NCBI RefSeq assembly: GCF_000383615.1
Contig: NZ_KB911585.1
Coordinates: forward strand, 344,939 to 408,938
Length of the DNA stretch: 64,000 bases
Source: Streptomyces canus 299MFChir4.1
GTDB taxonomy: Bacteria; Actinomycetota; Actinomycetes; Streptomycetales; Streptomycetaceae
Direction of reading: 5' to 3'
A program made the translations under genes and the position numbers. Numbering within the stretch: position 1 is the stretch's first letter; each line of letters begins with the position of its first letter. Below the pieces are notes generated by a model. That model searched no databases. It was not told the origin of the DNA and was given only the letters and a program-made list of their open reading frames with translations. This document shows, piece by piece, positions 1-64,000 of the stretch.

Positions 1-118
1 ACACCAGGTGCAGATGCGGGCTGCCGCCGCAGACGCCGTCGGCGGCCTCCCAGTCGTAGGCGCTCAGGTGGGACAGGCCCACGGCGCCCGGCAGGGGGTG
101 GGGAAGGCCGGACTTCAC
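1..118 (-). CDS. Cupin-domain protein, N-terminal part only (cut by window edge)
   Basis: Only the first 39 codons lie in the window. Read on the minus strand from a GTG at 118, they give a peptide with the stretch SAYDWEAADGVCGGSPHLH, which resembles the first metal-binding strand of small cupin sugar-binding or isomerase-like proteins (an inference from resemblance). The GTG overlaps the TGA of the preceding PmoA-family gene by 4 bp (GTGA), so it is the third gene of the same operon. Fold and function cannot be confirmed without the missing C-terminal part. Confidence 0.6.
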   Translation of the reverse strand, partial: MKSGLPHPLPGAVGLSHLSAYDWEAADGVCGGSPHLHLV

Positions 119-1041
119 CAGGACAGGCCTTCCAGACACGAGGACACGCGCTCCCCGTCCCAGGCGCCGTCGGCGACGACCAGCCGGTAGCGGTACTCGA
201 AGGACTCCCCCGGCGGCAGCCCGAACTCCTCGAAGAACGCCCAGGAGAACGCGACCGTGGGGAAGGGCTCGGAGCGCACGAACCAGTGCGACTCGTGGAT
301 CGCGGTCCGCGGATCGAGGTTCTCGGGGGCGTGCGCGAAGACCAGCGTGGAATGCGCGTCCACGTCGTCGTGTTCGGTGGTGAAGGCGAGCCAGGGACTC
401 TGGCTGCCCATCAGCTTGTCCGCGTCGCCGCCGGTGTCCGGGGCGAAGACCGCCCCGCCGGTGAAGTCGCGGGGGCCCCGCCACTGGAGCCCGGTGTAGC
501 CGGCCATGTCACGGCCCGCGGTGGTGGGGGAACCGAAGGCGAGGGGCTCGGCACGCAGATTGGTGAGCCGGATCGACCAGTCGAGCGCCCAGGAGCCGGC
601 GCCCTCGTCGACCGAGTGGACGGCCAGTCCCCGCTCTTCCCGGGCCCACTCCTCGCCGCCGTTCTCCACCCAGGTCAGCGCCTCGGTGACGTCCAGCCGG
701 GCCTCGGAGACCGTGAAGGCGGTGAAGCCGTCGTGCCGCATGGAGCCGACACGCTCCGGCAGGGGCAGATAGCCCTTCCCGTGGACATAGCAGTTGCCGC
801 CCCAGAAGTTCTGCCCCGACAGATGGCTCGCCGTCATCTGCAGGCCCTTGTGCCAGCGGTGGTCGTTGGGGCGGTAGCCGGTCACCGTGCGGCCGCCCAG
901 GGTGCGCACCGGGTGGGCGTAGGGCTTCCGGGCCTCGAAGGCCTCGGGGTCGGGTCGGTAGACGTAGCGGAGGATCTCCGTGCCGTTCGCCGCCTCGACG
1001 GCGATGTGCTCGCCGTGGACGTGGCTGACGCGGATACTCAT
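115..1041 (-). CDS. PmoA-family protein (DUF6807)
   Basis: This 308-residue cytoplasmic protein has no signal peptide. The sequence (PYAHPVRTLGGRTVTGYRP..DHRWHKG near the N-terminus, then GQNFWGGNCYVHG, and ETHW/ESHWFVRSEPF near the C-terminus) matches the family annotated as methane oxygenase PmoA, a misleading name for a beta-sandwich family of mostly sugar-catabolic bacteria. Its biochemical role is not established. The ATG at 1041 overlaps the stop of the upstream Gfo/Idh/MocA dehydrogenase (ATGA), so the two are translationally coupled. This pairing is commonly seen in carbohydrate loci, which suggests a substrate-handling role for an uncommon sugar. Confidence 0.8.
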   Translation of the reverse strand: MSIRVSHVHGEHIAVEAANGTEILRYVYRPDPEAFEARKPYAHPVRTLGGRTVTGYRPNDHRWHKGLQMTASHLSGQNFWGGNCYVHGKGYLPLPERVGSMRHDGFTAFTVSEARLDVTEALTWVENGGEEWAREERGLAVHSVDEGAGSWALDWSIRLTNLRAEPLAFGSPTTAGRDMAGYTGLQWRGPRDFTGGAVFAPDTGGDADKLMGSQSPWLAFTTEHDDVDAHSTLVFAHAPENLDPRTAIHESHWFVRSEPFPTVAFSWAFFEEFGLPPGESFEYRYRLVVADGAWDGERVSSCLEGLSW

Positions 1042-2150
1042 GCGCGCTCCTTGGGGGCCCAGTGGGGGTGGTCGCCGTGCATGGCCGGGTAGAAGGGGTC
1101 GCCCGGCGCGATCTCGCCCGCGTGCACGGGCCGCCCGGTGAACGCGGACTTGTAGAGCGCGGCGGCGAACTCGAGGGTGGCACGCGCGTCGGCGCCGCTG
1201 CCGGGAGGCCTGACACCGTTGTCGTACGCATCGAGCAGCGTGGCGAGCTGGGCCGTGTGCGAGCTGGGCACGTCCGCGGCGGGGGTGCGCCAGGCGTCGA
1301 CGCGGTCGGCGGCCACGTGGGGGGCGGGCGTGTAGGTCCAGTCCTCGTTGCGGTGCCCGTACAGATGGGTGAGTTCGACGGTCGCGTCGGCGCAGTCGAT
1401 GCGGATGCGGCTCACCTCGTCGGGTGACAGCACGCTGTTGACGACGGTGGCGAGGGCGCCGTTCTCGAACCGGACGAGGGCCGTGGAGACGTCCTCGCTC
1501 TCGGTGTCGTGGACCAGCCGGGCCGCCATGGCGCGGATCTCCGTCCACGGGCCGAGCAGGTGCAGGAGAAGGTCGTACTGGTGGATGCCGTGGCCCATGG
1601 TCGGGCCGCCGCCCTCGCTGGCCCAGGTGCCGCGCCACGGTACGGCGTAGTAGGCGGCGTCCCGGTGCCAGGTGGTCTGGCAGTGCGCGACCCGGGGGGC
1701 GCCCAGCTCGCCGGCGGCGATGAGCTCGCGCGCGTGGACGGCGCCGGAGCCGTAGCGGTGCTGGAAGACCACGGAGGCGTAGGCGCCGGACGCCTCCTCG
1801 GCCGCGGCGATCTCGTCGTACTCGGCGAGCGAAAGGGTCAGGGGCTTCTCGCACAGCACCCAGGCGCCGGCCTTGAGGGCGGCCACCGTCTGCTCCCGGT
1901 GCAGCGACGGCGGGGTGCCGATGAGGACCAGATCGGGGCGTACGGCGTCCAGCATCGCGGCCATCGAGGTGTACCCGGCGACCTGGCCGCCCGCGAGCTC
2001 GCGGAAGGCGTCGAGTCTGCCCTGGTCCACGTCGACGGCGGCGACCAGTTCTGTGCGCTCGGCGTGGGCCCTGAGCGCGGACAGATGGCTGCCGCTGACG
2101 ATGGCGCCGGTGCCGACCACGGCGACGCGGCGGCGGGCTGGACGGGGCAT
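1038..2150 (-). CDS. Gfo/Idh/MocA-family NAD(P)-dependent oxidoreductase
   Basis: This 370-residue protein is of typical length for the family. Residues 9-20 (VAVVGTGAIVSG) form the Rossmann dinucleotide loop, and CEKPL at 100-104 carries the family's Glu-Lys-Pro motif with its conserved lysine. The C-terminal half is the usual beta-sheet substrate domain. Members oxidise sugars, inositols or glycosides at a ring or C3 hydroxyl; the substrate here is unknown. AGGAGG sits six bases before the ATG at 2150. It is first in an operon with the PmoA-family and cupin genes. A LacI-type operator lies about 45 bp upstream, so sugar-dependent derepression is likely. Confidence 0.88.
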   Translation of the reverse strand: MPRPARRRVAVVGTGAIVSGSHLSALRAHAERTELVAAVDVDQGRLDAFRELAGGQVAGYTSMAAMLDAVRPDLVLIGTPPSLHREQTVAALKAGAWVLCEKPLTLSLAEYDEIAAAEEASGAYASVVFQHRYGSGAVHARELIAAGELGAPRVAHCQTTWHRDAAYYAVPWRGTWASEGGGPTMGHGIHQYDLLLHLLGPWTEIRAMAARLVHDTESEDVSTALVRFENGALATVVNSVLSPDEVSRIRIDCADATVELTHLYGHRNEDWTYTPAPHVAADRVDAWRTPAADVPSSHTAQLATLLDAYDNGVRPPGSGADARATLEFAAALYKSAFTGRPVHAGEIAPGDPFYPAMHGDHPHWAPKERA

Positions 2151-2193
2151 ACGGTCCTCCTGGGACGCCCGGCAAGGGGACGCTGACGTGCGG

Positions 2194-2206
2194 GGAAAGC
2201 GCTTGC
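2194..2206. promoter_or_regulatory. LacI-family operator-like site
   Basis: GGAAAGCGCTTGC is an imperfect palindrome around a central CG, the usual form of LacI/GalR operators. It lies 44 bp upstream of the dehydrogenase start. The core GGAAAGCGCTT is identical to the perfect palindrome at 56824-56839. The regulator is not identified. Confidence 0.55.
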
Positions 2207-2337
2207 TCTCCCGGGGACGACCCTAGATGCCCGGCGATTGTCCTAACAAGACCCCGGGCGGTGATATCGGTGACCACGCCACGCACACCGGCCGTTCACC
2301 TGCCTGACTACGCACACCGTTCGCTAATGTGCCCGAC

Positions 2338-2958
2338 TCAGGAGAGTGCGGCGAACAGGTCGTCGAGCGGTGCGGGCACCCGGTCCGGGGCGAGGGCCTC
2401 GACGAGGACGCGGCCGTAGTGGATCTTGCGGCCCTTCTTCGTGCCGAGGAAGCGCCGCAACTGCTGGTGCGCGGCGCGGCCCTGCTGGGCGGGCTGGGAC
2501 AGGAAGGTCTGGAGGGGCCGCAGGTCGCCCTCCTCGCACACGAGCTCCTTCACCCGTGGCACACCCAGCGCACGGATGAGTTCGTCCTCCAGGTCCGCGG
2601 CGCAGACGAAGTACCCGTCCGGTGCCGCGCCGGCCCGCTCCCAGCCCCGGGTATAGAAGGGCTGTTCCCTCTCATCGCACAGTCCGGTCAAGCGCAGGCC
2701 CAGGCCGGACGGGCCGAGGAGGCTCGCGTAGCGACCGACGCTCATCGCCCCGCCCATCGCCAGAACGCAGAGTCCCTCGTCGGCCAGGTCCCGGCCCCGG
2801 CTCGCGGCCAGCGCGTCGACCGCCGCCACGTCGCTCGGTCCTTCTAGCAGGACCACGGTCCGGACGGACAGCCGTGCGGCCAGTTCGTGTGCCGGGTCGC
2901 CGGGGCCGCCGGCCGCCCACGCCGTGACCGCGTCCCGGAACTCCCCCATGTCAGCCAT
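2338..2958 (-). CDS. TOPRIM-domain protein (OLD-family nuclease-like), stand-alone
   Basis: The product has 206 residues from the ATG at 2958. Residues 34-48 (TVVLLEGPSDVAAVD) form the first TOPRIM strand, with the invariant glutamate (E39) followed by GxxD. CDERE at 94-98 supplies the acidic D-x-E pair. This arrangement is that of the C-terminal TOPRIM of OLD-type nucleases, but no ABC ATPase domain is attached or adjacent. A role in DNA or RNA cleavage, possibly in defence, is inference. The gene lies downstream, on the same strand, of the methyltransferase gene; the whole leader between them is the 35-bp repeat array. No strong ribosome site precedes the ATG, so the start is moderately certain. 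Confidence 0.65.
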   Translation of the reverse strand: MADMGEFRDAVTAWAAGGPGDPAHELAARLSVRTVVLLEGPSDVAAVDALAASRGRDLADEGLCVLAMGGAMSVGRYASLLGPSGLGLRLTGLCDEREQPFYTRGWERAGAAPDGYFVCAADLEDELIRALGVPRVKELVCEEGDLRPLQTFLSQPAQQGRAAHQQLRRFLGTKKGRKIHYGRVLVEALAPDRVPAPLDDLFAALS

Positions 2959-2974
2959 GGGACGAGTCTGTGCC

Positions 2975-3443
2975 CTCACCGGCCCGGACGGTAGGCAATT
3001 TCCATGGGGCACACCGGGCCGGACGGCAGGCAATGTCCACCTGTCTCACCCGGCCGGGCGGGAGGCAGTGTCCACCGGCCTCACCCGGCCGGGCGGGAGG
3101 CAGTGTCCACCCGTCTCACCCGGCCGGGCGGGAGGCAGCGTCCACCGGCCTCACCCAGCCCGGACGGAAGGCAGAGTCCACCCGTCTCACCCAGCCAGCA
3201 CGGAAGGCAGAGCCCACCCGTCCCCACCCAGCCAGGCGGGATGCAGAGTCCACCGGCCTCACCCAGCCCGGACGGGAGCAGAGTCACCAACCTCATGGGC
3301 CCCGACGGGAGGCGACGCACACCAGCCTCACCCGGCCCGACCGGTGGCAATGTCCACCAGCCTCACCCGGCCCGACGGGGCACAACGCGGGAGGCAACGC
3401 CCACCAGCCTCACATGCCCCGACGGGAGACAACGTCCACCGGC
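2975..3443. repeat. 35-bp tandem repeat array, 13 units
   Basis: On the plus strand, thirteen diverged units begin CTCACC(CGG), continue through GACGGGAGGCA and end GTCCACC. Unit starts are near 2975, 3010, 3045, 3080, 3115, 3150, 3186, 3223, 3258, 3292, 3327, 3362 and 3409. Ten units are 34-35 bp, two are 36-37 bp, and the twelfth is 47 bp because of an insertion near 3380. The array ends on the stop codon of the methyltransferase gene (TCA at 3445-3447) and starts 17 bp before the TOPRIM gene ATG. There are no spacers, so it is not a CRISPR. All three plus frames stay open because 35 is not a multiple of 3 and the units lack stops. Confidence 0.92.
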
Positions 3444-3444
3444 C

Positions 3445-4230
3445 TCACCGGCCCGCCTCCCCATGCGTCACCCGGATCTTGGACTGGCCGTGCGGAAGGT
3501 CCTCCCAGTCGGCCATGAAACGGGCTCGCAGCCCGTGCTTCTCGGCGAGGGACACGAGCGTCTCGACGCGGTAGTAGAAGTCCTCCCGGAGCACATGGTG
3601 TTCCTCGCCCTCGGTGCGGTCGAAGGTGAAGTCGAACCAGCCGCCCGGGGCGAGGACCCGGCCGACGTGGGCCAGGCACTCCTCGATCACCGGCAGCGGC
3701 GAGTGCGAGAAGACGCTGTGCGCGTGGACGACGTCGAAGTGGGCGTCCGGCAGGAAGCGCAGCGTCAGGTCGCGCACCGGCGTCAGGTTCGGCAGCCGCT
3801 TCTGGAGGGACATCTCGGCAATCGTGTCCTGGGCGGCGAAGAGGATGTCGGGCGAGATGTCGATCCCGTGGTAGTTGCCCGGCTCCAGGTGGCGGATGAA
3901 GCGCCAGCCGCCGCGCAGGTTGCCGCAGCCGATCTCCAGCATGCGGTGCTCGGGACGCAGACCGTGGCCGAGGAGGTAGTCGAACTGCAGCGCCCCGAGC
4001 GCCAGCCAGCGCTCCCGGCTGCGGCTGCCGACGGCCGCGTCCGGGTCGGTGCGGGTGTCGGAGCGCATCACGGCGCGGTAGTAGGAGATGTGGTCCGGGT
4101 GACGGCGGCGCAGCCACAGGTCGCGGGCGGCGCGGGCCACATGGCGGGGCACGCGGTCGGGGTGGCGCAGGGCGTAGCCGACTCGGTGACCGAGGGCGGC
4201 ACGGTTGGCGGTGAGGTTCTTGGCGGGCAT
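3445..4230 (-). CDS. Class I SAM-dependent methyltransferase
   Basis: This soluble protein has 261 residues from the ATG at 4230 (GAAAGG eight bases upstream). Motif I, MLEIGCGNLRGG, lies at 97-108; D124 in GIDIS is the acidic residue expected to contact the SAM ribose; a motif IV-like HFDVVHAHSVFSH and a post-motif (VLAPGGWFDFTF) follow. The N-terminal 60 residues are basic. The substrate is unknown; the fold resembles methyltransferases of small molecules or glycans. The last codons lie in a partial repeat unit, so the 35-bp array begins exactly at its stop. It is divergent from the histidine kinase at 4391. Confidence 0.82.
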   Translation of the reverse strand: MPAKNLTANRAALGHRVGYALRHPDRVPRHVARAARDLWLRRRHPDHISYYRAVMRSDTRTDPDAAVGSRSRERWLALGALQFDYLLGHGLRPEHRMLEIGCGNLRGGWRFIRHLEPGNYHGIDISPDILFAAQDTIAEMSLQKRLPNLTPVRDLTLRFLPDAHFDVVHAHSVFSHSPLPVIEECLAHVGRVLAPGGWFDFTFDRTEGEEHHVLREDFYYRVETLVSLAEKHGLRARFMADWEDLPHGQSKIRVTHGEAGR

Positions 4231-4352
4231 CGGGAGGCCTTTCGGAGGTCTTCGCTCTGCTGCCAAGCCTCGGTGCGGCGGCCGGAGATCCGGCTCGGTC
4301 AACCGGCTCGCGCCCCGGGGAGGTTCGGGCGACCGCCATGTCAGCCGATCGG

Positions 4353-4382
4353 TTGATGCGGTCCTGTGTCCGGCACGTTAGA
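4353..4382 (+). promoter_or_regulatory. Candidate promoter of the two-component operon
   Basis: TTGATG (4353-4358) and GTTAGA (4377-4382) are separated by 18 bp, a plausible housekeeping -35/-10 pair. The -10 ends eight bases before the kinase ATG, so the transcript would be nearly leaderless. This comes from inspection only. Confidence 0.35.
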
Positions 4383-4390
4383 CACGGAGC

Positions 4391-5593
4391 ATGAACCACA
4401 CCGATCCGGACGAGCGCTGGCTGGGCGCGATCGTGCACGGCGCGTTCTTCCTGCTGCTCGGCTCGTCGTTCGCCCGCTTTCTGAGCCGCGACCAGGGCGG
4501 GGCACGCACCGGCTGGACGGTGGCGCTGTTCGCCTTCTTCTGTCTGCTGTACGTCCTCGGTCATCTGCTGGCCCCGCCGCCCCGGCCCGGACTGCCGCCC
4601 ACTCGGCGTCATCTGGTCTGGCTGTGCTCGGTCACCGGCGTCTGGGTCGTCCTGCTCGTGCTCGCGCCGAGCGCCACCTGGTGTGTGATGCCCCTGCTGT
4701 TCGCCGGCTTGCACGCGTTGCCGCCGAGGATTGCGGTACCTGCGGCGGCCGTGCTCACCGCGCTGGTCGTGCTCTCGGAGATACGGGTGGCCGACGGGCC
4801 GCTCAACCCCAACATGGTCGTGGCTCCACCGGCCGTCGCCGCGGTCGCCACCGCCGTACTCGTGCATCTGCAACGGCAGGGCGCCCGGCAGCGGGTGCTG
4901 ATCGAGGACCTGGTGCGCACCCGCCACGAACTCGCCGCCACGGAGCGGCGGGCCGGTGTCCTGGCGGAGCGGCAGCGGCTGTCCGCGGAGATCCACGACA
5001 CCCTCGCGCAGGAGCTGTCCAGCCAGCGGATGCTGCTCCAGGCCGCCGAGCGGGTGTGGGACACGGGCCGGGGTGCGGCCCGGGAGCACGTGCGGGCCGC
5101 GGCGGAGATCACCTCGCGCAGCCTCGCCGAGGCCCGCCGCTTCGTGCACGACCTGGCCCCGGCCGACCTCGCGGAGCGTTCCCTCGCCGAGGCGCTCGGC
5201 GAACTCGCCCGGCGGGAGAGCGGTCCTGGGCTGACCGTGGAGTTCCGGGTGGACGGGGAACAGGGCCCGCTGCCGGAGCGGGTCGCGGCGGCGCTGCTGC
5301 GGATCGCCCAGGGCGCGCTGGGCAACGTACGGGAGCATGCGGCGGCGACCCGGGCCGCGCTCACGCTGACCTGGCTGGACGACCAGGTCTCGCTCGACGT
5401 CGCCGACAACGGCCGGGGGTTCGAGCAGGCCGGGCCCCCGGGCTGCGAGGCGCCGACACGGGGGCACGGGCTTCCCGCCATGCGGATCCGGGCCCGCCAC
5501 GTGGGCGGCACGCTCACCGTGGAGTCCACCCCGGGAGAGGGCACCGTGGTGTCGGCCGCCGTCCCGCTCGTCGTCAAGGAGCCCGCCCTGTGA
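4391..5593 (+). CDS. Sensor histidine kinase, NarL/DesK type
   Basis: The product has 400 residues. The N-terminal 160 carry about five to six hydrophobic segments (roughly 15-32, 44-62, 76-94, 99-112, 115-132 and 142-160) with no large extracellular domain. A short coiled linker leads to the HisKA_3 dimerisation helix, ERQRLSAEIHDTLAQELS, with phospho-acceptor H202. The ATPase domain ends with DNGRGF and GHGLPAMRIRA, the N and G boxes. The compact membrane domain suggests it senses membrane state or an embedded ligand. Its TGA overlaps the GTG of the response regulator (GTGA), so the pair is co-translated. Confidence 0.92.
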   Translation: MNHTDPDERWLGAIVHGAFFLLLGSSFARFLSRDQGGARTGWTVALFAFFCLLYVLGHLLAPPPRPGLPPTRRHLVWLCSVTGVWVVLLVLAPSATWCVMPLLFAGLHALPPRIAVPAAAVLTALVVLSEIRVADGPLNPNMVVAPPAVAAVATAVLVHLQRQGARQRVLIEDLVRTRHELAATERRAGVLAERQRLSAEIHDTLAQELSSQRMLLQAAERVWDTGRGAAREHVRAAAEITSRSLAEARRFVHDLAPADLAERSLAEALGELARRESGPGLTVEFRVDGEQGPLPERVAAALLRIAQGALGNVREHAAATRAALTLTWLDDQVSLDVADNGRGFEQAGPPGCEAPTRGHGLPAMRIRARHVGGTLTVESTPGEGTVVSAAVPLVVKEPAL

Positions 5594-6237
5594 GCACGTT
5601 GCCGCCCTCCTCGCCCGTCCGGCTCCTGCTCTGTGACGACCATGCCGTCGTACGCGCCGGGCTGCGCGCCCTGCTCTCCAGCGCGGACGGCATCGACGTG
5701 GTCGGGGAGGCCGCGACCGGCGAGGAGGCGCTCGCCATGGCGGCCCACCTGAACCCCGATGTCGTACTGATGGATCTGCAGCTCGACAGGGGCATGGACG
5801 GGGTGACCGCCACCCGGCAGCTGACCGCGCGGGGCGAGCGCGGCCCTCGGGTGCTGGTGCTCACCATGTTCGACACCGATGCCGACATCACCCGCGCCGT
5901 CGAGGCGGGTGCCATCGGTTACCTCCTCAAGGCGGAACAGCCCGAGGAGCTGTTCTCCGCCATCCGTGACGCGGCGTCGGGCCGCGGCGCGCTGTCCGCC
6001 CCGGTGGCCGACCGGCTGCTGACCCGGCTGCGCAGTCCGCGCCCCGCCCTGTCGGCCCGCGAGCACGAGATCCTCGCGCAACTCGCCCGTGGCCTCGGCA
6101 ACCGGGAGATCGCCCGGGCCCTGTTCATCAGCGAGGCGACGGTCAAGACCCATCTGGGAAGGATCTACGGCAAGTTGGGCGTCGAGACCCGGGCGGGCGC
6201 GGTGGCCGTGGCCAAGGAACGGCGGCTGCTGCCGTGA
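5590..6237 (+). CDS. NarL/LuxR-type response regulator
   Basis: This 215-residue regulator starts at a GTG that overlaps the kinase stop. The receiver domain has the acidic pair CDD at 15-17, phospho-acceptor D62 (VVLMDLQLD), a conserved T in LTMFDTD and K in YLLKAEQ. The LuxR helix-turn-helix is ALSAREHEILAQLARG through NREIARALFISEATVKTH. It is the cognate partner of the preceding kinase. No target operator could be assigned, although autoregulation is common in this class. Confidence 0.93.
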   Translation: MSTLPPSSPVRLLLCDDHAVVRAGLRALLSSADGIDVVGEAATGEEALAMAAHLNPDVVLMDLQLDRGMDGVTATRQLTARGERGPRVLVLTMFDTDADITRAVEAGAIGYLLKAEQPEELFSAIRDAASGRGALSAPVADRLLTRLRSPRPALSAREHEILAQLARGLGNREIARALFISEATVKTHLGRIYGKLGVETRAGAVAVAKERRLLP

Positions 6238-6396
6238 CCGGCGGCGGGAACCAGAGACGTCCGATCCGCACTCTTCCGTTACGGCAGGCACCCTTGACAG
6301 CATGCGTACTGTTTGGCGACGTTTGGTCCTTGCCGGCATTTCGATCGGTGGGACGCGGGCGCCGCGTCGTGGGGGGAATTGGGGGGACGATCGCCC

Positions 6397-7536
6397 ATGC
6401 GATCAACGAGCAGTGACACGGACATATCGATCCACAGACCCGAAGAGCTCGACACCTCGCTCCGCAAGGCCTGGCACCGGGCGATGGACGAGTCGTCCGA
6501 CTACGCCAACCCGTTCCTGGCACCGGAGTTCGCGGCCGGGATCGACAGACACCGCGGCGGCGCCCGGGTGGCGGTCCTGCACCAGCACGGCGAGGCCGTG
6601 GGCTTCCTCCCTTACGAACGCGGCCCCTTCGGCGTCGGCCGGGCCATCGGGCTCGGACTGTCCGACTGCCAGGGCCTGGTGCACCTCCCCGGGGTCACCT
6701 GGGACACCCGGGCACTGCTGAAGGCGTGCCGGCTCTCGGTGTTCGAGTTCGATCACCTCGTCGAGGAGCAGAGACCCTTCGCCCCGTACGTCACGGGCAC
6801 GTTCGCCTCCCCGGTGATCGATCTGAAAGTGGGCAGCGACAGTTACCCGGAGTGGCTGCGCGGGGCGTACCCGGGGCTCGCGAAGACGACCCTCAAGAAG
6901 GAGCGCCGGATCGCCCGCGACCTGGGGGAGATGCGGTTCGTGTTCGACGAGCGCGACCCGACGGCACTGCGCACGCTGATGCGGTGGAAGTCCGCCCAGT
7001 ACCGCAGGACGGGCCGGATGGACCGGTTCGCGCGGCCGTGGATCGTGCGCCTCGTGGAGGACCTGTTCCAGGTCCGCGAGGAGCACTTCACCGGGCTCCT
7101 CTCGGTGGTGTACGCCGGTGACCGGCCGGTGGCCGCCCACTTCGGGCCGACCTCGCGCACGGTGTTCGCCCCGTGGTTCACCGCGTACGACCCGGAGCTG
7201 CGCTACTACTCCCCCGGCCTGATCATGCACCTGCGGATGGCCGAGGCCGCGGGGCGGCGCGGGGCCCGGCTCATGGACATGGGGCGCGGCGACAAGGAGT
7301 GGAAGGACTGGCTCAAGACCCGTGAGCTGCGCGTGGCGGAAGGATTCGCCACCCGTCCCCATCCGGTCGCCACGGCCCACCGTCTGTGGCGGCGGCCGGT
7401 GCGGGGGCTGCGCAACACGGTCAACGCCCACCCGGCACTGCGCGAGCCGGCGGACCGCCTCCTGAAGACCGTCGGCACCCTGCGCACGTCCGCGCTCCGC
7501 CCGGACTCCGACAGCGCGGGACCGCGGGCGAGCTGA
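6397..7536 (+). CDS. GNAT-family acetyltransferase of the CelD/BcsL type
   Basis: This 379-residue soluble protein starts at the ATG at 6397, nine bases after a GGGGGGA stretch. The middle to C-terminal part (GLAKTTLKKERRIARDLGEMRF, LLSVVYAGDRPVAAHFG, YSPGLIMHLRMAEAA, LMDMGRGDKEWKDWLK) is the Acetyltransf_6 double-GNAT fold found in exopolysaccharide and cellulose biosynthesis proteins. It probably N-acylates an amino-sugar precursor. The DegT-family gene 106 bp downstream on the same strand would make such an amino sugar, so the two are probably functionally linked. Confidence 0.78.
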   Translation: MRSTSSDTDISIHRPEELDTSLRKAWHRAMDESSDYANPFLAPEFAAGIDRHRGGARVAVLHQHGEAVGFLPYERGPFGVGRAIGLGLSDCQGLVHLPGVTWDTRALLKACRLSVFEFDHLVEEQRPFAPYVTGTFASPVIDLKVGSDSYPEWLRGAYPGLAKTTLKKERRIARDLGEMRFVFDERDPTALRTLMRWKSAQYRRTGRMDRFARPWIVRLVEDLFQVREEHFTGLLSVVYAGDRPVAAHFGPTSRTVFAPWFTAYDPELRYYSPGLIMHLRMAEAAGRRGARLMDMGRGDKEWKDWLKTRELRVAEGFATRPHPVATAHRLWRRPVRGLRNTVNAHPALREPADRLLKTVGTLRTSALRPDSDSAGPRAS

Positions 7537-7642
7537 GCCCGTCGGCTCGACTTCCGTCGGCGGGCGCGTTGTTCTCCTGCACCGCCCTTCTCTGGGTTCT
7601 CCTCCACCGCCCTTCCCTGGACCGTCGACACAAGGGGTGCCG

Positions 7643-8872
7643 ATGCCGTACGGCTCGCGGCTGGCCGCGACGATGACCCGGCGACTGGGACGCGAATGCG
7701 TCTACACGCCTTCGGCCCGGCTGGCTCTGTACCTGGCGCTCCGGCGCTGGTGCCGGCCCGGCGCCCGGGTGCTGATGTCACCGGTGAACGACGACGTGAT
7801 CCTGTTCGTGGTCCTCGCGGCCGGACTGCGCCCCGTGACGGCGCCGGTGTCCGTGTGGGACGGCAACATCGACCCGGCCGCCGTGCCGGAGTCGACCTGG
7901 CGCGAGGTGGACGCGGTTTTGACCACCAACCTGTACGGCGTCCCCGACCGGGTGCTCGAACTGCGCCGCCGTTGCGCGCAGTTGGGGATCCCGTTGTTCG
8001 AGGACGCGGCGCACGCGATCGGCAGCCATGTGGACGGACAGCCGGTCGGGACCTTCGGCAAGGCGGCGGCGTTCAGCCTGTCCAAGCACGTGGCGGGAAT
8101 GGCGGGCGGCTTCCTCGCCGTCGAGGACGCGCGCACGCGCCGCGAGCTGGAACTGCTGCGGGACGACCTCCTGACCCCCGGGCGGTTGCGGGAGGACCTG
8201 GCCACCACCCTGCGCCCACTGGCCCGGTCCGCCGTCCGGTCGCTCCATCTGGTGCGCCCGGTGTGGCGGACCATGGAACGCCTCGGACTGATGGAGCGCG
8301 ACGCGTTCCGGATGGCCCTGCAGGCCCCGCGGCTCGCCGCCGCCGCCCGGGAGGCCCCGAGCCTGACCGCCTACGAGCGGTGGGTCCGTGTCGATCTGCA
8401 CGGCTACCGGTCCCGGCACGGTGCACTGGTCCGCGGTCAGTTGGCGCTGCGGATGGCCCGGCTCGACGAGGACCTGGCCCGGCGCAGGGCCGGGGTCGCC
8501 CTGCTGGCCGGCTCCCCGTGGGCCTCGCCGGCGCTGCGCGACCGGACGGCGCACGACGGCCCCCTCCCCCTGTTCCGGGTGCCGCTCCTGGTCCATGACC
8601 GCGACGCCCTCGTCCAGCGCCTGGTGCGGCACGACGTGGTCTGCGGCTACCTCTACGACCCGCCGCTGGACGACTACGCGGGCGCCGAGTTCGTCGAGCC
8701 CTCCCCCGATCCGGCGCCCGCCCGCTGGTTCGCCGCGCACACGCTCCCGGCCGATCCCCTGCTGGCCCGCGGGATCCTGGCCGCGTTCACGAAGGAGCGG
8801 GTGGCCGACGCGCACCCCGCGCTGCTGCGGCCGGTACCGGACGCCACACCGCCCCGGCTGCTGGGGCAGTGA
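7643..8872 (+). CDS. DegT/DnrJ/EryC1-family PLP-dependent sugar aminotransferase-like protein
   Basis: The product has 409 residues from the ATG at 7643, preceded by AAGGGG; a GTG two codons earlier is also possible. E120-D121 in PLFEDAAHAIG is the pyridine-nitrogen-contacting acid, and K148 in FSLSKHVAG is the PLP lysine, so catalytic competence is retained. The C-terminal half is less canonical and basic. Members transfer an amino group to a keto-sugar nucleotide. No sugar dehydratase or glycosyltransferase lies next to it. With the upstream GNAT it could make an N-acylated amino sugar for a surface glycan (inference). Confidence 0.78.
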   Translation: MPYGSRLAATMTRRLGRECVYTPSARLALYLALRRWCRPGARVLMSPVNDDVILFVVLAAGLRPVTAPVSVWDGNIDPAAVPESTWREVDAVLTTNLYGVPDRVLELRRRCAQLGIPLFEDAAHAIGSHVDGQPVGTFGKAAAFSLSKHVAGMAGGFLAVEDARTRRELELLRDDLLTPGRLREDLATTLRPLARSAVRSLHLVRPVWRTMERLGLMERDAFRMALQAPRLAAAAREAPSLTAYERWVRVDLHGYRSRHGALVRGQLALRMARLDEDLARRRAGVALLAGSPWASPALRDRTAHDGPLPLFRVPLLVHDRDALVQRLVRHDVVCGYLYDPPLDDYAGAEFVEPSPDPAPARWFAAHTLPADPLLARGILAAFTKERVADAHPALLRPVPDATPPRLLGQ

Positions 8873-8948
8873 ACTGTGCCACCCCGACGATCGATCAAAA
8901 CATCAGGGGGTTAGCATATGAGCGCCGCCTAGCTCGAAAGAGAATTCT

Positions 8949-10403
8949 GTGACTGTCAAGGACGACTCGTTCACCGACTGGAAGAACCGCGAGGAGATCG
9001 CGGAATCGATGATCCCGATGATCGGGAGGCTGCACCGGGAGCGTGATGTCACGGTTCTCCTGCACAGCCGTTCCCTGGTGAACAAGTCGGTGGTCAGCAT
9101 CCTCAAGACCCATCGGTTCGCCCGGCAGATCGCCGGCGAGGAGCTCTCCGTCACCGACACCCTGCCCTTCGTCCAGGCCCTGACCGCGCTGGACCTCGGC
9201 CCCTCGCAGATCGACATCGGCCGGCTCGCCGAGATCTACAAGACCGACGACCGCGGTCTCTCCGTGGCCGAGTTCACCGCGGAGGCGGTGGCCGGCGCGA
9301 CGGGCGGCAACAAGATCGACCGCCGTGAGCCGCGGGACGTCGTCCTCTACGGCTTCGGCCGCATCGGCCGCCTGGTGGCCCGGCTGCTGATCGAGAAGGC
9401 GGGCTCCGGCAACGGACTGCGGCTGCGCGCGATCGTCGTCCGGGGCGGTGGCGGGCGGGCCTCGGAGGATCTCGTCAAGCGGGCCTCGCTGCTGCGCCGG
9501 GACTCCATCCACGGCCAGTTCCAGGGCACGATCACCGTCGACGAGGCCGAGAGCGCGATCGTCGCCAACGGCAACACCATCAAGGTGATCTACGCGAACG
9601 ACCCCTCCGAGGTCGACTACACGGCGTACGGCATCAAGAACGCCATCCTCATCGACAACACCGGCAAGTGGCGCGACCGCGAGGGCCTCTCGCAGCACCT
9701 GCGCCCCGGCATCGACAAGGTCGTGCTGACCGCGCCGGGCAAGGGCGACGTCCCCAACATCGTGCACGGCGTCAACCACGACACCATCAAGCCGGACGAG
9801 CAGATCCTGTCCTGCGCGTCCTGCACCACGAACGCGATCGTGCCGCCGCTGAAGGCGATGGCCGACGAGTACGGCGTGCTGCGCGGCCACGTCGAGACGG
9901 TCCACTCGTTCACCAACGACCAGAACCTGCTGGACAACTACCACAAGGCCGACCGCCGGGGCCGCTCCGCGCCGCTCAACATGGTGATCACGGAGACGGG
10001 CGCCGCCTCCGCCGTCGCCAAGGCGCTGCCCGACCTCAAGGCCCCCATCACCGGCAGCTCGATCCGGGTGCCGGTGCCGGACGTCTCCATCGCGATCCTG
10101 AGCCTGCGCCTGGGCCGTGAGACCACTCGCGAGGAGGTCCTCGACCACCTGCGGGACGTCTCGCTGACCTCCCCGCTCAAGCGCCAGATCGACTTCACCA
10201 CGGCCCCCGACGCGGTCTCCAGCGACTTCATAGGCTCGCGCCACTCCTCGATCGTCGACGCCGGCGCCACCAAGGTCGACGGCGACAACGCGATCCTCTA
10301 CCTGTGGTACGACAACGAGTTCGGCTACTCCTGCCAGGTGGTCCGGGTCGTGCAGCACGTGACCGGCGTGGAGTACCCGACGTATCCGGCGCCCGCGGTC
10401 TGA
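8949..10403 (+). CDS. gap: Glyceraldehyde-3-phosphate dehydrogenase, long form
   Basis: This 484-residue enzyme has a GAPDH core preceded by about 130 extra residues. GFGRIGR at 135-141 is the NAD loop; the active site is CASCTTN with nucleophile C292; HSFTNDQNLLDN and the C-terminal WYDNEFGYS are conserved. The long N-terminal form is a known second GAPDH class of Streptomyces and related bacteria; its extension has no assigned function. The likely start is the GTG at 8949. The enzyme interconverts glyceraldehyde-3-phosphate and 1,3-bisphosphoglycerate. No other glycolytic gene is adjacent, so it is probably a second, specialised copy. Confidence 0.93.
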   Translation: MTVKDDSFTDWKNREEIAESMIPMIGRLHRERDVTVLLHSRSLVNKSVVSILKTHRFARQIAGEELSVTDTLPFVQALTALDLGPSQIDIGRLAEIYKTDDRGLSVAEFTAEAVAGATGGNKIDRREPRDVVLYGFGRIGRLVARLLIEKAGSGNGLRLRAIVVRGGGGRASEDLVKRASLLRRDSIHGQFQGTITVDEAESAIVANGNTIKVIYANDPSEVDYTAYGIKNAILIDNTGKWRDREGLSQHLRPGIDKVVLTAPGKGDVPNIVHGVNHDTIKPDEQILSCASCTTNAIVPPLKAMADEYGVLRGHVETVHSFTNDQNLLDNYHKADRRGRSAPLNMVITETGAASAVAKALPDLKAPITGSSIRVPVPDVSIAILSLRLGRETTREEVLDHLRDVSLTSPLKRQIDFTTAPDAVSSDFIGSRHSSIVDAGATKVDGDNAILYLWYDNEFGYSCQVVRVVQHVTGVEYPTYPAPAV

Positions 10404-10431
10404 TTCCGCAGGCCCCATCGAGGGCAGCGAT

Positions 10432-10458
10432 CGCGTCGGCGGCGGTGCCGCCGGCGCG
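10432..10458. terminator. Bidirectional hairpin between convergent genes
   Basis: Twelve-base arms (CGCGTCGGCGGC and GCCGCCGGCGCG) pair around a GGT loop with one G-T wobble. The hairpin sits in the 101-bp gap between the end of gap and the end of the ThDP enzyme gene. There is no T-run, as is usual in Streptomyces. Confidence 0.6.
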
Positions 10459-10504
10459 GTCCGCACCAAGCACTGGCCCCCGACACCGGCTCCCAGAGGT
10501 ACTC

Positions 10505-12145
10505 CTAGTGCCCGCGGAACGCCTCCTCCAGCCACCACGCGCCGCGGTCCCGCGCCACCTTGGCGTCGATCAGCAGCGGGGCGGAGCGCGGGCCGGCGAC
10601 CCAGTCCTCCACGGCCTTCAGGTCCGTCCGCGTGCGCACGGTCACCGCCTCGAAGCCGTAGCCGCGGGCCACCGCCGCGATGTCGGTCGGCGGGAACTCG
10701 ACCGTGTCGAGGGGGTGTCCGTCGGGGCCGAAGTGGTGCACCTCCGCGCCGTAGGCGTCGTCGTTGTACACGACGACGACCATGGGGAGCCCGAGCCTTC
10801 GTACGGTGTCGAGGTCGGCGGCGCCCATCAGCGCGCCGCCGTCGCCGAGCGCGGCCACCGGCAGCCGGTCCGGCCGGGCGAGGGCCGCGCCGATCGCGGT
10901 GGCGAGACCGAGGCCGATCGACTGGTAGGCCTGGGTGAAGCAGAAGCCGTCCTGGTCGGGCACCGACAGGAACATGCTCGGGTGGCCCATGAAGTTGCCG
11001 GAGTCGACGCCGATGACCCGCTCCGCGGGCAGGATGTCGTCGAGCGCGATGCTGAGGGTGCGGGGGTCGATCCGGTCACGGCTGCTCGTGTCCTCGTACG
11101 GCAGGTCACGCCAGCGCAGGCGCGTGGCGACGGCCTCGGCGATGCCGGGGGTCCGCAGGCCCTGCCGGGTCCCGCCGAAGGCCGCGAGGACGTGCCGCGC
11201 GGTGCGTTCGACATCGCCGGTGACCCCAAGACGCAGTTCCCGGTGCGCGCCGAGTGCCGAGGGGTCGTCGTCGACCTGCGCCACGGTCGCGTCGGCGCCG
11301 ATGAGGGCGCCGTGCCGCATGGTCCACATGTTCAGTGCGCAGCCCCAGCCGACGATGAGGTCGGCGCCGCCGATGAGTTCGGCCGCCAGGGGTGAGGCGA
11401 AGCCTCCGGACACGTCGAGCGACCAGGGGTTGCCGTGGAACAGGCCGCGCGCCACGGCCGAGGTCGCCAGCAGCGCGCCGCAGCGCTCGGCGAGGGCTTC
11501 GAGGGCGTCCCGGGCGGCGGGTGAGCGTGCGCCGCGGCCGGCCACGAAGACCGGTCGCCGGGACTGCTCCAACAGCCTTGTCAGGGCGGCCACTTCGGGT
11601 GCGGCCGGTTCGACCGCCGGTCGCGGCGGCGGGGGCGCCGCCTGAGCGAGGGCACCGTCGGGGGCGTCCAGCGCCTGCACTTCCAGGGGGAGGTTGAGGA
11701 GCACCGTCCGCCGCTCGTGCAGAGCCCGCCGTACCGCGGTGCACGCCTGTTCCACGGCGTCCCCGGCCGAGGTGATCCGCATCGGCACCGCGCCCACCGC
11801 GGCGCCCAGCGCGTCCTGGTCGACGTAGAAGTTGGAGGTCGGCCGGGTGACCTCGGCCGCGAGCACCACGAGCGGGGTACGGCTCTTGGCCGCCTCGGTG
11901 ATCCCCGTCAGCGCGTTGGTCAGCCCGGGCCCCTGGTGGACGCTGACGGCGGCCACCGCGCCGCTCACGCGCGCGTAGGCGTCCGCCATCGTCGCCGCAC
12001 CGCCCTCATGGCGGGCGGCGACGAAGCGGGCACCGGCCGCGACCATGGCGTTGGTCAGATGGAAGTTCCCGGATCCGACGACGCCGAAGACCTGCTCGAC
12101 CCCGGCCGCGTGCACGGCCCGCCCGACGGCCTCCGCGACCTTCAT
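10505..12145 (-). CDS. Thiamine-diphosphate-dependent enzyme (acetolactate synthase / decarboxylase-like)
   Basis: This 546-residue enzyme has the three-domain layout of acetolactate synthases and 2-keto-acid decarboxylases. The N-terminal PYR domain has the catalytic glutamate E47 in ARHEGGAATMADAYA. A central FAD/NAD-like TPP_enzyme_M domain follows, then a C-terminal PP domain with GDGGALMGAADL..NDDAYG, the ThDP/Mg motif. FAD-site residues typical of true acetolactate synthase are not obvious. Its ATG overlaps the TGA of the upstream cyclase-family gene (ATGA), so the two act together. A cyclase that opens a ring to a 2-keto acid followed by a ThDP decarboxylase would fit (inference). Confidence 0.85.
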   Translation of the reverse strand: MKVAEAVGRAVHAAGVEQVFGVVGSGNFHLTNAMVAAGARFVAARHEGGAATMADAYARVSGAVAAVSVHQGPGLTNALTGITEAAKSRTPLVVLAAEVTRPTSNFYVDQDALGAAVGAVPMRITSAGDAVEQACTAVRRALHERRTVLLNLPLEVQALDAPDGALAQAAPPPPRPAVEPAAPEVAALTRLLEQSRRPVFVAGRGARSPAARDALEALAERCGALLATSAVARGLFHGNPWSLDVSGGFASPLAAELIGGADLIVGWGCALNMWTMRHGALIGADATVAQVDDDPSALGAHRELRLGVTGDVERTARHVLAAFGGTRQGLRTPGIAEAVATRLRWRDLPYEDTSSRDRIDPRTLSIALDDILPAERVIGVDSGNFMGHPSMFLSVPDQDGFCFTQAYQSIGLGLATAIGAALARPDRLPVAALGDGGALMGAADLDTVRRLGLPMVVVVYNDDAYGAEVHHFGPDGHPLDTVEFPPTDIAAVARGYGFEAVTVRTRTDLKAVEDWVAGPRSAPLLIDAKVARDRGAWWLEEAFRGH

Positions 12146-12930
12146 GACCGCTCCACCAGTGCCAGCACGCGCGCGGGCGAGCCGGAGCCCGCGACGATGG
12201 GCAGCGGTCCCGCGAGGACGACGCTGCCGGTGGCGGGCAGCGCGGCCAGGTTCTGGAGCTGGGTCAGGCCGTACTTGTCGCTGCCCATCAGATAGGAGTG
12301 GCAGGGGAAGGCGGGCTCGAAGGAGTGCCCGCGCCCGGCGTCCGTACCGACCGTCTCCACGCCGAGGCCGATGACGGGCGACTCCTCGGCCACCCAGCGG
12401 GCGCACTCCGGGGACAGGCCGGGAGTGTGCGGGCCGCTCTCGTCGGCGTTCAGGAAAGCCTCCTGGGAGTGCGAGCGGGCGTCCCAGCCGGTGCGCAGGA
12501 ACAGCCAACCCCCTTCCGGCAGCGGCCCGTTGTGTTCCTCCCAGATCTTGATGTGGTCGACCTCCACGAGGAAGTCGGGGTCCTTTGCCGCCTCGGCGGT
12601 GAAGTCCAGAACGGCGGCGGGGGCGGCCAGCCGCTGCGGCGGGACGGATGCCACGTCGGTGAGGTCCTTTCCGGTCACCCAGTGGTTCGGGGCGTCGAAG
12701 TGGGTGCCGGTGTGCTCTCCGCTGCGGAAGTTGTTCCAGTACCAGGCCGGTCCGCGGTCGTCGTAGCGGCTGATCTCCTCCAGTTCGAAGACCGCCGTCT
12801 GGCCGAACTCCGGCGGCAGTTGGATCACCGGCGTGGACGAGGACAACGGCGAGGTGAGGTCGACGACTTCGATCGAACCGGCCCGCAGGGCGGACACCAG
12901 CGCGGTGAGAAGGGACGGCTGCTCGTGCAT
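12142..12930 (-). CDS. Cyclase-family amidohydrolase (kynurenine formamidase / isatin hydrolase-like)
   Basis: This 262-residue protein carries the family metal motif HTGTHFDAPNHW at 73-84, where H73, H77 and D79 are expected to bind Mn or Zn. TGWD and the C-terminal HSYLMGSDKYGLTQLQNLAALP fit a cyclase/KynB fold. Family members hydrolyse N-formylkynurenine, isatin or similar amides and lactones. AGGAGG lies eight bases before the ATG at 12930. It is the first gene of a two-gene operon with the ThDP enzyme. No other kynurenine or indole gene is visible nearby, so the substrate is open. Confidence 0.82.
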   Translation of the reverse strand: MHEQPSLLTALVSALRAGSIEVVDLTSPLSSSTPVIQLPPEFGQTAVFELEEISRYDDRGPAWYWNNFRSGEHTGTHFDAPNHWVTGKDLTDVASVPPQRLAAPAAVLDFTAEAAKDPDFLVEVDHIKIWEEHNGPLPEGGWLFLRTGWDARSHSQEAFLNADESGPHTPGLSPECARWVAEESPVIGLGVETVGTDAGRGHSFEPAFPCHSYLMGSDKYGLTQLQNLAALPATGSVVLAGPLPIVAGSGSPARVLALVERS

Positions 12931-13044
12931 GAGGGCCTCCTGGAACGCTCCGAGACTGCCAGCATGGCACCGCCTCGGCCGTCGGCGTCACCGTCTCTCC
13001 CGAGGAGCCGCAGGCGTGGCACGGAGTGGGCCCCGGGAACCACG

Positions 13045-13076
13045 ACGGGCCCCGGATCGCAGGATCCGGGGCCCGT
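13045..13076. terminator. Strong hairpin terminator
   Basis: Perfect 14-base arms (ACGGGCCCCGGATC / GATCCGGGGCCCGT) surround a GCAG loop. It lies 13 bp beyond the stop of the small peptide gene on the minus strand and ends that transcript before the cyclase operon. Confidence 0.75.
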
Positions 13077-13088
13077 GGGGGTGTTCGG

Positions 13089-13307
13089 TCAGTTCACGCC
13101 GACGTGCGCGTTGACGCCGAGCGCGACACCCTCGGCGGACACGGAGGCACCGGCGTCGGCGCAGACCTCGAGGTGCGCCACCTGGAGGTGGAGACCGGCG
13201 GTGGTCGCGGCGGCGACACCGCCGGAGATGGTGTCCAGGGCGGCGTCGTCGATCTCGGCGGCCTCGATGTGGGGGGCGACGTTCATGGCGCGCGGTTCCT
13301 TTCGCAT
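13089..13307 (-). CDS. Small peptide with double-glycine leader (RiPP- or bacteriocin-like precursor)
   Basis: The product has 72 residues from the ATG at 13307, preceded by GAGGA six bases upstream. A shorter 65-residue start at 13286 is possible. Residues 13-30 (an acidic stretch ending DDAALDTISGG) look like the helical leader recognised by double-glycine peptidases, with cleavage expected after G30. The 42-residue tail is hydrophobic and Ala/Val/Gly-rich, with one Cys (C49), two Thr, two Ser and no Lys or Arg. No modification enzyme, C39 peptidase or dedicated ABC exporter is nearby, so it is an orphan. A terminator follows directly, making it a single-gene unit. It could instead be an unmodified secreted peptide or an uncharacterised small protein. 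Confidence 0.6.
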   Translation of the reverse strand: MRKEPRAMNVAPHIEAAEIDDAALDTISGGVAAATTAGLHLQVAHLEVCADAGASVSAEGVALGVNAHVGVN

Positions 13308-13341
13308 GAGCAATCCTCGGATCGCATGAGCGATCCTCGGG
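13302..13341. repeat. 20-bp tandem duplication over the peptide-gene start region
   Basis: TCGCATGAGCAATCCTCGGA is followed directly by TCGCATGAGCGATCCTCGGG, with two differences in 20 bases. On the minus strand each copy carries CCGAGGAT plus an ATG, so the ribosome site and start codon of the small peptide gene are duplicated. Confidence 0.85.
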
Positions 13342-13593
13342 GAGGGGGGACACCGGATGGAAGCACGCCGGGCATGGACACGGCCAGTCGGGCGACCGGG
13401 CCTCACGGTGCAGGTCGGTTCCCGGCTTCACCGGCGTCGCAACACGGTCACCGAATCCACCGGGTTCTTCACAGGATTTGCTGCGGCGGTGCCCGCCCCT
13501 TCATCGCCGTGCGGTTCCGAAGACGGACACTCCACCACCAAAAAGCCCTGCGCCCGTGCGGCCATGACTACCGTTCAGTTTCCGCGTGACCGA

Positions 13594-13620
13594 CCGGTGA
13601 ACGGTGTGCGGGTTCACCGG
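13594..13620. terminator. Hairpin followed by ATTTT
   Basis: CCGGTGAAC and GTTCACCGG form perfect nine-base arms around a nine-base loop, followed on the plus strand by ATTTTCG. It could end transcription entering from the left, insulating the LacI promoter, or be an operator. Confidence 0.45.
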
Positions 13621-13644
13621 ATTTTCGATGCGGTCATCTCGGTT

Positions 13645-13677
13645 CCCGGCACGGAAAACGTTTTATTCGGTGCCGGG
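13645..13677. promoter_or_regulatory. LacI operator (AAAACGTTTT) framed by inverted arms
   Basis: The perfect palindrome AAAACGTTTT is at 13655-13664, about 30 bp before the regulator ATG. It is flanked by CCCGGCAC (13645-13652) and its exact reverse complement GTGCCGGG (13670-13677), so the operator sits inside a larger inverted repeat. The same core occurs at 18733 and, in variant form, at 18835, which makes autoregulation likely. Confidence 0.7.
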
Positions 13678-13694
13678 GTAGACTTGCGTCGCCC

Positions 13695-14783
13695 ATGGGA
13701 AAGAGCGTCCGAGGACTACGTCCTGCCTGGTCGTACGGCTGCAACAGCGAGGGGGTGGACGCCATTTCGGTTCGCCCCGCCCGCATCCAGGACGTCGCGG
13801 CCGCCGCCGGGGTCTCCGTCTCCACCGTGTCGAACGTCCTGAACCGGCCCGAGCGGGTCAACGCGCGCACCGCCGAGCGGGTCCGCGACGCGGTCGCCGC
13901 ACTCGACTACGTGCCCCATCCGGGAGCCGCCGGTCTGCGCACCGGGCACTCCTCGTCGATCGGCCTGGTGCTGCCCGACGTGGCCAACTCGTTCTACTCG
14001 CGTATCGCGCGCGGCGCCGCGGACGCGGCGTACGAGCACGGCTACTCCCTCGTCCTGTGCGACAGCGGGGACGCGCCGGAGCGGGAGCAGGGCTACTTCA
14101 CCATGCTCATCGAGCAGCGGGCGGTCGGCGCGGTGGTGGTCCCGCTCAGCGCCGACCCCACCCGGCTGTCGCGGCTGCGCGAGCGCGGTATCCCGCTCGT
14201 GCTGGCGGACCGCGCAATGCCGGCCCAGGAGGGCTGTTCGGTCTCCGTGGACGACATCGCGGGGGGCCGTGTCGCCGTGCAGCACCTCCTCGACCGAGGG
14301 GCGCGCGACATCCTCGTCGTCAACGGCGAGCGCACGATCCGTCAGTGCGCCGACCGCTACCAGGGCGCCCGCCAGGCCGTGCGCACCCGGCGGGAGGCCC
14401 GCCTCGGCCAGGTCGTCGCCGAGGAGATGATGACGGTGGCGTACGGCAGCGACATCGCCCACGGCCTCGACGAGTTGCCCGACGGGGTGTTCTGCACCAA
14501 CGACTTCCTCGCGGCGGGACTGTGCCGGGCACTGGGCGAGCGCGGTGTGAAGATCCCGGAGGACGTGCAGGTGGTCGGTTACGGCGACCTGGACCTCGCG
14601 AGCTTCGTGGGCACCACCTTGACGACGGTCCGCCAGCCGGTCGAGGAGCTCGGCCGGGCGGCCGTCGAGATGCTCCTGGACGAGGTGGAGGCCCGCACGG
14701 AACATGCCCACGAGGCACGGGTGTTCGCCCCGGCGCTGGTCCTGCGGGACTCCACACGGGCTTCCTCAGACGCGCCTTTCTAG
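13695..14783 (+). CDS. LacI-family transcriptional regulator of the GH106-like sugar locus
   Basis: The product has 362 residues from the ATG at 13695. A GTG at 13755, which removes 20 residues, is equally plausible because homologues usually begin just before the helix-turn-helix. The HTH and hinge are RIQDVAAAAGVSVSTVSNVLNRPERV, followed by a periplasmic-binding-like effector domain (SIGLVLPDVANSFYSRIARGA, CTNDFLAAGLCRALGERG, TTVRQPVEELGRAAVEMLL). It probably represses itself, the hydrolase and the MFS transporter through AAAACGTTTT-type sites. Its last 18 bp overlap the end of the convergent hydrolase gene. Confidence 0.9.
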   Translation: MGKSVRGLRPAWSYGCNSEGVDAISVRPARIQDVAAAAGVSVSTVSNVLNRPERVNARTAERVRDAVAALDYVPHPGAAGLRTGHSSSIGLVLPDVANSFYSRIARGAADAAYEHGYSLVLCDSGDAPEREQGYFTMLIEQRAVGAVVVPLSADPTRLSRLRERGIPLVLADRAMPAQEGCSVSVDDIAGGRVAVQHLLDRGARDILVVNGERTIRQCADRYQGARQAVRTRREARLGQVVAEEMMTVAYGSDIAHGLDELPDGVFCTNDFLAAGLCRALGERGVKIPEDVQVVGYGDLDLASFVGTTLTTVRQPVEELGRAAVEMLLDEVEARTEHAHEARVFAPALVLRDSTRASSDAPF

Positions 14784-17700
14784 CCGCACCGGGCCCAGCA
14801 GCCCCGACGGGAGCTGGGAGGGGAAGGCCCAGGCGGTCGGCGTGGCCTCGGCGAGATACGGCGCCAGGGTGTTGTGGACGGTCACGTCGAGACGGACGGT
14901 ACGCCCGGCGGTGCCGCGCAGTGCGAAGCGATACGGCGCGCAGAACGCCTCGCCGACGAGTTCACCGTCGACGCGCACCTCGACGCTGCCGCGCACCCGC
15001 CCCAGGTCCAGCACCGGGTCCGGCCCGGCCGGCACCTCCAGGGTCCGCGCATAGGTCACACCCCCGCTCCAACCGCCCAGGCCCAGCTCGCCCCACTCCC
15101 CCAGCGGCAGGGGCGCGGGTACCGTGCGCACCCGTACCGGTCCTCGCCAGGCGGAACCGCCGCGCCGAACGGCCGTGGGAGCGGTGACGACCTCGCACTC
15201 GGCCGCCTTGCCGAGCGGTTGGTCCCACGTCAATTCATGTCCCTCCAGGGCCAGTTCCGGACCGCCGTCGATGATCACCCGGGCGGGGAGCTCCAGTGGC
15301 AGGTCGAGCGACACGGTCCCCGCAGGCACGGTGAAGCGGAAGCGCTGCTCGGCCTCCCGGAGATCGTCGGTGGACCGCAGGGGCAGTACGGAGGAGCCGA
15401 GCACCGGGGCGCCGGCCAGCCACTCGGCCCCGGGCAGCGGGTGCGGCCGTACCGCGGCGCCGCAGTGCTGCAACTCCCCCCACCGGCCCTCGTGTTCGAC
15501 GGTCGAGCCGTGCCAGTCCCCCGTCCGTGCCTCCCAACCCGGGCCGCTGACCAGAGCGGTCGTGTCCGCCACGAGGTCGACGTAGATCCCGTCGCGCGCA
15601 TCGACGCTGTCGGCCACGACATCGAGCACGTGATCGCCGCCGCTCAGCGTCAGTTCGTGCCGGAAGAACATCGGTACCGCGCCCCAGTCGGACTCGTAGT
15701 ACTCCACCTTCTCCTGCCGTGCCACGACGGCCCCGTCGAGCAGGACGGTCACCCCGACCGCGGCGCCCACGACGAGGACCGCCGCCGTTCCCCGGCCCGG
15801 GGCACCGATCCGGCCGCGGTAGGTCACGCTGCCGTCCGGCCGCACGCCGTCGGGCAGGCGCATGAACAGGGGGCGCGGCCCGAACCCGTCCGGGCGGGAC
15901 AGACAGAAGAAGCTGCCCAACGGGGTGTCGGCGGCGCCCGAGATGGTCTGCGGCCGGTCCTGCGCGTCGGACAGCTCGTACTCCAGCACATTGCGGGCCC
16001 GTTCGACCTCCACCCGGGCCGATGCCAGATAGCCGCCGCCCGCCTCCAGCCGACTGCCGTTCCACCACACGCGTTTGACCGCCGCAGCGCCGATGTGCAG
16101 GTCGGCAGGCCCCCGATGGTCGGTCTCCACGACGGCCCTGACCCGGGCGACCGTCCCGCTCACGGGCACCGGGACGCGCACGAACTCCTCCGGCACCAGG
16201 CCCTTGTTGCCGAGCAGGCCGTCCGGGTCCGGGATGCCGCGGCTCGACGAGTACAGCGAGACATCCCAGTCCGGGGATGCCAACTCCCGCTCACCGGACA
16301 GGACTTCCTCGACACCGGCAGGGTTCAGAGGAGCCGGCGCCTGCGCGGCGGGCACGGGCGCGAGGACGCGGACACGGTTGCCGTAGGTCGCCCGCACCGG
16401 CTCCCAGGAGTCCTCGGTCTCGGTCCACCGCATGGTCCAGATCTGCGGTTCGGCGAGCGGGGCTCCAGCGGGCAGGGCCAGGTCGCCCCAGGTGTTGTCC
16501 ATGGTGGGAGCGAGCCGGCCCTCCCAGCCGGTCGACAGGTCGAGGGACTCCGTCGACGCCGTGGGCAGCGCAGGTGACGCGTCCGTCGGCGGGCCTTCGC
16601 GCCATACGACGAGGGCGGCGGGCGCGCCCTCCAGCGGCACCTCGATGGTCGAGACGCCGTCGGTGACGGTGACGCGTCCGGGGCGACGGGTGCCGGTCGC
16701 CGGGTTCCAGATCTCGGCCTCGGCGACCGGGGCCCGCACGGTGACGGAGGAGGTGCGGGCGTAGCTCGCGGGGTCGATCTCGTGGCGGCCCCTGGGAGGA
16801 TGCGTGCGGGCGTCGGGGAACGTCCCCGTGACCAGCGCGACCGCCGCGTCGCCGTTCCTCCTGACGAGGAGGGGTACCTCGCCCCTGGCGTATCCGGAGG
16901 CGTCGGCCACCGCCGCCGCACCGGCCTCCGCGTCGGACACCCGCTCCAGGCGGGGATGGTCCAGCAGCGCGGCCACCACGGAGTCGTCACCCGCGAGCCC
17001 GGCCGCCTGTGTCGGCGGGCGGCCGACGACCACGACCCGTCCTCCGGCGTCGAGGAGTTCGGCCAGTCGGCGGGCCGTCTCGTGCTCCAGGACACTCGCC
17101 GAGGGCAGCAGGACCGCGGTGTACGCCAGGTCCCTGATGCGCAGGGCCCCGTCGCCGGCCTTGGCGGCCTGCACGGAGGCGTCGTCGATGACGTCGAAGG
17201 AGACGCGCCGGCGGTCGAGGGCGCCGACGGCGGGCTCAAGCCAGTTGTTGGTGCCGCACAGCTCCAGGTAGTGGCGCTGGGTCTCGTCCACGTCGGCGTG
17301 GGCCTCGCCGAGGCGGCCGTCGCCGAAGTGCTGGACGGGAGCGTCCAGGGGAAGGAGGGCCTGCATGGTGGCGGTGGGGTGCAGGACCGCCACGTCGGCG
17401 CTGTAGGTGCCCCAGGACAGGATCGAGCAGATCCGGGCGACGGCCCGGGAGAAGGCCGGGTACTGCCGCCAGTAGGGCTGGCGCCAGTCGGTGGACGGCG
17501 GCGCCCACTCGAACCAGCCGCCCGCGGTGCCGAAGTAACTGGCGTGCGGGTTGTAGAGGTTGGCGCCGCTGCGCAGGAACGGCAGCAGCCAGTCGTAGGT
17601 CTCCTCCAGGGTGCCGCCCCAGCCGGAGGAGTGGAACGACTCGATCCAGACCCGCTCGTGGCCGTAGAGGTGGGCCATGGAGGAGTGGACCTTGGCGTCG

Positions 17701-18689
17701 CCGTGGTGGTCGCTGCCGGCGGCGCTGTACCAGCGGTGGGTGCGGAAGTAGTCGGTGTAGAGCTGCGTCGACTGGGCCGGGAAGCCGGAGCGGGCGGGGT
17801 GGCTCTGGTCGCAGCCCAGGAGCAGGCCGCGCTCCTCGTGCCAGGCGGCGAGGGGACGGAACAGGGCCTCCTCGGTGAGTTCGGCGCGGACGGCGTAGTA
17901 GTCGGCGCGGATCCGCTGTGCCCGGTCGGAGTCGTCCCCCGTGAAGAGGGCGGGGAGGTGTTCGAGGAGGTCGTAGCCGCGCCGGGTCCGGAACTCCTCG
18001 GGGAAGCGACCGGTCCAGGAGTTGGTGGCGGGCAGTTCGTCCTGGAAGCTGCCGGCGATGACGTTGCCCAGGTACTCGGGCACGCGGCGGTCGTACTCGT
18101 GGTGGATGGCGTCGAACAGGAGACCGACGGATGCCGGGTTCAGATAGTCGAAGGCCGTGGGAACGGCGAGGACCAGGCGCACCTCGGTGCCGTCAGGAGC
18201 CTCGACGCGCGCCGGGCCGGTGACCGGCAGGCGGGCGCCCGAGCTGTCGTACGCGCCGAGCAGTGTCTCCGTGCCCTGCAGCGCGACGGTGCCGCCGGAG
18301 ACGACCGTCCGGCGCGAGCGCAGGGCGCGGCCCGCCGCCTCGGGGTGCCTTCGGGTGATGCTCCCCTGGACGTTGGCGCCGGAGAAACCGATCTGGTCGT
18401 AGAACCACAGGCGCGTGCCCAGGTCCCCGGCGAGCTCGCAGGCGTCCGTGAAGCGGGCCCACCACTCCTCGCCGAACCACACCGGGTCGTCGGTGCGGGC
18501 GCCGAAGGTGGGGCCGGCCGGTGCCAGGTTGATCACCACGAGGTTGTGGACGCCGCCGTCCGCGAACCGGCGCAGCTGCCAGGCCAGGCGGTCGCGGGTC
18601 ACCTTCGCGCCGGACCACCACCACAGCGGGGTGGGACCGAAGTCCCGGGGCGGATTGTCGAACAGCTGTCGCAGGGCTGGAGAGATCAC
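14766..18689 (-). CDS. Very large glycoside hydrolase, GH106 (alpha-L-rhamnosidase)-like
   Basis: This 1,307-residue protein lacks a signal peptide and so acts in the cytoplasm. The N-terminal half (FGPTPLWWWSGAKVTRDRLAWQLRR, LWFYDQIGFSGANVQ, then SFQDELPATN and a GCDQSHPARSG segment) resembles the GH106 catalytic barrel. The C-terminal half has beta-sandwich, carbohydrate-binding-like modules ending in a jelly roll (VRGSVEVRVDGELVGEAF). GH106 members cut alpha-L-rhamnosides of plant glycans and flavonoid glycosides; the exact specificity here is inference. The start is a GTG at 18689 with AAGGA upstream. The LacI operator at 18733 lies 44 bp before it. The MFS and isomerase genes run divergently. 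Confidence 0.75.
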   Translation of the reverse strand: MISPALRQLFDNPPRDFGPTPLWWWSGAKVTRDRLAWQLRRFADGGVHNLVVINLAPAGPTFGARTDDPVWFGEEWWARFTDACELAGDLGTRLWFYDQIGFSGANVQGSITRRHPEAAGRALRSRRTVVSGGTVALQGTETLLGAYDSSGARLPVTGPARVEAPDGTEVRLVLAVPTAFDYLNPASVGLLFDAIHHEYDRRVPEYLGNVIAGSFQDELPATNSWTGRFPEEFRTRRGYDLLEHLPALFTGDDSDRAQRIRADYYAVRAELTEEALFRPLAAWHEERGLLLGCDQSHPARSGFPAQSTQLYTDYFRTHRWYSAAGSDHHGDAKVHSSMAHLYGHERVWIESFHSSGWGGTLEETYDWLLPFLRSGANLYNPHASYFGTAGGWFEWAPPSTDWRQPYWRQYPAFSRAVARICSILSWGTYSADVAVLHPTATMQALLPLDAPVQHFGDGRLGEAHADVDETQRHYLELCGTNNWLEPAVGALDRRRVSFDVIDDASVQAAKAGDGALRIRDLAYTAVLLPSASVLEHETARRLAELLDAGGRVVVVGRPPTQAAGLAGDDSVVAALLDHPRLERVSDAEAGAAAVADASGYARGEVPLLVRRNGDAAVALVTGTFPDARTHPPRGRHEIDPASYARTSSVTVRAPVAEAEIWNPATGTRRPGRVTVTDGVSTIEVPLEGAPAALVVWREGPPTDASPALPTASTESLDLSTGWEGRLAPTMDNTWGDLALPAGAPLAEPQIWTMRWTETEDSWEPVRATYGNRVRVLAPVPAAQAPAPLNPAGVEEVLSGERELASPDWDVSLYSSSRGIPDPDGLLGNKGLVPEEFVRVPVPVSGTVARVRAVVETDHRGPADLHIGAAAVKRVWWNGSRLEAGGGYLASARVEVERARNVLEYELSDAQDRPQTISGAADTPLGSFFCLSRPDGFGPRPLFMRLPDGVRPDGSVTYRGRIGAPGRGTAAVLVVGAAVGVTVLLDGAVVARQEKVEYYESDWGAVPMFFRHELTLSGGDHVLDVVADSVDARDGIYVDLVADTTALVSGPGWEARTGDWHGSTVEHEGRWGELQHCGAAVRPHPLPGAEWLAGAPVLGSSVLPLRSTDDLREAEQRFRFTVPAGTVSLDLPLELPARVIIDGGPELALEGHELTWDQPLGKAAECEVVTAPTAVRRGGSAWRGPVRVRTVPAPLPLGEWGELGLGGWSGGVTYARTLEVPAGPDPVLDLGRVRGSVEVRVDGELVGEAFCAPYRFALRGTAGRTVRLDVTVHNTLAPYLAEATPTAWAFPSQLPSGLLGPVRLERRV

Positions 18690-18732
18690 GGATGGGTCCT
18701 TCCGACTACGGCCCGGACACTCTCACCGATCA

Positions 18733-18742
18733 AAAACGTTTT
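18733..18742. promoter_or_regulatory. LacI operator upstream of the GH106-like gene
   Basis: The perfect palindrome AAAACGTTTT lies 43 bp upstream of the GTG start of the hydrolase, in the 240-bp divergent region. It matches the site in front of the LacI gene, including the following TTA. Confidence 0.7.
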
Positions 18743-18834
18743 ATGTCAGCCTCACCGTAGGACACGCCCACGGTGCCCACCAGAACTGCGGAGCCGTCAG
18801 GTCGATTCCACGGATGGCCGCATGACGTCTTGTT

Positions 18835-18844
18835 GGAACGTTTT
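18835..18844. promoter_or_regulatory. LacI operator upstream of the MFS transporter gene
   Basis: GGAACGTTTT keeps the AACGTTTT half and is followed by TA, like the other two sites. It lies 85 bp before the transporter ATG in the same divergent region and is the weakest of the three copies. Confidence 0.55.
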
Positions 18845-18929
18845 TACCCTCCTATAGTCGCTGGACATCGGCCGAGAACAGCGACGTCCCCCTCCGCTCG
18901 GACCCCCTCTCCCCAGACGGAGCCGCATC

Positions 18930-20228
18930 ATGGCCCGAACCTCGCCTGCCCCCAGCCAGCCGGAACCGCCCATCGAGAAGCGCCTGTGGAAGGTCGCGAC
19001 CCTCTCCGGCATGGCGTCCTACCTCGACGCCGCTCTCATCGTGAGCATCGGCGTGAACCTGGCCATCTACCGCGACGCCTACGACATGGGCGTCTGGATG
19101 GCCGGTGCGATCAGCGCGATCGTCACCATCTGCATCGCCGTCGGTTCCCTCGTCGGCGGACGGCTCGCCGACGTGTTCGGCCGCCGCCGGCTCTACAACC
19201 TCGACATCCTCTGCTACGCCGTCGGAGCGGTCATCATCACGCTCGCGCCCGACGACATCACCCTTCTGGTGGGTGTCCTGCTCGCCGGTCTCGCGGCCGG
19301 TGCCGACCTGCCGACGTCCCTGGCCGTGGTCTCGGACGCGGCACCCGACCACGCCCGGGGGCGGCTCATCGCGTTCACGCAGGTCATGTGGATGCTGGGC
19401 ATCATCGTCGTGGTCTTCGCCGGGTTCGCCCTGTCGGACACCGGCATGATCGGGGCGCGGCTCATCACCGCCCATCTGGCGGTCGCAGCGCTGGTCACCT
19501 GGCATCTGCGCTCACGGCTGGAGCTCGCCACCGGTCCGGATCCGGCCCAGGACGAGGTCCCGGTCGACAAGCCGGCCGCCGAACAGGGTGTCGCGCTCAG
19601 GAACGTCTGGACCCGTGCCGCCCTGGTGCCCATGCTCGCGACCTTCGCCTTCTACGTCACCTGGGGCCTTGGCGCCAACACCATGGGCCAGTTCACGACG
19701 TATCTGCTGGTCACCGTCAGCGGCGCCTCGCAGAGCGTGGCCACCGGCATCAACCTCGCCTGTCTCCCGATCGGCCTGCTGCTGACGCTCGCCTTCGTCC
19801 GGATCGCCGACGGCCCGAAGCGCGACCGCATGTTCTACATCGCCACCGTCGTACAGATCGCCGCCTTCGCGATCGGCACGCTCACGCTGGGCGCCATCGT
19901 CGGCTTCCTCGTCTTCTACGTCCTCTACCAACTGTCCTATCCCTTCGCGGGCGAGGCCAACTACAAGGTGTGGTCGCAGCTGACGCTGCCCGCGGACACC
20001 CGGGGCACCACACAGGGGATCACCTACGCCGTCTCGCGCGGGGTCTTCGCGGGCGTCGCGTTCGTCACCCCCGCCCTGCTCGACCGGAGCCCCAGCCTGT
20101 TGCTCTGGGTGATCACCGGCTGCATGGTGCTGTCGGCCTTCGCGGGCCTGTACATCGTCCGCGTCCTCGTCCCCCGCGCGTCCCCGGCCGCCACCGCACC
20201 GGCGGATCTGAAGGTCGCGCAGACCTGA
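18930..20228 (+). CDS. MFS sugar transporter
   Basis: This 432-residue protein has 12 predicted membrane helices. GGRLADVFGRRRLYNLD, about residues 73-89, is the loop 2-3 signature of the sugar-porter branch, and the second half carries RIADGPKRDRMF at the matching position. A cytoplasmic loop (about 195-225) joins the two halves. With the GH106-like enzyme and the isomerase it would import the glycoside or free sugar. Its promoter region carries the LacI-type site at 18835. The isomerase gene follows after 25 bp and is probably co-transcribed. Confidence 0.88.
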   Translation: MARTSPAPSQPEPPIEKRLWKVATLSGMASYLDAALIVSIGVNLAIYRDAYDMGVWMAGAISAIVTICIAVGSLVGGRLADVFGRRRLYNLDILCYAVGAVIITLAPDDITLLVGVLLAGLAAGADLPTSLAVVSDAAPDHARGRLIAFTQVMWMLGIIVVVFAGFALSDTGMIGARLITAHLAVAALVTWHLRSRLELATGPDPAQDEVPVDKPAAEQGVALRNVWTRAALVPMLATFAFYVTWGLGANTMGQFTTYLLVTVSGASQSVATGINLACLPIGLLLTLAFVRIADGPKRDRMFYIATVVQIAAFAIGTLTLGAIVGFLVFYVLYQLSYPFAGEANYKVWSQLTLPADTRGTTQGITYAVSRGVFAGVAFVTPALLDRSPSLLLWVITGCMVLSAFAGLYIVRVLVPRASPAATAPADLKVAQT

Positions 20229-20253
20229 ACCGAATCCCGAAGGAGCGCCGACC

Positions 20254-21726
20254 ATGGCGACGACCGAATCCACCACGACGTACGCCGGTGAACGGGAGGC
20301 CGGCCTGGGCGACTTGCTCCCGCCCGTGACCCGGCGCCGCCCGCGGATCGGGCTCGTCTCCGGCGGGCTCGGCACCTACTGGCCGCAGTTCCCGGGGCTG
20401 CTGCCCCAGTTGAAGGAGTCGGCGGCCTATGTCGCCGAGCGGCTGGGCCGGTTGGACGCGGAGGTGACGGACGCCGGGTTCGTCTCCGACGCACAGGAGG
20501 GCGCGGCCGCCGCCGAGCGGCTCCGGCTGGTGGACTGCGATCTGATCGTGCTGTTCCTGACCACCTATCTGACCTCGTCGATGGTGCTGCCGATCGCGCA
20601 GCGCACGAACACCCCGGTGCTGGTGGTCGACCTCCAGCCGTCCGAGCGGATGGACCACGCCTCCTTCGACACGGGCGACTGGCTGGCGTACTGCTCGCAG
20701 TGCTCCGTGCCGGAGGTCGGGAACGTCTTCCGCCGGGCCGGCATCCCCTTCCGGTCGGTGTCGGGGTGGCTGCGGCAGGAGTCGGCGTGGCGGCGCGTCG
20801 AGCGGTGGGTGCGGGCCGCGCACGTCCGGGCCGCGCTCCGGCATGCCCGGCATGGGCTCATGGGGCATGTGTATCCCGGGATGCTCGACGTGCAGACCGA
20901 TCCGACGCTGTTGTCGGCGACGTTCGGCTCGCACGTCGAGGTGCTGGAGTTCGATGATCTGCGGCACCGGGTCGAGAAGGTGACGGAGGCGGAGACCCGG
21001 GAACGGGTGGAGCTCGCCCGGCGGATCTTCACCGTCGACGACAGCGTGGTCGACGAGGACTTCGCCTGGGGCGCGACCGTGTCGGTGGCTCTCGACCGGC
21101 TGGTGGAGGACTTCGGCCTCGACACGCTCGCGTACTACCACCGGGGTCTCGACGGCGAGCAGCACGAGCGGCTGGGCGCCGGCATGATCCTGGGCGCCTC
21201 CCTGCTCACCGCCCGGGGTGTGCCCGCGGCCGGGGAGTTCGAACTGCGTACCAGTCTCGCCCAGTTGGCCTCGCAGAGTGTCGGCGCCGGGGGGTCCTTC
21301 ACGGAGATCCAGGCGCTGAACTTCGAGGACGGGGTGGTGGAGATGGGCCATGACGGTCCCGCCCACCTCGCGCTCAGCGCCCGCGATCCGCTGCTGCGCG
21401 GCCTCGGTGTCTACCACGGCAAGCGCGGCTGGGGTGTCAGCGTCGAGTTCGACGTCCGGCACGGGCCCGTGACCCTGCTCGGCCTCGGCCAGGACGCCGA
21501 CGGCAGCCTGTCGTTCATCACATCGGAGGGCACGGTGGTCCCCGGGCCGCTGCTGGAGATCGGCAACACCACCAGCCGGGTCGACTTCGGCCGCGATCCC
21601 GGCGAGTGGGTGGACGCGTGGAGCGCGACGGGGGTCGGGCACCACTGGTCGCTGGCGGTGGGGCACCACGGCGCCGACTTCGGGGCCGCGGCGAGCCTGC
21701 TGGGGATCGATCACCGGGAGGTGTGA
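20254..21726 (+). CDS. L-arabinose/L-fucose isomerase superfamily protein (AraA-like)
   Basis: This 490-residue soluble protein starts at an ATG with AAGGAG eight bases upstream. The N-terminal part (RIGLVSGGLGTYWPQF, DLIVLFLTTYLTSSMVLP, TPVLVVDLQPSE) has the fold of AraA/FucI isomerases. In the C-terminal half the candidate Mn ligands are the glutamate of AAGEFELR, the histidine of MGHDGPAH and the histidine of VRHGPVTLLG. Sequence around them differs from classical AraA, and no ribulokinase or epimerase is nearby. It probably isomerises the aldose freed by the GH106-like enzyme, such as a 6-deoxy sugar or pentose (inference). Confidence 0.75.
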   Translation: MATTESTTTYAGEREAGLGDLLPPVTRRRPRIGLVSGGLGTYWPQFPGLLPQLKESAAYVAERLGRLDAEVTDAGFVSDAQEGAAAAERLRLVDCDLIVLFLTTYLTSSMVLPIAQRTNTPVLVVDLQPSERMDHASFDTGDWLAYCSQCSVPEVGNVFRRAGIPFRSVSGWLRQESAWRRVERWVRAAHVRAALRHARHGLMGHVYPGMLDVQTDPTLLSATFGSHVEVLEFDDLRHRVEKVTEAETRERVELARRIFTVDDSVVDEDFAWGATVSVALDRLVEDFGLDTLAYYHRGLDGEQHERLGAGMILGASLLTARGVPAAGEFELRTSLAQLASQSVGAGGSFTEIQALNFEDGVVEMGHDGPAHLALSARDPLLRGLGVYHGKRGWGVSVEFDVRHGPVTLLGLGQDADGSLSFITSEGTVVPGPLLEIGNTTSRVDFGRDPGEWVDAWSATGVGHHWSLAVGHHGADFGAAASLLGIDHREV

Positions 21727-21932
21727 GACGGGGCGGACCGGGAGGCGGTTCCAAACGCCCCCCGGTGTGCCGCGGACGGGTGCCTCGCAGCCGGTCCGCA
21801 GACCTGGCCAAGTCCTCCACCACGGGAGCGGGCCCGCGGCAACCGAGCGGGCCTACTCGACCGGCGCCGGGCCGACCACACCCGGAGCCTGCGGAACGCG
21901 GCCCCGGTGAGCACTCCCTCCCTGCAGCCCCC

Positions 21933-22548
21933 TCAGTCCGGGCCCTCTTCCGTACCGCTCCGCCCCCGCACCCGGGCCAGCACCTCGCGGATCATCTCGG
22001 CGCTGATCATGAAGTGCTCCCGGGCGATCTCCTGCGCGCGCTCGGGCGCACCGGCGGCGACGGCCTCGTACAGTGCCGTGTGTCCGTGGCCGGCCCTCTC
22101 GTGCTGGGACCGCTCGCCCTTGCCCCAGGGCTCGACGGGGAAGCCCAGGCTGATCCGGGTCAGCAGGTCCCGGCTGAGCCGGGCGATCTGCGGATTGTGG
22201 GTGGCAGATCGCCTGGTGGAACGCGCTGTCGGCGGCCTGCTCCTCGCGCGGTGTGCTCGCGGAGAAGTGAGCAGCCAGGGCCTCCCGCATCGGCTCCAGG
22301 TCCTCGGGCCGCCGGCGCCGGGCGGCCGTCGCGGCCACCATGCCCTCCACCAGCCCGCGCAGGTCGAAGAGTTGCTCGAACTCGGTCCAGCGGGGCAGCA
22401 GTGTGCGGCGGACCGCGGCGGCGGTGGACTCGGTCCAGCTGTCGCGGACGAACGCTCCACCGTTGCGGCCCCGGCGGATCTCGACGACGCCCAGTGCCTG
22501 GAGGCGCGCCACCGCCTCGCGCACGGTGGGGCGGCTGACGTGCAGCAG
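21933..22548 (-). pseudogene. GntR/FCD regulator remnant, truncated and frameshifted
   Basis: The minus strand from about 22548 encodes LLHVSRPTVREAV, the second half of a GntR winged helix, then RRGRNGGAFVRDSW and most of an FCD ligand domain. The first roughly 40 residues are missing. Near 22196-22205 the frame shifts: FHQAIC ends in one frame and THNPQIARLSRDLL continues in another, through AREHFMISAEMIREVL to the stop at 21933. No start codon or promoter remains. It is a dead gene, formerly divergent from the ABC locus it now abuts. Confidence 0.85.
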
Positions 22549-22550
22549 CG

Positions 22551-22834
22551 CTGAGCGGCGGATCCTCGTCCGGCACGCCCTGCGCTGCTCGCTGATCCCC
22601 ATCGTGTCGCTGTTCGGCCTGGACTTCGGGGCGCTCGTGGGCGGGGCCGCACTGCTCACCGAGGTGGTCTTCGGTCTGCCCGGCATCGGCAAGCTCACCT
22701 TCGACGCCCTGCAGAACCTGGACCTGCCCGTGATCATGGGCACGGTCCTGTACGCGGCGTTCTTCGTGGTCCTCGCCAACGCCCTGGTGGACATCCTGTA
22801 CGCGCGACTGGATCCGAGGGCCCGCCATGCCTGA
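22551..22834 (+). pseudogene. Oligopeptide ABC permease (DppB-type), C-terminal remnant
   Basis: From about 22551 the plus strand reads ERRILVRHALR, the EAA-loop end of a DppB/OppB permease, then GLDFGALVGGAALLTE, GLPGIGKLTF and two membrane segments to the stop at 22834. About two thirds of the permease, and presumably the binding protein and second permease genes, are missing. The left edge is fused directly to the truncated GntR gene, which marks a deletion junction. The stop overlaps the ATG of the following ATPase gene by 8 bp, the normal operon arrangement. Confidence 0.85.
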
Positions 22835-23866
22835 ACCCCTGCTGGACGTACGCGACCTGAGAGTGCGGTTCCGCACCCGGCAGGGTCCTGTCACCGCCGT
22901 GGACGGTCTCTCCTTCCGCGTCGATGCCGGCGAAGTCCTGGGCGTGGTGGGCGAGTCGGGCTCCGGCAAGAGTGTGTCGATGCTGGCCGTGCTGCGGCTG
23001 CTGACCAGTCCAACGTGACCGTCTCGGGCGAGGTCCGCTTCCGTGGCCGGGACTTGCTCACCCTGCCCGACGAGGAGATGCGCGCGGTGCGGGGCCGGGA
23101 GATCGCGATGGTCTTCCAGGACCCGATGACCGCGCTGACCCCGGTGTACACCGTGGGCTGGCAGATCGCCGAGCAGATCCGGGCGCACGAACAGGTCTCC
23201 CGCAAGGAGGCACGGACTCGCGCGGTCCGGTTGCTCTCCGACGTCGGCATCCCGGACGCGGCCTCGCGGGTGAACGCCTATCCGCACGAGTTCTCCGGCG
23301 GCATGCGCCAGCGCGCGGTCATCGCGATGGCGCTCTCCTGCAGCCCCTCGCTGCTGATCGCCGACGAGCCGACGACGGCGCTGGACGTCACCGTCCAGGC
23401 GCAGATCCTTATTCTCATGCGGGAGTTGAACGCCCGCGGTGCGGCGATGGTGCTCATCACGCACGACATGGGCGTGGTCTCCCAGATCGCCGACCGGGTC
23501 CTCGTCATGTACGGCGGACGGGTGGCCGAGGAGGGCCCGCGGCGGGCGGTGTTCCACGGTCCGCGGCACCCGTACACCTGGGGGCTGCTCGACTCGGTGC
23601 CCCGGGTGGGCGGTGCCCGCTTGCGGCGGCTGCCCACCATCGCGGGCGTGCCGGTCTCGCCGGGGGACATTCCGGAGGGGTGCGCGTTCGCACCGCGCTG
23701 CCGGCTGCGGCACGACCGCTGCGAGGAGCGGCCCGCACTGTCCGCGGGCAGCGGCGAGGCGACCCATCGGGACGCCTGCTGGCTGCCGCCCGGCGACCGC
23801 GCGGGACTGCGGCTTACGGCCAGGCCGGACGCGGGAGAACGCTTGACCACGGAGGCGGCGTCGTGA
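22827..23866 (+). pseudogene. Oligopeptide ABC transporter ATPase (DppD-type), frameshifted
   Basis: Two frames together encode a full DppD-like ATPase. The first has the Walker A GESGSGKS and ends at LLTSPT with a stop at 23018. The second continues with [30 protein letters not shown] (signature), [12 protein letters not shown] (Walker B) and the peptide-transporter C-terminal CAFAPRC cluster. One extra C in the CCAACG at 23010-23015 would restore SPNVTVSG, so a 1-bp deletion or a sequencing error is likely. Without the 63-residue N-terminal part the second frame lacks Walker A and would be inactive. Confidence 0.85.
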
Positions 23867-24882
23867 CAGTGGAGGAAGGCGTGACCGTGGACAGGGTGGC
23901 ACCTGACGGGGAGATCCTGCTGCGCGCCACGGACGTCACCAAGCACTACCCCGTGCGCGGCAGACGTCAGGTGCTGCGCGCCGTCGACGGCGTCTCCCTT
24001 GAGGTGCGTGGCGGCGAGACCCTCGGTGTCGTCGGGGAGTCCGGGTGCGGCAAGTCCACGCTCGGCCGGTGTCTGGTCCGGCTCACCGAACTCACCAGCG
24101 GGCGCGTCGAGTTCGACGGGCAGGGCATCTCGACGCTGTCCACGCGCCGACTGCGGCCGGTGCGGCCGGGCATGCAACTGGTCTTCCAGGACCCGCAGGC
24201 CTCGCTCAACCCCCGCCGCCGCGCCGGGGACATCGCGGCCGAACCGCTGCTCGTGCACCGGTACGGCGACGCTGCCGCGGTCCGCCGCAAGGTCGGTGAG
24301 CTCTTCGACGTCGTAGGACTGGCGGCGGCCCATCTGGACCGGTATCCGCACGAGTTCTCCGGCGGGCAGCGCCAACGCATCGGTATCGCCCGGGCGCTGG
24401 CGACGAGCCCGAAGCTGGTCGTGGCCGACGAGCCGGTGTCCGCGCTGGACGTGTCGATCCAGGCGCAGGTGCTCAACCTGTTCGCCGACCTCCAGGAGGA
24501 GTTCGGCCTGACCTATGTCTTCATCGCGCACGATCTCGGTGTGGTCCGTCATGTGTCGGACCGGATCGCCGTCATGTATCTCGGTGAGATCGTCGAACTC
24601 GCCGGGACGGAGGCGTTGTACTCGGACCCGGCCCATCCGTACACCCAGGCCCTGCTGTCGGCGGTGCCGGACATCGACGACGGATCACCGACGGAGGAAG
24701 GCCCGCCCCGGGAACGCATCATCCTGACCGGCGAGGTGCCCAGTCCGGCGGACAAGCCCACCGGCTGCCCGTTCCGCACCCGGTGCCCCTATGCCCAGGA
24801 GCGGTGCGCGGCGGAGCGTCCGCGTCTGGCGGTCACGGCGTCCGGCCGCCAGGTGGCCTGTCACTACCCGCTGGCCGGCTGA
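23863..24882 (+). CDS. Oligopeptide ABC transporter ATPase (DppF-type)
   Basis: This 339-residue intact ATPase starts at a GTG that overlaps the preceding stop (GTGA). Walker A is GESGCGKS, the signature is [15 protein letters not shown], Walker B is [12 protein letters not shown], and the C-terminal [14 protein letters not shown] is the oligopeptide_HPY cysteine cluster. It normally pairs with DppD to power a DppBC peptide or nickel importer. Here both partners are damaged, so it is probably a leftover unless it serves a permease elsewhere. It ends 60 bp before the convergent AhpD-like gene. Confidence 0.9.
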
Positions 24883-24941
24883 GGGACCGAGGTCGGGCCC
24901 GGGGTCTGCAGCCCCCGGTCCGGCCACCCGGTCCGTCAGGC

Positions 24942-25412
24942 TCAGCCGAACTGACCGACCACGTAGTCGCCGGCCGGCTGCTGGGTCATGACGTTCAGCC
25001 GGTTGAAGGCGTTGATGACGGCGATCAGGGAGACCAGCGCGAGGAGCTGGTCCTCGTCGTAGTGCTTGGCCGCGTTCTCCCAGACCTCGTCCGAGACTCC
25101 CGTCCCGTCGGCGAGGCGGGTCCCCTGCTCCGCCAGCTCCAGGGCGGCCCGCTCGGCCTCGGTGAAGACCTTGGCCTCACGCCAGGCAGCGACCATGTGC
25201 AGACGCTGCGCGGTCTCGCCCGCGGCGGCGGCCTCCTTGGTGTGCATGTCGAGGCAGAACCCGCAGCCGTTGATCTGGCTCGCGCGGATCTTCACCAGTT
25301 CCTGGGTCGTCATCGGCAGTCCCGAGTCCGTGACCACCTTGCCCGCCATGGCGAAGTGCTTGAGCAGCTTGCCTGCCAGGGGGCTGGTGAAGACGTCGAG
25401 TCGGGCTTCCAT
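24942..25412 (-). CDS. AhpD-family carboxymuconolactone decarboxylase-like protein
   Basis: The product has 156 residues from the ATG at 25412 (GAAGGAG six bases upstream). CGFCLDMH at about residues 53-60 is the CxxC..H redox motif of AhpD-type alkylhydroperoxidases, preceded by RASQINGC as in the family. It probably acts as a small cytoplasmic disulfide reductase or peroxidase in oxidative stress. It is a single gene; no AhpC is adjacent. Confidence 0.9.
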   Translation of the reverse strand: MEARLDVFTSPLAGKLLKHFAMAGKVVTDSGLPMTTQELVKIRASQINGCGFCLDMHTKEAAAAGETAQRLHMVAAWREAKVFTEAERAALELAEQGTRLADGTGVSDEVWENAAKHYDEDQLLALVSLIAVINAFNRLNVMTQQPAGDYVVGQFG

Positions 25413-25502
25413 GGTGTGCTCCTTCGGCCGTTGTTGATGGCTACACACCTATGACTGAATGGCCCGGCGGATTGTGACACGCACGGATGTGACCTGCGTC
25501 TC

Positions 25503-26204
25503 CTAGTCTCCGTAGGCCTGCTTCCAGCGGGTCCGGTGCCGGGCGTCGCCCTGACCGCGGCCGTTCACCCCGGCCAGCGACACGAGGGAGGCGCCGTTGT
25601 TCCACAGGCCGAGGAGGTCGCGGTGGACGGCGAGGATGTCGTGCTCCACGGCGAACCTCTCGGAGGGGCCGGTGAAGCGCGAGGTCGTGACGAAGACGGC
25701 CACGTCGGCGCGGAAGTGCACCCGCGCGCCCAGCAGATCGCGCAGCTCTCGGTTGGGGACGGCCCTGCTCGGTGCGTACCGTTTGCACTGGACGACCATC
25801 GTCCGGCCGTCCGGCAACCGCCCGAGGACATCGGCTCCGTTGTCTCCCGCGCCACCCACCCGGCGGACCTCCATGCAGCCGTCCCGGCGGCACAGCGCCG
25901 CGACCAGTTCCTCGAACTCGGTGCCCGTCATGACGTCCACCTCGGCGAGGGTCCGCCGGCCGGCCCGCACCGCGTCCTCCTGGCGCCACCGATGGTCCCG
26001 GCCGCGCAGCAGCCGGTCCGTGCGCCATAGCCACCAACCGATCGTCCCCGCGGCACCGACCAGGAGGAAACCCAACAGATACGGCCACACGCGCGTCCAG
26101 AACACCATCAGGAGGACCAGCGCCAGCGCGCCGCCTCCCGCGCCCCACTTGATCCTCCGCGCCCGCATTCTGCCAGCGGCCGTACTCCGTCGACGCCTGG
26201 CCAC
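25503..26204 (-). CDS. Mrr-like restriction-endonuclease-fold membrane protein
   Basis: The product has 233 residues from the GTG at 26204, chosen because GGGGGAGG lies five bases upstream; an ATG at 26279 would add 25 residues. Two hydrophobic segments near 24-60 anchor the N-terminus. The C-terminal half is an Mrr_cat domain: GTEFEELVAALCRRDG, GADVLGRLPDGRTMVVQCKRY (the D-QxK active site) and VFVTTSRFTGPS. Membrane-bound Mrr-like proteins are widespread in Streptomyces; whether they cut modified DNA or have another role is unknown. It is a single gene with no modification partner. Confidence 0.82.
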   Translation of the reverse strand: MARRRRSTAAGRMRARRIKWGAGGGALALVLLMVFWTRVWPYLLGFLLVGAAGTIGWWLWRTDRLLRGRDHRWRQEDAVRAGRRTLAEVDVMTGTEFEELVAALCRRDGCMEVRRVGGAGDNGADVLGRLPDGRTMVVQCKRYAPSRAVPNRELRDLLGARVHFRADVAVFVTTSRFTGPSERFAVEHDILAVHRDLLGLWNNGASLVSLAGVNGRGQGDARHRTRWKQAYGD

Positions 26205-26347
26205 GGCGACCTCCCCCGGTGTCCCTGTCCAGAAGTCTGGGCAGTCCAGGAGGGCGCGGGAAGGGCGCGAGTCGGCCATGTCCGAGCAGTGGCCTTGGAC
26301 GCCGGTCGGCCGCGGCACCGAGGCACCGCGGCCGGCCGGGGAACGGG

Positions 26348-27406
26348 TCAGCCCTGGACGGGCTTGCCGCGGCCCCAGGCCCAGGCGAGGCGGTCGGCGC
26401 CGGTCTGGTTGGTGGTCTCCAGCCACGGGCGGTCGGCGGGCCCGACGAGCTTCTGCACCGAGTAGATGTCGTCGGTGCGCAGGCCCGGCCAGTACACCGA
26501 GCCCATCTTCAGCTCGCGGAAGGTGTCGGTGACGGCCTGCACGTAGTTGACGAAGTTGTCGTCCGGGGTCTTCACGTTGTAGTTCAGACCGGTCGTCATC
26601 GGCGCGCCGAACTCGTCCGCCACGGTCCGGTTCGCGCAGTCGCCGATGCGCACCTTCAGGTCGGCGACCCACTCGTCGTAGGTGGCGTACGACTTCCAGA
26701 AGCCGTAGTGGTGCAGCGACAGGTAGGTGCCCTTCAGGCGCGGGTCGGCGCACACCGTGGTGACGTGGTCGTTGTAGTCGGCGCCGCTGACGAAGACGCG
26801 GTTGCGCGGCACGGACTTGTAGGTGTCGAGCCACTTCGCGGCGATGTCGGCCCACTGGGCGTCGGTGTAGCCGTGCGGCTCGTTCATCGGCTCGAAGTAG
26901 ACCCGGGAGTTGCCCTTGTAGGCCTTGACGACGGTGTTCCACATCGGCCAGTAGGTGGCCTCGTCGTCGATGAAGCCGTCCTTGCGGTCGCCCGTGCCCT
27001 CCCAGTAGGACACGATGACCTTGAAGCCGTGGGCCGTCGCGGCGTCTATGACGCCCCGGTACGACTTCCAGTAGGAGCCGTTGACGGTGTACGGGTTGAT
27101 CGGCAGCCGTACGGTGTTCGCGCCGAGGTTGGCGCGGAACGCCGAGATGACGCGGCTCGCCTTGGTGTACGTCTGGGCGTAGGTGTCGGAGGTCGACAGG
27201 CCCGACAGCTGAAGCTCGTCGTCGGCGAAGTTGTCGCGCGGGTCGGCCCAGTTGACGCCCTTGAACTGGGTCGTGTCGGTGGTCGGCGCGGCGGCGGAGG
27301 CGGGGCTGCCGGTGAGGGTGGCGCCGCTGATCGCGGCGATCGCGACGGCGACGAGCGAGGCACGCAGCCTCGGGGCGCGACGGGTGCTGACGGGGGTCTT
27401 GCGCAT
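26348..27406 (-). CDS. Secreted GH5-family glycoside hydrolase
   Basis: This 352-residue protein has a Sec signal peptide: basic MRKTPVSTRRAPRLR, a hydrophobic core and ASA-A near residues 37-40. The catalytic barrel shows GVNWADPRDNF, VRLPINPYT, YFEPMNEPHG with the acid/base glutamate (NEP) and VADEFGAPM with the nucleophile glutamate, as in GH5 mannanases and glucanases. No carbohydrate-binding module is attached. A perfect LacI-type palindrome lies 26 bp upstream, and a LacI gene runs divergently, so expression is probably induced by the released oligosaccharide. Confidence 0.88.
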   Translation of the reverse strand: MRKTPVSTRRAPRLRASLVAVAIAAISGATLTGSPASAAAPTTDTTQFKGVNWADPRDNFADDELQLSGLSTSDTYAQTYTKASRVISAFRANLGANTVRLPINPYTVNGSYWKSYRGVIDAATAHGFKVIVSYWEGTGDRKDGFIDDEATYWPMWNTVVKAYKGNSRVYFEPMNEPHGYTDAQWADIAAKWLDTYKSVPRNRVFVSGADYNDHVTTVCADPRLKGTYLSLHHYGFWKSYATYDEWVADLKVRIGDCANRTVADEFGAPMTTGLNYNVKTPDDNFVNYVQAVTDTFRELKMGSVYWPGLRTDDIYSVQKLVGPADRPWLETTNQTGADRLAWAWGRGKPVQG

Positions 27407-27431
27407 CGACCAAACCCTTTCGGAATGACAG

Positions 27432-27449
27432 CATGTTTACGTAAACATG
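27432..27449. promoter_or_regulatory. Perfect 18-bp operator between GH5 and LacI genes
   Basis: CATGTTTACGTAAACATG is fully palindromic. It lies between the divergent GH5 gene (26 bp away) and the LacI regulator (about 105 bp away). It has the central CG expected of a LacI-family site and differs from the AAAACGTTTT sites of the other locus. Confidence 0.75.
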
Positions 27450-27554
27450 ACGGCGCCGGAATCGTGGCATCCGCCTCGGCGACCGTCAAGGTTTCCCACA
27501 CGTAACATCCGGTGCGACACGCAACAGGTTTGCGTGCGGACGGAGGAGGCAGCA

Positions 27555-28601
27555 GTGGTGGAGCGGGGAGGTTCCGGTGTCCCCGGGGGCCGGCGCAAGC
27601 AGCGCGTGTCCATGGCGGACGTCGCCAAGCTCGCGGGCGTCTCCTCGCAGACCGTCTCACGGGTCTCCAACGGTCACCCCGGGGTGATCAGTTCGACGCG
27701 CGAGCAGGTCCTGGCGGCGATGCGGGAACTGGGGTACCGGCCCAACAGTGCCGCACGGGCCCTGCGCTACGGCCAGTTCAACACCATCGGCGTGATCCTG
27801 TTCAGCCTGTCCTCCACGGGCAACAGCCGCACGGTGGAGGCGATCGCCACGCACGCGGCGGCCGAGGGCTACGCGATCACGCTGATCCCCATCGACGTGC
27901 CGACGCAGGACAACGTCCTGGGCGCCTTCACGCGCATGGGTGAGCTGGCCGTCGACGCGGTCATCGTCATCATGGAGATTCATCTCCTCGACACCGGGAC
28001 GGTGCAGCTGCCGCCCGGGGTGCATGTCGTCGTGGTGGACTCCGACGCAGGCGACCGCTACAGCGTGGTCGACACCGATCAGGCGGACGGCGCCCGGCAG
28101 GCCGTGCGGCATCTGCTCGACCTGGGCCATCGGACCGTATGGCATGTGACCGGTCCGCAGGCGTCCTTCGCGGGGCAGCGGCGGGCCCATGCCTGGCGTG
28201 CGGTGCTCCGGGAGGCCGGGCGGCCGGTGCCGCCCGCGCTGTACGGGGACTGGTCGGCCGAGTCCGGTTACGCGGCCGGGCTCGTGCTCGCCGACCCACC
28301 GGACTGCACGGCCGTGTTCGCCGCCAACGACCAGATGGCGCTGGGGCTGCTGCGCGCGTTCCACGAGCGGGGGCTGTCCGTGCCGTACGACGTCAGCGTG
28401 GTCGGTTTCGACGACATTCCCGACGCGGCGTTCTTCGTGCCGCCGCTCACCACCGTCCACCAGGACTTCGCGGAGGTGGGGCACCGCTGTGTCCAGAAGG
28501 TGCTGGAGCAGATCCGCGCGGGTGGCGGCGGACAGCCCGGAACCGATCTCGTCCCGACGCGCCTGGTGGTGAGGGGCAGTACCGCGGCGCCGCGGTGCTG
28601 A
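27555..28601 (+). CDS. LacI-family transcriptional regulator of the GH5 gene
   Basis: The product has 348 residues from the GTG at 27555, chosen for GGAGGAGG five bases upstream. HTH and hinge are VSMADVAKLAGVSSQTVSRVSNGH; the effector domain shows NTIGVILFSLSSTGN, AVFAANDQMALGLLRAFHERG, VVGFDDIPDAAFFVPPLTTVHQ. It most likely represses the divergent GH5 gene through the palindrome at 27432 and is inactivated by an oligosaccharide. No transporter for that sugar is adjacent. Confidence 0.9.
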   Translation: MVERGGSGVPGGRRKQRVSMADVAKLAGVSSQTVSRVSNGHPGVISSTREQVLAAMRELGYRPNSAARALRYGQFNTIGVILFSLSSTGNSRTVEAIATHAAAEGYAITLIPIDVPTQDNVLGAFTRMGELAVDAVIVIMEIHLLDTGTVQLPPGVHVVVVDSDAGDRYSVVDTDQADGARQAVRHLLDLGHRTVWHVTGPQASFAGQRRAHAWRAVLREAGRPVPPALYGDWSAESGYAAGLVLADPPDCTAVFAANDQMALGLLRAFHERGLSVPYDVSVVGFDDIPDAAFFVPPLTTVHQDFAEVGHRCVQKVLEQIRAGGGGQPGTDLVPTRLVVRGSTAAPRC

Positions 28602-28696
28602 CGCCGGTCGGATCGCGGGGCGGACGCCCGCGTCGGCGAGTGGCCCTGCATGATCTGAGGGGGCGAGGTGTTCACGAGGAACCGGGGGAAACGGCT

Positions 28697-29446
28697 GTGA
28701 TCGTGTGGGTCAACGGGGCTTTCGGCAGCGGGAAGACCACGCTCGTGGAGGAACTGCGCCCGCGGTGGCCCGAGGCGCTGGTCCTCGACCCGGAGACGGT
28801 CGGCTATGTGCTGCGGGAGATCGTGGACGTGCCGACCGGCGACTTCCAGGATCTGCCGCTGTGGCGGCGACAGGTCGCCGGCCTGGCCGTCGGCCTGGTC
28901 GAGGAGTACCGGCGCCCGCTTCTGGTCCCCATGACCCTGGTCAACCCGGCGTACCTGGACGAGATCTTCGGCGCCCTGAAGGCCGCGGACGTCGTCGTCC
29001 ACCACTTCTTCCTCAAGGTCGCTCCGGAGGTCCTGGCACGGCGGATCGACGCACGGAGCTTCTTCCCCGACGACCTGGCCCGGGAGGAACGCGTGCGGGC
29101 TTGGTGCAAGGCCCGCATCGAGGCGTGCACGGCCGCGGTCGACACCCTGCCCGGTGACACGGTGTTCCTCGACGGCGAGTCCACCCCGCGGGAACTGGCC
29201 GGCCAGGTGCTCGCCCACGTCGGTTTGGTCTCCCGGAAGACGATGCCGCAGACGGCCGTTCCCGACGGGACGCGCGGCCGGCTCCAGGGGATCGACATGG
29301 TGGTCCCGGCCGGAGGGCCACGGCTGGGCGGCCTCCTGCACGGCACGGTCGGCGACGCCCTCGGTGCCCCCCCGTACCCCGGGCCGGACAAGAGACGGCC
29401 GACCGGGCCGCCGGACCATGACAGTCGCCACGAGCGGGGAGCGTGA
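28697..29446 (+). CDS. TmrB-like P-loop ATPase/kinase
   Basis: The product has 249 residues from a GTG at 28697 (GGGGGA seven bases upstream). It opens with VIVWVNGAFGSGKTT, a Walker A at the extreme N-terminus. DFQDLPLWRR, LLVPMTLVNPAY, VVHHFFLKV follow in the order seen in Bacillus TmrB, the tunicamycin-resistance ATP-binding protein. The last 50 residues are basic and unique. Family members are P-loop kinases that may phosphorylate or bind small molecules. A tunicamycin role is not shown; no antibiotic genes lie nearby. Confidence 0.75.
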   Translation: MIVWVNGAFGSGKTTLVEELRPRWPEALVLDPETVGYVLREIVDVPTGDFQDLPLWRRQVAGLAVGLVEEYRRPLLVPMTLVNPAYLDEIFGALKAADVVVHHFFLKVAPEVLARRIDARSFFPDDLAREERVRAWCKARIEACTAAVDTLPGDTVFLDGESTPRELAGQVLAHVGLVSRKTMPQTAVPDGTRGRLQGIDMVVPAGGPRLGGLLHGTVGDALGAPPYPGPDKRRPTGPPDHDSRHERGA

Positions 29447-29463
29447 CCTCCCCGCCTCATGAC

Positions 29464-29485
29464 GACTGTTCTCCCGAGAACGGTC
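29464..29485. terminator. Hairpin between TmrB-like gene and icmF
   Basis: GACTGTTCTC and GAGAACGGTC pair around CC with one wobble. It lies 17 bp after the TmrB-like stop and touches the icmF stop codon, so it may serve both convergent transcripts. Confidence 0.5.
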
Positions 29486-32400
29486 AGACGTTGCGCCGGT
29501 ACTGGCCGCCGACCTCGAAGAAGGCCTCCGTGATCTGCTGGAGCGAGCAGACCCGGGTGGCGTCCATGAGCACCGCGAACACGTTCTCGCCGCGTACCGC
29601 CGCGTCCTTGAGGGCGGCCAGGGCGGCCTGGGCCTCGTCGTGGTGGCGGGCGTGGAAGTCCCGTACCCGCTCCAGCTGGGACTGCTTCTCCTCCTCGGTG
29701 GCGCGGGCGAGTTCGACGACACCGGGCTCGGCGGAGTCGGCGTGGGGGTTGCGGAAGGTGTTGACGCCGATCAGGGGCAGGGAGCCGTCGTGCTTACGCT
29801 GCTCGTAGAGCATCGACTCGTCCTGGATACGGCCGCGCTGGTAGCCGGTCTCCATCGCGCCGAGCACGCCACCGCGTTCGCTGATCCGCTCGAACTCCTG
29901 GAGCACGGCTTCCTCGACCAGGTCGGTGAGTTCGTCGATGATGAACGACCCCTGGAGCGGGTTCTCGTTCATCGCCAGGCCCCACTCCCGGTTGATGATC
30001 AGCTGGATGGCCAGGGCCCGGCGGACGGACTCCTCGGTGGGGGTGGTCACGGCCTCGTCGTAGGCGTTGGTGTGCAGGCTGTTGCAGTTGTCGTAGATGG
30101 CGATGAGCGCCTGGAGCGTGGTGCGGATGTCGTTGAAGTCCATCTCCTGCGCGTGCAGGGAGCGTCCGGAGGTCTGGACGTGGTACTTCAGCTTCTGGCT
30201 GCGCTCGCCGGCGCCGTACTTCTCCTTCATCGCGACCGCCCAGATCCGGCGGGCGACCCGGCCGAGGACCGAGTACTCGGGGTCCATGCCGTTGGAGAAG
30301 AAGAACGACAGGTTGGGGGCGAAGTCGTCGACGCGCATGCCGCGGGCGAGGTAGGCCTCGACGTAGGTGAAGCCGTTGGCCAGGGTGAAGGCGAGCTGGC
30401 TGATGGGGTTCGCCCCGGCTTCGGCGATGTGGTAGCCGGAGATGGACACCGAGTAGAAGTTGCGGACCTGCTGCTGGATGAACCACTCCTGGATGTCGGC
30501 CATCATCCGCAGGGAGAACTCGGTGGAGAACAGACAGGTGTTCTGGCCCTGGTCCTCCTTGAGGATGTCGGCCTGCACGGTGCCGCGCACGTTCGCCAGC
30601 GCGTGCGCGCGCAGTTCGGCCGCTTCCTCGGGCGAGGGGTCACGGCCCTCCTCGGCACGGAACCGCTCGGTCCGCTGGTCGATCGCCGTGTTGAGGAAGA
30701 ACGCCAGGACGGCCGGTGCGGGTCCGTTGATCGTCATCGACACCGAGGTCGTGGGCGCCACCAGGTCGAAGCCGTCGTAGAGCGCCTTCATGTCCTCCAG
30801 GGTGGCCACCGAGACGCCGGAGGTGCCGACCTTGCCGTAGATGTCGGGGCGTTCGTCGGGGTCACGGCCGTAGAGAGTGACGGAGTCGAAGGCGGTGGAC
30901 AGGCGGGTCGCCGGCTGGCCCTCCGACAGGAGCTTGAAGCGTCGGTTGGTGCGGAAGGGGTCGCCCTCGCCGGCGAACATCCGGGCCGGGTCCTCGCCGT
31001 CGCGCTTGAAGGGGAACACGCCGGCGGTGAAGGGGAAGTGGCCGGGCAGGTTCTCCGCCCGCCAGAACCGGACCAGTTCGCCGTGGTCGGTGAAGCGGGG
31101 CAGGGCGACGCGGGGGATCTTGTTGCCCGACAGGGACTCGCGGGTCAGCTTGGTGCGGATCTCCCGGTCCCGCACCTTCACGACCTGCTCGTCGCCGGAG
31201 TAGGAGGCGATCACCGAGGGCCAGTTCGTGATCTGTTCAGTGATCTCGTACGGCAGCTGCCGACGCGCCTCGGTCAGCAGGGACCGTACGTCCTCGGAAT
31301 CCAGGCCGGCGTCGGCGAGTTCGGCCTCGACGAGCTCCAGCCGCTGAACTCGCCGTGTCTGTTCGGCCAGTTGAAGTGTCTCGGCGTGGTAGCCGCGGAC
31401 GGCATCGGTGATCTCGGCGAGGTAGCGCACCCGGTCCGCGGGGACCACCTGGCGGATGCCGGAGGAATGCCGTACGTCCACCGGGACCAGGGCCCCCTCG
31501 GACAGCGTCAGGCCCTTCTCCGCCAGAATGCTCTTCAGGTGCTGGTGGAGCGCGGTGACGCCGTCGTCGTTGAAGGTGGCCGCGGAGGTGCCGTACACAG
31601 GCATGTCCTCGGGCCGCTTGCCGAACGCCTCGCGGTTGCGGACCAGTTGGCGGCCCACGTCCCGCAGCGCGTCCTTGGCACCGCGCCGCTCGAACTTGTT
31701 GATCGCCACGACGTCGGCGAAGTCGAGCATGTCGATCTTCTCCAGCTGCGAGGCCGCGCCGAACTCCGGAGTCATCACGTACAGGGACGCGTCGACGAAC
31801 GGCACGATCGCCGCGTCGCCCTGGCCGATGCCCGGCGTCTCCACGATCACCAGGTCGAATCCGGCGGCCTTCACGACGTCGATCACGTCGGAGAGGTGCT
31901 CGGGCAGCTCGCGGCTGCCCCGGGTGGCGAGGCTGCGGAAGAACACCCGGTCGCCGTCGAGGGAGTTCATCCGGATCCGGTCGCCGAGCAGCGCTCCGCC
32001 GCCCCGCCGACGCGTCGGGTCGACCGCGATCACGGCGATGCGCAGGGCGTCCCGCTGGTCGACGCGGAACCTTCGTACCAACTCGTCGGTCAGGGACGAC
32101 TTCCCGGAGCCGCCGGTGCCGGTGATACCGAGCACCGGCACGTTGCGCGCGGCCGCCGTGGTCCGCAGTTCGCGTCGGAACTCCTCGGGCAGCTTGCCGA
32201 GTTCGGCACCGGTGAGGGCACGGGCGATCGCGAAACGGTCGCCGGTCAGCACCGCGGTGAGGTCGGCCGGCCTGCCGTCCCAGAGGTCGAAGTCGCAGTC
32301 CTTGACGACGGTGTTGACCATTCCCGCGAGCCCCAGTCGCTGGCCGTCCTCGGGGGAGAAGATCGTCACCCCGCTCTCCCGGAGCCGGGCGATCTCCTCC

Positions 32401-32714
32401 GGCACGATCACTCCGCCACCGCCGCCCACCACCCGGATGTGCTCCGCGCCCTGCTTCCGCAGCGAGGCCACCAGGTACTCGAAGTACTCCACATGTCCGC
32501 CCTGGTAGGACGAGACCGCCACGCCGTGCGCGTCCTCCTCCAGAGCCGCGTCCACGACCTCCCGCACGGACCGGTTGTGGCCGAGGTGGATGACTTCGGC
32601 GCCCTGCGACTGGAAGATCCGTCGCATGATGTTGATCGAGGCGTCGTGCCCGTCGAACAGCGCCGAGGCGGTGACCAGGCGGACGGGGTGGACGGGGCGA
32701 TGCAGATCGCTCAT
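29484..32714 (-). CDS. icmF: Fused isobutyryl-CoA mutase (B12-binding + G-protein chaperone + mutase)
   Basis: The product has 1,076 residues from the ATG at 32714 (GGAAGG upstream), the normal IcmF length. Domains in order: a B12-binding domain with FDGHDASIN at 20-28 (H23 ligates cobalt); a MeaB-like GTPase with Walker A GTGGSGKS at 199-206 and a NKFERRG specificity loop; and the mutase barrel with SGYHIAEAGANPISQLAFT. It interconverts isobutyryl-CoA and n-butyryl-CoA (some forms use pivalyl- or isovaleryl-CoA) and repairs its own cofactor through the GTPase. Streptomyces use it to feed branched-chain precursors into polyketide and fatty acid synthesis. A palindrome overlaps the promoter region. 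Confidence 0.93.
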   Translation of the reverse strand: MSDLHRPVHPVRLVTASALFDGHDASINIMRRIFQSQGAEVIHLGHNRSVREVVDAALEEDAHGVAVSSYQGGHVEYFEYLVASLRKQGAEHIRVVGGGGGVIVPEEIARLRESGVTIFSPEDGQRLGLAGMVNTVVKDCDFDLWDGRPADLTAVLTGDRFAIARALTGAELGKLPEEFRRELRTTAAARNVPVLGITGTGGSGKSSLTDELVRRFRVDQRDALRIAVIAVDPTRRRGGGALLGDRIRMNSLDGDRVFFRSLATRGSRELPEHLSDVIDVVKAAGFDLVIVETPGIGQGDAAIVPFVDASLYVMTPEFGAASQLEKIDMLDFADVVAINKFERRGAKDALRDVGRQLVRNREAFGKRPEDMPVYGTSAATFNDDGVTALHQHLKSILAEKGLTLSEGALVPVDVRHSSGIRQVVPADRVRYLAEITDAVRGYHAETLQLAEQTRRVQRLELVEAELADAGLDSEDVRSLLTEARRQLPYEITEQITNWPSVIASYSGDEQVVKVRDREIRTKLTRESLSGNKIPRVALPRFTDHGELVRFWRAENLPGHFPFTAGVFPFKRDGEDPARMFAGEGDPFRTNRRFKLLSEGQPATRLSTAFDSVTLYGRDPDERPDIYGKVGTSGVSVATLEDMKALYDGFDLVAPTTSVSMTINGPAPAVLAFFLNTAIDQRTERFRAEEGRDPSPEEAAELRAHALANVRGTVQADILKEDQGQNTCLFSTEFSLRMMADIQEWFIQQQVRNFYSVSISGYHIAEAGANPISQLAFTLANGFTYVEAYLARGMRVDDFAPNLSFFFSNGMDPEYSVLGRVARRIWAVAMKEKYGAGERSQKLKYHVQTSGRSLHAQEMDFNDIRTTLQALIAIYDNCNSLHTNAYDEAVTTPTEESVRRALAIQLIINREWGLAMNENPLQGSFIIDELTDLVEEAVLQEFERISERGGVLGAMETGYQRGRIQDESMLYEQRKHDGSLPLIGVNTFRNPHADSAEPGVVELARATEEEKQSQLERVRDFHARHHDEAQAALAALKDAAVRGENVFAVLMDATRVCSLQQITEAFFEVGGQYRRNV

Positions 32715-33135
32715 GGCGGAGCCTTCCCGGGGCACGTCGAAGAACGCGAGCTGAGAAAATAGTAGGACGTCCTAGTAAATATACGGGGTCGGGGTGAGGA
32801 GAAGCACAACGGATCGCCCGGACGGCGGAGCGCCCCACGCTCCCGCGCAGGGGGCCGGGTCGGCGACGGCTACGGCCATGCGCCGCCACCGATGGCGATC
32901 ACGCCGGTTCCGGTGCTCGCACGTCGACGGCCTCCCGACCCGGCTGCCGCGACCGTCTCAGCCGAGAAGGCCGAGGGTCGGCTGCCAGCTTTGCGGGTGC
33001 GCCGTCAGCCCGCCCGCGAACAGGGGGACGAGCAGCACACCGAGCACACCTGCGCCATGGCGGTTCACCTGCTCCACCCCCGTACGGATGCCTCACACCA
33101 CCCGGGCACCGGACCGCCGCCCGGGTACCCCGCCC
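32715..33135. other. 421-bp region upstream of icmF, no confident gene
   Basis: The first 60 bp hold the icmF leader and the TAGGACGTCCTA palindrome in an AT-richer patch. The remainder is GC-rich. A possible 39-codon minus-strand frame (32958-33077, GTG start, hydrophobic VLGVLLVPLFAGGL segment) is visible but has no good ribosome site, so I do not call it. Confidence 0.5.
32763..32774. promoter_or_regulatory. Palindrome in the icmF promoter region
   Basis: TAGGACGTCCTA is a perfect 12-bp palindrome 49 bp upstream of the icmF ATG, set in the AT-rich stretch that should hold the promoter. It may bind a TetR- or MerR-type regulator of acyl-CoA metabolism (inference). Confidence 0.5.
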
Positions 33136-34050
33136 TCACGGCTTCGCACCCGATCCGTCGTGCAGCAGGGGCACTTCGCGGGCCCCGGTCAGCCGGGTGC
33201 GCAGATGCGCCACGTCCTGGCCGGGGGGTCGGCCGTGGGCGCGGCGGTACTCACGGCTGAACTGGGTGGCGCTGGCGTATCCGACCTCCTGGGCGACCTG
33301 AGCCGCCGTCATGTCCCGGGTGAACAGCAGCCGACGGGCCTGCTGGAGCCGCAGATGCTTCTGGAACCGCAACGGGCTCATGCCGGTGGCGGCCTTGAAG
33401 TGACGGTGCAGGGTGGCCGGGCTCATCCGGGCGACCTCGGCGATCTCATCGATGCCGAGCGGCTCGGCGTAGCGGTCGCGGATCCAGCGGGCGGTCGTAC
33501 GGATGCGGGCGGCGGCGGAGTCGGCGAGCGACCAGTGACGCAGCATGGGGCCGAGCGGACTGCGCAGCATCCGGTAGAGGATCTCGGTCTCGATCCGGGG
33601 GCCGAGGGGGCCGATGTCCTCGGGGGTGCCGCAGAGGCGGACCCAGCGCGTGACCGCGTCGACGAGTTCCGGAGCCATCGGCGCGGTGACCGCCGCAGCG
33701 GCGGCCGGCGGCGCGGGAGGGCCGGCCTCCGCCAGCTCCAGTTGGAGCGCGGCGAGCGCCTGATGGTCGAGCCGCATGACGGCGGCACGGTAGGGAACCT
33801 TCTCAAAGGTCGCGGTGACCGGCAGGTCGAGGGTGAAGAAGGCCATCGCACCGGGCGGCGTGATCCAGCTGTGCTCACCCGCCACGGTCCGCTTGTGGCC
33901 GTCGGCGATGAAGCAGATCATCGGCTCGTACGTCACCTCCATCGGCTCGATGAGTTCGTCGAGCGCGACCAGCGACAGCTTGGGCACGGCGGTCTCCGAC
34001 CACGGCCCCACGCAGTGCCGCTCGATGGCGTGAGCCAGCTGGTCCAGCAT
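33136..34050 (-). CDS. AraC-family regulator with AraC_N sensory domain
   Basis: This 304-residue regulator has an N-terminal AraC_N cupin-like domain (YEPMICFIADGHKRTVAGEHSW) and a C-terminal double helix-turn-helix (IDEIAEVARMSPATLHRHFKAATGMSPLRFQK..RLLFTRDMTAAQVAQEVGYASATQFSREYRRAHG). GAAGGG lies seven bases before the ATG. It is divergent from an aldo/keto reductase gene 88 bp away. This regulator-reductase pair is common in actinomycetes, and the reductase is its likely target. Confidence 0.92.
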   Translation of the reverse strand: MLDQLAHAIERHCVGPWSETAVPKLSLVALDELIEPMEVTYEPMICFIADGHKRTVAGEHSWITPPGAMAFFTLDLPVTATFEKVPYRAAVMRLDHQALAALQLELAEAGPPAPPAAAAAVTAPMAPELVDAVTRWVRLCGTPEDIGPLGPRIETEILYRMLRSPLGPMLRHWSLADSAAARIRTTARWIRDRYAEPLGIDEIAEVARMSPATLHRHFKAATGMSPLRFQKHLRLQQARRLLFTRDMTAAQVAQEVGYASATQFSREYRRAHGRPPGQDVAHLRTRLTGAREVPLLHDGSGAKP

Positions 34051-34069
34051 GCGAACACCCTTCGCCTGA

Positions 34070-35143
<1,074 letters not shown>

Positions 35144-35218
35144 CCGCCGCCCGTGCGGGGTGCGTGCCACCCGGCACGGCATGCTCCCCTCGCTCACCCC
35201 GGTCCGCCTGACTTATGG

Positions 35219-35232
35219 TCAAGCGATCTTGA
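35219..35232. promoter_or_regulatory. Inverted repeat upstream of the MMPL gene
   Basis: TCAAG and CTTGA are perfect 5-bp arms around CGAT, about 145 bp before the transporter ATG. TCAAG also recurs at 35258-35262 (CTCAAGAC). It may be a TetR- or MarR-type operator; no regulator gene is adjacent. Confidence 0.35.
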
Positions 35233-35376
35233 GCCGTGATCACTACGATGGCGAGCTCAAGACAACCATTCCGGCCGGTCCGACGGGGGATCGCCCTGGG
35301 GGACCGCCGGGGGTCGCCGATGCCAGGGACCGCTCCCCGGGCTGCGGTGATCTTCCTTCCCAGGAGGACCTTCCGC

Positions 35377-37548
35377 ATGTTCCGAAGTATTGGCAACGCT
35401 GTCGTCCGACATCCCGTCTGGACGATCGTTGCGTGGTTGATCGCAGCTGTGGCGATCGTGGCCACCGCTCCGAGCCTGCCCTCGAACAGTGACGAGAGCA
35501 GCTTTCTCCCCAAGAGTTACGAGTCCATCAAAGCGGCGCAGGTTCAGGAGAGGGCGTTCCCCAGCGCCTTCACCCCGTCCGCGATCGCGCTGTACCAGCG
35601 CACCGACGGCGGCAAGCTGACCGCCGCCGACCAGAAGGATGTCGCCCGGATCACCTCCGAGCTCGGCAAGAAGAAGATCGACCAGGTGCAGAAGGTCGTC
35701 CCCGGCCAGCCGTCCTCGGACGGCAGGTACGCCCTGACCCTGGTCCAGATGGACAGCAAGAAGGCCGGCCAGCCCGAACAGGCCGACGCGGCCAAGGTGT
35801 TGCGCGACGACGTCAAACAACTCGCCAAGGGTACGAACCTCGACGTCAAGCTCGGCGGCTCGGCCGCTCAGGCCCTCGACCAACAGGACTCGTCCAAGCG
35901 TGGCGAGGCACTGATCGGCATCGGCACCTTCCTCATCATCCTGGTGACCCTGCTGATCATCTTCCGGGCGCCGATCCTGGCCTTCCTGCCCCTGATCACC
36001 ATCGGGTTGGTGTCCGCGATCGCCAATGGACTGATCGCCTACGCCACCAAGCTCTTCGGTCTCCAGGCCAACAGCTCGATCTCGTCGATCCTGATCGTCG
36101 TGCTCTTCGGCGTGGGCACGGACTACTTCCTGTTCCTGATGTTCCGCTACCGCGAACGCCTGCGACTCGGCGACGAACCGAAGCAGGCCATGATCAACGC
36201 GGTCGACCGGGTCGGCGAGGCCATCGCCTCCGCCGCCGGAGCGGTCATCATCGCCTTCCTGGCGCTGGTCCTGTCGACGCTGGGCTTCCTCAAGCAGATG
36301 GGTCCGGCGCTCGCGATCGCGGTCACCGTCACCCTGATCGCCGGCCTGACGCTGATCCCGGCCATCGTCTCGCTCATCGGCCCGAAGGTCTTCTGGCCGT
36401 CCAAGTCGTGGCAGCGCGAGCCGGAGAACGCCCGGTTCGCCGCGCTGGGCCGCGGGGTGCGGAACCGTCCGGCGCTGACCGCCGGGCTCTCCGGACTCGT
36501 CCTGGTCGCGCTGTCGCTCGGGACGTTCGGCTACAACGCCACGTTCGACCTGGCGTCCGGGTCCATGCCCAAGACGAAGGAGTCGATGGTCGTCCAGGAC
36601 GAGATGCAGAAGGCGTACTCGGCGGGTGCCGCCGCGCCGACCGACGTGTATCTGTCCAGCACCGACGGCAAACCGATCGACACCACGGTCTTCGACGCGT
36701 ACGCGAAGAAGCTCGGGGCCGTGGACGGTGTGGCGAACGCCCGTCTGTCGCAGTCGAGCAAGGACGGCAGCACCGCCGACTTCACCGTCACCCTCAAGTA
36801 CGAGGCGTCGACGGACAAGGCCATCGAGGCGGTGGGCCGGGTCCGCGACGTGGCGCACTCCGACGCCCCGGACGGCACCGAGGCCCTGGTCGGCGGCATG
36901 TCCTCGATCTTCAAGGACATCGACACCGCGGTCAATCACGACTACCGGACGGTCTTCCCCGTCGCCGCCGTGCTGATCATGCTCATCCTGGGGCTGCTGC
37001 TGCGCAGTGTGGTCGCCCCCTGGTACCTGATGGCCTCGGTGGGCCTCGGCTTCAGCGCCACGCTCGGCACCACGGTCTGGATCTTCCAGGAGGGACAGGG
37101 GCACTCGGGCCTGATGTTCATGCTCCCGGTGATCATGTATCTCTTCGTGGTCGCCATCGGCACCGACTACAACATCCTCATGATCGCCCGGCTGAGGGAG
37201 GAGGCCCGCGAGGGCCGCGAGCCGCGTGAGGCGGCCGGTATGGCGGTGCGGCACGCCGGTCCCACGGTGGCCGCGGCGGGCTTCATCCTGGCGGCGACCT
37301 TCGCCACGATGATGCTGGCCGGCAACGCCCTGCTCACCGAGATGGGCTTCGCGGTCTCCTTCGGCATCGCCGTCGCCGCCTTCGTCATGGCGATGTTCTT
37401 CACGCCCAGCCTCACCGCCCTGATCGGCCACGCGGCCTGGTGGCCGGGGCACGCGGACCGGGCGAAGGAGACACCGGCCGCTCCCGCGCCGGTCTCCGGT
37501 GGTGAACGGGACACCGTGATGAAGGATCCGGCAGGTCGGCGCAACTGA
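35377..37548 (+). CDS. MMPL-family RND transporter
   Basis: The product has 723 residues from the ATG at 35377 (AGGAGG nine bases upstream). The layout is that of MmpL proteins: helix 1 (WTIVAWLIAAVAIVATA), a first periplasmic domain (about 35-180), five helices with GVGTDYFLFLMFRYRE in the GxxxDY region, a second periplasmic domain (about 375-530) and a second helical bundle with VAIGTDYNILMIARLREE. The paired GTDY motifs form the proton relay. It probably exports a lipid or hydrophobic drug. It is a single gene followed by a strong terminator. Confidence 0.92.
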   Translation: MFRSIGNAVVRHPVWTIVAWLIAAVAIVATAPSLPSNSDESSFLPKSYESIKAAQVQERAFPSAFTPSAIALYQRTDGGKLTAADQKDVARITSELGKKKIDQVQKVVPGQPSSDGRYALTLVQMDSKKAGQPEQADAAKVLRDDVKQLAKGTNLDVKLGGSAAQALDQQDSSKRGEALIGIGTFLIILVTLLIIFRAPILAFLPLITIGLVSAIANGLIAYATKLFGLQANSSISSILIVVLFGVGTDYFLFLMFRYRERLRLGDEPKQAMINAVDRVGEAIASAAGAVIIAFLALVLSTLGFLKQMGPALAIAVTVTLIAGLTLIPAIVSLIGPKVFWPSKSWQREPENARFAALGRGVRNRPALTAGLSGLVLVALSLGTFGYNATFDLASGSMPKTKESMVVQDEMQKAYSAGAAAPTDVYLSSTDGKPIDTTVFDAYAKKLGAVDGVANARLSQSSKDGSTADFTVTLKYEASTDKAIEAVGRVRDVAHSDAPDGTEALVGGMSSIFKDIDTAVNHDYRTVFPVAAVLIMLILGLLLRSVVAPWYLMASVGLGFSATLGTTVWIFQEGQGHSGLMFMLPVIMYLFVVAIGTDYNILMIARLREEAREGREPREAAGMAVRHAGPTVAAAGFILAATFATMMLAGNALLTEMGFAVSFGIAVAAFVMAMFFTPSLTALIGHAAWWPGHADRAKETPAAPAPVSGGERDTVMKDPAGRRN

Positions 37549-37572
37549 CGCCGCTGACACCGCTGTGACGCG

Positions 37573-37610
37573 ACGGCGTCTGCCGGGCCGCACGGCCCGG
37601 CAGACGCCGT
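37573..37610 (+). terminator. Perfect 18-bp-stem terminator after the MMPL gene
   Basis: ACGGCGTCTGCCGGGCCG pairs exactly with its complement across a CA centre and is followed by CCTTCGTTTC. It lies 25 bp after the transporter stop. Confidence 0.88.
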
Positions 37611-37668
37611 CCTTCGTTTCCCCGTCCCGCCGGGCCGGACGCTTGCGGCCTCTGCCACCCTGAACCCC

Positions 37669-38430
37669 GTGCCGAACCCCACTCCCGTCACCCCGGACGC
37701 TCCCGCCCTCATACGGGTCCCGCTGCTCACCCAGCAGTGGCTCGACCTCGCCTTCGTCCACTGGGCCGTCGAACCGGCGGTGGTGGCGGGCCTGTTGCCG
37801 CGCGGTACGGTCCCCGACACGCACGAGGGGCTCACCTACGTCGGCCTTGTCGCGTTCCGGATGCACCGGGTCGGCTGGCTGGGGCTGCCGGGGGTGCCGT
37901 ATCTCGGGACCTTCCCGGAGACCAACGTGCGCCTGTACTCGGTGGACGCGCACGGACGGCGCGGCGTGGTGTTCCGCTCGATGGACGCCTCCCGGCTGAT
38001 CCCGGTGGTGATGGGACGCCTCGCCTTCCGGCTGCCGTATCTGTGGTCCCGGATGAGCGTCCGCAGGGCCGGTGACACCGTCACCTACACCAGCTCACGC
38101 CGCTGGCCCGGCCCGCGCGGCGCCCGCAGCCTGCTCACGGTACGGACCGGAGAACGCATCGGGGAGCCGACCGGCCTGGAGCACTTCCTCACCGCCCGCT
38201 GGGGCATGCACAACGCCTTCTTCGGCGGCCCCGAGCCGCTGGCCTACCTGCCCAACGACCATCCGCGCTGGCCCCTGTACCGCGCCGAGCTGCTCACCTG
38301 CGAGCAGGACCTCGTCACCGCGGCCGGCCTGCCCGTCCCGGCCGACGCCCCGGTCAGCGTCCTGTACTCCCCCGGCGTCCCGGTCCGCCTCGGCCGCCCG
38401 GCCCGCCCCGCGGGCATCCCCACGCCCTGA
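37669..38430 (+). CDS. DUF2071 (YqjF-like) protein
   Basis: The product has 253 residues from a GTG at 37669 with no clear ribosome site. The pattern HWAVEPAVVAGLLPRG..DTHEGLTYVGLVAFRM, FPETNVRLYSVD, GVVFRSMDASRLIPV and a late RWGMHNAFFG marks the DUF2071/YqjF family, an acetoacetate-decarboxylase-like fold. The biological role is unknown. It stands alone between two terminated units. Confidence 0.85.
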   Translation: MPNPTPVTPDAPALIRVPLLTQQWLDLAFVHWAVEPAVVAGLLPRGTVPDTHEGLTYVGLVAFRMHRVGWLGLPGVPYLGTFPETNVRLYSVDAHGRRGVVFRSMDASRLIPVVMGRLAFRLPYLWSRMSVRRAGDTVTYTSSRRWPGPRGARSLLTVRTGERIGEPTGLEHFLTARWGMHNAFFGGPEPLAYLPNDHPRWPLYRAELLTCEQDLVTAAGLPVPADAPVSVLYSPGVPVRLGRPARPAGIPTP

Positions 38431-38546
38431 CGGCGGCGGGAGCGCGTTCTTCGGACATTCACGGGGGGATCACGTCCGAGGGGTTGAACCGGTCCGCGAC
38501 CGCACTAGCGTCTGTGGGCGTCCCGACCCACACGAGTGAGGTGTCG

Positions 38547-39614
38547 ATGTCCTCAAGACATGTCCTCGCCGGCCTGGCGCTGGTCCCGGTGCTCACGCTG
38601 TCGGCCGCCACGTCCGCGACGGCGTACGACGGCCACCGCCCGCCCGCGCCGAAGCGGCACTTCGACCTCCAGGCCCACCGCGGCGGCCTCGGTATGACGA
38701 CCGAGGAGTCCCTGGAGGGCTTCGGGAAAGCGCTGCGTCTCGGGGTGTCCACGCTGGAGCTGGACACCCATGTCACCAAGGACCTGAAGGTCGTCGTCAA
38801 CCACGACCGGCAGATCAGCGCGGTCAAGTGCCGTGACACGGGGCCGGTGACGGCCGGCGATCCGATGTACCCGTATGTCGGCAAGTACATCAAGGATCTG
38901 ACGCTGGCTCAGATCAAGACGATGGACTGCGGCTACCAGCAGCTGCCCGGTTTCCCGGAGCAGGAGGTCGTCAAGGGCTTCCGGATGGTGGAGCTGAAGG
39001 ACGTGCTGAACCTCGTCAAGCGCTACCGCGCGAGGCAGGTCAAGCTGAACATCGAGACGAAGGTCGAGGCCGGCGCGCCCGAGCAGACCGCGCCGCGTGA
39101 GCTGTTCGTACGGCGAGTCCACGAGGAGATCCACCGCTCGGGCATCGAGCGGCAGGTCACCATCCAGTCCTTCGACTGGGGCGCGCTCAAGGAGATGCAC
39201 AAGCTGGCCCCGAAGTGGCCGCTCGTCGCGCTCACCAACTACGACTTCCTCCAGGTCGGCAAGCCCGGCGCATCGCCGTGGCTCGGCGGGGTCGACGCCG
39301 ACGACTACGGCGGCGACTTCGTCAGGGCGGCCGCCACGATCCCCGGCGTCAAAGCCCTCTCCCCCAACTACGGCTTCCCGCAGAGCGGCAAGGTCGGCGA
39401 CCCCGACTTCCGTTTCTACGCCGACCGGACGATGGTCGAGGAGGCCCACGCCCGGGGCCTGAAGGTCATCCCGTGGACCTGCGACGACCCGGCCACCGTG
39501 GAGGCACTGATGGACATGGGCGTCGACGGCGTCATCACCGACTATCCGAACCGCGTACGGCAGATCATGGCCGAGCGCGGCATGGCTCTGCCGAGGGCGT
39601 ACCGGCCGCGTTGA
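38547..39614 (+). CDS. Secreted glycerophosphodiester phosphodiesterase
   Basis: The product has 355 residues from the ATG at 38547 with a GTGAGG site. A Sec signal peptide (hydrophobic LAGLALVPVLTLSAATSATA, cleavage near AYA) directs export. The GDPD barrel shows the catalytic AHRGG (FDLQAHRGGLGMTTEESLEGF), the metal-binding ELDTHVTKD and NHDRQIS, then NIETKVE and a final PWTCDDPATVEALMDMGVDGVITDYPNRV. It releases glycerol-3-phosphate from phospholipid headgroup diesters or teichoic acids, a way to scavenge phosphate. Confidence 0.93.
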   Translation: MSSRHVLAGLALVPVLTLSAATSATAYDGHRPPAPKRHFDLQAHRGGLGMTTEESLEGFGKALRLGVSTLELDTHVTKDLKVVVNHDRQISAVKCRDTGPVTAGDPMYPYVGKYIKDLTLAQIKTMDCGYQQLPGFPEQEVVKGFRMVELKDVLNLVKRYRARQVKLNIETKVEAGAPEQTAPRELFVRRVHEEIHRSGIERQVTIQSFDWGALKEMHKLAPKWPLVALTNYDFLQVGKPGASPWLGGVDADDYGGDFVRAAATIPGVKALSPNYGFPQSGKVGDPDFRFYADRTMVEEAHARGLKVIPWTCDDPATVEALMDMGVDGVITDYPNRVRQIMAERGMALPRAYRPR

Positions 39615-39640
39615 CCGGCTCGGCCCGGAGAAAGCCGGGT

Positions 39641-40270
39641 CTACGACCGGTAGCTGATCTCGGGGAGAGCCGGCCTCGGGGCGGGACGCCGGCTCACCCA
39701 TCCGTACAGGACCACCGAGCAGACCGCCGCCAACGCGCACCAGGTCGACACGAACTCCAGCCGCCACAGCAGCCAGCACACCAGGGCGCCCGCCCCCGCC
39801 AGGACGCCGAGCGCGGTGAGCCAACGGTCGCCGGAGAACAGCAGCGCGCCGACCGTGGCGATCAGGTAGCCCGCGATGAGCAGCTCCGCCCGGGGCAGTC
39901 CGATGATGTAGGCCATGGTGTGGCCGCGGATCTCGGCCCGGACCGGGCGGGTGGCGAGGCCGTGGGCGAGGAAGGCGGCGGTCAGCGCACCCACCGCCAC
40001 GAACGCGGTCGCCCGGCGGCCGGCTCGGCGTGAGGCCGCGCACCACACGGCGAGCACGGGCAGGGCGATGACGGCCCAGGCCATGGTGGCGGCGCCGGTG
40101 CCTCCCCCGGCGTGCCAGACCTGGGCCTCGACCAGTTGGTGGACGCCGAGCAGCAAAGGCAGCGCGGCGAGGGGCAGGTCGCCGGCGCGCCGGGTGCGGA
40201 TCACGCACGCCGCCCCGACGGAGGTGATGGCCGCGCCCGCCACGAGGTCCGCTGTCGCACTCCAGCACAT
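39641..40270 (-). CDS. DUF6629-type small membrane protein
   Basis: This 209-residue protein has about seven hydrophobic segments and starts MCWSATADL, the typical opening of the DUF6629 family, with HQLVEAQVWH at about 44-53. Function is unknown. It stands alone between the convergent phosphodiesterase gene and the solute-binding protein operon. Confidence 0.78.
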   Translation of the reverse strand: MCWSATADLVAGAAITSVGAACVIRTRRAGDLPLAALPLLLGVHQLVEAQVWHAGGGTGAATMAWAVIALPVLAVWCAASRRAGRRATAFVAVGALTAAFLAHGLATRPVRAEIRGHTMAYIIGLPRAELLIAGYLIATVGALLFSGDRWLTALGVLAGAGALVCWLLWRLEFVSTWCALAAVCSVVLYGWVSRRPAPRPALPEISYRS

Positions 40271-40347
40271 GACACCACCATGTCAGGCCGGACCGTCGGC
40301 CGTCCGCTCCGCCACGACGCGAACGGGCCGGGCGGCCCGCTCGCGCG

Positions 40348-41613
40348 CTACGCGCAGATGTCCTGCGGTGGCCGGAAGGTGCGGTCGACGCCGGAGTCCG
40401 TGTTCACCTGGACGCGTACGGTCTCCAACTGCTGGAGCAGCGAGCCGAGTTGCCGCTGCGTGGGGTCGCGGAAGAACTCCAGGACCGCTCGGTGGAAGGC
40501 GTCCCGGAGTTCGGGCGGCATCACGTCGGAGGCGTCGAAGCAGAGGGTGCGGGCGCGGGAGGTGAGCAGGGAGTCGATCTCCCGCTCGACCGGTGTCGCG
40601 GAGGCCGGCGGCGACAACCCGGCCGTGTCCGGGAACAGCGGCCGTACCGCGGGATCGGCCTCCGACCACCAGAGCTCCCGCCCGGCCGGGCTCGACAGCC
40701 GTTCGACGAGTTGCTGGGCGTCCGGGTCGTCGCTGAAGACGGCGGCCATGTCACCGGCGACCTCGAAGGCGTCCCGGTACGCGGACTGCCCGTCCAGATA
40801 GCGGGCCGACGGCTCCACCGTCACGTCGTCGCCCGTGTAGACGTAGCGGATGAAGGCGCTCTGGTGCTCGTGCGTGCAGTCGAAACCGGGCGAGGCGAGC
40901 AGGCCGCGCGGCTGTCCGTCCGGGCCGGTCGAGCCCTCGAACGACGTGGTCAGGGAGTGTTCCACCGACTTCGGGGAGCGCTTGCCGAGCAGTTTCGCCC
41001 AGGTGGTCCAGGCACGTTCGACAGCCGGGTTCCGCCAGTCGAGGCGGCCGGTGGCCCACTCGGTGTAGAGGGCGGGGCCCGCCTGGTGGAGCACGAGGTC
41101 CTCGATCCAGTCGGTGCCGGGCCAGCCGGAGGTGGCCTGCGAGGCGAGGCCGACACACCAGGTGGGATGTTTGCCCGACGCGCCGCGCTTGCTCCACACG
41201 AGGCTCTTGAGGTCGACCTTCAGCGGCACCCAGTAGGTGCGCCGCCGGCTGTCCACCAGCAAGGTCGGCGCCCAGGGCGGATAGGCGCGCTCGGCGCTGG
41301 CCTCGGCGAGCGGCTTCAGCTCGTCGCGGCGGGCGTACTCGGTGAGTTCGCCGATGCTGTTGAGGACCGCCACGTCCGGCGGATCGTCGGCCTCCAGCTG
41401 TGAGACGAGCGTCTCGCGCAGCGAGCGGGTGCCCTCGTAGGTGTACGTCCGTCCGGTCCCGTCGTCCAGTTTGTCGAGGGCGGCTTCGAAGGCCTTGCCC
41501 TCCTCGCCGGTCCAGGGGCCGAGGACGACCAGCGGGTCGCGGGTGTCCGACCCGCAGCCGGGGACGAGGGCGAGCAGACACGCCACGAGGAGGACGCGCA
41601 GGACACGGCTCAT
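40348..41613 (-). CDS. Lipoprotein solute-binding protein of the PknG-like operon
   Basis: This 421-residue protein has a lipoprotein signal, VLLVACLLALVPGCGSD, with a lipobox cysteine at residue 20. The mature part has a type-1 extracellular solute-binding fold: WTGEEGKAFEAALDKL, DVAVLNSIGELTEYARRDELKPL and a late DAFHRAVLEFFRDPTQRQLGSLLQQLE. No ABC permease or ATPase is linked. Its ATG overlaps the stop of the upstream GlnX-like membrane protein (ATGA), so it most likely serves that protein as a ligand-presenting sensor, as GlnH does in mycobacteria. The ligand is unknown. Confidence 0.8.
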   Translation of the reverse strand: MSRVLRVLLVACLLALVPGCGSDTRDPLVVLGPWTGEEGKAFEAALDKLDDGTGRTYTYEGTRSLRETLVSQLEADDPPDVAVLNSIGELTEYARRDELKPLAEASAERAYPPWAPTLLVDSRRRTYWVPLKVDLKSLVWSKRGASGKHPTWCVGLASQATSGWPGTDWIEDLVLHQAGPALYTEWATGRLDWRNPAVERAWTTWAKLLGKRSPKSVEHSLTTSFEGSTGPDGQPRGLLASPGFDCTHEHQSAFIRYVYTGDDVTVEPSARYLDGQSAYRDAFEVAGDMAAVFSDDPDAQQLVERLSSPAGRELWWSEADPAVRPLFPDTAGLSPPASATPVEREIDSLLTSRARTLCFDASDVMPPELRDAFHRAVLEFFRDPTQRQLGSLLQQLETVRVQVNTDSGVDRTFRPPQDICA

Positions 41614-42827
41614 GCGACGGCTCCGGGGCGGGTGACGACAAGGTACTCGCGACGGTAGGCGTGCAGCGTGCCGGCGATCACGGCCGCGACGGCAAGGCCC
41701 GCGGGGAACACGAACGGGGCGATGCCGTCGAGGAAGGCGAGCCGCCCGTCCGCCAGGTCCTCGTCGATCCGGGCCCGCAGCGTCTCGATGGCCTGCGGCT
41801 CCGGTCCGGCGAAGGGGCTTTCCTCGGCGGCCGTCTCCGTCCGGGGCGAGGTCTTCTCGGCCAGCGCGTCCGCGACGGGGACGGTCCCGTGCTGGGCGTC
41901 CAGGGCCAGCAGGGCGTCAACCGTCAGGAACGGTACGGCGAGCAACGGCAGGGCGGCTGCCGCGAGGGGGATGCTCAGCCGGATCCGGAAGCGGTGGTGC
42001 AGGAAGGACACCGTCCGCCACAGCCCGGTGGCGAGCAGGGCGAAGGCGAGGACGGCGATCACCGCCGCGGTGATGGTGTCCGCGCCCCAGGCGGCCCGGT
42101 CGGCGAGCCGCGCGCGCAGCCGCGCCTCCAGACCGGTCACCCGGTCGACGATGGAGGTGGCGGCGGAGCCGGTCGCGGCCGGGCAGGCCGGATACGGGTT
42201 CCTGCCGGTCGCCGCGACGGGCTGCGAGCAGAGCATGCTGCGCGCGTAGGTGAGTTCGGCGTCGCGCAGGACCGGGTCGGTGGCGTGGCCCTGGGCCCGG
42301 CCGATCCAGCCGGTGTAGTCGACGACCAGCGCGGACACCACCCGTAGTTCCTGTTCCTCGGCGACGGTGAGGGCTCCGCTGCGGGTGACCTGGTTCAGGC
42401 TCTGCGTGGCGCGGGCGATCCGGGTCCGGTACCGCTCGCTGAGCCCGCTGAGCTCGGCCGCCCGGCCCTCGGCGAGGTTCCGCTCGGCCTCGCCCTGCGC
42501 GATGAGCAGCGAGGCCCGGGCGTCCGCGAGGTCGACCAGCGCGGGCGCGGCGCGCTCCCGGATGTACGCGGAGTCACCGCGCACGCCGGTGTAGGCCCAG
42601 CCGAGCGCCCCGAAGGCCACCACGGCGAGCAGCGGCAGCGCGACCAGCCGGTCCCGCAGGTAGGCACGGTTGCGGTGGCCGACGGCGGAGGGCCAGGCGT
42701 AGCGGTGGACCCGGCGGACGAGTTCGGCGGTTACGGCGGCGACGGCCCGCGTGAGGTGGAGGGTGTCCTGTGCGACGGCGCGTAAGCGACCGTCCGGAGC
42801 CAGTCGGCGACTCTCTTGCCGAGCCAT
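41610..42827 (-). CDS. GlnX-like four-helix membrane protein
   Basis: The product has 405 residues from the ATG at 42827 (AGGGA six bases upstream). Helices lie at about 60-80, 256-276, 288-308 and 370-390. Between the first two is a mainly helical extracellular domain of about 170 residues (ERAAPALVDLADARASLLIAQGEAERNL..), as in four-helix-bundle sensors. It has no kinase or transport motif. Its start overlaps the end of the PknG-like kinase gene by 97 bp, and its end overlaps the solute-binding protein start. The order and topology match the GlnX link between GlnH and PknG in mycobacteria; sequence homology is not proven here. Confidence 0.75.
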   Translation of the reverse strand: MARQESRRLAPDGRLRAVAQDTLHLTRAVAAVTAELVRRVHRYAWPSAVGHRNRAYLRDRLVALPLLAVVAFGALGWAYTGVRGDSAYIRERAAPALVDLADARASLLIAQGEAERNLAEGRAAELSGLSERYRTRIARATQSLNQVTRSGALTVAEEQELRVVSALVVDYTGWIGRAQGHATDPVLRDAELTYARSMLCSQPVAATGRNPYPACPAATGSAATSIVDRVTGLEARLRARLADRAAWGADTITAAVIAVLAFALLATGLWRTVSFLHHRFRIRLSIPLAAAALPLLAVPFLTVDALLALDAQHGTVPVADALAEKTSPRTETAAEESPFAGPEPQAIETLRARIDEDLADGRLAFLDGIAPFVFPAGLAVAAVIAGTLHAYRREYLVVTRPGAVA

Positions 42828-45586
42828 GGGCTGTCCCTGTGGTGTCGGAAGGCGAGCGGGCGGACCGCGTAGGCGCGGTCCAGGAGGATTTCGGCCACGG
42901 CCGCGTCCTCGGGGGCGGCGGAGCGGGCGGCCTGGTGGGCGAGGGTGACATAGCGACGGGACAGGTCCTCCCGCAGGCGGTGTTCGTCGGGCGGGAGGCC
43001 GAGCCGGGGGTCCGCGCCGGCGGACAGGGCCGCGAGGTCCGCCGCGCCGAGGGCGCCGCGGGCGAGGGCGCCCTGTACGGCCTCCCAGACCTCGACGGTC
43101 ATCCGGACCCTGGCCTCCTCGTCGGTGAGGCCGTGCGCGTGGAAGAGCAGGGCGAGGCGTCCCAGTACCTCGCGCAGCCGCTGCGGCGCCTCGTCGTCGT
43201 GCCCGGCCCTGCGCACGTACTCGATGCCGATCCGCACGGCCGCGGTACGCGCGGCGGTCCGGTGCCGCGAGTGCTGGGGTACGGCGTCCAGTTCGCGTAC
43301 GGCCTCCTCGCGTGCCCTTTCGCCGTCCAGCGCGAGCCGGGCCCGTGCGGCGCCGAAGGCCGCGCTGCCCAGGGACGGGTTGCGCAGCCGGACCGCCTCG
43401 TAGAAGGTCAGGGCCTCGTGCCGCCGCCCGAGGCGTTCCGCGCAGTGTCCGAGGGCCAGCTTGGGCGCGTACTCGCCGGGGATCGCCGCGTACACCCGGT
43501 CGAAGTGCCGCCAGGCCGCGCTCACTTGGCCGCGGGCGAGGGCCAGGAGTCCGTGGTGCCAGTCCAGCCGCCAGTCGTACGGGGCGCGGCGGGGGCCGAT
43601 CCGTGCCTCGGCCGCCCGCAGTTCCCGCTCGGCGGCTTCCGGTCCGTCGGCCGGGTTCCGCAACCGCAGTCGGCAGCGCAGGAAATGGACCTCCGTCGAG
43701 TCCCGCCAGTCGCCGATGTGCTGGAGCAGGGCCTCCGGGGCGGCGTCGGCGAGTCTGCTCAGCTCGGCGTGATGCTCGTCGTGGGGGTCGGGGCGCGGGA
43801 CGGGCAGGCGCTGGGCGACTTCGGCGGGCGAGGGCGGGGCGAACGGGGACGGCGCGTCGGGGGCGGTCCAGTGGGCGAGGGGTGGCGCGGAGCCGAGGGC
43901 GCCGTCGAGGGCGTAGGCCGACTGCAGGAAGAGCGGCGAGGGCTCGAAGGTCTCGGCACCGGTACGCAGCGACCTCAACTCGCGGAACACGCCCCGCAGT
44001 TGCTGCTCCATCTCCCGCGCGTCGGCGAACCGCCCCGCGGGCTCGCTGAGCGTGGCGCGGTGCAGGACACGGGCGAGCGAGAGAAGCCCGAGACCGCGGG
44101 GAACGGGGGCGGTGGCGTCGCCGGGCACCCAGGGTTCCTTGGCGGTCGCTTGCGGGACCGACTCGTTGTAGGCAACGCCCGCTGCCCGCACGGCACCTGA
44201 CGACTGAACGGGACGTGGAGAGCTGGGTTCGGCGTGCGCTTGCGGCGGCGCGGGGGCGGGTGTCCGAGAGACATCCGCAGACTCACCGAGGTTCCGTGCC
44301 GCTCGGCCACCCGGCGCCTCCCCGCCGCCCGACCCCTGGACCACCACACCCATCGCCGTCCCGCCAACCACCCCCTGAGCGCCACCCGGCACTTCCCCGC
44401 CAGCCGGCCTCTGGGCGACACCCGGCTCCTCGCCGCCCGAGTCGGACTCTACGCTCCGGTCCTCCGCCGCCCCCGAACTATGAGCCACCCCGGACGCCTC
44501 ACCGGTGCTCAGCGCCCCCTCAGCCGCTCCCCGGGCGGCACCCGATCTCCCCCCACCGCCAAAACTCTCCTCAGCCCCACGAGCGTCCCGGGCCACCGGA
44601 TTCTCGCCCGTGGCCAAAGCCTCCTCAACGATCCGTGCTCGCTCGGCGGCGAACAAGGCACCCCGGGCGGCCGGCCTCTCCTCGGTAGCCGGCGCCTCCC
44701 CCACCCCCAGCGTCTCAACATCCCCAAGGCGGCCCAAGTCCTCCGCCGACGTGCCCAGTCCGCACAGGCGGCGCAGCGTTTCGCCGAGGCTGAAGAGGTC
44801 GTCCTGTGGTCTGGACTCGCCGTACGGCCCCACGGTGGGGGCGCTGAAGCCGGCCGTGGTCATCCCCGGCGCCCCGGCCGGGCGTACGCTGCCCACGTCG
44901 ATGATCTTCGTCGTGGTGCCGTCGTGCATGACGTTGTCCGGCTTCAGGTCGCCGTAGACCTTGCCGGGCCGGTCGGCGTGCAGATACGCGAGGGCCGACA
45001 GGATCCGCACACCGTAGGCGAGCACGAACTCGTGGAAGCGCTGGTCGCCGAACTCCCCCGGGTTCAGCTTCGCCCGCGCCCGCACCTCCTCCAGCGTGAG
45101 CCCGTCCACGTACTGGAGGACGAGGAAGTCGCCGACCTCGGGGTGATGCCCGTAGTTGAAGACTCGGATGATGTCGTCATGGCCGAGGTCGACGAGGGCC
45201 CGCCGCTCCCGGGCCAGGGCACCCGCCGCGGCCGCCGCCTGATCCGGGTGCAGCATCTTGATGGCGACCTCGCGGTGGTCGACCTTGGTGTCGAGCGCGA
45301 GGTAGACCTCGCCCATGCCGCCGTAGCCGAGCGGCCGGATCAGCCGGTACTGGCCCGCGAGCAACTGCCCGGGAGGCAGGGGAAGTTCGCCGGGGTCGCT
45401 GCCGGGACCCCAGCCGCGTCCCAGCAGCGTGATCGCGGGCAGCACGGTCGGGTCGGGGTTCTCCGCGGGAAGGTCGACATGCGCGGCCCTCAGATACATC
45501 GGCTGTCCGGTGACGACGAGCGGACCGAACGACCCCTCGGATTCCGGTGGTTCACCGCACGCACTCCCGCCCCGAGCCCCCTTCAT
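42731..45586 (-). CDS. PknG-like serine/threonine kinase with TPR domain
   Basis: This 951-residue cytoplasmic protein has no membrane helix. Residues 80-280 are a kinase N-lobe and most of the C-lobe: LGYGGMGEVYLA, K110 in VAIKML, YGDLKPDNVM with catalytic D213, and IIDVGSV with D230, close to the atypical PknG loops. About 215 Gly/Ala/Glu/Pro-rich low-complexity residues (280-495) interrupt the C-lobe before LSLARVLHRATLSEPAGRF. A TPR-like helical domain follows (about 590-930). The rubredoxin domain of mycobacterial PknG is absent. It heads an operon with the GlnX-like and solute-binding proteins. The annotated ATG lies only one base after GAGGAGG, so a slightly later start is possible. 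Confidence 0.85.
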   Translation of the reverse strand: MKGARGGSACGEPPESEGSFGPLVVTGQPMYLRAAHVDLPAENPDPTVLPAITLLGRGWGPGSDPGELPLPPGQLLAGQYRLIRPLGYGGMGEVYLALDTKVDHREVAIKMLHPDQAAAAAGALARERRALVDLGHDDIIRVFNYGHHPEVGDFLVLQYVDGLTLEEVRARAKLNPGEFGDQRFHEFVLAYGVRILSALAYLHADRPGKVYGDLKPDNVMHDGTTTKIIDVGSVRPAGAPGMTTAGFSAPTVGPYGESRPQDDLFSLGETLRRLCGLGTSAEDLGRLGDVETLGVGEAPATEERPAARGALFAAERARIVEEALATGENPVARDARGAEESFGGGGRSGAARGAAEGALSTGEASGVAHSSGAAEDRSVESDSGGEEPGVAQRPAGGEVPGGAQGVVGGTAMGVVVQGSGGGEAPGGRAARNLGESADVSRTPAPAPPQAHAEPSSPRPVQSSGAVRAAGVAYNESVPQATAKEPWVPGDATAPVPRGLGLLSLARVLHRATLSEPAGRFADAREMEQQLRGVFRELRSLRTGAETFEPSPLFLQSAYALDGALGSAPPLAHWTAPDAPSPFAPPSPAEVAQRLPVPRPDPHDEHHAELSRLADAAPEALLQHIGDWRDSTEVHFLRCRLRLRNPADGPEAAERELRAAEARIGPRRAPYDWRLDWHHGLLALARGQVSAAWRHFDRVYAAIPGEYAPKLALGHCAERLGRRHEALTFYEAVRLRNPSLGSAAFGAARARLALDGERAREEAVRELDAVPQHSRHRTAARTAAVRIGIEYVRRAGHDDEAPQRLREVLGRLALLFHAHGLTDEEARVRMTVEVWEAVQGALARGALGAADLAALSAGADPRLGLPPDEHRLREDLSRRYVTLAHQAARSAAPEDAAVAEILLDRAYAVRPLAFRHHRDSPWLGKRVADWLRTVAYAPSHRTPSTSRGPSPP
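44102..44750 (-). other. Low-complexity insert coding region inside the kinase C-lobe
   Basis: This stretch encodes about 215 residues dominated by Gly, Ala, Glu and Pro, with recurring short motifs such as GEVPGGAQG, GEAPGG and EEPGVAQ. The plus strand is strikingly C-rich. It separates the helix around LFSLGETLRRLCG from the C-terminal kinase helices. It is probably a flexible loop that expanded by slippage. Confidence 0.7.
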
Positions 45587-45781
45587 GCCTCCTCAGAATA
45601 GGGCCAGGTGCCGGGATCGACCCCGTGCGTTCCCCCGAGAAGCGCGATGCCGCCGGGTTCCGGCCGCGCGACAAGCCGGGATCGACGTCCCCCACGGACC
45701 GACACCCCTCTAGAGTGAGGGGTTCCTGTCAGAAGAGTCCGGACCGCAGCCGTCCTGGCCAGCAGCGGTGAAGGAGACACG

Positions 45782-47944
45782 GTGACCCTGCGCGAGAACG
45801 ATCCGGAGTCCGTCGGCGGCTACCGGATCGAATCGCGGATCGGGACCGGCGGCATGGGAGTCGTCTATCTCGGCAGATCGGCCTCGGGGCGGGCCGTCGC
45901 GGTGAAGGTCGTCCACACGCGGTACGCCGACAACCCCGAGTTCCGGGCGAGGTTCCGGCAGGAGATCGCCGCCGCCCGCAGGGTCAGCGGCGCGTTCACG
46001 GCGCCGGTCGTGGACGCGGACCCGGAGGCGGCACGGCCGTGGATGGCCACCGCGTTCGTCCCGGGCCGCACCCTCGCGGAACTGGTCGACGAGTCGGGAC
46101 CGCTGGACTGGCCCGCGCTGCGGCGGCTCGGCACCGAACTCGCCGAGGCACTGCGGGAGATCCACCGCGCCGAGGTCGTGCACCGGGACCTCAAGCCGAG
46201 CAATGTGCTGCTGCTGGAGAGCGAGGGCGACGACGGGGCCGTACGCGTCATCGACTTCGGTATCTCGCGCGCGGCCGACAGCGATGTCCGCACCCAGACC
46301 GGCATGGTGATGGGCTCGCCGCCCTTCATGGCGCCGGAGCAGTTCAGCCGCCCGCACGAGGTCGGCCCCGCGGTGGACGTCTTCTCGCTGGGCGCGGTGC
46401 TGGTGTACGCGGCCACCGGGCACAGCCCCTTCGAGGCGGAGAACGCCTACCTGGCCGCGTACAACACCGTGCACGGTGAGCCGCGGCTCCGTGAACTGCC
46501 TGAGCAGTTGCGGCCGTTGATCTCGCGCTGCCTGGCGAAGGAACCCGCGGACCGGCCGGCGTCGGGCCAGGTCCTGGAGCTGCTGGCGGGGCTTCCGGAG
46601 GAACTGCCCGAGGGGCGACCGGCCGAAGAACCGGTCCCGGCGCCGCAGTTCCCTTCGACGGACATGGTGACCTCGCAGCTCGTCGACAGCGGGCCGGTCC
46701 GGCGCGGGCGCCGCGGGCGGAGACTGTGGGCCGCCGTCGCCGCCGTGGCACTCCTCGGCGGGGCGGGGGCGGCCGCGGTCGCCGTGGTGGACGACCAACC
46801 GGCGAGCACGGTCGACGAGTTCGACGCCCTCGCTCCGCGGACGACGCCCGGCGGGACGGCACCGGCGGGCTGGCGACCCTGGCACAACGCCCTCGGGTCG
46901 GACGGGAAGGACCAGCCGACGGGCGTCGGTCCGTCGTGCACCCCGGACGCGCTCGGCGTGTTCTGCGCCTCCGAGCAGGTCGCCCTGACGCGGCTGAACC
47001 CGGCGACGGGCAACGTGGACTGGACGAAGTCCATGAGCCGCAAGCAGGTCAGCAGCTTCTCGGTGCGCGAACCGCTCGTCCATGACGGCGTGGTGTTCGT
47101 GTACAGCGCGGACCGCTCGCAGGGCGTCGACGCCTACGATGCGAGGACCGGCGAGCGGCTGTGGCAACTGAAGGGTCCGCTCGGCCAGTTCGAGTTTCTG
47201 GGCGGAGTGCTGCTCGTCCGTCTTGACCAGCTCGGCTCCTCCGACACGGCACGCTATGCGGCCTACGCGCCGCGCACGGGCAAGGAGTTGTGGCGGCGCG
47301 AGCTGACCGCCACCTCGCCGAGCCCCTTCTACGAAGGTCCCGAGGGCACGCTCTACGCCGATCTGCGCGGCGGCGAGGGCGGCATCGCCCGCCTCGACGC
47401 GCGGACCGGCAGGACCCTGGGCCGTGTCGACGCGCCGAAGGGCGACCTGTGGCTGGCGACGGTCCACGACGGCACCGCCTACTACGCGCGCTGGGAGGAC
47501 GACTCCGGTGTGTCCGCCGCCTTCTTCGTCCAGGACCTCGGCAGCGGGAAGACCCGCCGGATCGACTTCCCCTGGAGCGTGGAGCCCGAGGCGCCGCCGC
47601 TGGTGCAGGGCGACACCATGTACATCTTCGACTACGGCAACGAGACCCTGCTCGCCCTCGATGTGAAGCACGGCAAGCCGCTGTGGTCCAGCTCGCGCGA
47701 CCTGCGCGTCTTCAGCGAACCGGCCTACCACACGGGCCGGTTGTACGTGACGATGCCGGACACGAGCATCGTGGCCCTCGACCCGGGGACGGGCAAGGAG
47801 ATCGGCCGTACCGCCCCGTCCTTCGACACGGGCGGCCGGTCCTTCCAGGAACTGTCGCCGAGTTCGGTGCCGCCGCTGCTGGTGGGGAAGGTGCTGTACG
47901 GAGTCAGCGGCCCGGGGATCTTCTCGGTGGCCGACGTCACCTGA
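45782..47944 (+). CDS. Receptor serine/threonine kinase with PQQ beta-propeller
   Basis: The product has 720 residues from a GTG at 45782 (AAGGAG upstream). The kinase is canonical: IGTGGMGVVYLG, K42, HRDLKPSN with D136, DFG at 158-160, and GSPPFMAPEQ. A single membrane helix (about 322-342) leads to an extracellular domain of PQQ_2-type propeller blades (LNPATGNVDWTKS, YDARTGERLWQL, YAPRTGKELWRREL, LDARTGRTLGRV, LDVKHGKPLWSS, LDPGTGKEIGR). Such propellers bind small ligands or cell-wall parts. It is divergent from the PknG-like operon, 195 bp away, and ends at a shared terminator. Confidence 0.93.
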   Translation: MTLRENDPESVGGYRIESRIGTGGMGVVYLGRSASGRAVAVKVVHTRYADNPEFRARFRQEIAAARRVSGAFTAPVVDADPEAARPWMATAFVPGRTLAELVDESGPLDWPALRRLGTELAEALREIHRAEVVHRDLKPSNVLLLESEGDDGAVRVIDFGISRAADSDVRTQTGMVMGSPPFMAPEQFSRPHEVGPAVDVFSLGAVLVYAATGHSPFEAENAYLAAYNTVHGEPRLRELPEQLRPLISRCLAKEPADRPASGQVLELLAGLPEELPEGRPAEEPVPAPQFPSTDMVTSQLVDSGPVRRGRRGRRLWAAVAAVALLGGAGAAAVAVVDDQPASTVDEFDALAPRTTPGGTAPAGWRPWHNALGSDGKDQPTGVGPSCTPDALGVFCASEQVALTRLNPATGNVDWTKSMSRKQVSSFSVREPLVHDGVVFVYSADRSQGVDAYDARTGERLWQLKGPLGQFEFLGGVLLVRLDQLGSSDTARYAAYAPRTGKELWRRELTATSPSPFYEGPEGTLYADLRGGEGGIARLDARTGRTLGRVDAPKGDLWLATVHDGTAYYARWEDDSGVSAAFFVQDLGSGKTRRIDFPWSVEPEAPPLVQGDTMYIFDYGNETLLALDVKHGKPLWSSSRDLRVFSEPAYHTGRLYVTMPDTSIVALDPGTGKEIGRTAPSFDTGGRSFQELSPSSVPPLLVGKVLYGVSGPGIFSVADVT

Positions 47945-47956
47945 GCCGGTGCGCAC

Positions 47957-47986
47957 GGTGGGCCCGGCCCGAGGACCGGGCCCACC
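47957..47986. terminator. Bidirectional terminator between receptor kinase and S1 protease
   Basis: GGTGGGCCCGG and CCGGGCCCACC are perfect 11-bp arms around an eight-base loop, located in the 49-bp gap between two convergent genes. Confidence 0.82.
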
Positions 47987-47993
47987 CGACCGC

Positions 47994-49136
47994 TCAGGCG
48001 GTGTGCAGGGTCAGGCCGTACCGGTTGAGGATCTCGTTGACGGGCTGGAACCAGGTCTCGCCGCCGCTGGAGCAGTTGCCCCAGCCACCGGAGGTGACGC
48101 CCTGGGCCTGGTCACCGCTGATGAACGAGCCGCCGGAGTCGCCCGGTTCGGCGCAGACATTGGTCTTGGTCATCTGGTGCACCGCGCCCTGGCTGTAGTT
48201 GACGGTCTCGTTCATGGCGAGGACGGTGCCGCAGTGCCAGTGGGTGGTCGAGCCCGAGCGGCAGATCGAGGCGCCGACGGGTGCCACGTTCGAGCCGCGC
48301 ACGAGCTGGTCGGAGACGGTGCCCCAGCCGAGCACGACCGGGACGGTCCACCAGCCGCTGCCCACGTTGACCCAGGCGTAGTCGTTGTCCGGGAAGGACG
48401 AACCCTGGAAGTTGCCGACGTAGCTGCGGTCCCAGCCGTAGACGCTGCCGGTGTGCTGGTCGCAGTGGCCGGCCGTGACGAAGCCGCCGTAGACCGAGAA
48501 GCCGATGGAACAGCGGACGTTGCCGGTGTAGAAGGGGTCGCCGCCGACGGTTCCGGCGGCGAAGGTGGTCGGCGCGGCGGCCACCTCGCGCACGGTGACG
48601 GGACCCGCCTTCCGGGCGCGGGCGACGAACGTCTGGACATCGTTGTCACGCTGTCGGCCGCTGACGACGTTCACCACGACCGTGCTGGCCTTGGGGTCGA
48701 CGTGCCAGCTGCTGACGGCGTCCGGTGCGGGGAGGGCGTCGAGCCGGGCCTGGGTGGCGGAGAGTTCCCGGGCGCTGTGGGCGACGGTGCGGACCGTGGC
48801 GCCGGTGGCGCGTATCTCGCGCAGGGCGGTGGCGGAGGTGCCGGGGGTGACGGCGACGGTCAGCGTGCCCTTGGCGGCGTCGAACCAGGAGCCGCCGAAG
48901 GACGTGCCCGCGGCGCGGCGGACCTCGGGCTGAAGAGCCGTGGCCTTCCGCTCGGCGGCGAGCCGCGCGACGGCCTGCTCGGGCGAGAGGCCGAAGTCCC
49001 GCTGCATCGCGGTGAGGAGACCGGCGGAGGCGGGCTGCTTCGCGTCGGCGGCGGCGGGGACCGTGCCCGCGGTCGCGCCGACACCGAGCAGGAGCAGCAC
49101 GGCGAGGCCCGCGCGCATGATTCGGGTGCGTCTCAT
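47994..49136 (-). CDS. Secreted streptogrisin-type S1 serine protease precursor
   Basis: This 380-residue protein has a Sec signal (GLAVLLLLGVGATAGTVPAAADA) and a prodomain of about 160 residues containing the alpha-lytic-protease prodomain pattern (WFDAAKGTLTVAVT, SSWHVDPKASTVVVNV). The mature chymotrypsin fold has the triad in GGFVTAGHC (His), DNDYAWV (Asp) and GDSGGS (Ser), plus paired cysteines (CSIG..GHC, CRSG..HCG, CAEPGD..NC). It degrades external protein. The palindrome at 49177, about 41 bp upstream, suggests control by a LacI-family regulator. Confidence 0.93.
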   Translation of the reverse strand: MRRTRIMRAGLAVLLLLGVGATAGTVPAAADAKQPASAGLLTAMQRDFGLSPEQAVARLAAERKATALQPEVRRAAGTSFGGSWFDAAKGTLTVAVTPGTSATALREIRATGATVRTVAHSARELSATQARLDALPAPDAVSSWHVDPKASTVVVNVVSGRQRDNDVQTFVARARKAGPVTVREVAAAPTTFAAGTVGGDPFYTGNVRCSIGFSVYGGFVTAGHCDQHTGSVYGWDRSYVGNFQGSSFPDNDYAWVNVGSGWWTVPVVLGWGTVSDQLVRGSNVAPVGASICRSGSTTHWHCGTVLAMNETVNYSQGAVHQMTKTNVCAEPGDSGGSFISGDQAQGVTSGGWGNCSSGGETWFQPVNEILNRYGLTLHTA

Positions 49137-49176
49137 GGAGGTTGCCCTTCGTCGTTCAACGGGATGGCAGAGTTCT

Positions 49177-49192
49177 CTGAGAGCGCTCTCAG
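49177..49192. promoter_or_regulatory. Perfect 16-bp LacI-type palindrome
   Basis: CTGAGAGCGCTCTCAG lies in the 204-bp divergent region, 41 bp before the protease gene and 149 bp before the ThuA gene. The AGCGCT centre resembles CebR/LacI-type operators of Streptomyces. Confidence 0.65.
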
Positions 49193-49222
49193 GCTGGCCC
49201 GGCAGAGCCTAGTCGCTGACTA

Positions 49223-49240
49223 TTGACAGGTCCATACCAA
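49223..49240 (+). promoter_or_regulatory. -35-like TTGACA with overlapping GntR/DasR-like box
   Basis: TTGACA at 49223-49228 is followed by GGTCCATACCA, which resembles the TGGTC-N2-GACCA operators of DasR-type GntR regulators. It lies about 100 bp before the ThuA ATG. The match is partial. Confidence 0.35.
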
Positions 49241-49340
49241 ATATCGAGGTTGTCGAAATCCTGTCCCCGCCCGGGGATTTCGTCCGGCTCCGCTGGGGGA
49301 TCTCCCCCAGGAACCCGCTCCTGCCCCGCAAAGGAACAAG

Positions 49341-50042
49341 ATGACACGGAAGAAAGCCCTGGTGGTCCGAGGCGGCTGGGAAGGACACCAGCCGGTCAAG
49401 GCCACCGAACTGTTCCTGCCCTTTCTGGAGAGCCACGGCTACGACATCCGCATCGAGGAGTCCCCCGAGGTCTACGCCGACAGCGCCGAGATGGCCGCCA
49501 CCGACCTCGTCCTGCAGTGCGTGACCATGTCCGAGATCACCGGCGAGCAGGCGTCGGGACTGAGCGCGGCCGTCGCGGCCGGTACCGGCCTGACCGGCTG
49601 GCACGGTGGGATCGCCGACTCGTTCCGGGCCTCGTCCGACTATCTCCACCTGGTGGGCGGCCAGTTCGCGACCCATCCGGGCAAGGAACCGTGCGAGCGG
49701 CGGGGCGGCGAGGAGGACAACTTCCTGCCGCACACCGTCACCTTCACCGATCTCGGCCGTGAACACCCCGTGACCGCGGGCATCGAGGACTTCGAGCTGG
49801 TCACGGAGCAGTACTGGGTGCTCCACGACGACCTGATCGACGTCCTCGCCACCACCACTCATCCCGCCCGGCCGTGGCAGCCCTGGCACCGTCCGGTCAC
49901 CTCCCCCGCCGTCTGGTCCCGTCAGTGGGGCGCCGGGCGGATCGTGGTGTCGACTCCCGGGCACAGTCTCGACGTCCTCGAGCACCCCGCCGTCCGTACC
50001 GTCATCGAGAGGGGCATGCTGTGGGCGACGCGCACCGCATAG
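49341..50042 (+). CDS. ThuA-family protein
   Basis: This 233-residue protein starts at an ATG with AAAGGAAC upstream. The class-I amidotransferase-like fold shows KALVVRGGWEGHQPVK, DLVLQCVTMSEIT, LTGWHGGIADSF, VGGQFATHPG and RQWGAGRIVVSTPGHSLDVLEHP. ThuA of rhizobia belongs to 3-keto-trehalose and 3-keto-sucrose metabolism and acts with the ThuB dehydrogenase. Its end overlaps the GTG of the following Gfo/Idh/MocA gene by 22 bp, the same pairing. A disaccharide ketoglycoside pathway is likely; the substrate is not shown. Confidence 0.88.
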   Translation: MTRKKALVVRGGWEGHQPVKATELFLPFLESHGYDIRIEESPEVYADSAEMAATDLVLQCVTMSEITGEQASGLSAAVAAGTGLTGWHGGIADSFRASSDYLHLVGGQFATHPGKEPCERRGGEEDNFLPHTVTFTDLGREHPVTAGIEDFELVTEQYWVLHDDLIDVLATTTHPARPWQPWHRPVTSPAVWSRQWGAGRIVVSTPGHSLDVLEHPAVRTVIERGMLWATRTA

Positions 50043-51118
50043 GCGTCATAGGTCTCGGCGTCATCTCCCGCGCCTACCTGGACACGCTCGTCGGCCGCTC
50101 CGCCGTGCGCGTCACCGCGGTCGCCGACCTGGACGCCTCCCGGTCGGCCGCCGTCGCCGCAGAACTGCCCGGCGTACGGGCGCTGTCCGTCGAGGAACTG
50201 CTGGCCGCCCCGGACGTCGATACGGTACTGAACCTCACGGTCCCCGCGGCGCACGCCGAGATCGCCCTCGGCGCCATCCGTCACGGCAAGAACGTCTACG
50301 GCGAGAAGCCGCTGGCCGCCGAACTCACCGCCGCCCGCGGCGTCCTGGAGGCCGCGGAGAAGGCGGCGGTCGGTGTGGGGTGCGCGCCGGACACCGTCCT
50401 CGGCACCGGGGTCCAGACGGCACGGGCGGCGGTGGACGCCGGGGCCGTCGGCCGCCCGCTGTTCGCCTCGGCCGTCATGGTCACCCCGGGCCACGAACGG
50501 TGGCATCCCCAGCCGGACTTCTACTACACGGCGGGCGGCGGCCCCCTGCTGGACATGGGGCCGTACTACCTGTCCTCCCTGGTGCATCTGCTGGGTCCGG
50601 TGCGGGCCGTGATCGGGGCGTCCAGCCGGCTCCGCACCGAGCGGGTCATCGGGTCCGGCCCGCGCGCGGGCGAGCGGATCCCGGTCGAGGTGGACAGCCA
50701 TGTCTCCGGGGTCCTCGAACACGAGGGCGGGGCCCTGACGACGATCACGACGAGCTTCGACGGCGTCACCACCACGGCCGCGCCGATCGAGGTCCACGGC
50801 GAGACGGGCACCCTCACGGTCCCGGACCCGAACACCTTCGATGGCGAGGTACGGCTGCTCGAACTCGGTGCGGACCAATGGCGCACGCTTCCGCCCTCCG
50901 CCGGATACGTCGGCGCCGCCCGGGGTGTCGGACTGCTCGACTTCGTCGCCGCCGACGCACAGCGGCCCCCGCGCGCGAGCGGTGAACTCGCCCTGCACGT
51001 GCTGGAGACGATGACCGCCCTGCTCCGTTCCTCGGCCGAGGGGCGCCGGATCGAGCTGTCGACGTCGGTCGAGCGGCCTGATCCGGTCCCGCTGACGGCT
51101 CCGGAGAAGTGGCGGTGA
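50021..51118 (+). CDS. Gfo/Idh/MocA dehydrogenase paired with ThuA
   Basis: The product has 365 residues from a GTG at 50021 with GAGAGGGG upstream inside the ThuA gene. RIGVIGLGVISRAYLDTL is the NAD loop, GEKPLAAE carries the catalytic-lysine motif, and GGGPLLDMGPYYLSSLVHLLGP is the conserved aspartate-tyrosine segment. It probably oxidises a sugar or glycoside hydroxyl to a keto group, with ThuA acting next. The operon may be controlled by the sites at 49177 and 49223. Confidence 0.9.
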   Translation: MGDAHRIGVIGLGVISRAYLDTLVGRSAVRVTAVADLDASRSAAVAAELPGVRALSVEELLAAPDVDTVLNLTVPAAHAEIALGAIRHGKNVYGEKPLAAELTAARGVLEAAEKAAVGVGCAPDTVLGTGVQTARAAVDAGAVGRPLFASAVMVTPGHERWHPQPDFYYTAGGGPLLDMGPYYLSSLVHLLGPVRAVIGASSRLRTERVIGSGPRAGERIPVEVDSHVSGVLEHEGGALTTITTSFDGVTTTAAPIEVHGETGTLTVPDPNTFDGEVRLLELGADQWRTLPPSAGYVGAARGVGLLDFVAADAQRPPRASGELALHVLETMTALLRSSAEGRRIELSTSVERPDPVPLTAPEKWR

Positions 51119-52594
<1,476 letters not shown>

Positions 52595-52838
52595 CGGGCC
52601 CTCCCGAGTCCCCTCGGCGGATACCTCTCCCGTCCCAGAGTCCCACCTCCGAAGCACCCCGGACAGTCGGCGCACAGCACCGGGGCGGTGTGCGACGCCC
52701 CGCTCACAGAACGTGCGCCCCGGCCCGCAGCCAGAGCGGGGCCGCGGTGAGGGGGATGCGGACCAGGTCCGCTGTCCCGTGGGCGCGCAGGCGTCAGACC
52801 GGTATCGCTGACTTCCGCTCCGTATCTCTCGGCATCTT

Positions 52839-55800
52839 TCACAGCGCGGTCCCCGGGTCGCAGCAGCCCTCACGGCGCAGTTGCCGGCTCACCTCGAGCC
52901 ATTCCGCGTCGGCCGAAGCATCGGACGGCGCGCCGGAGGCCGTGCCGAAGGACGTGCCGGAGCGCCGCGCGGAGTCGAAGGCGTCCACGAGGTCCGCCTG
53001 CTCGAAGGGCACGCCCCCGCGCAGCACCGCCACCGTGCGGATCAGGGTGTCGAAGTCGGTGAAGGGATCACCGTCCACGACCGTGAGATCGGCGAGCTTG
53101 CCCTCCTCCAGCGTGCCCAGATCGGCGTCCGCGCCGAACACACGGGCGGGCAGCACGGTGGCGGTGCGCAGGGTCTCGGCCGGCGAGAGCCCTCCGCGGT
53201 GCAGCGCCCGCAGGCCGAGGTGCAGATGCAGGCCGACCGGCACGAGCGGCTGGTCGGTGCCGAGCGCGACGAGCCCGCCCTCGGCCAGAATGCGTCGGTA
53301 GACGGCCAGCTCCCGGTCGAGCGTGGCGAGTTGGGCGGCGGTGGGCGGCTGCCCGGACTGCTGACGGACCAGGGCGGTGTCCCACGGCGGCATCAGGGTG
53401 GTCACCCGGCGGTCCGCGGCGAGCGCGGGGTCGGCGCCCAGCAGGGCGAGCGCCGTGAACGGGGTGGCGATCAGGTGGAAGCCCGCCTCGGTGTAGATCT
53501 CCTGGACGTCCTGGTAGGCGCGGCCCGTGGCGGAGGTGGCGTGCCCGAACTCCAGTCGCTGTGTGGCCTGCAGATGGGTCGTCAGGTCCTGCCCGAGCTG
53601 GACGCCCGGGGTGCAGAGGTGGCTGCCGCTGCGCACCCCGAGCCGTTCGTGCGCGAAGTCCGCGGCCTCCTTCATCACCCAGCCCGGGGCACGGACGTAC
53701 GTCTTCACGAAGTCCCAGTCCAGCGCCGCCGCGCGCGCCAGCGAGCGCCGCAGTCCCTCGGGGGTGCGGTGCGCGCGGCCCATGCTGTAGGCGACCCGGG
53801 CCCCGTCGAGCAGTTCGCCGGTGGCCAGCAGGCGCGGCCCGGCGAGGGCGCCCGCGGCGACGGCCTCGCGGATGCGGGCCTGCTCGTAGGCGAAGCCGCC
53901 CAGGGAGACGGCGGTCGTGATGCCGTAGGCGAGTTGGAGCGCGGTCTGCCGGCCGCCGTAGGTGCTCTGCCAAGGGTGGGTGTGCGCGTCCCACAACCCC
54001 GGGAGCACGGTGCGCTCGCTCGCGTCGAACCGGCGTGCGGACGGCCGCCCGGCGCGGTGCGGGGAGACCTCCGCGACCCGGCCGTCACGGATCAGGACGT
54101 CGACGTCCTCTCGGACGTCCGGTCCGGTGCCGTCCCAGAACCGGCCGGCGTGCACGAGGGTGTCGGCGGGACGGGGACGCCGGTAGTCCAACGGCACCCT
54201 GACGGTACGGGCCCTGCCGCTGCGGACGTCGATCAGGCGCAGGGCGCCCGCGGAGAGGTAGAGCAGGGTGCGGGCGTCGGCCGACCAGGAGGGGTGGTCG
54301 GCGGCCTCGGTGGTGAGGCGGCGCGGCTTCCCGTCGGGGCTGCCGTCCGCGCGGACCGGGAGCAGCCACAGGGCGGACTCGGCGATGACCGCCATCCAGC
54401 GGCCGTCCGGCGACCAGACCGGGCCCGAGTCGTAGCGGTCGGACAGGGAGGTGTGCGGGGCGAGGGCGTGCAGGGCGGCGGTGCCGGTGGTGGTGTCCAC
54501 GACCCGGATGAGGTTGTAGCCCTCGCGGAAGCGCTGGTTGAGCCGGTTGCGATCGCACAGGGCGATGTACCGGCCGTCGGGGGACCAGCTGGGACGGCCG
54601 GGCAGACCGCCCGCCCCGAGCGGGGCGACGAGGGTGCGTTCGTCGCCGTCGGGCAGGTCGCGCACGACCAGGTTGCCGGACATGTCCAGGCAGGCCAGCC
54701 GGGTCCCGTCGGGCGAGAGCGCGGGGAAGACCCGGCCGCCGTCGGCGAGCACGGTCTCCTCGCCGGAGTCGAGGTCGCGGCGGCGCACGGCGAACAGTCC
54801 GTCCCGGTCGTCCGCGTAGAGGAGACCTGTGCCGTCGGGGGTCCAGGTCGGTCCCAGCACATAGCGCGTGTGCGGGATCTGGAGGACCTTGCGGGGCGGG
54901 CGCCCGCCGGAAGTCCAAGCTGTCCAGAGGGAGTTGAGTGCGGCGAAGGCGACGCTGCGGCCGTCGGGCGAGAGGGCGGGCAGATGCAGGGAGCGCACGG
55001 GCCGGATGCCGGTGCCCTCGAAGTCGTACGCCTTGCCGCGGTAGCGGGGCCGGTCCACGGGCATCGCGGCCGTGAACGGGATCTCCTCCCCCGCCGCGGG
55101 TGCGTCGGGGTCGAGGAGGCGGAAGTGGCCGTCCACCGCGATCAGGAGCCGTTCGCCGTCGGTCCAGCGGGGCGGGGCGGGCAGTACGTCGCCGTCGACG
55201 GTGACAGGCGCGCCGTCCACGACGATGGTGCAGGAGGCGGTGGGTGCGGGTGTGGTGCGCAGATACGCGAGGCGGCCGTGCGGTGAGACGGCCGGGGTCA
55301 TCAGCAGGGCGCCGGAGTCGTCGGTGTGCTCGACGGTGACCGGTCCGGAGCCGTCGGCGGCGACGGAGGCCACGGTGTCGGCGCGCAGGGTGCCCGAGGC
55401 GGTGACGGCCGCGCGCACGAACAGCACGCGCTCGCCGTCCGCCGACCAGGTGGGGTCGAAGTCCTCCCAGGCACCGCCCTGCGCCGGGCCCTCCTGCCCG
55501 GGGTGTCCGGTGAGCCGGGTCAGCGCTCCGGAGCGCACGTCGACGACCCAGACGCGGTACGGGCTGCCGGTCACGGTGTCGCCCCCGCGCTCGGAGGCGA
55601 ACGCGATCCGGGTGCCGTCCGGCGACCAGGCGGGACCGCGGTCGTCCCAGGGCCCGTCGGTGAGCTGACGTACCTCACCGCCGTCGGGCCGCAGCGTCCA
55701 CAGGTGGAAGCCGCCGCCGCGGTAGGCGCACACGACGAGGCGGCCGCCGTCGGGCGAGAACTGCGGGCGGGTGGGTTCGAGGCCGGGCGGGGTGAGCGCG

Positions 55801-56057
55801 ACGGCGGTGCCGCCGGTGCGCGGGATCGACCAGAGCACGTTCTGCACTTCGGCGACCAGCCGGTCGCCGGCCGGGGAGAGCGTCGCGGAACCGCCGGTGG
55901 TGGCTGTGAGGGTGAGGGTGGCCGGGTGGGAGGGGGTGGCCGCAGCGGGTGGGCCGACCGCCGCGACGGCGGTGGCGGTGACGCCCGCGGCCTGGAGGAA
56001 TCTGCGGCGGGAGAGCGGGCCGGGCCAGGAAGGGTCGGGTGTGCCGTGTACGTCCAA
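52839..56057 (-). CDS. Exported TolB-like beta-propeller / amidohydrolase fusion
   Basis: This 1,072-residue protein starts at a TTG at 56057 with GGAGG five bases upstream. SRRRFLQAAG at 16-25 plus a hydrophobic stretch is a Tat signal. Residues 50-610 contain WD40-like/TolB propeller repeats (FSPDGGRLVV, WSPDGTRIAFASERGG, LSPDGRSVAFAA, WTPDGTGLLYADD). The C-terminal amidohydrolase has DAHTHPW (HxH metal site), SGSHLCTPG and EFGHATS histidines and ALGTDQP (metal aspartate). It is probably an extracytoplasmic metal-dependent hydrolase whose propeller binds substrate. The substrate is unknown. Confidence 0.87.
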   Translation of the reverse strand: MDVHGTPDPSWPGPLSRRRFLQAAGVTATAVAAVGPPAAATPSHPATLTLTATTGGSATLSPAGDRLVAEVQNVLWSIPRTGGTAVALTPPGLEPTRPQFSPDGGRLVVCAYRGGGFHLWTLRPDGGEVRQLTDGPWDDRGPAWSPDGTRIAFASERGGDTVTGSPYRVWVVDVRSGALTRLTGHPGQEGPAQGGAWEDFDPTWSADGERVLFVRAAVTASGTLRADTVASVAADGSGPVTVEHTDDSGALLMTPAVSPHGRLAYLRTTPAPTASCTIVVDGAPVTVDGDVLPAPPRWTDGERLLIAVDGHFRLLDPDAPAAGEEIPFTAAMPVDRPRYRGKAYDFEGTGIRPVRSLHLPALSPDGRSVAFAALNSLWTAWTSGGRPPRKVLQIPHTRYVLGPTWTPDGTGLLYADDRDGLFAVRRRDLDSGEETVLADGGRVFPALSPDGTRLACLDMSGNLVVRDLPDGDERTLVAPLGAGGLPGRPSWSPDGRYIALCDRNRLNQRFREGYNLIRVVDTTTGTAALHALAPHTSLSDRYDSGPVWSPDGRWMAVIAESALWLLPVRADGSPDGKPRRLTTEAADHPSWSADARTLLYLSAGALRLIDVRSGRARTVRVPLDYRRPRPADTLVHAGRFWDGTGPDVREDVDVLIRDGRVAEVSPHRAGRPSARRFDASERTVLPGLWDAHTHPWQSTYGGRQTALQLAYGITTAVSLGGFAYEQARIREAVAAGALAGPRLLATGELLDGARVAYSMGRAHRTPEGLRRSLARAAALDWDFVKTYVRAPGWVMKEAADFAHERLGVRSGSHLCTPGVQLGQDLTTHLQATQRLEFGHATSATGRAYQDVQEIYTEAGFHLIATPFTALALLGADPALAADRRVTTLMPPWDTALVRQQSGQPPTAAQLATLDRELAVYRRILAEGGLVALGTDQPLVPVGLHLHLGLRALHRGGLSPAETLRTATVLPARVFGADADLGTLEEGKLADLTVVDGDPFTDFDTLIRTVAVLRGGVPFEQADLVDAFDSARRSGTSFGTASGAPSDASADAEWLEVSRQLRREGCCDPGTAL

Positions 56058-56179
56058 GGGAGCCTCCGGTGCGCGCGGGTGGTGCCGGACGACAAGGCCC
56101 TTCCCCTCAGGGGCGGGCCCTGCGCCCGAACACCGTGTCCGGGAGCGGTTTTTCGCCCCTGGACATCAACCCCCTCAGA

Positions 56180-56767
56180 TCACAGACCGTCACGCACCAT
56201 CGCGGCGACGATCCGCACCTGGCGGTCGGCCGCCGTACTGGAGAACTCCATCTCGTAGTTGAGGCCGTAGGGCCAGAAGTGCCCGCCGCCGGTGGACAAC
56301 TTGGCCGAGGAGCCGTCGTACTGCCGCACGAGGGCGGCCGCCTGAGCACCCGTCCAGGTACCGTTGCCGCCGAGGGAGGACCAGCCCGCGCTCGTGCCCA
56401 CGCCGATGGTGTGGGCGATCTCGTGCAGCGCGGTGCGCTCGGTCATGTAACTGCGGCTGCTGCCGAAGCGGATGGTCCCGTTGAGGTTGCCGTCCGCGGT
56501 CGGCACGCTCGGGTCGTAACGGACGGTGATGGACTTCCCCAGATCGCTGAGTTTGTTGTAGCGGGCCACCGCGGCGTTCATGGCCGAAGTGATCTGGGTG
56601 TACGCCGACTGCTGGTCCGCGGTGGGGCTGCTCGCCCGCTCCAGGGTCCAGGTGATGGTGGCCGCCGCGACCTGCTCGTGGGGTGCGGGCGCGGCGGCCG
56701 GGGCGGCCTGGGCGATGCCGGTGCCGGCCAGGAGCCCGGCGGCGACCGCGGCCTTTCGTGAGTTCAT
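56180..56767 (-). CDS. Small secreted zinc metallopeptidase-like protein (HExxH)
   Basis: This 195-residue protein has a Sec signal (AAVAAGLLAGTGIAQAAPAAAPA). Residues 117-127 read ALHEIAHTIGV, an HExxHxxG motif in which the two His and the Glu would bind zinc and activate water. ITWTLERASSP at the mature N-terminus and YNKLSDLGKSITVRYDP support a compact secreted fold. It is also a common module in Streptomyces carbohydrate-locus proteins with a lectin tail, absent here. A perfect LacI palindrome lies 57 bp upstream, so a peptidase or glycan-linked role under sugar control is likely. Confidence 0.7.
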   Translation of the reverse strand: MNSRKAAVAAGLLAGTGIAQAAPAAAPAPHEQVAAATITWTLERASSPTADQQSAYTQITSAMNAAVARYNKLSDLGKSITVRYDPSVPTADGNLNGTIRFGSSRSYMTERTALHEIAHTIGVGTSAGWSSLGGNGTWTGAQAAALVRQYDGSSAKLSTGGGHFWPYGLNYEMEFSSTAADRQVRIVAAMVRDGL

Positions 56768-56823
56768 GTGGGGGTCCTCTTGTGGGGGGTGGATCCCGTG
56801 GGGGGGAAAGTCGAGGCATGAAC

Positions 56824-56839
56824 TGGAAAGCGCTTTCCA
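56824..56839. promoter_or_regulatory. Perfect LacI-family operator upstream of the metallopeptidase gene
   Basis: TGGAAAGCGCTTTCCA is a perfect 16-bp palindrome 57 bp before the ATG. Its core equals that of the site at 2194-2206, so one regulator elsewhere in the genome may bind both. Confidence 0.72.
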
Positions 56840-56925
56840 AAGCGTCCCGGACGCTAATGAGATGTTTTGCCCATGTCAACGATTCCGGCATCCGGCGACG
56901 GCCCCCCGACCCTCGCCTGTCCCGC

Positions 56926-58254
56926 TCAGCGCACGAGACAGGGGCGCTTGGCGTCGAAGGCCCAGTCCTTGATCAAGTACCGCATCCCCGCGGCATCGTC
57001 ACGGCCCGCCGAGGCCACCTTCCCGTGCAGTTCCTCGGCGGCCTGGAGCCGGTCGCGGTCCAGCCGGACCCCGAGGCCGGGCGTGTCGGGGACGGCGACC
57101 TCACCACCGGTGATCCGTGGCGGTTCTACAGTGAGCCGCTCCATGCCCTCCTGCCAGATCCAGTGGGTGTCGAGGGCGTTGTACTCACCCGGGGCGGCGG
57201 CACCGCAGTGCGCCATCATCGCCAGCGAGATGTCGAAGTGGTTGTTGGAGTGGCAGCCCCAGGTCAGGCCCATCGCGTGGCACAACTGGGCAACCCGGAC
57301 CGAGCCCTGCATGGTCCAGAAGTGCGGGTCGGCGAGCGGGATGGACACCGACTGCAGGGCGAGGGCGTGGGTCAGCTGCCGCCAGTCCGTGGCGATCATG
57401 TTGGTCGCGGTGGGCAGCCCGGTGGCCCGGCGGAACTCCGCAAGGATCTCCCGGCCGGAGTATCCGCCTTCCGCACCGCAGGGATCCTCGGCGTAGGCAA
57501 GCGTGCCGACGAGCGGACGGCACAGCTCGACCGCCTCGCGCAGGGACCAGGCGCCGTTCGGATCGAGGGTGATCCGGGCCTCGGGGAACCGCTCCTTGAG
57601 GGCGTGTACAGCCTTCACCTCCTCGCTGCCCGGCAGGACACCGCCCTTGAGCTTGAAGTCGCGGAAGCCGTAGTGGTCGTAGGTGGCCTCGGCCTGGCGG
57701 ACGATCGCCTCGGGGGTCAGCGCCTGCTCGCGCCGGACGCGGTACCAGTCGACGTCCGCGCCGGGCTCGCGGACGTAGTCGAGGTCGGTGCGGTCCGGGT
57801 CGCCGACGTAGAAGAGATAGCCCAGGACCCTTACGGCAGACCGCTGTTGGCCGTCGCCGAGCAAGGCGGCGACCGGGACGCCGAGGTGCTGTCCGAGCAG
57901 GTCGAGAAGCGCCGACTCGACGGCGGTGACCGCGTGCACGGTCGTGCGGAGATCGAAGGTCTGGGCGCCGCGGCCACCCGGGTCGCGGTCGGCGAAGGTG
58001 TCGTGGATCGCGCGCAGGACGCGTTTGTAGTCGCCGACGCGAGCACCGACGACCAGGCTCTCGGCGTCGCGGAGGGTCCGGGTGATGCCGGCGCCGCCCG
58101 GCACCTCCCCGAGGCCGGTGCGCCCCTCGGAGTCCTCCAGGACCACGATGTTGCGGGTGAAGTACGGGGCGTGGGCGCCGGAGAGGTTCAGGAGCATGGA
58201 GTCCCGGCCGGCCACCGGGTGGACGGAGAACTTCGTGACGACGGGCTGGCTCAT
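56926..58254 (-). CDS. gudD: Glucarate dehydratase (enolase superfamily)
   Basis: The product has 442 residues from the ATG at 58254, matching the usual length near 446. The N-terminal capping domain is followed by the barrel: DFKLKGG with the catalytic KxK, LDPNGAW and YAEDPCG with metal-binding acids, ATNMIATDW, and [12 protein letters not shown], the His-bearing motif diagnostic of glucarate dehydratases. It converts D-glucarate or L-idarate to 5-keto-4-deoxyglucarate. It lies 38 bp downstream of the GntP-family permease gene in one operon, opposite an IclR regulator. Confidence 0.92.
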
Positions 58255-58292
58255 GCGGGGCGGGGTCCTTCCGGAGAGGTGGGGGGCAGGGG

Positions 58293-59630
58293 TCAGACCT
58301 TCAGGGCGTCCAGGACCTGTTCCAGGACCAGTACACCGCCGAGGCCCAGGATCGCGAGGACCGTCGTATAGGTGGTGCGTGCCTTGATCGCGTCGATGAC
58401 GGACAGGTTGAAGTACTCCTTGAACATCCAGAATCCCGGGTCGTTGACGTGCGAGAAGGCGATCGACCCGCAGGAGACCGCGAGCACCATGACCTCGGCG
58501 TGGACCCCACCGCCCGCGAGCAGCGGCAGCGCCACGCCCGACGCTGTGACGACGGCGACGGTCGCGGAGCCCAGGGCCACGCGGAGAATGGCCGCGATCA
58601 GCCAGGCCAGGATGATGGGCGAGATGGACCAGCCCTCGGACGCGTCCTTGATGTAGTCGGATATCCCGCCCTCGACCAGGACGTTCTTGAAGGCGCCGCC
58701 CGCTCCGATGACCAGCAGGATCATCGCCATGGCCTGGGCCGCCTCCCGGCACGAGGTGCTGACCTCCGCCAGGCTGCGTCCCATGCGTGGTCCGAACACC
58801 CAGACGGCGACCAGCAGGGTGAGCAGCAGGGCGATGGGCGCGGAGCCGATGAACGCGACGAAGTGCAGTCCGGCACTGTCCCCCGAGGTGGCCAGGTCGG
58901 TCACCGCGGCACCGGCGATCAGCACGACGGGCAGCAGGGCCACCGCCAGCGACCAGGCCATGCCCGGCATCTCCTCCTCCTCGAAGACCCGTTCGCTGAC
59001 CAGGCCCTTGGGAATCTCGGGGTTCATCCGCCGGACGAACGGCAGGCGCGGCCACAGCAGCGCGATGAACGCGCCGACCGGGACGGCGATGAACAGGCCG
59101 TAGAACAGGGTGAGTCCGACGGAGGCGTGGAAGGTGGCCGCGACGGCCGTGGGGCCGGGGTGGGGCGGCAGGAAGCTGTGCATGGTGGACAGGGCGATCG
59201 ACATCGGCAGCCCCACCCAGAGCAGGTTGACCCGGGTGACCCGGACGAGGGTGAAGGCGACCGGCACGATGATCACGAAGGCGACCTCGTAGAACATCGT
59301 GACGCCGATGAGCATCGCGGACAGCACCATGGCGCCCTGCACCCAGCGCGGTCCGCACACGTCGAGGAGCTTGCCGGCGATGCGTTGGGCGGCGCCGGAG
59401 TCCCCCATCACGCGGCCCACCATGGCACCGAGCCCGATGGTGAGCATGGTGTCGCCGATCTGGTCCCCGATCCCCTCGGAGAGCACGTCCGGGATGTCCT
59501 CAAGACCGATGCCCCGGACCAGCGCGACCCCCACGGCGACCAGCAGGAGGGCGGCGAAGCCGTTCAGTTTCAGCTTCGTCATCAGAAAGAGCAGGACCAG
59601 GACGCTGATCCCGACCACCACGAGCGGCAT
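58293..59630 (-). CDS. GntP-family gluconate/glucarate permease
   Basis: This 445-residue permease has about 12-14 hydrophobic segments and starts at an ATG with AAGGGAG upstream. [36 protein letters not shown] and [19 protein letters not shown] are GntP family signatures. It probably imports D-glucarate or a related aldarate for the downstream gudD gene. Expression is presumably governed by the divergent IclR regulator. Confidence 0.92.
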
Positions 59631-59714
59631 GTGTCAGTTCTCCCTTGAACTGGCAGGGCGGTGAGGAGAGTTCACCGGGGCGCTCCGCGAAGTCATCCCG
59701 CTGAATGCGATCCT

Positions 59715-59739
59715 CATACAAAGACATCGTCTACATATG
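59715..59739. promoter_or_regulatory. IclR-type operator between gntP-gudD and iclR
   Basis: The 25-bp site has outer arms CATA/TATG and inner arms AGAC/GTCT around ATC. It sits in the AT-richer divergent region, about 85 bp from the permease start and 70 bp from the regulator start. Confidence 0.5.
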
Positions 59740-59808
59740 AGGACGGAGGCTAGGTGTGTAGATCGTCAACGGTCAAGGGGTCGGCGCGAATCGCCTTACG
59801 ATCGGCCC

Positions 59809-60585
59809 GTGTCGCAGCGCCCGGGCGTACCCGAGGTCACGTCGGCGGTCCGTACCGTCGCGGTGCTCGAACTGCTCGCCGCCCGGGGCGAACGGCCCGC
59901 GAGGTTGCGGGAACTCTCCGAGGCGCTGGGCGCCCCCCGGAGCAGCATGTACGCCCTGCTCCAGACCCTCGTGGAGTGCGGCTGGGTCGGCACCGACGCG
60001 ACCGGGTCCCTCTACAGCGTCGGGATCCGCGCCCTGCTCACCGGCACGAGTTACCTGGACAGCGATCTGCGCGTCCTCGCGGTACGGCCGTATCTCGACG
60101 AGGTGTCCGACGCACTCGGCGAGACCGTCCACCTCGCGCGGCTGGACGGTTCGGACGTCGTCTACCTCGCCACCCGGGAGTCGCACGAGTACCCGCGCAC
60201 GATCAGCCGCGTGGGCCGGTGGGTGCCCGCGCAGCCCGGGGCACTGGGGAAGGCACTGCTCGCGGAGCGCGCCGACCACGAACTCCCGCTCGGCGACGAG
60301 CCGTTGAGCGCCTTCACGGCCGGCACGCACACCAGCCGAGCCACTCTGCTGGCCGATCTCGCCGAGGTGCGGGCACGCGGTTACTCGGTCGAACGGGAGG
60401 AGACGGTCGCCGGGATCGCCGGGTTCGGATTCGCCCTGCGCTACGAGAGACCTGCCGTCGACGCGATCAGCTGCTCGGTGCCGGTGTCGCGGCTCACGGG
60501 GGACCACGAGGGGCACATCGTGGCCGTGATGCGGGAGATGCGCTCGAAGATCGAGTCGGCGGTGCTGCTGCACGGCCAGGGGTGA
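59809..60585 (+). CDS. IclR-family regulator of the glucarate locus
   Basis: The product has 258 residues from a GTG at 59809; an upstream ATG at 59737 falls in the operator region and is less likely. The winged HTH is SAVRTVAVLELLAARGERPARLRELSEALGAPRSSMYALLQTL. The IclR effector domain shows GETVHLARLDGSDVVYLATRES, GALGKALLAE and GYSVEREETVAGIAGFGFAL. It probably represses gntP-gudD and responds to an aldarate or its product. Confidence 0.9.
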   Translation: MSQRPGVPEVTSAVRTVAVLELLAARGERPARLRELSEALGAPRSSMYALLQTLVECGWVGTDATGSLYSVGIRALLTGTSYLDSDLRVLAVRPYLDEVSDALGETVHLARLDGSDVVYLATRESHEYPRTISRVGRWVPAQPGALGKALLAERADHELPLGDEPLSAFTAGTHTSRATLLADLAEVRARGYSVEREETVAGIAGFGFALRYERPAVDAISCSVPVSRLTGDHEGHIVAVMREMRSKIESAVLLHGQG

Positions 60586-60678
60586 GGGTGGGGGCGCCTC
60601 GGACCGGGCGACGTGTCCATGCGGTCGCCCACCACGGACCACGGGCAGTTCTCACGCCGTCGGCGTTCTTGCTCCATT

Positions 60679-61052
60679 GAGACCCCATGGCGCAGGACGA
60701 ACGAACTCCTGCGCAGCCGGACGCCGTTGACGACCGATCCGGTTCCCGAGTCGACGAGGACGGATCGGTCGCGGCCAGCACCTCCTGCGACCTCGACGCA
60801 TGCCCGGACCGGTCGGACGGTCCCCCGCGCCACCCGACCGACCGTCGCCGACTCCCCGCCCCAGAGAGACCCCATGACGCACAGCAGACAAACTCCAGCA
60901 CAGCCACACGCCCTTGACGACCGACCCCGCGCCCGAGCCGCCACAGACACCCCAGCCGTGGCCGGTACCCCCTGCGGCCTCGACGCACACCCGGGCCGGT
61001 CGGACGGTCCCCCGCGCCATCCGACCGGCCGTCTGTGGTGCCAGCGGGGAGG
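60679..61052. repeat. Degenerate 187-bp tandem duplication
   Basis: Two copies begin GAGACCCCATG at 60679 and 60866 and stay alignable at roughly 70 per cent identity over about 160 bp. The best-conserved block is GTCGGACGGTCCCCCGCGCC. Copy one also holds a hairpin with 10-bp arms GACCGATCCG (60732-60741) and CGGATCGGTC (60761-60770). The repeat fills the gap between the convergent IclR and AraC genes. Short open frames exist on both strands, but none has consistent coding features; the 187-bp period shifts frame between copies. Confidence 0.75.
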
Positions 61053-61991
61053 TTATCGGCCCGCCGCCGTCGCGGTCTTGGAAGAATTTGCACTCCCGGA
61101 CAGAGCCATCGCCCCCTCCACCCGGCGCGCGGCCGCCATCCACCCCGGCGTGGTCCCGGCGATGGCCTGGAACTCGCGGTTGAGGTGCGCCTGGTCGTAG
61201 AAGCCGCAGGCCGTGGAGACCTCGGTCAGACTCGCGGCCCCGCGACCGATCAACGCCACGGCGTGGCGGAAGCGCAGCACCCGGGCGGACGCCTTGGGGG
61301 CGAGCCCGATCTGCTGGGTGAACCGCCGGGTCAAGTACCCCTGGCTCCAGCCCACTTCGGCGGCGATCCGGGCGATCGAAATCGCCCCCGCGCTCCCGGA
61401 GAGCAGGTCCCATGCCTGCGCCACCTCGGGCGTGGGCAGCGGGCCGTACTCGAGCCGGGTGAGCAGCGCCTCGTCCAGCAGGTCGAATCTGACGGCCCAG
61501 TCCGGCGCGGCCGCCATCCGCTCCACCAGCACGCCGGCCCCGGGCCCCAGAACGTCCCGTATCTCGACGGCCAGGTTCGTCAACTCGCTCATCGGCATGC
61601 CGAACAGGCGATACGCGCCCAGTGGCGTGAACTCCACCCGGATCGCTTCCTGCCCTCCGGGATGCGTACAGATCGCCGGCCGGTCCTCAAGCCCCACCAC
61701 GAGCGACCCGATACGCCCGCTGCCCCCGCCCCGCACACCCAGCCGCCGCACCTGCGAGAACGGCTCCGCGAGACTGATCAACAGGGTCGCCCGCCCGGTC
61801 GGCACCAGTCGGGCCTCGTACGGGGTGGCCACCGCTTCCCAGTAGCCGACGTAGCTGCGTAAGTACGGCCGTAACCCCGGATGCCAGGGCCTTGTCACCC
61901 GCCACAGCCCGCCGAGCCGCGCGATCTCGACCGCACCCGCACCCGCACCCGCACCCGCACCCGCCATGCCATCACGTGCGCCAAGAACCAC
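61053..61991 (-). CDS. AraC-family transcriptional regulator
   Basis: The product has 312 residues from a GTG at 61991, chosen because GGGAGGAG lies eight bases upstream; ATG at 61967 and GTG at 62009 are alternatives. The extreme N-terminus is an AGAGAGAGAGA tract made by a hexanucleotide repeat. DUF6597-like sensory residues (PLGAYRLFGMPMSELTNLAVEI) precede the AraC HTH (ISIARIAAEVGWSQGYLTRRFTQQIGLAPKASARVLRFR, CGFYDQAHLNREFQAIAGTTPGWM). It is divergent from the MFS gene, which it may control. Confidence 0.88.
   Translation of the reverse strand: MVLGARDGMAGAGAGAGAGAVEIARLGGLWRVTRPWHPGLRPYLRSYVGYWEAVATPYEARLVPTGRATLLISLAEPFSQVRRLGVRGGGSGRIGSLVVGLEDRPAICTHPGGQEAIRVEFTPLGAYRLFGMPMSELTNLAVEIRDVLGPGAGVLVERMAAAPDWAVRFDLLDEALLTRLEYGPLPTPEVAQAWDLLSGSAGAISIARIAAEVGWSQGYLTRRFTQQIGLAPKASARVLRFRHAVALIGRGAASLTEVSTACGFYDQAHLNREFQAIAGTTPGWMAAARRVEGAMALSGSANSSKTATAAGR
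61931..61960. repeat. CCGCAC hexanucleotide repeat, five units
   Basis: Five exact CCGCAC copies encode an Ala-Gly run at the N-terminus of the AraC regulator. The tract could vary in length by slippage without a frameshift. Confidence 0.85.
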
Positions 61992-62219
61992 CTGGAGCGC
62001 TCCTCCCACCTACAAGGAACCGCCCTGAGCCAACCGCCCGGCAGCTCCGTGACGTCCAGCATCCAACGCCATCGCGCCCGACTCACCAGTAACGCAGTGA
62101 AGTTGGCATGCAGACGGGTGCAGATCTGATGGCGGTGCCCAACGAGCCCGTCCACCGCGCACCACAGACGCAGGTGCCGGTGAGGCCTCCGCACGAGAAG
62201 TCCGCTCACCCGAACACCC

Positions 62220-62272
62220 TTGCCGACAATCGAGCACACACCTACGCTGACTTTGTGCCGCTTATAAACAAA
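62220..62272 (+). promoter_or_regulatory. Promoter and inverted repeat upstream of the MFS gene
   Basis: TTGCCG (62220-62225) and TACGCT (62243-62248) are separated by 17 bp. Just downstream, TTTGT (62252-62256) and ACAAA (62268-62272) flank an AT-rich CTTATAA segment and end at the ATG, a position suited to a repressor site. The binding factor is unknown. Confidence 0.45.
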
Positions 62273-63481
62273 ATGCGAACACGCATAACCGTGCCGGACA
62301 ACTCCCTCACCCGACTCCGTATCACCCTCACCGTCTTCTTCGCCCTCGACGGCTTCGTCTTCGCCGGGTGGGTCGTCCGCATCCCCGCGATCAAGGAACA
62401 GACCGGCGCCTCCGCCAGCGCCCTCGGCCTCGCCCTCCTCGGGGTCTCGGCCGGCGCGGTGATCACCATGATGCTCACGGGGCGGCTGTGCCGCCGCTAC
62501 GGGACCCACCGGGTCACGGTCGTCTGCGCCGTCCTGCTCTCCCTCAGCGTCGCCCTTCCGCCGCTGACCCACTCCGCGCCGGCACTCGGCGCCGTGCTGC
62601 TGGTCTTCGGTGCCGCGTACGGCAGCATCAACGTCGCGTTCAACAGTGCCGCCGTCGACCTGGTGGGCGTCCTGCGGCGGCCCATCATGCCCAGCTTCCA
62701 CGCGGCCTTCAGCCTGGGCGGGATGCTCGGTGCCGGGCTCGGCGGGCTGGTCGCCGGCGGCCTGTCCCCCACATGGCACCTGTTCGGTCTCACCGTGATC
62801 GGACTGCTGGTCACGGCCGTCGCGGGCCGCACCCTGCTGCGGATCGAGCCCCCGACGCCCACGACGCCCACGCAGGACAAGCCGGAGCAGAGGTCCGCAC
62901 CCCACCTCTCGGGCAACCCCGCCCCCGCCCCTCCCCGCACCCGCGGCCTGGTCGTCACCTTCGGCCTGATCGCCTTGTGCACGGCCTACGGCGAGGGGGC
63001 CCTGGCCGACTGGAGTGCCCTGCATCTGGAGCACGACCTGGACGCCACTCCCGGTGTCGCGGCGGTCGGTTACTCGTGTTTCGCGCTGGCCATGACCATC
63101 GGCAGGCTGACCGGCACCAGGCTGCTGGAGCGACTCGGCCAGACCCGTACGCTCGTGGGCGGCGGCACCACCGCCGCGCTCGGCATGCTGCTCGGCGCCC
63201 TCGCCCCCTCCGTCTGGGCGGCACTTCTCGGCTTCATGATCACAGGGCTCGGCCTGGCCAACCTCTTCCCGGTCGCCGTCGAGCGTGCGGGCAGGCTGGC
63301 CGGGCCCGACGGGGTCGCCATCGCCTCCACCCTCGGCTACGGCGGCATGCTCCTCGGTCCGCCCGCCATCGGCTTCATGGCCGACTGGTTCTCCCTCCCC
63401 GCCGCCCTCACCAGTGTCGCGGTACTCGCCGCCACCGCCGCGGCCATCGCAGCGCTGACCCGGCGCGCGGCAGCGGGCTGA
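62273..63481 (+). CDS. MFS transporter (YbjJ-like)
   Basis: The product has 402 residues from the ATG at 62273; upstream ATGs would place the promoter inside the gene. It has 12 hydrophobic segments. GRLCRRYGTHRVTVV is the loop 2-3 motif of MFS proteins, and the motif recurs in weaker form (TRLLERLGQTRTLVG) in the second half, after a Pro-rich central loop (about 205-235). The opening VFFALDGFVFAGWVVRIPAIKEQTG is typical of the YbjJ-like branch. The substrate is unknown. The divergent AraC gene is the probable regulator. Confidence 0.88.
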   Translation: MRTRITVPDNSLTRLRITLTVFFALDGFVFAGWVVRIPAIKEQTGASASALGLALLGVSAGAVITMMLTGRLCRRYGTHRVTVVCAVLLSLSVALPPLTHSAPALGAVLLVFGAAYGSINVAFNSAAVDLVGVLRRPIMPSFHAAFSLGGMLGAGLGGLVAGGLSPTWHLFGLTVIGLLVTAVAGRTLLRIEPPTPTTPTQDKPEQRSAPHLSGNPAPAPPRTRGLVVTFGLIALCTAYGEGALADWSALHLEHDLDATPGVAAVGYSCFALAMTIGRLTGTRLLERLGQTRTLVGGGTTAALGMLLGALAPSVWAALLGFMITGLGLANLFPVAVERAGRLAGPDGVAIASTLGYGGMLLGPPAIGFMADWFSLPAALTSVAVLAATAAAIAALTRRAAAG

Positions 63482-63591
63482 CCACGGCCGGGCCGGCCCA
63501 AGACCTGGTGCCTGCTGCCTGCCGCCTGCCGCACTCTCCGGGATTCCACAGGCCAGGCAGGCCCATCCGGCGCGCTCCGGATCACGCCGGT

Positions 63592-63948
63592 TCACTCGGG
63601 ATGGGCCACGGCTTCCTTCTGCAACTGCACGGCCGCCAACAGGCTCAGCCCCGGCTCCGCCTTGCGCAGTGCCCGCACCGCCGCGACCGAGGCGATGTCA
63701 CCCGTGAAGCCGACGGCGGCCAGCCGGGAGCGGACCCAGCGGGCGCGCAGCACGGTCTCGTTGGCCGCGGCGGTGGACTCGACGAGCGCCACGGCGCGTT
63801 CCAGCCCAGGGCGTTCCTCGGGCGAAGCATCGTCCAGCGCTTGGCGCAGGGCGGCCCCGACGACGTCCGAGTCCCGGACGAGCAGCACGAAGTTGTGTTT
63901 CTTGTTCAGTCCCGCGATTCCCGGCATGCGGAACATCGTGGCGGTCAT
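63592..63948 (-). CDS. Small soluble protein of unknown function
   Basis: This 118-residue, mostly helical and charged protein has no signal or membrane segment. I do not recognise the family. NKKHNFVLLVRDSDVVG near the N-terminus and a helix of Ala/Glu/Leu (ALRQALDDASPEERPGLERAVALVE) are visible. Its ATG overlaps the TGA of the frame upstream (ATGA), so it is the last gene of an operon that continues past the window edge. Confidence 0.65.
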   Translation of the reverse strand: MTATMFRMPGIAGLNKKHNFVLLVRDSDVVGAALRQALDDASPEERPGLERAVALVESTAAANETVLRARWVRSRLAAVGFTGDIASVAAVRALRKAEPGLSLLAAVQLQKEAVAHPE

Positions 63949-64000
63949 GTTCCGTGGGCGACAAGCGACTTGAGGAGCCTCAGAGACTCGGCCCCGCTCG
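63945..64000 (-). CDS. C-terminal end of an upstream gene, cut by window edge
   Basis: The last 18 codons read SGAESLRLLKSLVAHGT and end in a TGA that overlaps the next ATG by 4 bp. The overlap and the ordinary codon use suggest a real gene. The product cannot be identified from this short piece. Confidence 0.45.
   Translation of the reverse strand, partial: SGAESLRLLKSLVAHGT

Follow-up and report, generated by a model that had tools for sequence, protein, structure and literature searches.

A second PknG-type kinase operon in Streptomyces canus, with a shortened GlnX and a family-1 binding lipoprotein: a candidate carbohydrate-sensing relay

Three overlapping genes for a kinase, a membrane protein and a lipoprotein

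The window analysed here is a 64,000 bp stretch of the genome of Streptomyces canus 299MFChir4.1. Its minus strand carries three genes, referred to as K, M and L, that had been described from the letters alone (the "sequence-only reading") as overlapping and forming one operon, and the ORF coordinates agree with that description. The features of the locus are:

42731..45586, minus strand: gene of kinase K, 951 amino acids, a PknG-type Ser/Thr kinase with a C-terminal TPR domain and without rubredoxin
45588..45594, minus strand: strong ribosome-binding site of the K gene, GAGGAGG (identified by eye)
44774..45349, minus strand: N-lobe and catalytic core of K, residues 80-271
44135..44764, minus strand: low-complexity insert of K, about residues 275-484 (from the translation and a gap in the alignment to PknG)
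42857..43831, minus strand: PknG_TPR domain of K, residues 586-910 (Pfam)
42731..42827, minus strand: overlap of the K and M genes, 97 bp
41610..42827, minus strand: gene of membrane protein M, 405 amino acids, GlnX-like, with four transmembrane helices (by eye)
42084..42578, minus strand: extracellular four-helix-bundle domain of M, residues 84-248 (predicted model)
41610..41613, minus strand: overlap of the M and L genes, 4 bp
40348..41613, minus strand: gene of lipoprotein L, 421 amino acids, a family-1 solute-binding protein

The 97 bp overlap recurs in the five nearest relatives (L040-L044), and the K and M genes are likely translationally coupled through it. No promoter- or terminator-like sites were found at positions 40100-46000, and no RNA family reached the gathering threshold at positions 39000-48000. 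A DUF6629 gene (39641-40270; 289 bits) lies directly downstream of L on the same strand. Divergent from the operon, at a distance of 195 bp, is a gene for another Ser/Thr kinase, which carries a PQQ-repeat domain (45782-47944); a kinase match in the equivalent place and orientation was detected at L041, L045, L084 and L086.

K is a paralogue of PknG in a genome that also encodes the canonical chain

K matches both Pkinase and PknG_TPR above the curated Pfam cut-offs (for PknG_TPR, 129.2 bits against a cut-off of 27). Among solved structures, the closest relatives of K are the PknG proteins of M. tuberculosis (E 1.5e-50) and C. glutamicum. The alignment of K to PknG ends at residue 274 and restarts at 484-503. 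Near relatives in the window's clade differ in the distance between the DFG motif and the last kinase helices, which can be as short as about 93 or as long as several hundred residues, with some values approximate. All four catalytic residues are kept in K, namely Lys, Asp, Asn and the DFG Asp (the motif reads D-V-G here). The same residues are present in almost every operon kinase aligned (Lys in 99, catalytic Asp in 101, Asn in 101 and DFG Asp in 102 of 103 rows, the rest being mostly gaps); the alignment omits short kinases, and up to 9 of its rows are doubled, as 9 genomes are in both locus sets.

The sequence-only reading had K without rubredoxin. Pfam indeed gave no PknG_rubred (PF16919) match, and no CxxC pair occurs ahead of the kinase domain. 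Rubredoxin scored over the cut-off in 4 of the 6 operon-type kinases scanned (from Kutzneria, Micromonospora, Streptosporangium and a Pseudonocardiales genome). Since other kinases of the same system retain the domain, its loss here is real but secondary. The PknG of corynebacteria also lacks rubredoxin (PMC6069109). Among the rows viewed, we saw by eye no motif ahead of the kinase domain that canonical PknG shares.

A tree of 67 kinases, constructed with a quick method, groups the 12 rows of canonical PknG in a single clade with a support of 100. The operon kinases, K of the window among them, fall outside this clade, and K is, as judged from sequence, a paralogue of PknG and not an orthologue. 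The root and depth of the tree are uncertain because the branches are long.

Another PknG, this one with a rubredoxin domain, is encoded in the same genome (10.5 Mb, 116 contigs). Its operon (L009, 2375-13462) encodes, in order, a GlnX-like protein, a family-3 GlnH-type binding protein, a coiled-coil protein, PknG, PP2C, a vWA protein and an FHA protein. We sampled 20 canonical loci across the order, taken from 30 genomes with a PknG_TPR match, and found homologues of GlnX, GlnH, the coiled-coil protein, PknG and PP2C in all of them. The vWA gene was detected in 6 of the 20 and the FHA gene in one, and many of the stretches end soon after PP2C. Given that a canonical GlnX-GlnH-PknG operon is also in the genome, K-M-L is a second, paralogous PknG-type chain. 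That the system is distinct from GlnH-GlnX-PknG, as had been suggested, is upheld by the presence of both in one genome and by a binding protein of another family. The analogy drawn between the two can be upgraded to homology, with M as a GlnX homologue and K as a PknG paralogue.

M is a shortened GlnX

M had no match above any Pfam cut-off, and searches of solved structures with the single sequences of M and L gave nothing under E 0.27. The relationship to GlnX emerged from profiles. A profile of 41 M proteins matched a profile of 21 canonical GlnX proteins with a probability of 97.9 over 220 columns, versus 20.1 over 47 columns for the control in which the GlnX profile was reversed, which backs the GlnX likeness proposed in the sequence-only reading. 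A direct search with the M profile matched canonical GlnX in only 1 of the 20 canonical loci (L210, E 2.5e-8). On this profile evidence, M is homologous to GlnX, and it appears to be a shortened form of it.

By eye, M has four long hydrophobic helices. Outside the membrane, the AlphaFold model of M (mean pLDDT 86.1) clearly shows one four-helix bundle and, as a second part, no more than about 60 residues. In this model, the first transmembrane segment and the first helix of the bundle form a single 67-residue helix. The first helix in the published model of GlnX is of equal length, 67 residues (PMC9769921).

The top solved match of the M bundle is the sensor domain of LytS in its complex with XylFII (5xsj_L; Z 15.3, rmsd 2.0 Å, 119 residues). 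Within 1-1.5 Z of it are the ligand-binding domains of the chemoreceptors PcaY_PP (14.9) and MCP2201 (14.0). Helical bundles readily match one another, and Foldseek alone found no match to the M model at E ≤ 0.001; the four-helix match stood out only in a second structural comparison. Mostly helical models that match nothing clearly still tend to reach a best Z of 14, a value that 15.3 barely exceeds. Given this and the empty Foldseek result, the predicted likeness of the M bundle to LytS is suggestive only.

L is a family-1 binding protein related to those of sugar importers

L has a lipobox-like V17-P-G-C20 (by eye). Its SBP_bac_1 score of 23.8 bits is just below the Pfam cut-off of 26. The membership of L in family 1 is nevertheless secured, because 5 of the 6 operon-linked relatives scanned pass this cut-off and because of the predicted fold. 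Pfam gave no SBP_bac_3 match, and comparison with canonical GlnH profiles returned a probability of 1.6, so no sequence relation to GlnH was detectable. The assignment to family 1 rather than to the family 3 of GlnH thus stands, but its original wording as two different folds was wrong, as "type-1" and "type-3" denote Pfam families within one superfamily that share the same tertiary structure (PMC9769921).

The predicted model of L (mean pLDDT 90.6) matches AcbH with a Z of 34.2 and an rmsd of 2.8 Å over 351 residues, and also matches binding proteins for xylo-oligosaccharide, glucose and chitin-oligosaccharide. Relatives of L on plasmids were found in 33 records, with 25-29% identity among the 20 listed. 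At all seven of the loci examined from these 33 records, the relative is an ABC importer protein accompanied by permeases, and the cluster includes a GH13, alpha-amylase or alpha-glucosidase gene. We take these to be AglE-type alpha-glucoside ABC importers. The only other L relative found in the genome of S. canus is likewise an importer protein with its permease. By analogy with importer relatives that are about 25-29% identical to L, a sugar, which the sequence-only reading had raised as a possibility, is favoured as the ligand.

Among operon-type L proteins (n = 56), 23 positions with a conservation of 90% or more carry a residue that all 8 importer relatives compared also have. Other positions separate the two groups: C358 and C420 are both present in 56/56 operon-type proteins and in 0/8 importer relatives, and W202 (55/56) and W205 (53/56) are both absent from the 8 importer relatives. 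Given the 23 shared positions on one side and C358, C420, W202 and W205 on the other, the conserved core of L looks largely inherited, with some structure specific to the operon. The out-of-genus L proteins of L257 and L259 have the late terminal Cys but no C358, and therefore the cysteine signature is not universal. Some L relatives were flagged as having one TGA inside; in the flagged rows that could be checked, this stop simply terminates the gene and the alignment extends beyond it, and the flags were dismissed.

The sequence-only reading had presented L as unpaired. We looked for permeases using profiles built from 8 importer loci, which are positive by construction; L258, with two permeases after L on the same strand, is an independent positive. 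The same profiles had no match in the window. At the best 80 of at least 491 relatives in named genomes, within up to 10 kb on each side, permease-like genes occurred at only 2 loci, in both cases on the strand opposite to L, and L accordingly appears unpaired. Among 40 loci of the genus, opposite-strand permeases were present at 2. L is thus related to the binding proteins of AglE-type importers (about 25-29% identity) and differs from them in that no permease partner was seen, and in C358 and C420, which are confined to the operon type among the proteins compared.

The operon is widely conserved and often includes a protease and a vWA protein

M matches were found 69 times in 246 genomes of the genus. 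We sampled 40 regions among the 68 other genomes with an M match and detected L around all 40 and K around 38; the two without a kinase match are L056 and L063, the latter at a contig end. Of the best 80 (out of at least 491) L relatives in named genomes, 65 are at loci that extend 7 kb or more upstream of L, and the remaining 15 were set aside. M adjoins L at 63 of these 65 loci and a same-strand K is present at 64, so the order of the three genes extends well beyond close kin. L-M-K linkage was also seen in Amycolatopsis, Kutzneria, Crossiella, Streptosporangium and Micromonospora. At one locus (L143), L is present and M and K are absent.

Many of these loci encode two further proteins, defined here as T and V. 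Within the same 65 loci (from the best 80 of at least 491), T was detected in 49, including 7 in which it is fused to K, and V in 42. T is a trypsin-like protease with a coiled-coil tail, and a Trypsin_2 domain was identified where T was scanned. Its catalytic residues are nearly always present (His in 48, Asp in 49 and Ser in 49 of 50), and by eye we saw no signal peptide. The tail is homologous to the coiled-coil protein of the canonical operon (profile probability 96.9). V is a vWA protein that is homologous to the canonical vWA protein, with 25-42% identity. The metal-site motif of V is only partly preserved (first Asp in 47/51, first Ser in 28/51, Thr in 30/51), and the two vWA Asp residues are present in 47/51 and 49/51. 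At L097 (Streptomyces huasconensis), the operon looks either broken or affected by sequence errors, because T and K match in several pieces and frames.

At E ≤ 1e-75, a threshold chosen after the scores of a class-wide sample had shown a gap from 308.5 down to 235.5 bits, the L profile matched 97 of 242 genomes of the genus; this is an upper figure because the threshold sometimes admits importers. Of the 197 genomes in the class-wide sample, 10 scored above 300 bits, and three of these 10 belong to other genera. G315, outside the genus, encodes a coiled-coil protein, K, V, M and L, and no trypsin domain was detected there. G366, also outside the genus, has M and L and no kinase within 15 kb. 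The high-scoring L of G299, a third out-of-genus genome, was rejected as an operon-linked protein, as two same-strand permeases identify it as an importer protein.

The clade of the window has a reduced form of the operon

M proteins with at least 69% identity to that of the window occur in 15 of the 246 genomes, including that of S. canus itself. Neither T nor V was found at the named loci of this clade that have enough upstream DNA (L084, L086-L092 and L095). Within the S. canus genome, V matches only in the canonical operon and T only at the tail of the canonical coiled-coil protein. A search of the window for remnants of T or V gave a best tblastn E of 0.17.

The three remaining genes are under constraint. 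In 18 of 18 gene comparisons (K, M and L against six relatives), dN/dS is 0.16-0.38, and a shifted frame of L, examined in one pair (L041), has more non-synonymous than synonymous change. Because the genes are conserved, collinear and constrained in this way, the association of K, M and L is not due to chance. As all three evolve under constraint, the K-M-L operon of this clade looks like a working reduced form and not a relic.

Relation to known systems

Like GlnH-GlnX-PknG of mycobacteria and corynebacteria, as outlined in PMC6069109 and PMC9769921, K-M-L combines a TPR kinase, a four-transmembrane helical transmitter and a binding lipoprotein in one operon. It differs from that chain in that L belongs to family 1 and GlnH to family 3, in that the second of the two extracellular four-helix bundles of GlnX appears shortened in M, and, relative to the rubredoxin-bearing PknG proteins, in the missing rubredoxin of the window's clade, as in corynebacteria. 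LytS has a histidine kinase of its own, whereas K is a separate Ser/Thr kinase. Otherwise, K-M-L is like the D-xylose sensor XylFII-LytS (PDB 5xsj), in which a sugar-binding protein docks on a membrane sensor with a four-helix bundle (PMC9769921), as L would on M. The XylFII-LytS complex served to model GlnH on GlnX (PMC9769921).

Ser/Thr kinases linked to binding proteins are mentioned in PMC6069109, namely SGR_4432, SCO1468 and the fused MSMEG_1200. SGR_4432 and SCO1468 resemble K-M-L in associating a kinase with a binding protein in streptomycetes, and they may be members of the same family. Neither name occurs in another paper in the open-access literature searched. Neighbouring kinase, PP2C and vWA genes of actinobacteria have been described, as have conflict systems that bear peptidases, and one system includes a transmembrane protein with an extracellular periplasmic-binding-protein domain (PMC7159879); the words PknG and solute-binding are absent from the main text of that paper. 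We found no description of the K-M-L or T-K-V-M-L operon in titles and abstracts of the open-access literature, and as far as this literature shows, the operon is undescribed.

A proposed carbohydrate-sensing relay and its alternatives

We consider it fairly probable that K-M-L is an extracellular carbohydrate-sensing PknG relay that operates in parallel with the canonical chain. The ligand, contacts, signal direction and substrate are those that we infer by homology to GlnH-GlnX-PknG and by analogy with XylFII-LytS. In this proposal, membrane-anchored L would bind an extracellular carbohydrate, for which an alpha-glucoside or a comparable oligosaccharide is the likeliest candidate. Once loaded, L would dock onto, or press, the four-helix bundle of M, and M would signal through the membrane to the TPR domain of cytosolic K. 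K would then phosphorylate a cytosolic substrate, perhaps a GarA-type FHA protein. The fuller form in relatives would add two cytosolic partners, T and V, of which T is probably a partner or target; in some species, T is fused to K.

An extension of the proposed relay is conceivable, and we offer it tentatively. T-K-V-M-L may constitute a new signalling class in which an external carbohydrate acts through L and M on K and V and, by way of these, on T as an intracellular protease, and which has been pared down to a kinase relay in the window's clade. As a paralogue of the PknG operon that senses amino acids, it would be set apart from the latter by its binding protein and protease.

It is rather unlikely that T-K-V-M-L is instead a conflict or stress relay, in which a saccharide cue (wall fragments, or damage by a competitor or phage) would gate protease T via K and V, with the window's clade having kept the sensing half. 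The retention of the catalytic His, Asp and Ser in nearly all T proteins and of the two vWA Asp residues in most V proteins is consistent with this, and conflict systems of actinobacteria repeatedly include kinases, vWA proteins and trypsin-like peptidases (PMC7159879). However, the PADLOC 2.0.0 matches were limited to generic kinase domains (PD-T4-6, mad6, MkoA) and one weak hit to an RT protease, and T and V are absent from the window's clade, yet K, M and L are under purifying selection there.

We regard it as improbable that L simply serves an ABC sugar importer with permeases encoded elsewhere and that its link to the kinase is secondary. Its relatives are importer proteins, the importer protein of G299 scores as high as operon-linked L, and our permease search covered the loci, up to 10 kb each side. 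The conserved linkage of L, however, is with M and K and not with permeases. C358 and C420 are found in 56/56 operon-type proteins versus 0/8 importer relatives, and L is therefore under constraints of its own, with the caveat that two out-of-genus operon-type L proteins are without C358.

Still less probable is a duplication of function, with K-M-L responding to the same amino-acid cue as the canonical chain and giving the same GarA output. The kinase and the transmitter are homologous to the canonical ones, but L belongs to a different binding-protein family than GlnH, and by eye no canonical PknG motif appears in the pre-kinase region of K in the rows viewed. Very improbable, finally, is a decaying relic left after the loss of T, V and rubredoxin, which the missing parts and the low-complexity insert in K might suggest but which is at odds with a dN/dS of 0.16-0.38 in 18/18 comparisons, against the shifted L frame in one pair, and with four intact catalytic residues.

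The stimuli of bacterial Ser/Thr kinases have been named an outstanding question, and GlnH-GlnX-PknG is a case in which a binding protein drives such a kinase (PMC6069109). If K-M-L is a carbohydrate-sensing relay, it would be a natural paralogue of that chain with another sensor, and the GlnX-PknG chain would be modular. The pair of chains gives a direct test of the coupling of M to the TPR domain. A protease, such as the fuller operon encodes, would not be expected in a nutrient sensor. If the proposed relay holds, carbon sensing would be tied to protein phosphorylation in antibiotic producers.
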